From IMG/VR virus record IMGVR_UViG_3300042893_000714, positions 1-33,058 of that record: a stretch of DNA of 33,058 nucleotides; one strand, given 5' to 3'. The notes under the pieces were generated by a model, which was not told where the DNA came from, made no database searches, and was given only the letters and a program-made list of their open reading frames with translations. The translations under genes and the position numbers were made by a program. Shown here one piece after another: positions 1 to 33,058 of the stretch (within the stretch, counting starts at the first letter, position 1; each line of letters starts with the position of its first letter). This DNA is from a virus.

Positions 1-543
1 GGTACATATGTAATAGCACCTGCGTTTATAAGCAGATTCCCAGGTTTACCTAACGTTGGTGTATACTACTTTGGTAACGGCAGCAATTATCTATATTTTA
101 ATGGTACCAGTTACTACTTGCAAGGCGGCAATGGCGATTTGTATGTTCAAAGAGACGTTTACGCAACCTATTTTAGGGGAACTGCGATTCAGGCGTTATA
201 TGCTGACGTTGCAGAAAAATATCTAACAGATAAAGACTACGAAGTAGGCACATTAGTAAAAATTGGCGGACTATGTGAAGCAACAGCAATCACTAGCAGT
301 AAAGACTATGTACTGGGAGTTATATCTGGTCAACCTGCATATTTGATGAATAGTGCAAGTGAAGGACAACCAATTGCTTTACTTGGGCGAGTTCCTGTTA
401 AGATATCGGGTTCTGTGAAAAAAGGAGATCCAATTTGGCCGGCAGATAATGGCTGTGGTTGCAGTATTGACAATGGTAAAGAACCGTTTGCATTTGCTTT
501 GGCTAATGGAGCAGATGAATTAGTAGAATGTGTAATAAGATAA
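1..543 (+). CDS. Tail fibre/adsorption protein, C-terminal part (5' truncated)
   Basis: The reading frame is open from base 1, so the start lies outside the window and about 180 C-terminal residues are visible. The middle carries the stretch ADVAEKYLTDKDYEVGTLV, which I recognise from the C-terminal domains of many tail-fibre and virion structural proteins of T4-like marine phages. It is followed by short beta-type segments rich in Gly and Val. Before this are Gly/Tyr/Asn-rich beta-strand-like residues typical of fibre shafts or heads. The next gene, 13 bases downstream on the same strand, is also a fibre, so the pair probably forms the distal adsorption apparatus. Which fibre (long, short or whisker-like) cannot be told. 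A TTG at 118 could be mistaken for a start, but the frame is uninterrupted upstream of it and has fibre-like composition, so it is internal. Confidence 0.7.
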   Translation, partial: GTYVIAPAFISRFPGLPNVGVYYFGNGSNYLYFNGTSYYLQGGNGDLYVQRDVYATYFRGTAIQALYADVAEKYLTDKDYEVGTLVKIGGLCEATAITSSKDYVLGVISGQPAYLMNSASEGQPIALLGRVPVKISGSVKKGDPIWPADNGCGCSIDNGKEPFAFALANGADELVECVIR

Positions 544-556
544 TTAGGAATATAAC

Positions 557-2824
557 ATGTCATTTCCATTAAACCCAGCAAACGGTGCAGTAGCAACAGT
601 AAACGGAATTAAGTATAATTATAATTCCGTTACTAACAGTTGGAGAAGAGACTTTAACAACGTATTAGATAGGTTGTTTTTAGTTGGCGGAAATCAGGCC
701 GATGTTGCTTCTACTAACACAGGTGACTTAGTTGTATACGGCGGCGGAAGAATTGGAAGAAACTTAATAGTAGGTGGGGACTTGATTGTCTACGGAACAT
801 CAACAACATTTACATCAGCATTAATCGGAACTATTTCTACAGCCACTACAACTTTAAATATTGCAGGTGGAACTAGAGGGTCGTTAATATTCCAATCATC
901 TACATCAACCACTGCTTTTATTCCAATAGCAACAACCGGTTCTATTTTAATGAGCAATGGGGTAATTCCAATCTGGACAGCAAGTGCGGCCATTAGTGTG
1001 TCAGTTGCTAACGTTGCATCTAACTTATCTGGTGGCGCCGCAAATCAGATTCCATATCAAGCATCCACTGGTTCAACCACATTCTCGGCAAACTTTACAT
1101 ACAATAACGCCACGCTATCTATTAAGAATTCAACAGCCAGCGTCGACACCAGTAGTGGAGCATTAACTGTTGCAGGCGGAGTAGGTATTGCAGGGGATGT
1201 GTTCATTGGCGGAAGTTTACAAATTAATGGGACATCTACTTGGGTTAACACAGTTAATCTAGAAGTAGTAGATAAAAATATTACAATAGCAAAAGGCTCA
1301 ATAAATGCAGCCGCCGCTAACGGTTCTGGCATCACAGTTGAAGGTCCAACATTTAAACCTCAACTCTATTATGCATCAACTGATGATAGTTGGAATTTTA
1401 ATAAAGCAGTAAACATTACTGCGGGCATTGCCGCAGTTTCTACAGTATCGGGTTCATTAAGAGTCCAAGGCGGCGCAGGCATTGGTGGAGATTTATTTGC
1501 TGGTAGTTTGAGAGGTCCATTAACTGGCACAGTAGGTGCCGGCACAAGAAATAGCGGAGCCTTTACAACAATTTTAGCAACATCACCATTAGCATCAACT
1601 AGCACAAATACAGGTGCATTACAAGTTGCAGGCGGAGTAGGCATCGGTGGTGATTTAAATGTGGGCGGTGTTATTAACGGAACTATTTTAAGCACATCGT
1701 TTGCTAATACTGCAACTAGTGCTAATTTTGCCACTACCGCAACATTGGCTTATACTGCATTAAGTGCTAATTTGTCTATACTAGCAACAAATATTGCAGG
1801 TGGCTTACCAACATACATACCTTATCAAACAGCTACAAGCTCAACAATATTTTCAGCTAACTTAACATTTGACGGAACAAACTTTCAAACATCAAGGATA
1901 ACAGTTAGTCAAAATAACAATGAAATATTACCGACAGTAAGTCCCGGTTTAAATCTAATAAACTTAGGAAATAATCAATCTCCAGCCTTGCGACTTGTAG
2001 GAAGTTCTAGCGGATATGCCTTAATATCATCTTTTGGTGTATTAAGAATAATGCAAGATGCTAATAATTTGACAAATACTCTAATGAGTATTGGTCTTCT
2101 AGGAGTTGACATTACTCCGTTAACATTATCAACAGGCACTTCAAATGGTGCGTTAACAGTGGCAGGCGGAGTTGGCATTGGCGCAAATGTTTATGTTGGG
2201 ACAACATTAAATGTAGGAACTGCATTAACTGTAGGTACTACATCAACGTTTGGTGGACACTTATTACCTGCTTCAGATGTAACATATGATCTAGGATCTC
2301 CTACGGCAAAATGGAGAAGTTTATATGTAAGTTCGAGCACAATATATCTAGGTGCAAACGCAATGAGTGTATCGGCCGCAGGCAGTATTACAGTTAATGG
2401 GGCATTAGTTGCCGCACCGGATACTGTGACTTATGGTGAAATACCAGGTGGCATGTTTAGTACAAGCTGGATTGATGGTTTCTTAATCTGTGCCGGATGT
2501 AGTACCGAAGCATCAGCCGTTATTAGCGGATTAACCAATGGAAAGAAAATTACAGGTAGAAATAATACGGGTAGTTGGAATTTCACAGTTACAACAGCTA
2601 CTAGCACTGTAAATTCATTTGATAATAATAAATTAGATTGGACTATTACTGTACAAAGCGGCACCCCAGCAACGCAATACTTATATTACATAGATTTTCC
2701 ATTGTTGGTGCCAACATCTAGTACAAGTCCCGGAGTAATGGGACAAATAGCGTACGATGCTGTCTATGTCTACATGTGTGTGGCCACAAATACTTGGCGA
2801 AGATGGGCCGCTAGTACATTCTAA
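557..2824 (+). CDS. Repeat-containing tail fibre protein
   Basis: A 755-residue protein dominated by Ser, Thr, Gly, Ala and Val, as in trimeric beta-helical fibre shafts. Four copies of a module with the core GAL(T/Q)VAGGVGIGGD start near residues 201, 299 (variant SLRVQGGAGIGGD), 353 and 531. Near residue 577 is YDLGSPTAKWRSLYV followed by STIYLG, a motif common in phage fibre heads. The N-terminus (NGIKYNYNSVTNSWRR) and the C-terminus (YMCVATNTWRRW) both carry a small Tyr/Trp motif. Start 557 is preceded by an AGGAA ribosome site at 546-550. The role is host-surface recognition at the tail tip; the receptor is unknown. It is followed by nucleotide-sugar genes on a separate promoter. Fibre identity is fairly certain; the T4 equivalent is not. 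Confidence 0.8.
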   Translation: MSFPLNPANGAVATVNGIKYNYNSVTNSWRRDFNNVLDRLFLVGGNQADVASTNTGDLVVYGGGRIGRNLIVGGDLIVYGTSTTFTSALIGTISTATTTLNIAGGTRGSLIFQSSTSTTAFIPIATTGSILMSNGVIPIWTASAAISVSVANVASNLSGGAANQIPYQASTGSTTFSANFTYNNATLSIKNSTASVDTSSGALTVAGGVGIAGDVFIGGSLQINGTSTWVNTVNLEVVDKNITIAKGSINAAAANGSGITVEGPTFKPQLYYASTDDSWNFNKAVNITAGIAAVSTVSGSLRVQGGAGIGGDLFAGSLRGPLTGTVGAGTRNSGAFTTILATSPLASTSTNTGALQVAGGVGIGGDLNVGGVINGTILSTSFANTATSANFATTATLAYTALSANLSILATNIAGGLPTYIPYQTATSSTIFSANLTFDGTNFQTSRITVSQNNNEILPTVSPGLNLINLGNNQSPALRLVGSSSGYALISSFGVLRIMQDANNLTNTLMSIGLLGVDITPLTLSTGTSNGALTVAGGVGIGANVYVGTTLNVGTALTVGTTSTFGGHLLPASDVTYDLGSPTAKWRSLYVSSSTIYLGANAMSVSAAGSITVNGALVAAPDTVTYGEIPGGMFSTSWIDGFLICAGCSTEASAVISGLTNGKKITGRNNTGSWNFTVTTATSTVNSFDNNKLDWTITVQSGTPATQYLYYIDFPLLVPTSSTSPGVMGQIAYDAVYVYMCVATNTWRRWAASTF
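1157..2202 (+). repeat. Four dispersed in-frame repeats in the fibre gene
   Basis: Related DNA segments of about 40-50 bases begin near 1157, 1451, 1613 and 2147, each containing a variant of GCAGGCGGAGTAGGCAT and encoding GALTVAGGVGIGGD-like peptides. Spacing is irregular (294, 162 and 534 bases, all multiples of three), so recombination between copies would delete or add shaft modules without breaking the frame. Confidence 0.75.
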
Positions 2825-2837
2825 TTCAAATTATTGA

Positions 2838-2865
2838 TTGACACTGTTGTTTGATACTATATAAT
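2838..2865 (+). promoter_or_regulatory. Consensus sigma70-type promoter for the sugar genes
   Basis: A perfect TTGACA (2838-2843) is followed after 16 bases by a perfect TATAAT (2860-2865). The expected transcription start, 6-8 bases after the -10, falls at about 2871-2873. This coincides with the ATG of the epimerase gene at 2871, leaving essentially no 5' leader. The gene is thus likely read by host RNA polymerase early in infection, unlike the late tail genes around it. Confidence 0.7.
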
Positions 2866-2870
2866 AGTAT

Positions 2871-3416
2871 ATGATCGAACAACTCTCAATCCCTGGCGTT
2901 AAATTATTCCCATTAAAAAGATTATCTGACACCCGAGGTTGGTTTTCGGAAACTTTCCGCGAATCTTGGATCAACAATTATGCTATCCCAAATAATTTTA
3001 TCTTTGAATTTTGGAGTCAAAATAATAAGGCAGGTACGCTAAGAGGCCTACATTCTCAAGCAGACGATATGGTGCCCGGAAAACTGGTACAGGTATTAAC
3101 TGGCAGTATACAGGATGTTATTGTAGATGCTCGAAAAAATTCGTCAACATATGGTCAACATATTACTATAACAATTTCAGCTAGTAACCCTGTCCTTGTT
3201 TATATTCCTAGAGGATGCTATCACGGTTTTGTAACGCTCGAAGATAATACATTAGTTGGATATAAAGTAGACCAGTATCATAGTGCAGAAAAAGAATGCG
3301 GTATTGCATGGAATGATCCTACCTTAAATATAGACTGGGCAATTAAAGATAACTTAATAATTAGCAACAGAGATCAAAATAATCCAAATTGGGAATTGGC
3401 GGTTAAGTTTAAATGA
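2871..3416 (+). CDS. rfbC: dTDP-4-dehydrorhamnose 3,5-epimerase-like (RmlC family)
   Basis: A 181-residue cupin-type epimerase of normal family length. RmlC enzymes convert dTDP-4-keto-6-deoxyglucose to the L-lyxo epimer in rhamnose synthesis. Visible hallmarks are TRGWFSETFRE near residue 21, RGLHSQ with the catalytic His61, Lys71 in PGKLVQV, the PRGCYHGFVTL strand at 113-123, a Tyr136 in the YKVDQYHS segment, and Asp168 in ISNRD, matching the His-Asp pair of the family. The gene overlaps the next by four bases (ATGA), so both are translated together. It sits under its own sigma70-type promoter directly after the fibre genes, suggesting it modifies host surface sugar or decorates a virion or LPS. 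Related 3,5-epimerases acting on other dTDP- or GDP-sugars cannot be excluded. Confidence 0.85.
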   Translation: MIEQLSIPGVKLFPLKRLSDTRGWFSETFRESWINNYAIPNNFIFEFWSQNNKAGTLRGLHSQADDMVPGKLVQVLTGSIQDVIVDARKNSSTYGQHITITISASNPVLVYIPRGCYHGFVTLEDNTLVGYKVDQYHSAEKECGIAWNDPTLNIDWAIKDNLIISNRDQNNPNWELAVKFK

Positions 3417-4210
3417 AAATATTAATAACAGGCGGCAAAGGTACTGTAGGAAGTTTTTTAGCCGATAAATTACCTTATGAGATTTTAAATCCAAGTAAAG
3501 AAGAATTGGATTTATTTGACCTTAAACAAGTTAGTGACTACTTAGATTATCATAAAGTAGACATTGTTATACATTGTGCATTAACTGGTCGTAATAATTT
3601 GTTTAGTACTGATCGAGAATATACCACTGATAGTTTGTGGATGTTTAGAAACTTGTGGAATAATAAACACAAATATAAAAAACTAATCAATTTAGGAACT
3701 GCATACGAGTACGATCTTAAAAAAAATAACTGGGCGGTAACTGAAAATCAAGTGCTTGAGCATTTGCCAGATACTAGTTACGGATATGCAAAAAATCTTA
3801 TAGCAAGAGTAATAAGAGAAACAAACAATTTTTTTAATTTACGATTGTTTGGAGTATTTCACGAACAGGAAGCAGACACTCGATTTTTTAAAAAATTATT
3901 ATTGAATAACAGCATCGATGTTAACAATGATGTATATTTTGATTATATCTATCTAGGAGATATTATACCAATGATATTAACCATTATTAAAGATGAGCAG
4001 TTACACCGCGACATCAACATGGTGTATCATACAAAATATAAAATGAGTGAGCTGGCAATTCTATTCTGTCAAGTTCACGGAATTGATCCTGCGGGTATAA
4101 AAATTATAGGATGTAACGGTCTTAACCTTACAGGCGATTCACATCAATTAGATCATTATAAGTTTGACCTAACGGGATTAGAAGCCGGTTTTAAATTATA
4201 TAAGCTCTAA
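3413..4210 (+). CDS. NAD(P)-dependent sugar reductase/epimerase (extended SDR, RmlD-like)
   Basis: A 265-residue extended short-chain dehydrogenase. The N-terminus has the Rossmann nucleotide-binding motif ITGGKGTVGSF (residues 5-15, GxxGxxG type), then VDIVIHCAL near 49-57. The active-site YxxxK is seen as Tyr123-Gly-Tyr-Ala-Lys127. These features fit dTDP-4-dehydrorhamnose reductase or a GDP-fucose synthase-like enzyme, the natural partner of the RmlC-like gene just upstream, with which it overlaps by four bases. The two could carry out the last two steps of a deoxysugar pathway using a host dTDP-keto sugar, since no glucose-1-phosphate thymidylyltransferase or dehydratase is in view. The 3' end overlaps the convergent Nudix gene by 15 bases. 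The fold is certain; the exact substrate is not. Confidence 0.8.
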   Translation: MKILITGGKGTVGSFLADKLPYEILNPSKEELDLFDLKQVSDYLDYHKVDIVIHCALTGRNNLFSTDREYTTDSLWMFRNLWNNKHKYKKLINLGTAYEYDLKKNNWAVTENQVLEHLPDTSYGYAKNLIARVIRETNNFFNLRLFGVFHEQEADTRFFKKLLLNNSIDVNNDVYFDYIYLGDIIPMILTIIKDEQLHRDINMVYHTKYKMSELAILFCQVHGIDPAGIKIIGCNGLNLTGDSHQLDHYKFDLTGLEAGFKLYKL

Positions 4211-4630
4211 AATAAGTTCAATTTTACTTTTAATTGACTTATTGTTTAAACTAGATCTAACACCCTGATGTAAAGGTTTAGGATGTGAATTATATTCACA
4301 CCATGCATAAGACGAATGCTCGGCATTTAATGTAGGAATAAATTCTTTTTCTACAAGAATAATATAGGTGTTATATTTAAAATGTTGATCGTTGCTAGTG
4401 TACTGTTCTAGTGGAATCATTTTAGTAATGTTAGAAACAGTACCTACTTCTTCTTGTATTTCTCTAGTTAATGTATCGTACGGTGTTTGATCAATTGGTT
4501 CTTTTTTCCCGCCAACAAATCCCCAAGTACCTGCAGTCTTACCTTGAGTTCTTAATAGAAATAAAAATCTTTTAGTATCTTTTGCTAAAAACAGTCCACC
4601 ACTGCATATTATCATATAATTAAACGCCAT
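4196..4630 (-). CDS. Nudix hydrolase
   Basis: A 144-residue protein with a Nudix box at residues 40-63: GGKKEP, then REIQEEVG with the metal-binding Glu residues. Nudix enzymes cleave nucleoside diphosphates linked to another group; T4 also encodes one (NudE). The box is slightly off consensus: there is one extra residue between the Gly-Gly and the REUXEE core, and the middle Glu position reads Asp-Gln. The core catalytic REIQEE is intact, so activity is likely. The gene is last in a minus-strand operon after gp14 and gp15, overlapping gp15 by 19 bases, and converges with the SDR gene. Possible roles are clearing damaged nucleotides, NAD or sugar-nucleotide turnover, or RNA decapping; substrate cannot be read from sequence. 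Confidence 0.85.
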   Translation of the reverse strand: MAFNYMIICSGGLFLAKDTKRFLFLLRTQGKTAGTWGFVGGKKEPIDQTPYDTLTREIQEEVGTVSNITKMIPLEQYTSNDQHFKYNTYIILVEKEFIPTLNAEHSSYAWCEYNSHPKPLHQGVRSSLNNKSIKSKIELILELI

Positions 4631-6000
4631 GCACCGGGCTCATACACACCTTCGTAGCTCTTTGACCACTGCCAATCACCGTCTTGATTGGACCACTTGT
4701 ATTGTATCCCTGTATATGAGTTAGTTATATAGGTAGTGCTATTAGTTGTTACACTATTGAAAACAATAATCCATTGGGTGCCATCCCACTCAATAATGTC
4801 ATTTGCATTTGCTCTTAGATCGTTACCGTTATATGTTTGCCATTCGGTAGGTCCGGTATGTTCATCGTGAGGATCTGGATTTATGTCTTCTAAAATTAAA
4901 TATCTAGCTCCTGCTAATTTAGTTCTAGGATCATATTTGTAAGGATCTATGATAGCATCAATAGTCCCCTTACCATCTATGATGGTATTAGATGGCACGG
5001 TATCGGGATCAAATTGTAAACTCATGGAACAATCATCAACGGGATTTACACTGGCATAAGCAACAATTTCAGTTCCGTCTGGTTTAACTAATCTAATTTG
5101 ACTAAGGCCGGCCCTAAACCCGCCGTATAGATCGAGTATACTATACCAATTTGCTCTATTGTTTACTTCGGACACAGATGTATAATTAGTATTTCCTGTA
5201 TTTTGTGTAGGAACAAGGGACGCGGAATTATTTAAAACTATAAGTCCGTAGTTTCCGGGAGTAACTACTGTCTTTGATGACAGCACTTTTCCATCAAATA
5301 TACTTGCAAGGGGAGTATCAGTGTAGGCGCCAATTGTATTTTGCGTTAGTATGTTTTCGCTAACAAATACATTTGAAATAATTTTTGTAATGATGCCCAA
5401 TTTTTTAACTTTTGCAGGCGGACTAATCCAAATGGGGCAAGTAAAGGCAAGATTACAGATACTAATATCTGACTCTAATCCTTGTGGAATAGATCTTGAT
5501 TCGAATGTTTGGCTGGTTAATTCAACTACGCTTAAACTAGTCCAATCGATATAATTATCTGTACTTTGTAATTCTAAGCTAGGATTAAAGAAAACAGTAA
5601 TTTGTTCCCATAGTTGTAACTTTTGATCAGTATTTGTAGTCCATAGATCTGCGGCAAACGTTACAGTGTATGGAGTGGGCATCAATCTTTCAACAGTATA
5701 GCCCGAACCTTGTCCTTTGTTTTCTCTTTCACGAATGTTTATTTTGCTAATAAATGTTGGATCTTGCATCCTTGATCTATCGTGTTGCATGTCTTTAATA
5801 TAACAGGCAATAAATGGCGCACTTTGAATAACGTTTTCGCTATTTTTAGCAAGGATCTGTGCAACCTGTCGATTCATATCTCCGTATCTTACAGGCACCT
5901 CAACAAGATTACCTTTAGCATCTTTATAACTAAAGTTACTCATCAGCCTCATAAATTGTGTCAAGTATCTTTTTACCTGACCGTCATAAAAATAATCCAT
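4612..6000 (-). CDS. 15: Tail sheath stabiliser/tail terminator (T4 gp15-like)
   Basis: The N-terminal 150 residues match T4 gp15 in pattern. They begin MDYFYDGQVKRYLTQFMRL (T4 gp15 begins with a comparable GYFYNSSFRRYATLM). There is VPVRYGD near 35-41, a strand FIACYIKDM near 63-71, and LMPTPYTVTFAADLW followed by DQKLQLWEQITVFFNP at 125-140, the best-conserved piece. gp15 caps the tail tube and sheath and provides the face that joins the neck. The protein is 462 residues against about 270 in T4; the extra length is a C-terminal extension with a Trp-rich segment (IIEWDGTQWIIVF, near residues 410-425) like modules seen in the sheath and gp14 here. Its start overlaps the gp14 stop by one base (TAATG), so it is coupled to gp14. 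Confidence 0.8.
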   Translation of the reverse strand: MDYFYDGQVKRYLTQFMRLMSNFSYKDAKGNLVEVPVRYGDMNRQVAQILAKNSENVIQSAPFIACYIKDMQHDRSRMQDPTFISKINIRERENKGQGSGYTVERLMPTPYTVTFAADLWTTNTDQKLQLWEQITVFFNPSLELQSTDNYIDWTSLSVVELTSQTFESRSIPQGLESDISICNLAFTCPIWISPPAKVKKLGIITKIISNVFVSENILTQNTIGAYTDTPLASIFDGKVLSSKTVVTPGNYGLIVLNNSASLVPTQNTGNTNYTSVSEVNNRANWYSILDLYGGFRAGLSQIRLVKPDGTEIVAYASVNPVDDCSMSLQFDPDTVPSNTIIDGKGTIDAIIDPYKYDPRTKLAGARYLILEDINPDPHDEHTGPTEWQTYNGNDLRANANDIIEWDGTQWIIVFNSVTTNSTTYITNSYTGIQYKWSNQDGDWQWSKSYEGVYEPGAWRLII

Positions 6001-7205
6001 TAATTATCCGCCTTTGGTCTAAGAGCTTTAGACAATGCTTGTTTTTCTTGTACAACCTGCCCTGCAATAGTAGCCGTTGTAGTATTATTAAAGAATGCGC
6101 TCTTTTGAGTTTCTTTAATTGGCTTACCTGGGAATAGACCTGTTGGGGATGTTTCGTCTTTTCCTAGATTGGTTATAGCCATTCGTACATTGTCTTCGTA
6201 TTTTACCCAATGATATCCGTCAAATCTAAAAAGCCTGTTTGGAAAATAGTCTGTTCTAAGGTAAAACTGCCCATTGCTAGGTCCTCCCGGGAATGAACTA
6301 CCAAATCCGTATAGAGCACCGTTTGGCGGAATACCGTCGTCTGTTAAATATCCTACATAAACCTGTTTCTCTGGAGTATTCAATATTGTACTAGCATCAA
6401 TATTTGGATCGCTAGTATCAACAGTAATTGTAGTATCAGACGCATTTACATAGTCAACTCTACCCTCAGGTGTAAGTGGTATAGAAAATAGTTGAGTATT
6501 ATCATATCCGCTCTGCGGAGAATCTAATTCTGCCTGGGCAAGAATTGCCTTGTTGATTTCAATACTCTTGTTATAGGTACTCATAACATCTCGCAATGTT
6601 TTATTTCCATCGCCTGCTGGAGCATCAAGTATTTCTTTAAATTCTTGACTATCAATTAGCGGCTGACATTTTGCTCTAATTAAATGAGGGTACCATGTCT
6701 GACTAAAACCTGCGGCAGCACGAGTAACATCTGTAATAACATAATATCGTTTTAATGCAACCATAGAATCGTCTAGGGCATATTCGTCTTTTAAATGCGG
6801 CAATTCTAAAACATCGCCTGCCATAATTTTTCTACCTAACGCATCTACAGTTGTACGTAGGTGAAATGTTATCATAATATTGTCGTTTTGTAAAAACAAT
6901 CCAAATTGACTTAGATTAAAATCAATGTCCTGCATAGTATAAATGCCGCGCAGTTGGTAAATGTCTTGATCATAGTGTCTGTCTCTGTTTTCTAAAAATA
7001 TCAAATCTTGTATTCCTAATTCAGGTACAATATTTGTATTCATAGGAACTCCGGGCGTAGATTCGCCCTCGGCAGGATTAACAGGGCCTAAATATTTGTG
7101 TACAAAAATATCGGTCCCGCCAATTTGAAATTGTTCGTTTATAGAACGATCTAGAAACTTAAAATCGTTCCCTTTTTCTGGTCGGTATAAGGATAAGCGT
7201 GGCAT
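6000..7205 (-). CDS. 14: Neck protein (T4 gp14-like)
   Basis: A 401-residue protein. Its first half resembles T4 gp14: a strand DIFVHKYLGP, then IQDLIFLENRDRHYD near residues 67-81 (T4 has SPDLIFGEDLKNKF), a segment around FNLSQFGLFLQNDNIMITFHL (T4 has FFSNFGMQVQDEVTLSI), and MAGDVLELPHLKDEYALDDS. gp14 with gp13 closes the filled head and forms the neck to which the tail attaches. The protein is longer than T4 gp14 (256 residues). The added part includes SNGQFYLRTDYFPNRLFRF and DGYHWVKYEDN, a Trp-rich surface-type module. It is the first gene of a minus-strand operon (gp14-gp15-Nudix) and is driven by the minus-strand half of the palindromic late promoter at 7212-7230, leaving a leader of only a couple of bases. 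Confidence 0.8.
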   Translation of the reverse strand: MPRLSLYRPEKGNDFKFLDRSINEQFQIGGTDIFVHKYLGPVNPAEGESTPGVPMNTNIVPELGIQDLIFLENRDRHYDQDIYQLRGIYTMQDIDFNLSQFGLFLQNDNIMITFHLRTTVDALGRKIMAGDVLELPHLKDEYALDDSMVALKRYYVITDVTRAAAGFSQTWYPHLIRAKCQPLIDSQEFKEILDAPAGDGNKTLRDVMSTYNKSIEINKAILAQAELDSPQSGYDNTQLFSIPLTPEGRVDYVNASDTTITVDTSDPNIDASTILNTPEKQVYVGYLTDDGIPPNGALYGFGSSFPGGPSNGQFYLRTDYFPNRLFRFDGYHWVKYEDNVRMAITNLGKDETSPTGLFPGKPIKETQKSAFFNNTTTATIAGQVVQEKQALSKALRPKADN

Positions 7206-7211
7206 AGTCTT

Positions 7212-7230
7212 ATATTTATGGCATAAATAT
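7212..7230. promoter_or_regulatory. Palindromic bidirectional late promoter (gp14 / gp13)
   Basis: The sequence ATATTTATG-G-CATAAATAT is a perfect 9-bp inverted repeat around one central base. Each arm contains the T4-type late octamer CATAAATA: plus strand 7222-7229, minus strand 7220-7213. The plus octamer ends 5 bases before the gp13 ATG and the minus octamer 7 bases before the gp14 ATG. In T4 the octamer lies just upstream of the start site (about -13 to -6), so both messages would begin at or next to their start codons. No Shine-Dalgarno sequence is visible on either side. Confidence 0.75.
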
Positions 7231-7234
7231 TGTT

Positions 7235-7993
7235 ATGACAGACAACGAAGCAACCAAACAAGATGTAGTTAACTACATAAAAACCATGCTCGGCGACGGC
7301 ATGATTGATATAGAACTCGAGCCGCAACATTATGATGTTGCTATAAACAGAGCTTTAGCTAAATTCCGTCAAAGAGCTCAGTCTAGTACTGAAGAAAGCT
7401 ATGGATTTTTAACATTAGAACAAGATGTTAATGAATACATACTTGCTCCAGAGGTTATGGAAGTTAGGCAAATATTTAGAAGAAGTATTGGCTCTCGATC
7501 GGGCGGCGGGGATGGCGGTACTATTTTTGAACCATTTAATCTAGCTTATACAAATACTTATTTGTTAAGTTCTAGTAATATGGGAGGGTTAGCAACATAT
7601 TTTGCATTTGCAAGTTATCAGAAACTTGTAGGAAAAATGTTTGGTAGTGAAATCGACTTTACTTGGAATGCTACTACTAAAAAACTTACAATTATGCAAC
7701 GCCCAAGAGGTGCCGAAAGTGTACTATTATGGATGTACAATTATAGACCTGATTTTACATTATTTCAAGATCCTTATGTAGGAATATGGCTTAAAGATTT
7801 TGCGTTAGCTACCTGTAAAGTAATGCTAGGAGATGCTCGTGAAAAGTTTGCAACTATTGCAAGTCCACAAGGCGGAACTACTCTAAATGGAACTGCTCTT
7901 AAAGCAGACGGCAAAGCCGAATTAGAAGTGCTAGAGCAAGATCTAATCAATTATAAAGTTGGTGGAAACCCGCTGACGTTTATAATTGGTTGA
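7235..7993 (+). CDS. 13: Neck/head completion protein (T4 gp13-like)
   Basis: A 252-residue protein. The N-terminus (VVNYIKTMLGDGMIDIEL, then HYDVAINRALAKFRQ) matches the LKDVILRRLGAPIINVEL and DCIQRALELY regions of T4 gp13. The C-terminus (WLKDFALATCKVMLGDAREKF, QGGTTLNG, then KAELEVLEQDL ending in FIIG) matches T4 gp13's WVKDYATALAKELNG, GGVTIDG and ILVG end. gp13 binds the portal side of the filled head and, with gp14, makes the neck. T4 gp13 is about 309 residues, so this form is shorter in the middle. It has no ribosome site; the late octamer CATAAATA ends 5 bases before ATG. It is transcribed away from gp14, whereas in T4 genes 13, 14 and 15 run in one direction. Confidence 0.85.
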   Translation: MTDNEATKQDVVNYIKTMLGDGMIDIELEPQHYDVAINRALAKFRQRAQSSTEESYGFLTLEQDVNEYILAPEVMEVRQIFRRSIGSRSGGGDGGTIFEPFNLAYTNTYLLSSSNMGGLATYFAFASYQKLVGKMFGSEIDFTWNATTKKLTIMQRPRGAESVLLWMYNYRPDFTLFQDPYVGIWLKDFALATCKVMLGDAREKFATIASPQGGTTLNGTALKADGKAELEVLEQDLINYKVGGNPLTFIIG

Positions 7994-8001
7994 TAAAATT
8001 A

Positions 8002-8035
8002 TTGACAAATTAATCTAAATGTAATAAATTATAGT
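8002..8035 (+). promoter_or_regulatory. Probable sigma70-type promoter for dNMP kinase
   Basis: A perfect TTGACA at 8002-8007 lies 46 bases before the kinase ATG. At the ideal 17-base spacing is TAAATT (8025-8030, 4 of 6 matches); TATAGT (8030-8035, 5 of 6) is better but 22 bases away. A ribosome site AGGGG (8044-8048) follows. The exact -10 is uncertain. Confidence 0.5.
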
Positions 8036-8053
8036 ATCACACTAGGGGATATT

Positions 8054-8680
8054 ATGATCATTGGTTTTGTCGGATTTATCGGAAGTGGCAAAGATACTGC
8101 CGCAGACTACTTGGTTAACTTTCACGGATTTCGACGTGACTCTTTTGCAAATACACTAAAAGATGCCGTAGCCGCTGTGTTTGGTTGGGACCGAACTATG
8201 TTAGAAGGGCGTACAAAAGAAGCTCGCGAATGGCGTGAACAGATAGATCCTTGGTGGGCAGAGCGGTTAAAAATGCCAAACCTAACTCCTCGCTGGGTAT
8301 TACAGTACTGGGGTACCGAAGTTTGTCGTAAAGGGTTTCATGACGATATTTGGATTGCCTCATTAGAAAATAAACTACGCAACTCAAAAGATGACATCGT
8401 TATTAGTGATGTGCGCTTTCCTAACGAGATCAGAGCAATTCACAGTGCAGGCGGAAAAGTTATTCGCGTAACACGCGGCCCTGAACCAGAATGGTATGAA
8501 GATGCAATAAATGCTAACAAAGGCGACAAGTACTTGGGTTGGGCTTTAGGCAAAAGCAAGTTAGAAAAATTAGGAATACATGCTAGTGAAACTGCATGGG
8601 TGGGCGGCGACATTGACGTTACCATTTCTAATAATGGAACAATTGACGAGTTGTTTAGTGCTATTAAAAATCAGGTGTAA
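8054..8680 (+). CDS. 1: Deoxynucleoside monophosphate kinase (T4 gp1-like)
   Basis: A 208-residue P-loop kinase. Residues 2-15 read IIGFVGFIGSGKDT, the Walker A loop of the phage dNMP kinase family (T4 gene 1). It continues ADYLV, then FANTLKDAVAAVFGWDR near 31-47, LTPRWVLQYWGTEVCR near 76-91, and a Walker B-like strand IVISDVRFPNEI near 115-126, all characteristic of this family. It phosphorylates dNMPs to dNDPs for viral DNA synthesis. It has its own sigma70-type promoter and an AGGGG ribosome site, consistent with early expression while the flanking gp13 and gp18 genes are late. Its last 17 bases overlap the convergent HNH-like gene. Length is close to the T4 enzyme. Confidence 0.9.
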   Translation: MIIGFVGFIGSGKDTAADYLVNFHGFRRDSFANTLKDAVAAVFGWDRTMLEGRTKEAREWREQIDPWWAERLKMPNLTPRWVLQYWGTEVCRKGFHDDIWIASLENKLRNSKDDIVISDVRFPNEIRAIHSAGGKVIRVTRGPEPEWYEDAINANKGDKYLGWALGKSKLEKLGIHASETAWVGGDIDVTISNNGTIDELFSAIKNQV

Positions 8681-8999
8681 GATCACCCTGTCGCCAGCTT
8701 AACCCTAGTTTATATAATATTCGCTGACAGTTAGCACAGACTGTTTTAAGATTAGTATACTTACAATTTGTCATATCACCATCTATAAAATAGACATCAA
8801 ATTGTTCTTGATATTTAGAAGTAAACCCGCATTTATCGCAGTTAGTTTTCTTTTTATATCCTGTCCGCTTCCAAAGAGGTGTCCCATCTTTTCTATTTCT
8901 AGAACAGTGGTCACAGGCAGATCTGTAAAAAGGTTTACCTTCTTTGTAATAATTAACAGCGACCGGTCTCTTTTGACATTTGTTACATATATCTCGCAT
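8664..8999 (-). CDS. HNH-like zinc-binding protein (catalytic residues degenerate)
   Basis: A 111-residue protein with four Cys pairs: C5/C8, C29/C32, C54/C57 and C88/C91. The second half follows the HNH endonuclease layout: CDKCGF, then DVYFIDGDMTN, then NLKTVCANCQ. Where active HNH enzymes have His residues (VHHIDG, and NCH at the end), this protein has Tyr/Phe and Gln. It is therefore probably a structural zinc, DNA- or RNA-binding relative that is catalytically dead or altered. It is transcribed against the kinase, from a late-type octamer GTTAAATA on the minus strand at 9037-9030, with AAGGG before the ATG. Function is unknown; its placement beside the sheath suggests late expression. 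Confidence 0.65.
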   Translation of the reverse strand: MRDICNKCQKRPVAVNYYKEGKPFYRSACDHCSRNRKDGTPLWKRTGYKKKTNCDKCGFTSKYQEQFDVYFIDGDMTNCKYTNLKTVCANCQRILYKLGLSWRQGDLTPDF

Positions 9000-9029
9000 T
9001 TCGCGCCCTTTTTAATGCCCTTTACTTTG

Positions 9030-9037
9030 TATTTAAC
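9030..9037 (-). promoter_or_regulatory. Late promoter octamer, minus strand (HNH-like gene)
   Basis: GTTAAATA on the minus strand, 30 bases upstream of the HNH-like ATG, with AAGGG as ribosome site before the ATG. It is divergent from the octamer at 9060-9067. Confidence 0.5.
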
Positions 9038-9059
9038 CTGGTAAAAAAATGAGGTAACC

Positions 9060-9067
9060 GCTAAATA
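9060..9067 (+). promoter_or_regulatory. Late promoter octamer for tail sheath
   Basis: GCTAAATA, 33 bases before the sheath ATG; the expected start site is about 6 bases downstream. Unlike gp13 or gp17, this gene keeps a leader containing a strong ribosome site (AAGGAG) about 8 bases before ATG 9101, fitting a very highly expressed protein. Confidence 0.65.
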
Positions 9068-9100
9068 TATGAAATGATAATCCATTAAGGAGATTAACAA

Positions 9101-12100
9101 ATGGCAGGTTTAACTTCAGCAGGCGTACAAGTACAAGTAATTGACGAAAGTTTTTACACGACAGCAATTCCGGGTACTGTACCACTTTTATTTGTAGCTA
9201 CAAAAGCTAATAAAAACAATCCTTCAGGCACCGCAGTTGCGCCTGGAACATTAGCCAGCAATGTTGGCAAAGTATGGACTATTACTAGTCAGCGTGATTT
9301 AGTCGACACGTTTGGCACTCCGTTATTTTATACCGACACTAGTAGCAATCCTGTTCACGGTGGAGAACTAAACGAATACGGTCTACAAGCCGCATATAGT
9401 TTACTAGGCATCAGCAGTCGTGCGTATGTTGTTCGTGCAGATGTTGATCTTTCTCAGCTTGTACAAACTTCTTCTGAACCAGTTGGCCAACCAGCCGCCG
9501 GCACTTATTGGATTGACACAGCAAGTTCAAGATTTGGAATTGAAGAATGGAATTCTTCTTCTAAGACATTTGTTAACAAAGCTCCGTTGGTCATCGATGA
9601 TGATAGTGTTGACCTTGATACTGACTTAACAGGTGCTCCTGTGTCAAGTTTTGGTAACATTGGCGATTATGCAGTAGTTGTTACCAAAATGAACACAAAC
9701 GCTGTATATTTTAAAAATTCTGATAATATCTGGGTTAAACTAGGTAGTAATGTCGAAAGTAACTTTGGTACATCCATAACTGGTGCTACATTTACTAGTA
9801 ACTGTTGGCAATCAAGCTGGCCGTTAGTTAAAGGTGCTATCGGTTCAGCCGAACCTGGTGCTAAGTTTACCATTAACGGTAGTGAAATTACATTAACTGA
9901 TGTAACACCAAATGGTATTGCAACATCTATCAATTCACAGATGCCACAATTAGGCATTGGTGCTAAGACTGACGGTGCTAATTTATTCTTATATGCAGAC
10001 GGTACAGCACAATCAGATTTGGCCGCATCACCTGATGGTAGAATTATACTAGCTGATAGAACTGCAGGAACACTAGCATCTTTAGGGTTAACAGCAAGAA
10101 CTTATGGTCCTGTATCGTTAGTAATTGCGCCCCATACACAGTTTCCTCAGTTTGGAACTCAAAATGTTGCTTCTGGTAGCATCTACTTAAAAACAACCGC
10201 ACCTAATTTAGGAGCAAGTTGGGCTGTTAAGTATTATAATGCAACTACAAGAACATGGCAAGCAGTATCTGCTCCAGTATACAGTACTACCCAACAAGCT
10301 ACAGCATCTTTAGACAACAGCGGTGGTACAAATATTCCAGCCGGAACATTCTTTGTACAAAGTAACTACAATGGTGGCAACGGCGGTGTATTAAGTCCTA
10401 GGCTTGCAGATTTTAAAGTATTGCGTAGAGCTAATTCTAGTCCTACAACTATTGCTGTTACTGTTTCTCCTACCTTAACATTTGTTCCTGGTTCAACTTT
10501 TCAAGTTGCAGAAACAGTGTCCGGAAGTAGTGCAGTTTCATCACCAAGAATTGTTACAATTACAACAAGTAGCGTTGCAGGGTTTGCGGCAGCGGTTAGC
10601 GCAGCCGGTTTAACAAACGTAACTGCAACATACGATCCTGCATCAAATGTATTAAAAATGAGTCACAAATTAGGTGGTGATTTCTTCTTGCTTGACGGCG
10701 GAAGTTTACCTTTGTTTACCGCAGGATTCTATGACACAGGTGCTAGCACTTATGCAACAAACTTATATCCAACAGGATTATATGAAGCACCTTATACATT
10801 AAAAGCAAGCAATTGGAAACCAATTGACTTGTTAACTTCAAATGTTGTTGCATCTAAGCGTACTCCTTCTACAGCACCGGCTGATGGACAATTATGGTAT
10901 AGCGCAATTCATGATGAAGTTGATATTATGGCGCACAACGGTACTACCTGGGTAGGATATCGTACTGCATACCCGGCATCTGATCCAGCAGGCCCAATTA
11001 TACGTGCAACTGCTCCGAACAAAGATGATGGACAAAGTGACGGAACTCCTTTAGTCGATGGCGATATTTGGATTGATAGCTCTGATCCAGAACTGTATGG
11101 TCAAAATATCTATGTCTGGAGCGCAAGTTTAATCAAATGGATTAAACAAGACGTAACAGATCAAACATCTCCAAATGGTTGGTTGTTTGCCGATGCTCGT
11201 TGGTCAACAAATGGTGTTGATACAATTCCGGCTAAGATTACTGCTTTACTAAGTTCTGATTATCTTGATCCAGATGCTCCTGAACCTACATTATATCCAC
11301 AAGGTACACACCTATGGAATACACGCCGTAGTGGTAACAATGTTAAGAAATATCTTGCTAATGCAATCGATATCACTGCAAACACTGGTAAGAACCTAAG
11401 ATATAATGACGAAATTATGGACGGTTCTACAGCTGGTGCAAAATATAGCACAGCACGTTGGGTTAATGCTACAGGCAACAATGAAGACGGATCCGGTAAG
11501 TTTGGCCGTCATTCACAGCGTGGTCTTGTAGTCAAGGCTTTAAAATCATTAATTGATACTAATGGTGGTGTTAGAGATACTGATACGCTGGTATTAAACA
11601 TAATTGCAACTCCGGGTTATCCAGAAGCAATTCAGAACATGGTTGGATTGAATACTGCTCGTGGACTAACAGCGTTTGTTGTTGGAGATACACCATTCCG
11701 CTTACCAGCTAATGGTTCAGCATTAAGGGCATGGGGTTCGAGTACCACTGCACTAGATAATGGTGATGCTGGCTCTGTAACTTACGATGAATATTTGGCC
11801 CTATACTATCCAAGTGGATTTACAAACGACAACTCCGGAAACAACATTGTTGTTCCGCCAAGTCACATGATTTTAAGAATGATGGCTATTAGTGATCAGA
11901 AGAGCTTCCCGTGGTTTGCACCAGCTGGCACACGCCGAGGTGGTGTTGATAACGCAACAGCAGTTGGTTACTTAATGGATGGTGAATTCCAACAATCACC
12001 GATTCCTGAAAATCTAAGAAATGTACTTCAAGATGTTAAGATTAATCCAATCTCAACAATTCCGGGTGCTGGCATTGTAGTATACGGACAAAGAACAAGA

Positions 12101-12442
12101 GCAAAAAATGCAAGTTCACTTGATCGTGTAAACGTTTCTCGATTAGTTGCTTACTTACGTAGACAATTAGATTTGTTAGCTCGTCCATTCTTGTTTGAGC
12201 CTAATGATAGAATCACACGTAATGAATTAAAACAAAGTGCCGAGAGTTTGTTATTAGAACTTGTAGGTAACAGAGCATTGTATGACTACATTGTAATTTG
12301 TGATGAGTCTAACAATACTCCGGCAAGAATTGATCGTAATGAACTTTACCTAGACATTGCTATCGAACCAGTTAAGGCTGTAGAGTTTATCTACATTCCA
12401 CTACGTTTGAAAAATACTGGCGATATCGCGGCTGGTAGATAA
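9101..12442 (+). CDS. 18: Contractile tail sheath protein (T4 gp18-like, enlarged)
   Basis: The N-terminus (GLTSAGVQVQVIDESFYTTAI near 3-23, VPLLFVATKANK, then YGLQAAYSLLGISSRAYVVRADVDL) is the typical sheath start. The C-terminal third has the sheath core: IIATPGYPEAIQNMVGLNT, SHMILRMMAISDQKSFPWFA followed by PAGTRRGG, and YLRRQLDLLARPFLFEPND. The sheath contracts to drive the tube through the envelope. At 1113 residues it is far longer than T4 gp18 (659). The excess lies at about residues 127-690 and contains several Trp-rich modules (near 127-165, 350-395, 590-625, 640-685) of the form DGxxWxD...W...W, probably exposed decoration domains. Strong AAGGAG ribosome site; tube gene follows after 30 bases under a second late octamer. 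Confidence 0.92.
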   Translation: MAGLTSAGVQVQVIDESFYTTAIPGTVPLLFVATKANKNNPSGTAVAPGTLASNVGKVWTITSQRDLVDTFGTPLFYTDTSSNPVHGGELNEYGLQAAYSLLGISSRAYVVRADVDLSQLVQTSSEPVGQPAAGTYWIDTASSRFGIEEWNSSSKTFVNKAPLVIDDDSVDLDTDLTGAPVSSFGNIGDYAVVVTKMNTNAVYFKNSDNIWVKLGSNVESNFGTSITGATFTSNCWQSSWPLVKGAIGSAEPGAKFTINGSEITLTDVTPNGIATSINSQMPQLGIGAKTDGANLFLYADGTAQSDLAASPDGRIILADRTAGTLASLGLTARTYGPVSLVIAPHTQFPQFGTQNVASGSIYLKTTAPNLGASWAVKYYNATTRTWQAVSAPVYSTTQQATASLDNSGGTNIPAGTFFVQSNYNGGNGGVLSPRLADFKVLRRANSSPTTIAVTVSPTLTFVPGSTFQVAETVSGSSAVSSPRIVTITTSSVAGFAAAVSAAGLTNVTATYDPASNVLKMSHKLGGDFFLLDGGSLPLFTAGFYDTGASTYATNLYPTGLYEAPYTLKASNWKPIDLLTSNVVASKRTPSTAPADGQLWYSAIHDEVDIMAHNGTTWVGYRTAYPASDPAGPIIRATAPNKDDGQSDGTPLVDGDIWIDSSDPELYGQNIYVWSASLIKWIKQDVTDQTSPNGWLFADARWSTNGVDTIPAKITALLSSDYLDPDAPEPTLYPQGTHLWNTRRSGNNVKKYLANAIDITANTGKNLRYNDEIMDGSTAGAKYSTARWVNATGNNEDGSGKFGRHSQRGLVVKALKSLIDTNGGVRDTDTLVLNIIATPGYPEAIQNMVGLNTARGLTAFVVGDTPFRLPANGSALRAWGSSTTALDNGDAGSVTYDEYLALYYPSGFTNDNSGNNIVVPPSHMILRMMAISDQKSFPWFAPAGTRRGGVDNATAVGYLMDGEFQQSPIPENLRNVLQDVKINPISTIPGAGIVVYGQRTRAKNASSLDRVNVSRLVAYLRRQLDLLARPFLFEPNDRITRNELKQSAESLLLELVGNRALYDYIVICDESNNTPARIDRNELYLDIAIEPVKAVEFIYIPLRLKNTGDIAAGR

Positions 12443-12444
12443 TA

Positions 12445-12452
12445 GTTAAATA
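12445..12452 (+). promoter_or_regulatory. Late promoter octamer for tail tube
   Basis: GTTAAATA just after the sheath stop codon, 20 bases before the tube ATG, followed by a strong AAGGAG ribosome site at 12461-12466. It would give a short leader and allow extra tube mRNA independent of the sheath message. Confidence 0.55.
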
Positions 12453-12472
12453 AAGAGAACAAGGAGCCCAGA

Positions 12473-13108
12473 ATGGCATCATTATCAAGTTTAAAGAATT
12501 TTACAGTACCCCTTCCAGCAGGCGGGCAGAGTAATAGTGCTCAGGGCCTCTTGATGCCCAAGTTAAAATATCGTTTTAGAGTAACGTTAGAAAACTTTGG
12601 AGCAGGGTATACTACAACAGAACTAACCAAACAAGTAATGAATGTTACTCGTCCTGGTGTAAGTTTTGACAACGTTGAACTAAACGTGTACAACAGCAAG
12701 ATTAACTATGCTGGTCGTTACACTTGGGCAGATGTTACTTTAGTAGTACGCGATGACGTACAAGGTAACGTATCCAAATTAGTTGGTTCACAAATCCAGA
12801 AACAATTTGATTTCTTCGAACAAAGTTCAGCGGCAAGCGGTATTGACTATAAGTTTACCGCCAGAATTGAAATGTTAGACGGTGGTGGTGGTGGTGGTGA
12901 CGGTCCTGGCGTATTAGAAACATTTGTAATATACGGTTGTTATCTACAAAATACCGTTTATTCAAATGCCGACTATTCTAGTAGTGACCCAGTTGACATC
13001 ACATTAACTATGAAATACGATAATGCAATGCAAATTGACGGTGCCGATACTCCAAAAGGACTTGGAGAGTTTATCGGAAGAACTGTTGGATCTTTAGCTA
13101 CAGGTTAA
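12473..13108 (+). CDS. 19: Tail tube protein (T4 gp19-like)
   Basis: A 211-residue tube subunit placed directly after the sheath, as in T4. It shows the tube-fold pattern: LMPKLKYRFRVTLENFG near 27-43, TKQVMNVTRPGVSFDNVEL near 52-70, then the strand and loop INYAGRYTWADVTLVVRDDV near 77-96 (T4: INVAGDRTFDDWTVTVMND), and VLETFVIYGCYLQNT and VDITLTMKYDNAMQ at the end. Tube hexamers stack inside the sheath to conduct DNA. It is somewhat longer than T4 gp19 (163 residues). A run of six Gly is coded by a perfect GGT repeat near residue 137, probably a flexible loop. A strong terminator follows at 13121, ending the sheath-tube transcription unit. Confidence 0.9.
   Translation: MASLSSLKNFTVPLPAGGQSNSAQGLLMPKLKYRFRVTLENFGAGYTTTELTKQVMNVTRPGVSFDNVELNVYNSKINYAGRYTWADVTLVVRDDVQGNVSKLVGSQIQKQFDFFEQSSAASGIDYKFTARIEMLDGGGGGGDGPGVLETFVIYGCYLQNTVYSNADYSSSDPVDITLTMKYDNAMQIDGADTPKGLGEFIGRTVGSLATG
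12881..12898 (+). repeat. (GGT)6 microsatellite in the tube gene
   Basis: Six perfect tandem GGT codons code six Gly inside the tail tube. Slippage would add or remove single Gly residues and keep the frame. Confidence 0.9.
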
Positions 13109-13120
13109 TACATAACCAAT

Positions 13121-13154
13121 CCAAAAAAGACTACTTTGGTAGTCTTTTTTTTGG
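13121..13154 (+). terminator. Rho-independent terminator after tail tube
   Basis: AAAAAAGACTAC (13123-13134), loop TTTG, and GTAGTCTTTTTT (13139-13150) form a 12-bp perfect stem flanked by CC and GG, with a run of eight T. It ends the sheath-tube unit and insulates the sigma70-driven envelope cassette that begins right after it. The A-tract on the left arm could make it work in both directions. Confidence 0.9.
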
Positions 13155-13176
13155 CAAAATCTTTTGTCAAAAAGTC

Positions 13177-13205
13177 TTGACATAGATGCGGTTTTACCAT
13201 ACAAT
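13177..13205 (+). promoter_or_regulatory. Strong sigma70-type promoter of the envelope cassette
   Basis: Perfect TTGACA (13177-13182), a 17-base spacer, then TACAAT (13200-13205, 5 of 6). The start site should be near 13212, giving a 26-base leader with AGAGG at 13227-13231, 6 bases before the ATG at 13238. The -35 hexamer is one arm of an inverted repeat TGTCAA-N6-TTGACA (13165-13182), which could bind a dimeric regulator. Host polymerase could read this promoter without phage factors. Confidence 0.8.
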
Positions 13206-13237
13206 AGTTACATGTTCAACACACACAGAGGCTTTTT

Positions 13238-13366
13238 ATGAAGCAGTTTATTATTGGTACAATCTTTGGACTTGTTCTTGCAACTGTTGGATTTTCCGGA
13301 CTTGCACGAATTTTGGACAAAAGCGTAGACACAGTTAAATCACAATCACAGGAGTTGGCAAAATGA
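13238..13366 (+). CDS. Small single-pass membrane protein (42 aa)
   Basis: ATG at 13238 opens a 42-residue frame, MKQFIIGTIFGLVLATVGFS followed by GLARILDKSVDTVKSQSQELAK. Residues 4-24 are a hydrophobic membrane segment; the remaining 18 residues are polar and helix-prone. It is backed by a ribosome site (AGAGG) and a strong promoter, and its stop overlaps the lipoprotein start by four bases (ATGA), so it is translationally coupled to it. No known function; it is the first gene of a three-gene envelope cassette. A spanin-like or lipoprotein-partner role is conceivable but unproven. It is too short for default gene-length cut-offs. Confidence 0.75.
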   Translation: MKQFIIGTIFGLVLATVGFSGLARILDKSVDTVKSQSQELAK

Positions 13367-13974
13367 AAAAGACACTTACAGTATTAGCAATTACCACAGT
13401 TTTGGCTGGTTGTTCAACAACTAAGTCAGTTAACCCCGACGAGCCAATTCGTAATCAGAAACTGTCTACTTCGTTTGTTAGCGAAGGTATTAAGATTGAA
13501 ACAGACTGTGCTTGGTACAAGTTTGGCAAGTCAGAATGTGATGTAACTGCAATTGAATCTACTGCGGTTGCTTGGACAAACGGTGCTACGGCCGTACAAG
13601 TCGGCGAAGCCCGCAAAGTTGCTCGCATGGAGGCTAGTGCTAATGTAGCACACTTCTTAAATGAAAAGGTTACCAGTAACCGTGTAACTAATGTTATGGC
13701 CAAACACATTGAGAAGGCCAAAGACACTGTTACGTCGGACAAGAGCGCAATGACTGATAAAGAAGCTCAGCAACTTAATACAATTAATCGTGAAAATGCA
13801 AACGACACTGCTCGTACAGTTACTCGCAATATCAGTGCAAATGCTGAGGCAATTTTGAAAGGCTTCAAGACAATTAAGGAAGAGCCTGTGGGCCAGCAAG
13901 AGATTTCGGTCACTATCCGTTGGGATCTTGAATCGGATCGTGCCGCCGCACAACTTCGCAAGCGTTTCCAATGA
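13363..13974 (+). CDS. Outer-membrane-type lipoprotein, LPP20/FlgP-like
   Basis: Residues 1-17 (MKKTLTVLAITTVLAGC) form a type II signal peptide with a VLAGC lipobox; Cys17 would be lipidated. No Asp follows at +2 (Ser), so sorting to the outer membrane is expected. Residues 65-115 (AVQVGEARKVARMEASANVA onward, with FLNEKVTSN) have the alternating Ala-rich helix and segment layout of the LPP20/FlgP lipoprotein group, though similarity is only by pattern. The C-terminus has EISVTIRWDLE, a beta strand. It is coupled by four-base overlaps both to the upstream 42-residue membrane protein and to the downstream exported protein. Possible jobs are envelope modification, superinfection exclusion, or lysis support. 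Confidence in the lipoprotein is high, in the family moderate. Confidence 0.75.
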   Translation: MKKTLTVLAITTVLAGCSTTKSVNPDEPIRNQKLSTSFVSEGIKIETDCAWYKFGKSECDVTAIESTAVAWTNGATAVQVGEARKVARMEASANVAHFLNEKVTSNRVTNVMAKHIEKAKDTVTSDKSAMTDKEAQQLNTINRENANDTARTVTRNISANAEAILKGFKTIKEEPVGQQEISVTIRWDLESDRAAAQLRKRFQ

Positions 13975-14930
13975 AGCGGCTCATCTGCACACTAGCGGTT
14001 GCTATATCCGCTAGTGTGTTTGCTCAAGACAGCCAGTTAGCTCGAGTAATCGGTCGCGGCTCCACTGAAGCAGAGGCTCTTGCAGATGCACAACGTCGAG
14101 CCATTGAAGAAGTATCCGGCATTGTAGTGCTTTCTACATTGGAAGCAAATAAGAAAAAATTAATCAAAGAAGAAACTGCCAACTATAGCGCCGGCTATGT
14201 TGACAAATATGAAATTACTTCTACCTACAAAAAGAAAAACGAAGTAATTGTGGAGGCTAATATTTGGGTAAAGCCGAGTAACATGGCTAATCATAAAGTT
14301 AACACCGGCAAAGATCAAAAAACAATTGATGGTAATCGACTAGGCACACAGCTAGAATCATTTCTAAATGAACGAGGTCAGGCAGACAATTTGTTCAAAA
14401 CATTATTAGATGATTATCCTCGGAAGGCGTTCTCTATTAAACAAGGACAACCTGAATTTAGGATTAACCCCGATAGGACATTAGTTATAACGGTGCCGTT
14501 TGAGTATGGCTGGGATAGACGATACGTTACATCTTTAAAAGAAGCTATGTATGCAGTCGGTGATACTGTTCGATCTGACTATGCAATTACTGTTGCTCTA
14601 AAGAAAGATCCCAGTGATTGGATGACCGATGTAAGACTATATTACGTCAACGATCGTAATCTTTATTTGAAGATTACCCAAACACTTGTTCGACAGCCCG
14701 GTGTTTATGCAACTATATATGATGACGAAAACACGCCTATCTATAAACAATGCGGTTCATATCAGGGGGCATTCATTGGCGATAATCGATATGCTTCGTT
14801 TCATATCACCGGCAATACAAGGTATACAACCGAGTTTGAAATTAAGATTAGAAACAATAATCCTGTTAGGGATAAATTAAAATCAGCTAATAAGATTGAA
14901 TTATCAGTTGGCGACCCTTGTCCTAATTAA
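13971..14930 (+). CDS. Exported protein with FlgT-N/LPP20-like domain
   Basis: A 319-residue protein with a Sec signal peptide (MKRLICTLAVAISASVFA, cleavage expected before Gln19). Residues 23-105 (ARVIGRGSTEAEALADAQRR, AIEEVSGIVVLSTLE, then YVDKYEITSTYKKKNEVIVE) follow the layout of the N-terminal domain of flagellar FlgT and the wider LPP20 group: a Gly-rich strand, an Ala-rich helix, a central loop, then a strand ending in VxANIWV. The rest is beta-rich, with two Cys (near QCGSYQG and the GDPCPN end) that may form a disulphide. It overlaps the lipoprotein gene by four bases. FlgP and FlgT are neighbours in bacterial flagellar outer-membrane systems, so the pair looks like a captured envelope-protein set. 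A periplasmic or surface location is inferred. Confidence 0.7.
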   Translation: MKRLICTLAVAISASVFAQDSQLARVIGRGSTEAEALADAQRRAIEEVSGIVVLSTLEANKKKLIKEETANYSAGYVDKYEITSTYKKKNEVIVEANIWVKPSNMANHKVNTGKDQKTIDGNRLGTQLESFLNERGQADNLFKTLLDDYPRKAFSIKQGQPEFRINPDRTLVITVPFEYGWDRRYVTSLKEAMYAVGDTVRSDYAITVALKKDPSDWMTDVRLYYVNDRNLYLKITQTLVRQPGVYATIYDDENTPIYKQCGSYQGAFIGDNRYASFHITGNTRYTTEFEIKIRNNNPVRDKLKSANKIELSVGDPCPN

Positions 14931-14946
14931 ATCAATAGTATATACT
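14918..14946 (+). promoter_or_regulatory. Possible sigma70-type promoter for the methyltransferase gene
   Basis: TTGTCC (14918-14923, 4 of 6), 17-base spacer, TATACT (14941-14946, 5 of 6). The start site would fall near 14953, inside the left arm of the terminator, so transcripts begun here would lack part of the hairpin and escape termination. Moderate support only. Confidence 0.35.
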
Positions 14947-14949
14947 AAC

Positions 14950-14982
14950 AAGACGCATGTATGTAAATATATGCGTCTTTTT
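14950..14982 (+). terminator. Rho-independent terminator after the envelope cassette
   Basis: AAGACGCATGTAT (14950-14962), loop GTAA, ATATATGCGTCTT (14967-14979) pair over 13 bp with one G-U, followed by T residues. It closes the cassette opened by the promoter at 13177. Confidence 0.85.
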
Positions 14983-14998
14983 CATGACGGAGAACATT

Positions 14999-15646
14999 TT
15001 GCCACAACAACTATACATACACGCTGAAGAATTATATGGTCGTCCAGAGGTACTTAACTACGTCGGTAAATTAAAAGAAACAACACCTAATTTTACTTTA
15101 ATAGATATTGGTGCTAGTCATAATCCATTTAATCCGAATTTATTAACTCACACATTTGATCTTCGTCCAAATAATTTAGAAAATAAACATTCTTTTTTGG
15201 GTGATATGAACTCTTACGAAGATTGGGTTCAGATTTTTGAATACGTTGAACAACACGGAAAGTTTGATTTTTGTAATTGTACACATACCTTAGAAGATAT
15301 TGCCTACCCAATGGCCGCTTTAAAATACATGCCGCGCATTGCTAAGGAAGGATTTATTGCAGTACCTAGCAAATATTACGAACTACAGTACAGAGATCAA
15401 TACAGGGGCGGAATACATCACCGCTGGATATTTGACAACAAAAATGGAAAACTTATTGGGTATCCAAAGATTAACCTAATAGAAACATTAACCTGGCACC
15501 CACACGGTGTTACTATAGAAGAAAATGCAGGTACAGAACTAAGGATGTTTTGGAAAGATTCTATAGATTATGAAATTATTAATAATGATTATTTAGGACC
15601 CACAGCAGAAGCCGTTGTAAACATGTATCAAGGATTACTTCCATAA
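14999..15646 (+). CDS. SAM-dependent methyltransferase-fold protein
   Basis: About 215 residues from a TTG start at 14999, chosen because GGAG (14989-14992) lies 6 bases before it. In-frame ATGs at 14957 (inside the terminator stem) and 14984 (no ribosome site) are less likely. The protein has a class I methyltransferase layout: FTLIDIGAS (motif I, residues 32-40), an acidic residue after the next strand (FDLRP), and FDFCNCTHTLEDI followed by MPRIAKEGFIAVPSK, equivalent to motif IV and the following helix-strand. Such proteins can methylate small molecules, sugars or proteins. It lies between the envelope cassette and a leaderless late structural gene; target unknown. Its Asp/His-rich middle (YRGGIHHRW) is unusual for standard methyltransferases. 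Confidence 0.6.
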   Translation: MPQQLYIHAEELYGRPEVLNYVGKLKETTPNFTLIDIGASHNPFNPNLLTHTFDLRPNNLENKHSFLGDMNSYEDWVQIFEYVEQHGKFDFCNCTHTLEDIAYPMAALKYMPRIAKEGFIAVPSKYYELQYRDQYRGGIHHRWIFDNKNGKLIGYPKINLIETLTWHPHGVTIEENAGTELRMFWKDSIDYEIINNDYLGPTAEAVVNMYQGLLP

Positions 15647-15665
15647 TTTTAGCATTTTGACATAA

Positions 15666-15673
15666 CATAAATA
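15666..15673 (+). promoter_or_regulatory. Late promoter octamer, leaderless start
   Basis: CATAAATA ends 5 bases before ATG 15679, the same geometry as at gp13. No Shine-Dalgarno sequence is present. Confidence 0.65.
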
Positions 15674-15678
15674 ATGTT

Positions 15679-16920
15679 ATGTCAAAAATGTTTACTAACT
15701 TCCTAAGTGATTTCGCCGGCGGTCTATTTGCCGATAGTGGCTATCTTAGAGATTATCAACACGCTAGTCGATTATATGTCGATAGTGCCTACGGGATGGC
15801 TCCAAAAGCAGGTTGGAGTTACTTTGTTGAAATTGGGTTAAACCCAGAAATGGCTCTAGGACAATCGGGCGCTTTTAAAGCACTTGACGAAACTTGGTAT
15901 AAAAAGACTAGGGGTAAACTGGGTCTTGTTGCTAAAACGTGCGATCTCCCAAGATTTACCATTGGTCACGAAACATTAAATCAGTACAATAAAAAAACTG
16001 TTATACAAAATAAGATTACCTATAATCCTATTAATATAGTATTCCATGATGATATGAATAATATGACCACTAATTTGTGGAAAAATTATTATCAATATTA
16101 TTATTCAGATTCGAGATATCAAACAGCTATAAGTGGAGGAATAACCTCCGGCCGCACGGCATCATTACCAGAAGCATACGCTCCCTTTTCGGTTATTCGC
16201 GATTCAACTGGCATGGGTTCCGGCGGTGCGTTAACTCCTTGGCGAGGTTATAGTTATGGGTTAAACAACTTGCAAACTGTTCCTTTCTTTTCCTTCATTA
16301 GAATATTTTTGTTGAATAGAAGAACATATACTTCTATGACACTAATTAATCCAAAGATAACAGAGTGGTCCCACAGTCAATTAGACAACACTGGTACTAA
16401 AATGCTAGAGAATAAAATGACTATAGCATACGAAGCCGTTTACTACGATACAAACAACACTAAAGTTACAAAAGGTCAACCTGGATTCAATGAAATACAT
16501 TACGACCAAACAAAGAGTCCACTACGTACTGGAGGGGCAGGCGGCCTTGGTGGCCTATTAGGCGGTGCCGGAGATCTAATGGGCAGTATTGGAGATGGTT
16601 TAGAAAATGGATTTACTGTTGGTAGCCTTCTTGGAATGGCTAAAGACACAAAAAATCTTGTTAATAATTATAAATCAGTAAGAGAAGATGTTAAAAAGAA
16701 TGGAGGCCAGGCACTAAAACGTGAACTGTATAGTATTGGTGCAAGTACGTTTAGTGATGCCGCTAGAGGCACCGGGGCATATGAAGATACCGGTGGTCTA
16801 AGAAGCGTTACTGATAAACAATTTGTCATACCCGGAGTTGGCTCGGGTCGTGTTAATCTTAACGAAGCTGGTACCGGCGGTGTTAATCCCAATGTGGCGA
16901 CACCGTCTGACGCGAAATAA
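15679..16920 (+). CDS. Tail tube/baseplate-tube-like virion protein
   Basis: A 413-residue structural protein. Residues 75-160 (LVAKTCDLPRFTIGHETLNQ, then KTVIQNKITYNPINIVFHDD) look like the tube-fold strand pair of gp19-type proteins: a strand, a Pro turn, a beta-hairpin, then a helix with LWKNYYQYYY. A further strand follows near 255 (MTIAYEAVYYDTNN). Near 285-320 is a Gly-rich stretch (GGAGGLGGLLGGAGDLMGSI), and the C-terminus is polar. This fits a baseplate tube or tube-initiator component (the gp48/gp54 role in T4), conserved in marine T4-like phages, but I cannot align it confidently with either. It has a late octamer 5 bases before the ATG. Followed after 15 bases by a small conserved gene and gp4. 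Confidence 0.5.
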   Translation: MSKMFTNFLSDFAGGLFADSGYLRDYQHASRLYVDSAYGMAPKAGWSYFVEIGLNPEMALGQSGAFKALDETWYKKTRGKLGLVAKTCDLPRFTIGHETLNQYNKKTVIQNKITYNPINIVFHDDMNNMTTNLWKNYYQYYYSDSRYQTAISGGITSGRTASLPEAYAPFSVIRDSTGMGSGGALTPWRGYSYGLNNLQTVPFFSFIRIFLLNRRTYTSMTLINPKITEWSHSQLDNTGTKMLENKMTIAYEAVYYDTNNTKVTKGQPGFNEIHYDQTKSPLRTGGAGGLGGLLGGAGDLMGSIGDGLENGFTVGSLLGMAKDTKNLVNNYKSVREDVKKNGGQALKRELYSIGASTFSDAARGTGAYEDTGGLRSVTDKQFVIPGVGSGRVNLNEAGTGGVNPNVATPSDAK

Positions 16921-16935
16921 TTTGGAGTAAAATAA

Positions 16936-17316
16936 ATGGCATTAGCATATAGTAATCTTCCACCAGATTCGGCAAAACCTTCTAGTTCTGATAATACAGT
17001 AAAATTCTTCGATCAATATTATGTTCAACCGTTAGATGTTGATAACAACAGTTTATTATTGATGCAGGCATTTTTTGAAAAAAGAGGGTTTGGCAAGGCA
17101 TCTGCAGAGTTTACATCATCTATAATTATTTCACAGGCTACTCTAGACGGCTACAATCCTATTGCATTACTTGATACATTAAAAGAGTTGTCTGATGAGG
17201 GAATTAGCGGAATAGTTGCTGAGATACTAAACAATAATAGATTTAAAACTAGTGCATTGGGAATTTATTTTGGATTTTCATCTCCGGACGAAATACAAAG
17301 AAATATCATAGTATGA
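16936..17316 (+). CDS. Small conserved late protein, function unknown
   Basis: A 126-residue, mostly helical soluble protein. The N-terminus is Pro/Ser-rich (LPPDSAKPSSSDN), then VKFFDQYYVQPLDVDNNSLL, a helix FFEKRGFGKASAEFTSSI, and a helix-turn-helix-like region (NPIALLDTLKELSDEGISGI) and C-terminal NRFKTSALGIYFGF. It has a GGAG ribosome site 8 bases before ATG and overlaps the gp4 start by four bases (ATGA). Position between a tube-like protein and gp4 suggests a tail or baseplate assembly factor; small helical chaperones are common there. No clear homologue recognised. Confidence 0.7.
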   Translation: MALAYSNLPPDSAKPSSSDNTVKFFDQYYVQPLDVDNNSLLLMQAFFEKRGFGKASAEFTSSIIISQATLDGYNPIALLDTLKELSDEGISGIVAEILNNNRFKTSALGIYFGFSSPDEIQRNIIV

Positions 17317-17756
17317 GTTTAAAGTTTTCACAAGGTGTATATACTGTCCAGAATACAGAAAAATATATTGGTATGGGAAGTCCTAGATATAGAAGTTCGT
17401 GGGAACTAACGTTTATGAGTTTCTGTGATAATAATCCTAGTGTACATCAGTGGGCCAGTGAAAGTATAAAGATACCTTATAAGGATCCACTATCAGGAAG
17501 GAACACAATATATGTTCCTGATTTTTTGATTGTTTACTTAGATAAAAATCATAAAAAACATGCCGAAATTGTTGAGATAAAACCTGCTAATCAAATGCTA
17601 ATAGAAAAAGTTGGTAAAAATGCCTACAACCAAGCACAGTATGTTAAGAACATGGCCAAATGGGCCGCTGCCAGCAATTGGTGTAAAAATAACGGTATGA
17701 AGTTTCGAGTTATAAACGAAGAAGATATCTACCATACTGGGAAAAAGAATAGATAA
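17313..17756 (+). CDS. 4: Head completion nuclease (T4 gp4-like)
   Basis: A 147-residue protein very close in pattern to T4 gp4: YRSSWELTFMSF at 26-37 (T4: YRSSWELAFMKY), SVHQWASESIKIPYKDPLSG, VPDFLIVY near 68-75 and VEIKPANQ at 87-94. Glu31, Asp70, and Glu88-Ile-Lys90 make a PD-(D/E)xK nuclease signature of the TnsA/Vsr kind. In T4, gp4 acts with gp2 to finish packaged heads so that neck and tail can join. The start overlaps the upstream stop by four bases. The next gene is the small terminase, so the arrangement gp4-gp16 keeps packaging and head completion together. Confidence 0.9.
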   Translation: MSLKFSQGVYTVQNTEKYIGMGSPRYRSSWELTFMSFCDNNPSVHQWASESIKIPYKDPLSGRNTIYVPDFLIVYLDKNHKKHAEIVEIKPANQMLIEKVGKNAYNQAQYVKNMAKWAAASNWCKNNGMKFRVINEEDIYHTGKKNR

Positions 17757-17759
17757 GTA
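17752..17759 (+). promoter_or_regulatory. Weak late-type octamer before gp16
   Basis: GATAAGTA overlaps the gp4 stop and ends 4 bases before the gp16 ATG. It differs from GATAAATA by one base; the near-leaderless geometry is like gp13 and gp17 but the match is weaker. Confidence 0.3.
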
Positions 17760-17763
17760 CGGT

Positions 17764-18243
17764 ATGACTAAAAAACTTGAAGAACTTTTAAACATATTGC
17801 CCGCTACAGAAGAAACTGTAGAAATTCCTACAGTTGAAGCAATCCCAGTACCTACTATAGATTTGCAAGAACGTCTTGAGGAATTTGATAAAATTAGTGC
17901 CGCCCTTCCTAGGGTAAAAGGGCTAGGCGATATAAGCGATGCAGAGTTAGATCAGTTAGCATCTAAAGCTGAAAAGGCATATGATGATCTAATGGATCTG
18001 GGTATGAATGTAGAAGCCAAATATAGTACTCGAATGTTTGAAGTAGCGGGACAAATGCTAACTGCGGCTATTACCGCTAAAACTAACAAGATTGACAAGA
18101 AGCTTAAAATGGTTGATTTACAGCTTAAAAAGCTAGCAATTGACAAAAAGCACGGGGAAGAAAGTAATACAATCCAAGGCGAGGGCTATGTCATCACTGA
18201 CAGAAATAGCATACTAGCCAAGTTAAAAGATATGAAATCTTAA
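17764..18243 (+). CDS. 16: Terminase small subunit (T4 gp16-like)
   Basis: A 159-residue, helix-rich protein. The central region (KAYDDLMDLGMNVEAKYSTR, MFEVAGQMLTAAITAKTNKI) corresponds to the T4 gp16 core (MLMDAAKIFLETAKN...[21 protein letters not shown]), the oligomerising coiled coil. After it comes KLKMVDLQLKKLAIDK, an amphipathic helix, and a C-terminal tail (YVITDRNSILAKLKD). gp16 binds DNA and regulates gp17 during packaging. It is separated from gp17 by two virion-protein genes, unlike the T4 order where 16 and 17 adjoin. No ribosome site is obvious; a weak late octamer ends 4 bases before ATG. Confidence 0.75.
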   Translation: MTKKLEELLNILPATEETVEIPTVEAIPVPTIDLQERLEEFDKISAALPRVKGLGDISDAELDQLASKAEKAYDDLMDLGMNVEAKYSTRMFEVAGQMLTAAITAKTNKIDKKLKMVDLQLKKLAIDKKHGEESNTIQGEGYVITDRNSILAKLKDMKS

Positions 18244-18249
18244 TAAATA
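18242..18249 (+). promoter_or_regulatory. Late promoter octamer after gp16
   Basis: AATAAATA overlaps the gp16 stop. The expected transcript start, about 6 bases on, is near 18255, so an ATG touching the octamer (18250) would be lost and ATG 18268, with AGGGA upstream, would be used. Confidence 0.6.
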
Positions 18250-18267
18250 ATGCATCAGGGAACTATC

Positions 18268-18861
18268 ATGAAATCATTCAAAGAACACCTAGCAGAATCT
18301 AAAAAGACTTATACCTTTAGGGCTAAAGTTGCAGGAGATTTTTCTAAGGATCAAGAAAGCGCAATGGAATCTTTACTGTCAAAATGGCAGATTGCATCTT
18401 TTAAGAAAACCGGAAAAACTCCAGTACAAGATGTACCTTTAGATTTTCCTAAAATTAAAAATGCAGAAGTAAGTATCTACGAGTTTACTCTTGCATATCC
18501 GACCACTCAATTTGAACTAACAGAGTATTTGACAAACGAATTAAAGATCACTAAAGATCGAATGGTAGTTCGTAGTCCTAATGAACCAACTGAAGATTAC
18601 CAACAAGTAATTCAACGTCGCGAAGGTGCTTTGTTGGATGATCCAACATACAACGAATCTATCAAAATTAAAACTGAAGATTACTACGGCGACACATATA
18701 ATACCGGGTTCGTCAAAGAACTTAACGATATTTTAAAGTTACAAAGAAAAGAAAGGGGTGAGGTAATTCCCGAAGAAGCAGCCGCAAAGTTTAACACGGA
18801 CGCTCCTCAAAATAATACCAGTCCAATTAAACAAACGGACCGCACCTCCTTAAGGAAATAA
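18268..18861 (+). CDS. Internal head protein with T4-type capsid targeting sequence
   Basis: 197 residues from ATG 18268. This start is preferred over the in-frame ATG 18250 because it has AGGGA 8 bases upstream and lies downstream of the late-promoter start site. The N-terminus MKSFKEHLAES closely resembles the capsid targeting sequence of T4 internal proteins (MKTYQEFIAEA), which ends at a gp21 prohead-protease site (I/L-x-E). Cleavage after Glu10 is predicted. The rest has alternating strand/helix segments (YTFRAKVAGDF, AEVSIYEFTLAY, TQFELTEYLTNELKI) suggesting a small alpha/beta domain, then acidic and polar C-terminal residues. It lies between gp16 and gp17. An internal or core head protein is inferred; no enzymatic role is visible. 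Confidence 0.6.
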   Translation: MKSFKEHLAESKKTYTFRAKVAGDFSKDQESAMESLLSKWQIASFKKTGKTPVQDVPLDFPKIKNAEVSIYEFTLAYPTTQFELTEYLTNELKITKDRMVVRSPNEPTEDYQQVIQRREGALLDDPTYNESIKIKTEDYYGDTYNTGFVKELNDILKLQRKERGEVIPEEAAAKFNTDAPQNNTSPIKQTDRTSLRK

Positions 18862-18863
18862 TT

Positions 18864-20273
18864 ATGCAAATGATCAACGTATTAAAACGGCTAGCCGAGT
18901 TGGATTCTCAGAACCCAAATGTTACCACAGCAAAACCAAAGATGTCAGCTGATGCGGCTGTAGAAGCAGTTCAAAAAACATTGTCCGAAGAATTAAGTGT
19001 AGAAAGTCTACGCTATCTATCAGGAGTTAAACAAACATTAGATGAATGCGGTATGTATCCAGAGGGCATGGGAATGTCTTCTAGTGCGCCGTCAACTCCT
19101 GCAAGTTTTTCTATCAACGCAACTGCCGCCGACGGCGACGAAGTTGCAAATATGTTGTCACAAATTATGACATTGGCTGGCGCTGGCAAGGTTGGCCCAG
19201 GACACATGCCAGTTGATAAAGCACCAAACGTGATGACTACACTTCCTTCATTAAGTCAAGCCAATCAGTCCGGTAATGATGAAATGAAAAGAATGATAGA
19301 CATGATGAATGAGCCAGAAGCAGAAGCATACCTATCAGAACCGTTAGTTCTAAAACCAGATCCTAGTGCTCCGCCTCCCTCTACTCCGGCTCCTCCTCCG
19401 GCTCCTCCGGCAACACCGGCTCCTCCGTCAGCACCGGTAGATGCACCAGAAGAAGAAGGTGTAGGTCAACCAGAAATTACCACAATGCCAAATGGGCGTG
19501 TACGTGCTACCTATCCAGCGCCAACAGCGCCCTCGGCTCCGGATCAATCTAGCCTTCCTCTACCGATTAATTCTCCGGATGATCGTGTTGGCGGCCCAAA
19601 GACTCTTACAGTGCCAACTACCTCAGCAGATGCGCCAGAAAAAGAAGGCATTGGCGGCGGACTTTTTGGCGCAATTGGCGGCGGAATGTTAGGAGGCCCG
19701 CTTGGTGCTATGGCAGGATACGCGGCCGGCAGTAAAGCAGGTGATGACATATCAGACGAAGGTGTTGGTGCAATTCCAGAAGTTGATATTGCAGGTGTTG
19801 GTGGCGGATTAGCCGCCGCCGCAATGTCCGATGGAGATCCAAATGAAATTGCCGCAGGTGTAAAAGCAGGCAAAAAAGTTACTGCTGATGCCGAAGGTGG
19901 TGAAATGGAAGCAAAAGACCACATTAGAAAAATGATGGACATGTTAGATAATTCTCCTAACAATCCAACAGATGTTCCAGCACACGATCCAGACAAGTTT
20001 GCATATAATCCAAACGGTGGCGGTATGGGCATTGGTGACCGTATGGATGGTACTATGCCAAAAGGCAACATGACTGCCGAAGATACTATGACTTCTAAGT
20101 TATTCAGTGATTATCAAAAGTTTGTAACTGAAGGCGAAAAACAAATGAGTCGTGCTGCCAAGGGATGGAAGAAGTACGGCGACGGTATGATAGAATTATC
20201 GAAGGCTGCTAAAAAAGGCGCCAGCGAAAAGAAGATGGATGCTATCCGTGACAAACACGACAAATATAATTAA
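18864..20273 (+). CDS. Pro/Gly-rich virion protein with glycine zipper
   Basis: A 469-residue low-complexity protein. It has a helical N-terminus (MINVLKRLAELD), a Pro/Ala/Ser-rich linker near 165-197, two copies of DAPE(E/K)EG(V/I)G near 193 and 255, and a Gly-zipper segment near 263-296 (LFGAIGGGMLGGPLGAMAG followed by YAAGSKAGDDI). An Ala/Gly-rich stretch follows (VGGGLAAAAMSDGD), then a charged helical C-terminus (KQMSRAAKGWKKYGDGM). Gly zippers can insert in membranes or pack helices. An AAGGAA ribosome site overlaps the end of the preceding gene. A UUCG-loop terminator follows. By position (before gp17) and composition it is probably an internal or ejected head protein; this is inference. 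Codon use is more GC-rich than its neighbours. Confidence 0.6.
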   Translation: MQMINVLKRLAELDSQNPNVTTAKPKMSADAAVEAVQKTLSEELSVESLRYLSGVKQTLDECGMYPEGMGMSSSAPSTPASFSINATAADGDEVANMLSQIMTLAGAGKVGPGHMPVDKAPNVMTTLPSLSQANQSGNDEMKRMIDMMNEPEAEAYLSEPLVLKPDPSAPPPSTPAPPPAPPATPAPPSAPVDAPEEEGVGQPEITTMPNGRVRATYPAPTAPSAPDQSSLPLPINSPDDRVGGPKTLTVPTTSADAPEKEGIGGGLFGAIGGGMLGGPLGAMAGYAAGSKAGDDISDEGVGAIPEVDIAGVGGGLAAAAMSDGDPNEIAAGVKAGKKVTADAEGGEMEAKDHIRKMMDMLDNSPNNPTDVPAHDPDKFAYNPNGGGMGIGDRMDGTMPKGNMTAEDTMTSKLFSDYQKFVTEGEKQMSRAAKGWKKYGDGMIELSKAAKKGASEKKMDAIRDKHDKYN

Positions 20274-20287
20274 ATTATTATATAACC

Positions 20288-20315
20288 AAATAGCCTCTTC
20301 GGAGGCTATTTTTTT
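20288..20315 (+). terminator. Rho-independent terminator with UUCG tetraloop
   Basis: AAATAGCCTC (20288-20297), loop TTCG, GAGGCTATTT (20302-20311) form a perfect 10-bp stem closed by C(UUCG)G, an exceptionally stable loop, with a T tract to 20315. It separates the preceding head gene from gp17, whose late octamer begins two bases later. Confidence 0.92.
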
Positions 20316-20316
20316 C

Positions 20317-20324
20317 TGTAAATA
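20317..20324 (+). promoter_or_regulatory. Late promoter octamer for gp17, leaderless start
   Basis: TGTAAATA ends exactly 5 bases before ATG 20330 and starts directly after the terminator T tract. There is no Shine-Dalgarno sequence between them. Confidence 0.6.
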
Positions 20325-20329
20325 ATAGT

Positions 20330-21916
20330 ATGGCAAAATCATTAGACGGTAATTTAATTAAGAAAGCAAATGCTACACAACGGTGGACTGATGCCGATGT
20401 GGAAGCATTATTAGCATGTCAGGATATGGATACGGGACCTGAATATTTCTTAAAGAATTTCTTTAGCATTCAGCATCCTAAAAAGGGCAAGATTCCATAT
20501 GCGGCATTTGATTATCAAGAAGAATTATTAACCAGCTATCATACAAATCGTTTTAGTGTAAACATGCTAGGTCGACAAATGGGTAAGACTACTACTGCGG
20601 TAGGATACCTACTATGGTATGCAATGTTTATTCCAGATAGTACCATTCTGATTGCCGCGCACAAGTACACAGGTGCTCAGGAAATTATGCAACGGTTGCG
20701 GTATGCTTACGAAACTTGCCCTGATCATATTCGAGGCGGCGTTACAAGTTACAACAAACAGTCAATTGAATTTGACAATGGTTCTCGTATTGTAGCACAA
20801 ACTACAACTCCAACAACCGGTCGAGGTATGTCTATTTCCTTATTGTACTTAGACGAATTTGCATACGTTGAACCTAATATTGCTGTTGAGTTTTGGACCT
20901 CTATTAGCCCTACATTAGCAACTGGCGGTAAAGCAATTATCACAAGTACTCCTAACAGTGACGAAGATCAATTTGCTATTATTTGGCAAGAAGCTAATAA
21001 AAGAATAGACGAATACGGTAATAGTACAGTATTAGGCAAAAACGGTTTTTATCCCTACATGGCTGTTTGGAGTCAGCATCCAGATCGCGATGAGGTATGG
21101 GCCAACGAAGAACGAAGTCGAGTTGGTGTTGAGCGATTTGAACGTGAACACGAATGTAAATTCTTAATCTTTGATGAAACGTTAATCAACAGTATAAGTT
21201 TGGCTAACATGGAAGGTGTTGAGCCAATAATGAAAATGGGGCAAGCCCGTTGGTATAAAAAGATTGATACGTCTTGTACATACATAGTAGCATTAGATCC
21301 AAGTCTAGGAACAGGTGGAGATTTTGCCGCAATTGAAATCTTAGAATTGCCTAGTATGATGCAGGTATGTGAATGGCATCACAATATGACTCCGGTACAG
21401 GCACAGGCCCGTATTTTACGAGACTTATGTAAGTATATTGACGAACAATTTACGGAGCAAGGGTTAAATTCTTCCTTATACTACAGCGTTGAAAACAACA
21501 CCGTAGGTGAAAGTGCATTAGTAGCAATTAATGAATTAGGTGAAGAAACATTACCTGGATTGTTTCTAAGTGAGCCTATCAAGAAAGGTCACGTTAGAAG
21601 ATTCCGCAAAGGATTTAATACAACTCATTCGGCTAAGTTAAATGCTTGTGCTAAGTTAAAACAACTGGTAGAAACTAAAAAAATTACTATAAACAGTAAG
21701 AGTCTAGTGACAGAATTAAAGACATTTATTGCTAACGGCATTACATTTAAAGCAAAAACTGGACAACACGACGATCTTGTATCGGCTATATTGTTGTGTA
21801 TGCGTATGGTTTTAATACTACAAGAATGGGATCCTGCAATTTACGATAAAATGCGTGATCACAGCGGGCTAGAAGAGTATGACATGCCCATGCCAATCTA
21901 CATCAGCAATTATTAA
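20330..21916 (+). CDS. 17: Terminase large subunit (T4 gp17-like)
   Basis: A 528-residue packaging motor. ATPase part: adenine motif region FDYQEELL near 60-67, Walker A GRQMGKTT at 81-88, Walker B LLYLDEFA at 171-178 with Asp175-Glu176, and coupling motif TSTPNS near 205-210. Nuclease part (RNase H fold): Asp323 in YIVALDPSLGTGGDFA, Glu388 in YYSVENN, and Asp481-Asp482 in GQHDDLVSAI. It pumps DNA into the prohead through the portal and cuts the concatemer. It is shorter than T4 gp17 (610 residues), mainly at the N-terminus. It is isolated between a strong terminator and another late octamer. The start is leaderless with no ribosome site. Identity is certain. Confidence 0.95.
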   Translation: MAKSLDGNLIKKANATQRWTDADVEALLACQDMDTGPEYFLKNFFSIQHPKKGKIPYAAFDYQEELLTSYHTNRFSVNMLGRQMGKTTTAVGYLLWYAMFIPDSTILIAAHKYTGAQEIMQRLRYAYETCPDHIRGGVTSYNKQSIEFDNGSRIVAQTTTPTTGRGMSISLLYLDEFAYVEPNIAVEFWTSISPTLATGGKAIITSTPNSDEDQFAIIWQEANKRIDEYGNSTVLGKNGFYPYMAVWSQHPDRDEVWANEERSRVGVERFEREHECKFLIFDETLINSISLANMEGVEPIMKMGQARWYKKIDTSCTYIVALDPSLGTGGDFAAIEILELPSMMQVCEWHHNMTPVQAQARILRDLCKYIDEQFTEQGLNSSLYYSVENNTVGESALVAINELGEETLPGLFLSEPIKKGHVRRFRKGFNTTHSAKLNACAKLKQLVETKKITINSKSLVTELKTFIANGITFKAKTGQHDDLVSAILLCMRMVLILQEWDPAIYDKMRDHSGLEEYDMPMPIYISNY

Positions 21917-21922
21917 TAAATA
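21915..21922 (+). promoter_or_regulatory. Late promoter octamer after gp17, leaderless start
   Basis: AATAAATA overlaps the gp17 stop codon and ends exactly 5 bases before ATG 21928. There is no Shine-Dalgarno sequence. Confidence 0.6.
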
Positions 21923-21927
21923 ACACT

Positions 21928-24219
21928 ATGAATTCAACTCACATCATTAGCCAAGACGTTTTTGACAAAATCCGTAGCCGTTTTACCAATTTAGAAATGG
22001 GAGACGAATCCGGAGAAGTTACAACAGATCCTAAAGAAGCGCGATTCTTTGATTTTGACTTTGTTGTCGAAGGCAATAATTTAGGCAGAGTAAGCATCAG
22101 TATCAACGAAACTGGTGCCCTAAAATTATTTTACAGTCAAGGAATATTAGAAGATAGCGACAATTTTATCCATCAACTATGGTATGATTTTCTCCGTGAG
22201 ATGAGAATGTTTGCTAAACGTAGATTGCTACGTTTTGATACGCGAGATATTACTAAGAGCAATCTTAATAAAGATGATTTCCAATATCTTGCTAACCCCG
22301 GATCCAAGGACAATAATATGAATATGAATGAATCTGCAAAGTTTGAAGGCGGTAAGATGACTAGTCGTAGAGTACTAGAAAAAGCAGTTCTTATTGCAAA
22401 ACATAATACACCTATCAGCGATGAAAGTCGCGGAGCACGTAGCCGCAAAAATAATATTAAAGCATTGTACATTGAAAATGCCGAAGGCGAACGTTACAAG
22501 TTTCCATTCATTTACATTGCAGGCGCAAAGGCTATGCAACGTCATGTGGCCAACGGAGGCCGCCCTTACGATGAACTCGGTCAACACATTGTTAAAATGT
22601 GCGAGAATATTGCTCAACTAACAGCATTTAAGCGTCACATTAATAGTGACGGTATGAATCAAGAAGTTAATGAAATTGTTGAAAAGTCTAATGCAAAATT
22701 AATTGCCTTAAGACGTCAGATGGAAAGTATTTGCGGACAAACAGGATATGAAAATTGGACAAGTGGCGCAGGCGAATTAGGATCAGTCAGTAACGACGGA
22801 CTAGAATTAGATCAAGCCACCATGGAAAATTATAAATCTAAGTTTACAGTTAATAGCTTTAAAGAAGACCTTGCTCAATATTTTCCACTAATTCACAGTA
22901 TCATGCAAGAAGCAGGTACAGTTGATCTTGAAGATTATGTCAGTGAAGATGACAATACTGAATATTGTGATGATTGTGACCGTCCTGTAGAAAAATGTGC
23001 GTGTGATGATACTAAAGAAAGTATCAATTTTGAAACTTTTGAAAACTGGGCAGACAGAATTGCTGAAGGTTTGTTAGGTATGGATCAACTAGGCGAGTTA
23101 GATGATCTATTAAAACAAGGCTTAACTTTAGATACTGATGGCGAAAGTGCAATTCAAGCGTTACAAGGTATCGGAATACATAATGATGATTTAGAAGATG
23201 CACTAAGAGGTTTAGCCAAGGCAAATCCGGGTGCTGATCCAAAAGATACCATATTGGCATGGTTGGCAAAAGATGATCCGGAAGCTGCCAAGGAATTAGG
23301 ATATCAAAGTGATGAGCCGGAAGCAGGTGTAGAAGAACCAGAAGTAGATGCGGAAGAACCAGCTCCAGAGGTAGGTGCAGAAAAACTACCGGCAGGAGAA
23401 AATGCAGTTGACGGCGACGATGACAACCAAGAAATAAAGAAAAGTGTAACTCCTAAAGAAGTCGCTGAAATGGTTTTTAGTATGTTTAATAGAAATCATA
23501 AAGAGCAAGGTCTTGGCCCGTTCCCTAAAGGTGAAGAAGGCGTAATTACACACGTAACAAAGGAACTCGGAGAAGCGGCAGGAAAAATGGCTGAAACATT
23601 AGTCAATTATCTTTCTCCCGGGCACAAAAAAAATGAAGGTAAGATAGGTGCGGCATTGGGCGGTATTGCTGGAGCCGTAGCAACTAAAACACCAGCAGGC
23701 GCATTGGCAGGTGCCGATATTGGAAGCGATATCCAGGATAAACTAAAAGAAGCTGTGGAAGATCGCACAAGTTACCAAGTGGCCCGTTTTATGTTTGATA
23801 AGGGTGTAAGATATAATGTAGCAAACGAAAAGCAGATCATTAATAAAATGGATGACGCAATGATTGCTATGAAGATGCCTGCAAAAACAATTCAATATCT
23901 ATTAAAACACGATCAAGATTTTGTCGGTGATGTATTAGGAGAGTTGCAACATATGGAACAGGCAGTTGACGAAATTGCAATGGCTGAAGTTATGAAATTA
24001 GCTGGGCTTAAAGTCGAAGAAAGTCCAAATAAAAGCGATATTCCGGCGCACCTACGCAAAGCAAAAGGCGGAGATGATTGGAAAGTATCAACTAAAGACT
24101 TAGAAGATGAAAAAACCAAAAGTCCTACTAGTTCTGCAGGATTAGAGCGCAGGAAAAAAGAACTGGGAATGAAAGAAGATATCGGTGTTATTTTAAAACT
24201 TGCAGGAATGGCAAAATAA
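21928..24219 (+). CDS. Large virion protein with Cys cluster and glycine zipper
   Basis: A 763-residue protein of unknown function. The N-terminal half is alpha/beta (FDFDFVVEGNNLGRVSISIN, then a basic helix around MRMFAKRRLLRFDTRD, and IKALYIENAEGERYKFPFIY near 175-195). A Cys cluster CDDCDRPVEKCAC sits near residues 348-360 (CxxCx6CxC), a probable zinc knuckle. An acidic linker (VEEPEVDAEEPAPEVGAE) follows, then a glycine zipper near 571-602 (IGAALGGIAGAVATK, then AGALAGADIGSDI). The C-terminus has LAGL/LAGM motifs (EVMKLAGLKVEE; VILKLAGMAK). The late octamer is 5 bases before the ATG. Its zipper resembles that of the gene before gp17, hinting that both act in the head or in ejection. A terminator follows at 24260. 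Confidence 0.6.
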   Translation: MNSTHIISQDVFDKIRSRFTNLEMGDESGEVTTDPKEARFFDFDFVVEGNNLGRVSISINETGALKLFYSQGILEDSDNFIHQLWYDFLREMRMFAKRRLLRFDTRDITKSNLNKDDFQYLANPGSKDNNMNMNESAKFEGGKMTSRRVLEKAVLIAKHNTPISDESRGARSRKNNIKALYIENAEGERYKFPFIYIAGAKAMQRHVANGGRPYDELGQHIVKMCENIAQLTAFKRHINSDGMNQEVNEIVEKSNAKLIALRRQMESICGQTGYENWTSGAGELGSVSNDGLELDQATMENYKSKFTVNSFKEDLAQYFPLIHSIMQEAGTVDLEDYVSEDDNTEYCDDCDRPVEKCACDDTKESINFETFENWADRIAEGLLGMDQLGELDDLLKQGLTLDTDGESAIQALQGIGIHNDDLEDALRGLAKANPGADPKDTILAWLAKDDPEAAKELGYQSDEPEAGVEEPEVDAEEPAPEVGAEKLPAGENAVDGDDDNQEIKKSVTPKEVAEMVFSMFNRNHKEQGLGPFPKGEEGVITHVTKELGEAAGKMAETLVNYLSPGHKKNEGKIGAALGGIAGAVATKTPAGALAGADIGSDIQDKLKEAVEDRTSYQVARFMFDKGVRYNVANEKQIINKMDDAMIAMKMPAKTIQYLLKHDQDFVGDVLGELQHMEQAVDEIAMAEVMKLAGLKVEESPNKSDIPAHLRKAKGGDDWKVSTKDLEDEKTKSPTSSAGLERRKKELGMKEDIGVILKLAGMAK

Positions 24220-24259
24220 ACCTATTTCAGCAACCAATTAGATTGCAATGATAAATAGA

Positions 24260-24298
24260 TGTGTGTATACTTAACCGTATGCACACATTTTTCTTTTT
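24260..24298 (+). terminator. Rho-independent terminator between late and replication genes
   Basis: TGTGTGTATAC (24260-24270), loop TTAACC, GTATGCACACA (24277-24287) pair over 11 bp with one T-G, followed by TTTTTCTTTTT. A GATAAATA octamer (24250-24257) sits immediately before the stem; transcripts begun there would start inside the hairpin. The 136-base gap 24220-24355 holds this terminator and the gp32 promoter region, and no gene. Confidence 0.88.
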
Positions 24299-24319
24299 AG
24301 TCAGTCGGCTTTAAAGAAA

Positions 24320-24328
24320 TGGCATAAT
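24320..24328 (+). promoter_or_regulatory. Possible extended -10 promoter for gp32
   Basis: TGG followed by CATAAT (5 of 6 to TATAAT) makes an extended -10 (TGn) element 27 bases before the gp32 ATG. No good -35 is seen and no T4 MotA box is recognised. AAGGAA (24342-24347) is the ribosome site. Confidence 0.4.
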
Positions 24329-24355
24329 ATAAAACATTTATTAAGGAAAAACATT

Positions 24356-25339
24356 ATGGCAACTTTAGCAGAAATTCGCGCAAAACTTCAACAATCATCT
24401 CAACAAAACGGCGGTGGCGCAACCGGCGGAGACAACGCAATTTACCCCCATTGGAATATCGCAGAAGGTACTAGTGCAACAGTACGTTTCCTTCCTGACG
24501 CTGATCCAAACAACACTTTTTTCTGGATCGAACGTGCAATGATCAAATTGCCATTTGCCGGTATTAAAGGTGAAACAAACTCAAAACCCGTTACTGTACA
24601 AGTTCCTTGTATGGAAATGTGGGGCGAGACTTGTCCAATTCTTACTGAGGTTCGCCCTTGGTTTAAGGACAAGAGTTTAGAAGATATGGGTCGTAAGTAT
24701 TGGAAAAAGAAATCTTATCTGTTCCAGGGCTTTGTTGTTGACAGTCAATACAAAGAAGACGGTAAGTCTCCTGAGAATCCAATTCGTCGATTTATTATCG
24801 GTAGTCAAATCTTTAACATTGTTAAAGCCGCATTGTTAGATCCGGACATGGAAGAAATGCCAACAGACTTTGTGCGTGGTACAGATTTCCGTATCACTAA
24901 AACCAGCAAAGGTGGTTACGCTGACTATTCTACTAGTAACTGGGCCCGTCGTGAACGTGCATTAGACGAAGCAGAACAAGCGGCTATTAAGCAGTTTGGT
25001 AGCTTTAGTCTTAAAGACTTCTTGCCTAAGAAGCCGGGCGATGTAGAACTTAAAGTTATGAAAGAGATGTTTGAAGCATCAGTTGATGGTGAGGCTTATG
25101 ATCCAGATCGTTGGTCACAGTACTTCAAGCCAGCAGGCTTTAACAGCGGTAATGCCGCAAGTGGTGCAAAAGCAACTCCTGCACCTAAAGAGGCTGAGCC
25201 AGCCGACGATGAAGATACACCAGCACCGACACCAGTAGCAACAAAAGCTCCTGTTAAAGAAGAAGCATCAACAAGTGGAGATGCAGGCGGACGTGCGGCA
25301 GACATCCTTGCGATGATTCGTAACCGTCAAAAACAATAA
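24356..25339 (+). CDS. 32: Single-stranded DNA-binding protein (T4 gp32-like)
   Basis: A 327-residue protein in the family of T4 gp32 (301 residues). It has an N-terminal helix (LAEIRAKLQQ), a Gly-rich linker, and an OB-fold core from about 30 to 245 with WNIAEGTSATVRFLPD, the aromatic strand NTFFWIERAMIKLPFAG and PVTVQVPCMEMWGETCPI. Cys85 and Cys93 lie where T4 gp32 has its zinc site, but a third Cys or a His ligand is not obvious nearby. C-terminal 80 residues are Ala/Pro/Glu-rich with acidic EAEPADDEDTP, then AADILAMIRNRQKQ. gp32 coats ssDNA and organises UvsX/UvsY and the replisome. It is first gene of the long recombination-replication operon; UvsX follows after 13 bases. Confidence 0.92.
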   Translation: MATLAEIRAKLQQSSQQNGGGATGGDNAIYPHWNIAEGTSATVRFLPDADPNNTFFWIERAMIKLPFAGIKGETNSKPVTVQVPCMEMWGETCPILTEVRPWFKDKSLEDMGRKYWKKKSYLFQGFVVDSQYKEDGKSPENPIRRFIIGSQIFNIVKAALLDPDMEEMPTDFVRGTDFRITKTSKGGYADYSTSNWARRERALDEAEQAAIKQFGSFSLKDFLPKKPGDVELKVMKEMFEASVDGEAYDPDRWSQYFKPAGFNSGNAASGAKATPAPKEAEPADDEDTPAPTPVATKAPVKEEASTSGDAGGRAADILAMIRNRQKQ

Positions 25340-25352
25340 TTAGGAGATAGAC

Positions 25353-26411
25353 ATGGGAAAGGCCTTCGATATTTCGAAGTTCCGTAAGTCTATCACTAAA
25401 TCTATTGATGGACTAGGAATCGGGTTTAACGACCCAACCGATTGGATTTCAACCGGTAACTATGCCCTTAACTATCTTATCTCGGGGGACTTCTTTAAGG
25501 GAGTCCCTTTGGGAAAAGTTACAGTTTTTGCGGGCGAGTCTGGCGCAGGTAAATCATATGTCTGCTCAGGCAATATTATACGCCATGCTCAGGAACAAGG
25601 CATTTTTGTTGTGCTAGTTGACAGTGAAAATGCGTTAGACAAGCAATGGTTGTTAGATCTAGGTGTTGATATTTCAGAAGAAAAACTTTTGAAACTTAAC
25701 ATGGCTATGATTGACGATGTGGCAAAAACCATTAGTGAATTTATGAAAGAATACAAGGGTATGCCTTTAGAGGAACGTCCTAAAGTATTGTTTGTGATCG
25801 ATTCGCTTGGTATGTTGTTGACTCCAACCGACGTTAATCAATTTGAAGCAGGCGAAATGAAAGGTGACATGGGTCGTAAACCCAAAGCACTTACTTCACT
25901 TGTTCGTAACTGTGTTAACATGTTTGGGAGCTACAATGTTGGAATGGTTTGTACAAATCACACATACGCTAGTCAGGACATGTTCGATCCAGACGATAAA
26001 ATCTCAGGCGGCCAAGGCTTCGTTTACGCAAGTTCTATTGTGGTTGCCATGAAGAAATTAAAACTTAAGACTGATGCTGATGGTAATAAAGTTAGCGATG
26101 TACTGGGTATTCGTTCGGCATGTAAGATTATGAAAACACGTTACGCTAAACCTTTTGAAAGTGTTCAAGTTGAGATTCCATATTCAACTGGTATGAGCCC
26201 TACAAGCGGTTTGGTTGATATGTTCGAGAAAATGGGTGTGTTATCCAAGGTTGGGAATAAATTAGCATACACTAGTAAGGATACTGGTGAGATTGTTGCA
26301 GAATTTCGTAAAAATTGGACCGAAGAAAAACTACACGTTATCATGGACGAGTGGGATGCCAAGGCTGCAGAACTTTTGACAACAACAGTTACTTCTGAAG
26401 AGGACGCATAA
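25353..26411 (+). CDS. uvsX: RecA-like recombinase (UvsX)
   Basis: A 352-residue RecA/Rad51-family ATPase. Walker A GESGAGKS at residues 61-68; Walker B VLFVIDSLGML with Asp150; DNA-binding loop region near 175-225 (GMVCTNHTYAS with DDKISGGQGF). The N-terminal STGNYALNYLISGDFFKGVP and the overall length match UvsX of marine T4-like phages (T4: 391 residues). It forms filaments on ssDNA for strand exchange, driving recombination-dependent replication and repair. AGGAGAT ribosome site at about 25342. Its stop overlaps the next start by one base (TAATG), coupling it to the acidic 82-aa gene and then UvsY. Confidence 0.95.
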   Translation: MGKAFDISKFRKSITKSIDGLGIGFNDPTDWISTGNYALNYLISGDFFKGVPLGKVTVFAGESGAGKSYVCSGNIIRHAQEQGIFVVLVDSENALDKQWLLDLGVDISEEKLLKLNMAMIDDVAKTISEFMKEYKGMPLEERPKVLFVIDSLGMLLTPTDVNQFEAGEMKGDMGRKPKALTSLVRNCVNMFGSYNVGMVCTNHTYASQDMFDPDDKISGGQGFVYASSIVVAMKKLKLKTDADGNKVSDVLGIRSACKIMKTRYAKPFESVQVEIPYSTGMSPTSGLVDMFEKMGVLSKVGNKLAYTSKDTGEIVAEFRKNWTEEKLHVIMDEWDAKAAELLTTTVTSEEDA

Positions 26412-26659
26412 TGGATGAAAGTTTAATCATGGAAATCTGGGACACATTTCGAGAATATGTTCCAGACAAAAACAAAGAAATGGCCGCAAATCAATACGTT
26501 GATTGGTTGTTAGGTAAGGATATTAAAACCGAAGACCTAGAAGGGTGGATGGGATTTGATCCATACCTTGATGATGCAATCAAAGCGGTGTTAGACGAAC
26601 ACGCGGAGTTTGAAGATGTTGACGATGATTATGGGATTGATGAAGATGAGGACTATTAA
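26411..26659 (+). CDS. Small acidic conserved protein between UvsX and UvsY
   Basis: An 82-residue protein, MDESLIMEIWDTFREYVPD, then KNKEMAANQYVDWLLGKDI, ending in a very acidic tail (FEDVDDDYGIDEDEDY). Helices with WDTFREYV and YVDWLLG suggest a small helical domain; the acidic tail could mimic DNA or bind gp32/UvsX. I recall similar short genes next to uvsX/uvsY in cyanophage-type genomes, without known function. One-base overlaps (TAATG) on both sides couple it to UvsX and UvsY, implying a job in the same recombination complex. Confidence 0.75.
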   Translation: MDESLIMEIWDTFREYVPDKNKEMAANQYVDWLLGKDIKTEDLEGWMGFDPYLDDAIKAVLDEHAEFEDVDDDYGIDEDEDY

Positions 26660-27117
26660 TGTCTCATTGGTACTCAAAAATCAGCAAGGATATTGTATAT
26701 CTTCCTGCCTGTATTGATTACTTCTACGTTGAACTAGATCAGGCAAGATCAGAGGTAAAGATCTATGGTAACATAGAGAAATCTAGCTCTGTTCTTCCTG
26801 GTATAGTAGAACAACGATTTAATCAACTCCAAGAAATTGAAGGTATTTTAGAATATCTCAATATCGAACTTCGACGACTCCGATCGAAGACATTTAAAAA
26901 ATATTTAGAGAACTATCAGAGAGCATTGAGCTCTCGAGATGTGGAAAAATACGTCGATGGTGAGGCAGATGTAGTCGACATGGAGAAAATTATCAACGAA
27001 TTTGCTCTATTACGAAATCAATGGCTTGGCATTATCAAAGGATTAGATATTAAACAGTGGCAGTTGAGTAATATTATTAAATTACGAACTGCCGGACTTG
27101 AAGATGCTACAATTTAA
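26659..27117 (+). CDS. uvsY: Recombination mediator (UvsY-like)
   Basis: A 152-residue, almost all-helical protein (T4 UvsY 137 residues). It has an N-terminal region around SKDIVYLPACIDYFYVELDQ, basic helix LRRLRSKTFKKYLENYQRAL near 72-91 (T4: KKVALKARLDYYSG), a charged acidic segment, then a C-terminal helix LLRNQWLGIIKGLDIKQWQL resembling T4's VDTSLQYWGILLDFCSGALDAIKSRG and IKHIQDMRAF. UvsY loads UvsX on gp32-coated ssDNA. Position two genes after uvsX and before uvsW supports this. Start overlaps the upstream stop by one base. Confidence 0.8.
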   Translation: MSHWYSKISKDIVYLPACIDYFYVELDQARSEVKIYGNIEKSSSVLPGIVEQRFNQLQEIEGILEYLNIELRRLRSKTFKKYLENYQRALSSRDVEKYVDGEADVVDMEKIINEFALLRNQWLGIIKGLDIKQWQLSNIIKLRTAGLEDATI

Positions 27118-27123
27118 AAGAAT

Positions 27124-28341
27124 ATGTTTATAGAAGACCTAATTCATCGGTTGTCTGGGGAAGGAATATACCTGTTTGTTGCAGAGCCTATCCCCCTCCT
27201 CCAAATGGACGAAGGAATTGTTAACAGTTTATCAAATCAAATTGTCATGGGTAATGGTTTTACAGAAAAACAGGCCATTCTTGCCCTGAAACTGGTAAGA
27301 CGATATGCCAGGCAGTTAAGTGTTGCCTTGAATAAAGATGTTATTCCATATGTTGATTCACCGCAGTATAAATTACCTACAAGAATTATAAATCAGTCTA
27401 AAACTATCGTAATAAAAAAGGTAGTTGGTTCAAATAAAAAAATAATTTCAATAAACTTCCCCTATAACGAAATTGTAGTTAACAACATCAAGGTCTATAA
27501 AAAATTATTAACTCAAAAGTCTCATACAGGTAACAGTATCAACTGGAATATTGACAATAAATCTTGGGATTTTGATTTAAGAGAAGAACATGTAACTTGG
27601 ATCAATAGTAATATTGTAAATGATTCATTTGTAGTGGATGAATTATTCTTAGAGCTAGTTGGCCAAATAGAACAGGTAAAAAATAACATAGAAGGCCATG
27701 TCCCAATGGTTGTTTTTGAGGAAAATAAATTCAGATTTATTAATGTACCCTCATCAGTAACCCAACCGACCAGTCTTGACGTTGTAGATGTTCTAGTTGA
27801 AGCAAGGAAATATGGAATTACTATATGGTCAGAGACGATTGATATAGTTTTAGGAAAAATTGACCTAAACCCTTTCCTGTTAAAGTTCCTAACTTCACCA
27901 GCCCTAACGAGTTTGCCTGAAGATAGGGAAAAATTGACAATGTCGGACATTACTAGTATAGTTGAATGTTCGTTGCCCTGCCTTGTGGTTATACCCGGTG
28001 GATCAGAATTGAAACATTTGGAGTTGTGTTATACACTTTTTCAAAAATATGGAATTTTGCCCGAGGAGATGACTGTGTTGTTTAGGCTAGAAGGCGAAAC
28101 TGGAAAAAATACCAATTTCTTCATTAAAGAAAATAAACTTAATAATCCAATTTCGGAAAAAATTAAGATAGTGTTTATCAGTGGTAAAGTTCCTAAACCG
28201 TTGGTTGAGTCAAAGACGAATTTTTCAACAATTTTAAACTTTGGTATTTCCGGAGTACATTACACTTTGTCAAATTACCTAAAAAATCACCATTTTGTGA
28301 TTAATTACACTTTGAAGGAATCAGATTTTGCCAACGTGTAA
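27124..28341 (+). CDS. HARP-like / degenerate helicase-like protein
   Basis: A 405-residue protein without a Walker A motif. Residues 43-66 (GNGFTEKQAILALKLVRRYA) are a helix pair seen at the start of some phage helicases. Residues 106-162 (KKIISINFPYNEIVVNNIK, then INWNIDNKSWDFDLREEHV) follow the layout of the HARP domain of SMARCAL1-type annealing helicases: strand, YN-helix, then K-x-W-x-F-x-L and helix. The C-terminal 140 residues look alpha/beta, with LPCLVVIPGGSEL, KIKIVFISGKVPKPLVES and INYTL strands reminiscent of a helicase lobe. It lies 6 bases after uvsY and overlaps uvsW by 14 bases, so it belongs to the recombination operon. An accessory to UvsW or a strand-annealing role is inferred only. 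Confidence 0.5.
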   Translation: MFIEDLIHRLSGEGIYLFVAEPIPLLQMDEGIVNSLSNQIVMGNGFTEKQAILALKLVRRYARQLSVALNKDVIPYVDSPQYKLPTRIINQSKTIVIKKVVGSNKKIISINFPYNEIVVNNIKVYKKLLTQKSHTGNSINWNIDNKSWDFDLREEHVTWINSNIVNDSFVVDELFLELVGQIEQVKNNIEGHVPMVVFEENKFRFINVPSSVTQPTSLDVVDVLVEARKYGITIWSETIDIVLGKIDLNPFLLKFLTSPALTSLPEDREKLTMSDITSIVECSLPCLVVIPGGSELKHLELCYTLFQKYGILPEEMTVLFRLEGETGKNTNFFIKENKLNNPISEKIKIVFISGKVPKPLVESKTNFSTILNFGISGVHYTLSNYLKNHHFVINYTLKESDFANV

Positions 28342-29782
28342 AGTTATCATTAAAGATGAAGTAAACATCAAGATAGAAGGCCTTGATCTAGAAACAAGAA
28401 AATACCTTGTAAAGAAATTCAAGTACGAAGATCCGACAGCAAGGTATCGTCCGAGCTTCAAATTAGGGCGTTGGGACGGTTCAATTCCATTTTTTGGTCT
28501 GGGTGGGACAACATATTTGTCAATGCTAGAAGACGTATTGGTCGAACTTGAAAATAAAAATTACCATATAGAAGTTGAAGATCAGCGCACAAGTCCTAAC
28601 CTGGAATTTACTGAGATTTTTGAGGATTTTTGGGGTGAAAAATGTTGGCCAAAAGGTCATAGATTTGAAGGACATCCAATTCGTTTAAGAGACGATCAGG
28701 TTACTGTTGTTAATAATTTTTTAAAGAATCCTCAGGCATTGCAAGAAGTTGCAACTGGTGCAGGCAAAACTATTATGACCGCAACTTTGGCAAAAATTGT
28801 GGAAAAATATGGTCGATCAATAGTGATTGTTCCAAACAAAGATTTAGTGTTGCAAACTGAAGAAGATTTTATTAACGTGGGGCTTGATGTTGGAGTGTAT
28901 TTTGGCGATAGAAAAAATCTAGGTAAAACTCACACTATTTGTACCTGGCAAAGTCTTAATATTTTAGACAAAAAATCTCATGATGATTCGGATCTACTAA
29001 CCCTTGCTGAATTTTTAGACGGCGTTCAAACTGTAATTGTTGACGAAGTTCATCAGGCAAAAGCAGAGGTACTAAAAAAATTATTAACACATAATTTGTC
29101 CGGTGCTCCTATACGTTGGGGTTTAACAGGAACCGTTCCAAAAGCCGATTTTGAATACCAAAGTTTACGTGCTAGTCTTGGAGAGGTTGTAGGGCGTGTC
29201 ACTGCTAAAGAACTACAAGACAAAGGTGTATTGTCCAATTGTCACGTGAATATTATTCAAACAGCAGAATGGAAAGAATTTGGTAGTTATCCCGAAGAAT
29301 TGAAATATCTAGTAACTGATGAAACTAGATTAAACTATATAATTGGATTAATCACTGCAATTTCTGAAAACGGAAACGCCTTAGTATTGGTTGACAGAAT
29401 TGAAACAGGGCGTATAATAACAAGTATTATTGAAGATAGTGTGTTTATCTCAGGTGAAGTAAAATCTGCAAAGCGCAAGGAAGAGTATGACGAAATTAAG
29501 ACTGCTACTAACAAGATTATTGTGGCGACTTACGGCGTGGCCGCTGTTGGTCTTAATATCCCAAGGATTTTTAATCTGGTTATGTTGGAGCCCGGAAAGA
29601 GCTTTACCCGCGTTATACAAAGCATTGGGCGAGGCGTTAGAAAAGCAGAAGATAAAGACTTCGTCCAGATCTGGGATATCACAGCCTCTTCGAAATACGC
29701 AAAGAGACATCTAACAGAACGAAAGAAATTCTATAAAGATGCCAAATACCCGTTTACAATAGAAAAGGTAAAATACCAATAA
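28328..29782 (+). CDS. uvsW: SF2 DNA/RNA helicase (UvsW)
   Basis: 484 residues (T4 UvsW 503) from a TTG start inside the preceding gene. The N-terminal domain CKVIIKDEVNIKIEGLD and RYRPSFKLGRWDGSIPFFG matches T4 UvsW's double-psi-like domain (FNPRFRYGNWDGRIRL). Helicase motifs: Q-motif region HPIRLRDDQVTVV, motif I ATGAGKT at 142-148, motif Ia VPNKDL, motif II DEVH at 239-242, motif III LTGTVP, motif V TYGVAAVGLNIP, and motif VI QSIGRGVRKAED. UvsW unwinds branched DNA and R-loops and drives the change from origin- to recombination-dependent replication. A 14-base overlap with the HARP-like gene, and a one-base overlap with the next gene. Confidence 0.93.
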   Translation: MPTCKVIIKDEVNIKIEGLDLETRKYLVKKFKYEDPTARYRPSFKLGRWDGSIPFFGLGGTTYLSMLEDVLVELENKNYHIEVEDQRTSPNLEFTEIFEDFWGEKCWPKGHRFEGHPIRLRDDQVTVVNNFLKNPQALQEVATGAGKTIMTATLAKIVEKYGRSIVIVPNKDLVLQTEEDFINVGLDVGVYFGDRKNLGKTHTICTWQSLNILDKKSHDDSDLLTLAEFLDGVQTVIVDEVHQAKAEVLKKLLTHNLSGAPIRWGLTGTVPKADFEYQSLRASLGEVVGRVTAKELQDKGVLSNCHVNIIQTAEWKEFGSYPEELKYLVTDETRLNYIIGLITAISENGNALVLVDRIETGRIITSIIEDSVFISGEVKSAKRKEEYDEIKTATNKIIVATYGVAAVGLNIPRIFNLVMLEPGKSFTRVIQSIGRGVRKAEDKDFVQIWDITASSKYAKRHLTERKKFYKDAKYPFTIEKVKYQ

Positions 29783-30285
29783 TGCAGATTTTAACGCTAG
29801 ATAACAAAACATTTTATCTTAATGACCTACCCGACGAAATAGAAGAAGATATTCGCTTTGCTGTGTTTGACAACAGCGATAATCAAAATCCCGATTACTT
29901 TTACATACCTTTAATTTTCCTTGAAAGTTTTACCGGACCGGCAGTAGTTCTTAAGATTGGGCCACACGAAATAACTATGCCATTAGATTGGTGTACAATT
30001 GTTGGCGACCCAGAAGGACCGGATATGGAAATCTTACCAATAACAAGTTTAAATGATCGAGGATTTAGAACGTTTTGTTTTAATCCGTTAGGTAGTTTTA
30101 GACCAGAATTTCATGACATTGATATTATTAATGTCTACCAAGATGTTAAATGGTATTTTCCAAAGATGCGTCCGGGGCAACTATTATGTACTCCGTTACA
30201 TGCAGGAGAAAATCCATTGTGTGCTTATTTTGTTAAAGAAGTTAGTAGACAATGTGAGATAGTAGATTATACTAAGTGTTGGTAA
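29782..30285 (+). CDS. Conserved protein of unknown function (167 aa)
   Basis: Not recognised. It starts with MQILTLDNKTFYLNDLPDEI, is beta-rich (FYIPLIFLESFTGPAVVLKI; ITMPLDWCTIVGDPE), and has a C-terminal region with NVYQDVKWYFPKMRPGQLL and CTPLHAGENPLCAYFV. The many Pro, aromatic and Cys residues (five Cys) suggest a compact globular domain. Coupled to uvsW by a one-base overlap (TAATG) and followed after three bases by another small gene. By operon position it should be expressed with the replication-recombination genes; no catalytic motif is obvious. Confidence 0.75.
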   Translation: MQILTLDNKTFYLNDLPDEIEEDIRFAVFDNSDNQNPDYFYIPLIFLESFTGPAVVLKIGPHEITMPLDWCTIVGDPEGPDMEILPITSLNDRGFRTFCFNPLGSFRPEFHDIDIINVYQDVKWYFPKMRPGQLLCTPLHAGENPLCAYFVKEVSRQCEIVDYTKCW

Positions 30286-30288
30286 CCT

Positions 30289-30579
30289 ATGGGATCGCTT
30301 ACTCCGGGAGCAACACTCATTTATGAACGAGTAGGGGATACTGTTTATTCTCGAGAGGCCGGATCTATCGAAAGGACTGTTGTGGGATACGATTACAATC
30401 GAGATCCGCTAGATCATAGAAATTATATGAGCGATCCAAAAGAAGCGCAACTTTGGAAAGATATTAACCAAGCGGCATTGGACAATGAAGAATTGCAAAA
30501 AGCCTTAGAACGTGTTAAAATAATATATTATCTAAGTAAAAAAGATCAACCTGAACCGCCAATGTGGCATCCAGTATAA
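30289..30579 (+). CDS. Conserved small protein of unknown function (96 aa)
   Basis: Not recognised. It has a beta-like N-terminal half (GATLIYERVGDTVYSREAGS, RTVVGYDYN), then a helix (EAQLWKDINQAALDNEELQK) and a Pro-rich end (KDQPEPPMWHPV). It sits three bases after the previous gene and one base before the next, so it is part of the same operon. Confidence 0.7.
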   Translation: MGSLTPGATLIYERVGDTVYSREAGSIERTVVGYDYNRDPLDHRNYMSDPKEAQLWKDINQAALDNEELQKALERVKIIYYLSKKDQPEPPMWHPV

Positions 30580-30580
30580 T

Positions 30581-31036
30581 ATGGCACTAGACATTAAACG
30601 TGAACTTAAAGCAGTCGATCTTAAAGACTACGACTTCTACGACAAGCTAACTCCGGAAGAACAGAAGGAGTTTAGTCCCTATGTATTGATGAGATTTGTA
30701 TCGAATGTACAAGGTGATATTGACGTACAAGAACATTTCTTAGAGATGACTAATGAATTAATTAATAAAAATCATTGGTTGCTCAGTAAAGATCATAAGG
30801 CACTGTTATGGAAACTGTATGCGGCTTGCGGAGTCGGAATCCCTGCGTTTCATCCATATCTAGCCGCAGGCAAAAAAGGTAAGGCACATAAAATTGAAAA
30901 ACTATTATGTGAATTATATCCTGCACGTAAGCTCGACGACATTAGAATATTAGCATCACTTATGGATAAAAAAGATAAGGACGAGCTATTTGATAAAATG
31001 GGATTTGATAAGAAACAACGAAAGGAATACGAATGA
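30581..31036 (+). CDS. Helical protein, weakly like clamp-loader small subunit gp62
   Basis: A 151-residue helical protein. The segment EFSPYVLMRFVSNVQGD near 30-46 recalls the NPFIVNR-type helix of T4-like gp62 clamp-loader subunits, and TNELINKNHWLLSKDHKALL follows as a long helix pair. GVGIPAFHPYLAAGKKGKAH links to basic and acidic C-terminal helices (MDKKDKDELFDKMG). gp62 helps gp44 load the gp45 clamp; no gp44 or gp45 is seen in this window, which weakens the call. It is coupled to the next gene by a four-base overlap. It may instead be an unrelated conserved helical protein of the replication operon. Confidence 0.35.
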   Translation: MALDIKRELKAVDLKDYDFYDKLTPEEQKEFSPYVLMRFVSNVQGDIDVQEHFLEMTNELINKNHWLLSKDHKALLWKLYAACGVGIPAFHPYLAAGKKGKAHKIEKLLCELYPARKLDDIRILASLMDKKDKDELFDKMGFDKKQRKEYE

Positions 31037-31473
31037 GTGATTTAAGAAAATTAATTAATATTGTTGAGGGCATTGACATTGATGATGAATGGTTTAAGGA
31101 TGGATTTAAAACATTTAAGAAACCTGCAAAAGAAAAATACGAGATTGCTAAAGAACCCGGAACTATCAATACATTAGAAGGTCCTGTAAAATACGATACA
31201 GGGTTTTATATTATGACAGGACCTAAAGGCGAACAGTATCCTATTACACCTGAAAAGTTTAAGGAATTAAAGGATGATCTAGGCAACGGTGTTTGTACAC
31301 CTAAACCGATTATAAAGGTTGCGAAAGTGGCAGATCATACCGGAACTGTTGACACAAGTTGGGGCGAGAAATTAAACTATAATCCAGGCGAGGATGTTAT
31401 TGTGCGACACGGCCCCGGAGACTATGGTGTAGTTAAAAAAGATATCTTTCAACAAACATATCAAAAAGCATAA
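31033..31473 (+). CDS. Tandem PGDYG-domain protein
   Basis: 146 residues. After a helical N-terminus (MSDLRKLINIVEGIDIDDEW), two similar beta units are seen. Unit one is near 51-87 (GTINTLEGPVKYDTGFYIMT with GEQYPITPEKF). Unit two is near 104-143 (GTVDTSWGEKLNYNPGEDVI, VRHGPGDYGVVKKDIFQQTY). The second contains the PGDYG signature, the name of a Pfam family of uncharacterised small phage and bacterial proteins; the first is the same fold pattern with TGPKGEQYPI in place of PGDYG. Function unknown. Overlaps neighbours by four and one bases in the replication operon. Confidence 0.6.
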   Translation: MSDLRKLINIVEGIDIDDEWFKDGFKTFKKPAKEKYEIAKEPGTINTLEGPVKYDTGFYIMTGPKGEQYPITPEKFKELKDDLGNGVCTPKPIIKVAKVADHTGTVDTSWGEKLNYNPGEDVIVRHGPGDYGVVKKDIFQQTYQKA

Positions 31474-32168
31474 TGATAGCATTGGCTGATCAACCTTTTA
31501 ATTGCGTACATTGCAACAAGGCCTTCATGAAAGAAAAGACCTTGTATGCTCACATGTGTGAAAATAAAAGGCGAGCTATGCAGAAAGATGAAAAGCGTGT
31601 ACAAGCAGGATACATGGCTTTTAATAAATTCTTTAGAGTAAGACAGGGCGGCAAAAAAGATAAAACTTATGAAGACTTTTGTAAAAGTCCTTACTATAAT
31701 GCCTTTGTTAAGTTTGGCAGTTTTATTAATAATGTATTGCCTTTGTATCCAGAAAAGTTTATGGACTTTGTAATTAAGAGCGATGTTAAAATAGATCATT
31801 GGTGCCGCGATGAATTATATGACATGTATCTGTTTGAAATGATTAAAACAGAGCCAGTTGAAAGTGCTGTTCAACGAAGTTTACAAACTATGATGGAATG
31901 GGGAGACGTCAGTGGGGCGCAGTTTAATCATTATTTTAACTATGTTAATTTGAATAAAGCTGTACATGATATTAGAAACGGCAAGATAAGTCCATGGGTA
32001 TTATTAAATTCTAAATCAGGAAAAGACTTATTGAATAAGTTTAATGACGATCAATTAGATATGATTGCACCTGCATTTGATTTATCGTTTTGGTTAAAAA
32101 AGTTTAAATCGGTACCTGCCGATGTATCGTTGGTTAAAGAAATATGTACAGAAGCGGGTATAGAATGA
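31473..32168 (+). CDS. C2HC zinc-finger protein of unknown function
   Basis: 231 residues. The N-terminus carries a classical finger-like motif: Cys11-x2-Cys14-x12-His27-x1-Cys29 (FNCVHCNKAFMKEKTLYAHM then CENKRR), followed by a basic segment. This suggests binding to DNA or RNA. The rest is mostly helical (YNAFVKFGSFINNVLPLYPE, WCRDELYDMYLFEMI, SAVQRSLQTMMEWGDVSGAQ) with SFWLKKFKSVPADV near the end. It has no enzymatic motif that I recognise. Its start overlaps the previous stop by one base. It lies within the replication operon, just before the small gene preceding the DnaE-like gene. Confidence 0.7.
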   Translation: MIALADQPFNCVHCNKAFMKEKTLYAHMCENKRRAMQKDEKRVQAGYMAFNKFFRVRQGGKKDKTYEDFCKSPYYNAFVKFGSFINNVLPLYPEKFMDFVIKSDVKIDHWCRDELYDMYLFEMIKTEPVESAVQRSLQTMMEWGDVSGAQFNHYFNYVNLNKAVHDIRNGKISPWVLLNSKSGKDLLNKFNDDQLDMIAPAFDLSFWLKKFKSVPADVSLVKEICTEAGIE

Positions 32169-32169
32169 G

Positions 32170-32385
32170 ATGGTCAGTATTAGAATCCTTCATAAAAATC
32201 CAAATGAAATTATGGAAATTGTTCGAGAACTTAGAGAGCAGGGACTAATGCAGGGAAAAGATTTTGACTTCGCATACAATCAAACCAAGTGGGACGATAT
32301 GATTGGCGAAATACCAACTCATACAATATTCACATTTTATACAGAAAAATATGCATCATTTGTGGCACTAAAATATGGACATTGA
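32170..32385 (+). CDS. Small conserved protein of unknown function (71 aa)
   Basis: MVSIRILHKNPNEIMEIVRE, then LREQGLMQGKDFDFAYNQTK and HTIFTFYTEKYASFVALKYG. Its beta-alpha-beta-alpha-type layout of 71 residues, ending in an FTFYxEKYASxxALKY motif, looks like a small ferredoxin-like fold. I recall similar short proteins in T4-like phages near replication genes, without function. It overlaps the DnaE-like gene by 11 bases, so the two are coupled. Confidence 0.7.
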   Translation: MVSIRILHKNPNEIMEIVRELREQGLMQGKDFDFAYNQTKWDDMIGEIPTHTIFTFYTEKYASFVALKYGH

Positions 32386-32953
32386 TATTGACTTTGCAGA
32401 TAGAAAAAAGATACTTGATGTTATCAAGCATGTTCCTGCGACCATTGTAGACAAAGATGGCATTTCTAAAAAACACAATACTGGTGTCTATTGTCATTCT
32501 ATTCCGTACAATCCGTTAACTGGTAATGCTAGTATCGAATATAAAGAAGCAGAAGACCGAGGTTACTTTAAGATAGATTTCTTAAACGTTGGTATGTATG
32601 AAGGTGTTCGAAATGAAGAACATTTAATTAAACTAATGGAGACCGAACCACTATGGGACCTATTGGAACAAGATGATTTCACCAATTTACTGTTTCACGT
32701 AAACGGGCACGGATGGTTGATGAGGCAGATGAAGCCAAAGAGTATTGCAGAATTATCAATGTGTCTTGCACTAATTCGACCAGCAAAAAAACACTTAGTT
32801 GGAAAAACTTGGAACGAGATTAGAGCAGAGATTTGGACAAAGCCAGATACTGGTGATTACTATTTTAAGAAGGCCCACGCAGTAGCGTATTCGGCGGCAA
32901 TTGTGGTACAGATGAATCTTATCTGCGAAAGTATTAGTTACGGATTTTCTTAG
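32375..32953 (+). CDS. Miniature DnaE-like (C-family DNA polymerase alpha) protein
   Basis: 192 residues resembling pieces of bacterial PolIII alpha. The N-terminal DIDIDFADRKKILDVI matches the PDFDIDF palm motif (Asp4 and Asp6 would be the first two metal ligands). GYFKIDFLNVGMYEGV matches KFDFLGLRTL, with Asp68 as third ligand. MKPKSIAELSMCLALIRPAK matches the fingers segment, and YYFKKAHAVAYSAAIVVQMN matches the FNKSHSAAYALVSYQ helix. The approximately 150 residues between first and third acid in DnaE shrink to about 60, and the PHP, thumb, OB and clamp-binding parts are absent. Whether it polymerises or is a structural or regulatory remnant is unknown. It is coupled to the previous gene and converges on the last, partial gene. 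Confidence 0.6.
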   Translation: MDIDIDFADRKKILDVIKHVPATIVDKDGISKKHNTGVYCHSIPYNPLTGNASIEYKEAEDRGYFKIDFLNVGMYEGVRNEEHLIKLMETEPLWDLLEQDDFTNLLFHVNGHGWLMRQMKPKSIAELSMCLALIRPAKKHLVGKTWNEIRAEIWTKPDTGDYYFKKAHAVAYSAAIVVQMNLICESISYGFS

Positions 32954-33058
32954 GATTTCTGACTAACTGAATTGATCTACGTTTAATTCTTTTCTCAGCA
33001 ATATCTCCAAGATTAACTGTAGGTCCAAATATTACCTCAACATCTTTACTGTTGAATG
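32934..33058 (-). CDS. C-terminal fragment of a minus-strand gene (truncated by window)
   Basis: On the minus strand a frame is open from the window edge to a TAA at 32936-32934. Its last 40 residues read FNSKDVEVIFGPTVNLGDIA, then EKRIKRRSIQLVRNPKKIRN: a short acidic beta-like part and a strongly basic tail. It overlaps the convergent DnaE-like gene by 20 bases, the same tail-to-tail overlap style as at 4196-4210 and 8664-8680. The start is outside the window; no family can be named. It marks a strand switch and the end of the replication operon. Confidence 0.5.
   Translation of the reverse strand, partial: FNSKDVEVIFGPTVNLGDIAEKRIKRRSIQLVRNPKKIRN

Follow-up and report, generated by a model that had tools for sequence, protein, structure and literature searches.

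Organization of the A-B-C unit and its insertion site

The DNA analyzed here (the window, 33,058 nucleotides) was recorded in IMG/VR as a 33-kb fragment and comes from a jumbo myophage whose tail sheath is related to the sheaths of Atu_ph07, Phosso, and PA5oct. On its plus strand, positions 13123 to 14979 form a self-contained unit consisting of a terminator, a single promoter, three genes (A, B, and C), and another terminator. The first intrinsic terminator (13123 to 13150; −13.2 kcal/mol, z score −4.7, then a T run) follows tail tube gene 1 and is also present in L002 to L004; z scores compare the RNA fold energy with that of shuffled sequences. Behind it lies a sigma70-type promoter, TTGACA-17-TACAAT (13177 to 13205), matching the consensus at 11 of 12 positions. 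Gene A (13238 to 13366) encodes a 42-aa membrane protein with one hydrophobic segment, gene B (13363 to 13974) a 203-aa outer membrane lipoprotein, and gene C (13971 to 14930) a 319-aa exported protein. ATGA overlaps join A to B (13363 to 13366) and B to C (13971 to 13974), and the second intrinsic terminator follows C (14950 to 14979; −17.4 kcal/mol, z score −6.3). An earlier note had described this arrangement of terminators, near-consensus promoter, and ATGA-joined genes, all of which were found in place, and its description of the products as a single-pass 42-aa protein, a lipobox lipoprotein, and an exported protein was confirmed from the sequence of each.

The pattern TTGACA-N17-TAYAAT occurred once in the window against 0.03 occurrences expected, and approximately 1% of random 120-nt stretches reach a score of 11/12. 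The starts of structural genes in the window mostly scored 9/12 or lower; scores of 10 to 12 were seen at the dNMP kinase, the RmlC-like gene, and a small open reading frame at 30289. Both hexamers were conserved in all six close relatives checked, L002 having one change in the −35. In most lineages and sites inspected, a 10-11/12 promoter with a 17-nt spacer was found some 60 nt before A, or before B in the absence of A, even when the unit stood elsewhere in the genome; L029, L035, and some others had a weaker one. Among the structural genes of the window, another host-type transcription unit was observed at 2838 to 4210, where an RmlC-like epimerase gene (2871) and a nucleotide-sugar epimerase gene follow a perfect 12/12 sigma70-type promoter.

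The unit is bordered on the left by the gene for tail tube protein 1 (12473 to 13108, plus strand; phrog_4542, E = 1e-50) and on the right, beyond a methyltransferase-like gene, by that for tail tube-like protein 2 (15679 to 16920, plus strand; phrog_4542, E = 2e-10). The methyltransferase-like gene (14999 to 15646, plus strand), identified by a weak Methyltransf_11 match, was called from 14957, inside the second terminator; a start at ATG 14984 or TTG 14999 is more likely, the L029 homologue beginning with MPQQLYYF. In seven related phages (L271 to L274, PA5oct, Atu_ph07, and Phosso) the two tube genes are adjacent and the site is empty. Because the genes lie side by side in four closer relatives and three isolates, A-B-C and the following methyltransferase gene, which likely arrived with it, can be regarded as an insertion, a conclusion close to established. 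The site is filled in the window clade, L029, L035, and L011, the last without A, and the methyltransferase gene was present at the filled tail sites whose sequence covered that position, and empty sites lacked it. In L029, tail tube gene 1 is separated from gene A by five minus-strand genes (5450 to 9730), inserted at the same site as the unit.

The empty site in seven relatives supported the proposal that an independent unit for envelope proteins had been inserted among the tail genes. The term moron, also used in that proposal, fits the position of the unit, which has its own promoter and terminator and fills a site that is empty in close relatives. It does not fit its history, since most relatives hold B-C elsewhere with conserved neighbors and A is often unlinked. 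Like phage moron cassettes and exclusion proteins such as Cor and P22 SieA, the unit has its own promoter and terminator, lies among late genes, and encodes envelope-targeted products; unlike them, it was found with no prophage context, its proteins are unrelated to theirs, and diverged phages retain it at other sites.

Predicted localization and folds of B and C

The lipobox of B in the window is LAGC with Ser at +2. A lipobox was found in 80 of 81 B sequences, with Ser, Ala, or Gly and never Asp at +2, the exception (L006) being truncated at its 5' end. B thus carries an outer membrane lipoprotein signal, a feature of the LPP20/FlgP family, and this localization is as good as established. 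Cys49 and Cys59 were present in 16/16 rows of the first alignment. The AlphaFold model of B (pLDDT 71) comprises a strand (60 to 71), a helix (77 to 102), a helical insertion (106 to 166), and two further strands (169 to 175 and 180 to 188), and its best PDB match in Foldseek was Helicobacter pylori Lpp20 (5ok8; probability 1.00, E = 4.7e-3).

FlgP, Lpp20, and FlgT share an SHS2-like fold, and ring formation is associated with an insertion that separates the helix from the second strand (PMC12222027). The predicted insertion in B falls exactly at this position, but it is modeled as helical rather than as the ring-forming beta-hairpin of FlgP; B may nevertheless form a ring. B resembles Lpp20 (HP1456) and Campylobacter jejuni FlgP in being an outer membrane lipoprotein with a modeled SHS2-like beta-alpha-(insert)-beta-beta core, and differs from them in its helical insertion of about 65 residues. 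It also differs at the sequence level: Pfam LPP20 was not among the families listed for 39 B members, and hhalign of B against the host FlgP gave a probability of 1.9%, i.e., no similarity. The LPP20/FlgP-like character ascribed to B in the earlier note was accordingly supported by the modeled structure and not by sequence-level family membership.

C of the window has a signal peptide with the cleavage site SVFA-QD. Its homologues alternate between a plain signal peptide, as in the window, and a lipobox (e.g., L007, L022, and L082), the latter being found in 43 of 77 relatives. The N-terminal domain matched Pfam LPP20 and FlgT_N about equally weakly, with FlgT_N detected in 7 of 50 C members (best, 4e-5) and LPP20 in 10 of 50 (best, 0.0016; 2e-4 in a smaller set). 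FlgT_C was not among the matches listed for the 50 members, and the same search detected it weakly in the host FlgT. The best PDB match of C was Vibrio FlgT (3w1e; E = 4e-5, probability 0.92), with a TM-score of only 0.2; HP1454 was also matched, and three uncultured phage proteins in BFVD matched C over its whole length. Cys261 and Cys317 were conserved.

C resembles FlgT and HP1454 (4kzs) in being exported, with an LPP20-like first domain and a multidomain layout, and the H. pylori HP1454 gene shares an operon with an LPP20 protein, as C pairs with B. It is set apart by a beta-rich, sandwich-like C-terminal part without a FlgT_C match, by lipidation in about half of the relatives, and by very fast evolution. 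The FlgT-N-like domain previously proposed for C was in keeping with the structural match, and in sequence LPP20 fitted about as well. Neither model proved unrelated to LPP20/FlgT, and the fold assignments of B and C are moderately supported. A profile search of PDB sequences returned nothing relevant.

Distribution and genomic neighborhoods

Relatives of B were found at 124 IMG/VR loci, on contigs of up to 367 kb, and 80 of these loci, chosen for holding B, were kept. Searches of 84,980 prokaryotic genomes, INPHARED, and PLSDB (plasmids) gave no relative of B; for INPHARED the queries were the window's B and C, the C of L008, and the B of L049, all without relatives there. By sequence comparison, B and C form a phage family absent from PHROGs, and no described phage protein family was matched. 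C directly followed B at every one of the 77 IMG/VR loci whose sequence was long enough, the other four being contig ends, and this coupling is to all appearances fixed. B was single-copy in 20/20 contigs. A, which was not used for choosing loci, was present in a single copy in every one of 15 B-bearing contigs tested, lying immediately before B in some and 7 to 33 kb away in the others with the distance checked. The expectation that the trio would travel together was thus upheld, with A often unlinked. Neither A nor B was present in 30 contigs, all fragments, picked by tail sheath or terminase.

At approximately 50 loci the gene order was a ~500-aa inner membrane protein, B, C, and ClpX, with genes for bS21, Hsp20, ClpS, SprT, and ClpP nearby and DnaK or SPFH in some. 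In L008, L049, L060, L040, and similar loci, the region from about −3 to +9 kb of B is a jumbo phage proteostasis island encoding ClpX, bS21, Hsp20, ClpS, a SprT-like protein, ClpP, and, only in some, DnaK and an SPFH (Band 7) lipoprotein. The ~500-aa protein (L008, 8378 to 9940, and homologues) contains a long coiled coil, and its C-terminal domain is related to a virion structural protein (phrog_11591) encoded at 6000 to 7205 on the minus strand of the window. Some other B-C loci adjoin ClpP. In L017, L030, L033, and L034, A-B-C lies in a radical-SAM/SDR island; throughout these jumbo phage loci the unit is surrounded by several radical SAM/SPASM and SDR-like proteins and small repeated families. 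The tree of B plus C required five changes between genomic arrangements, which implies repeated moves of the unit. An unannotated homologue of the 42-aa protein A was also observed in cyanophage S-SRM01 (NC_070963.1 at 73834; L086, 2501 to 2629), directly behind a small SPFH-like "protease" gene.

Divergence of C and possible functions of the unit

Between the window and L002, protein identity was 92% for the tail tube, 95% for A, 96% for B, and 95% for the methyltransferase, but 48% for C. DNA identity was approximately 85 to 94% over A-B, dropped at the first codons of C to 44 to 69%, and recovered after C, with about 77 to 87% in the methyltransferase gene. Among 298 pairs with 70 to 99.5% identity in B, C was less conserved than B in every one, the median identities being 78.5% for B, 81.2% for ClpX, 78.0% for the membrane protein, and 40.2% for C. 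B was under strong constraint (dN/dS of ~0.04). For C, dN/dS was ~0.14 to 0.2 where computable, well below 1, and dS was raised or saturated, so allele exchange probably contributes to the divergence. The divergence of C is not by itself evidence of positive selection; relaxed constraint or allele exchange could account for it. It is nonetheless the strongest functional clue, and the constant pairing of B with a C that changes far faster than its neighbors suggests a device by which the infected cell's surface is altered or guarded. New here are the faster change of C than of B, the constant outer membrane lipobox of B, and the similar promoter before the unit at most sites inspected.

Our best reading, a tentative one drawn from sequence comparisons, is that A-B-C modifies the envelope or excludes superinfecting phages through an outer membrane-anchored periplasmic complex with a fast-changing partner. 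The unit would be transcribed from its own host-type promoter, probably early, to judge by promoter type only. B, with a predicted LPP20/SHS2-type fold, and C would form an oligomeric scaffold under the outer membrane, with A as a putative inner membrane anchor or regulator. Less surely, the variable part of C might touch a variable partner, either a component of the host outer membrane or the apparatus with which competing phages bring in their DNA; such contact would imply that the complex alters the envelope so that superinfecting phages are excluded or a receptor is blocked. PADLOC returned nothing for A to C, and a defence system was rejected as their identity on that ground; known exclusion proteins were likewise rejected, the matches to them being confined to lipoprotein signal sequences and no longer than a signal peptide. 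Among the roles listed earlier, superinfection exclusion and envelope remodeling came out as the most likely, and lysis and interference with flagellar rings gained no support.

Against exclusion, it can be noted that ClpX follows the unit in many relatives and that other proteostasis genes lie close by, an arrangement equally in keeping with envelope quality control. It is conceivable, if somewhat doubtful, that B and C, with A and the ~500-aa inner membrane protein, keep the envelope stable or under surveillance over the course of a long infection, in partnership with phage ClpX, ClpP, ClpS, DnaK, Hsp20, and SPFH proteins. The gene order seen at the ~50 loci favors this, as does the finding that FapH, a FlgP partner in H. 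pylori, protects the outer membrane barrier (PMC11756786). Maintenance leaves the fast evolution of C unexplained, however, and B has its own promoter in many relatives, and the unit lies away from proteostasis genes both in the radical-SAM islands and in the window. That the unit is a neutral passenger or a structural accessory of the virion tail, as its place between two tail tube genes in the window might suggest, is scarcely credible in view of the signal peptides, the other genomic locations in most relatives, and the strong constraint on B.

Flagellar motors are known to contain LPP20/FlgT folds that form disks and rings, and the fold matches to Lpp20 and FlgT would accord with B and C copying the FlgP-FlgT pair and disturbing or occupying the disk or ring around the host flagellum. 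The DnaK of L049 is nearest to those of Comamonadaceae and other Burkholderiales (72 to 77%), which suggests hosts of this kind for the relatives, and 3 of 18 genomes reached from the DnaK search had a FlgT-like gene after one for an LPP20 lipoprotein, in the B-C order; one such Comamonadaceae pair adjoins a sigma54 regulator. Flagellar mimicry is still improbable: the host is a guess and LPP20 was found in just those three genomes, hhalign of B and C against Comamonadaceae FlgP and FlgT gave no similarity, the relationship of both folds to flagellar proteins is no more than distant, C lacks a FlgT_C match, and the modeled insertion of B is not the FlgP hairpin. A FlgT_N search of the 18 candidate-host-like genomes gave no match, with an equally silent control, and was uninformative. 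More improbable yet is a role in lysis or release, with A holin-like and B and C as unusual spanin-like parts. The combination of a small membrane protein, a lipoprotein, and an exported protein is suggestive of it, as are weak Rz-like matches of B to phrog_1275, mainly over the lipoprotein signal region. The promoter is of host type rather than for late expression, however, A is unlinked in most of the related phages, and no endolysin adjoined any locus examined. Nor do the proteins resemble a spanin pair: A is a 42-aa protein whose tail is short, B at 203 aa has a folded core and far exceeds known spanins in length, and the partner of B is no inner membrane coiled coil. As noted before, no holin, endolysin, or classic spanin is in view, the window proteins scanned with PHROGs having included no lysis gene, although this says little because the record is a 33-kb fragment.

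Within the favored reading of envelope modification or exclusion, a more specific and speculative version, which we consider unlikely, is a periplasmic ring or disk, built by jumbo phages beneath the outer membrane from the LPP20-fold lipoprotein and carrying a rapidly diversifying recognition protein that chooses which phages or host components are blocked. If true, phages would be making an envelope structure of a new class, one whose specificity can be exchanged. A fixed pair carried by phages, one member of it hypervariable, would tie the LPP20/FlgT fold to phage competition or to control of the host envelope.
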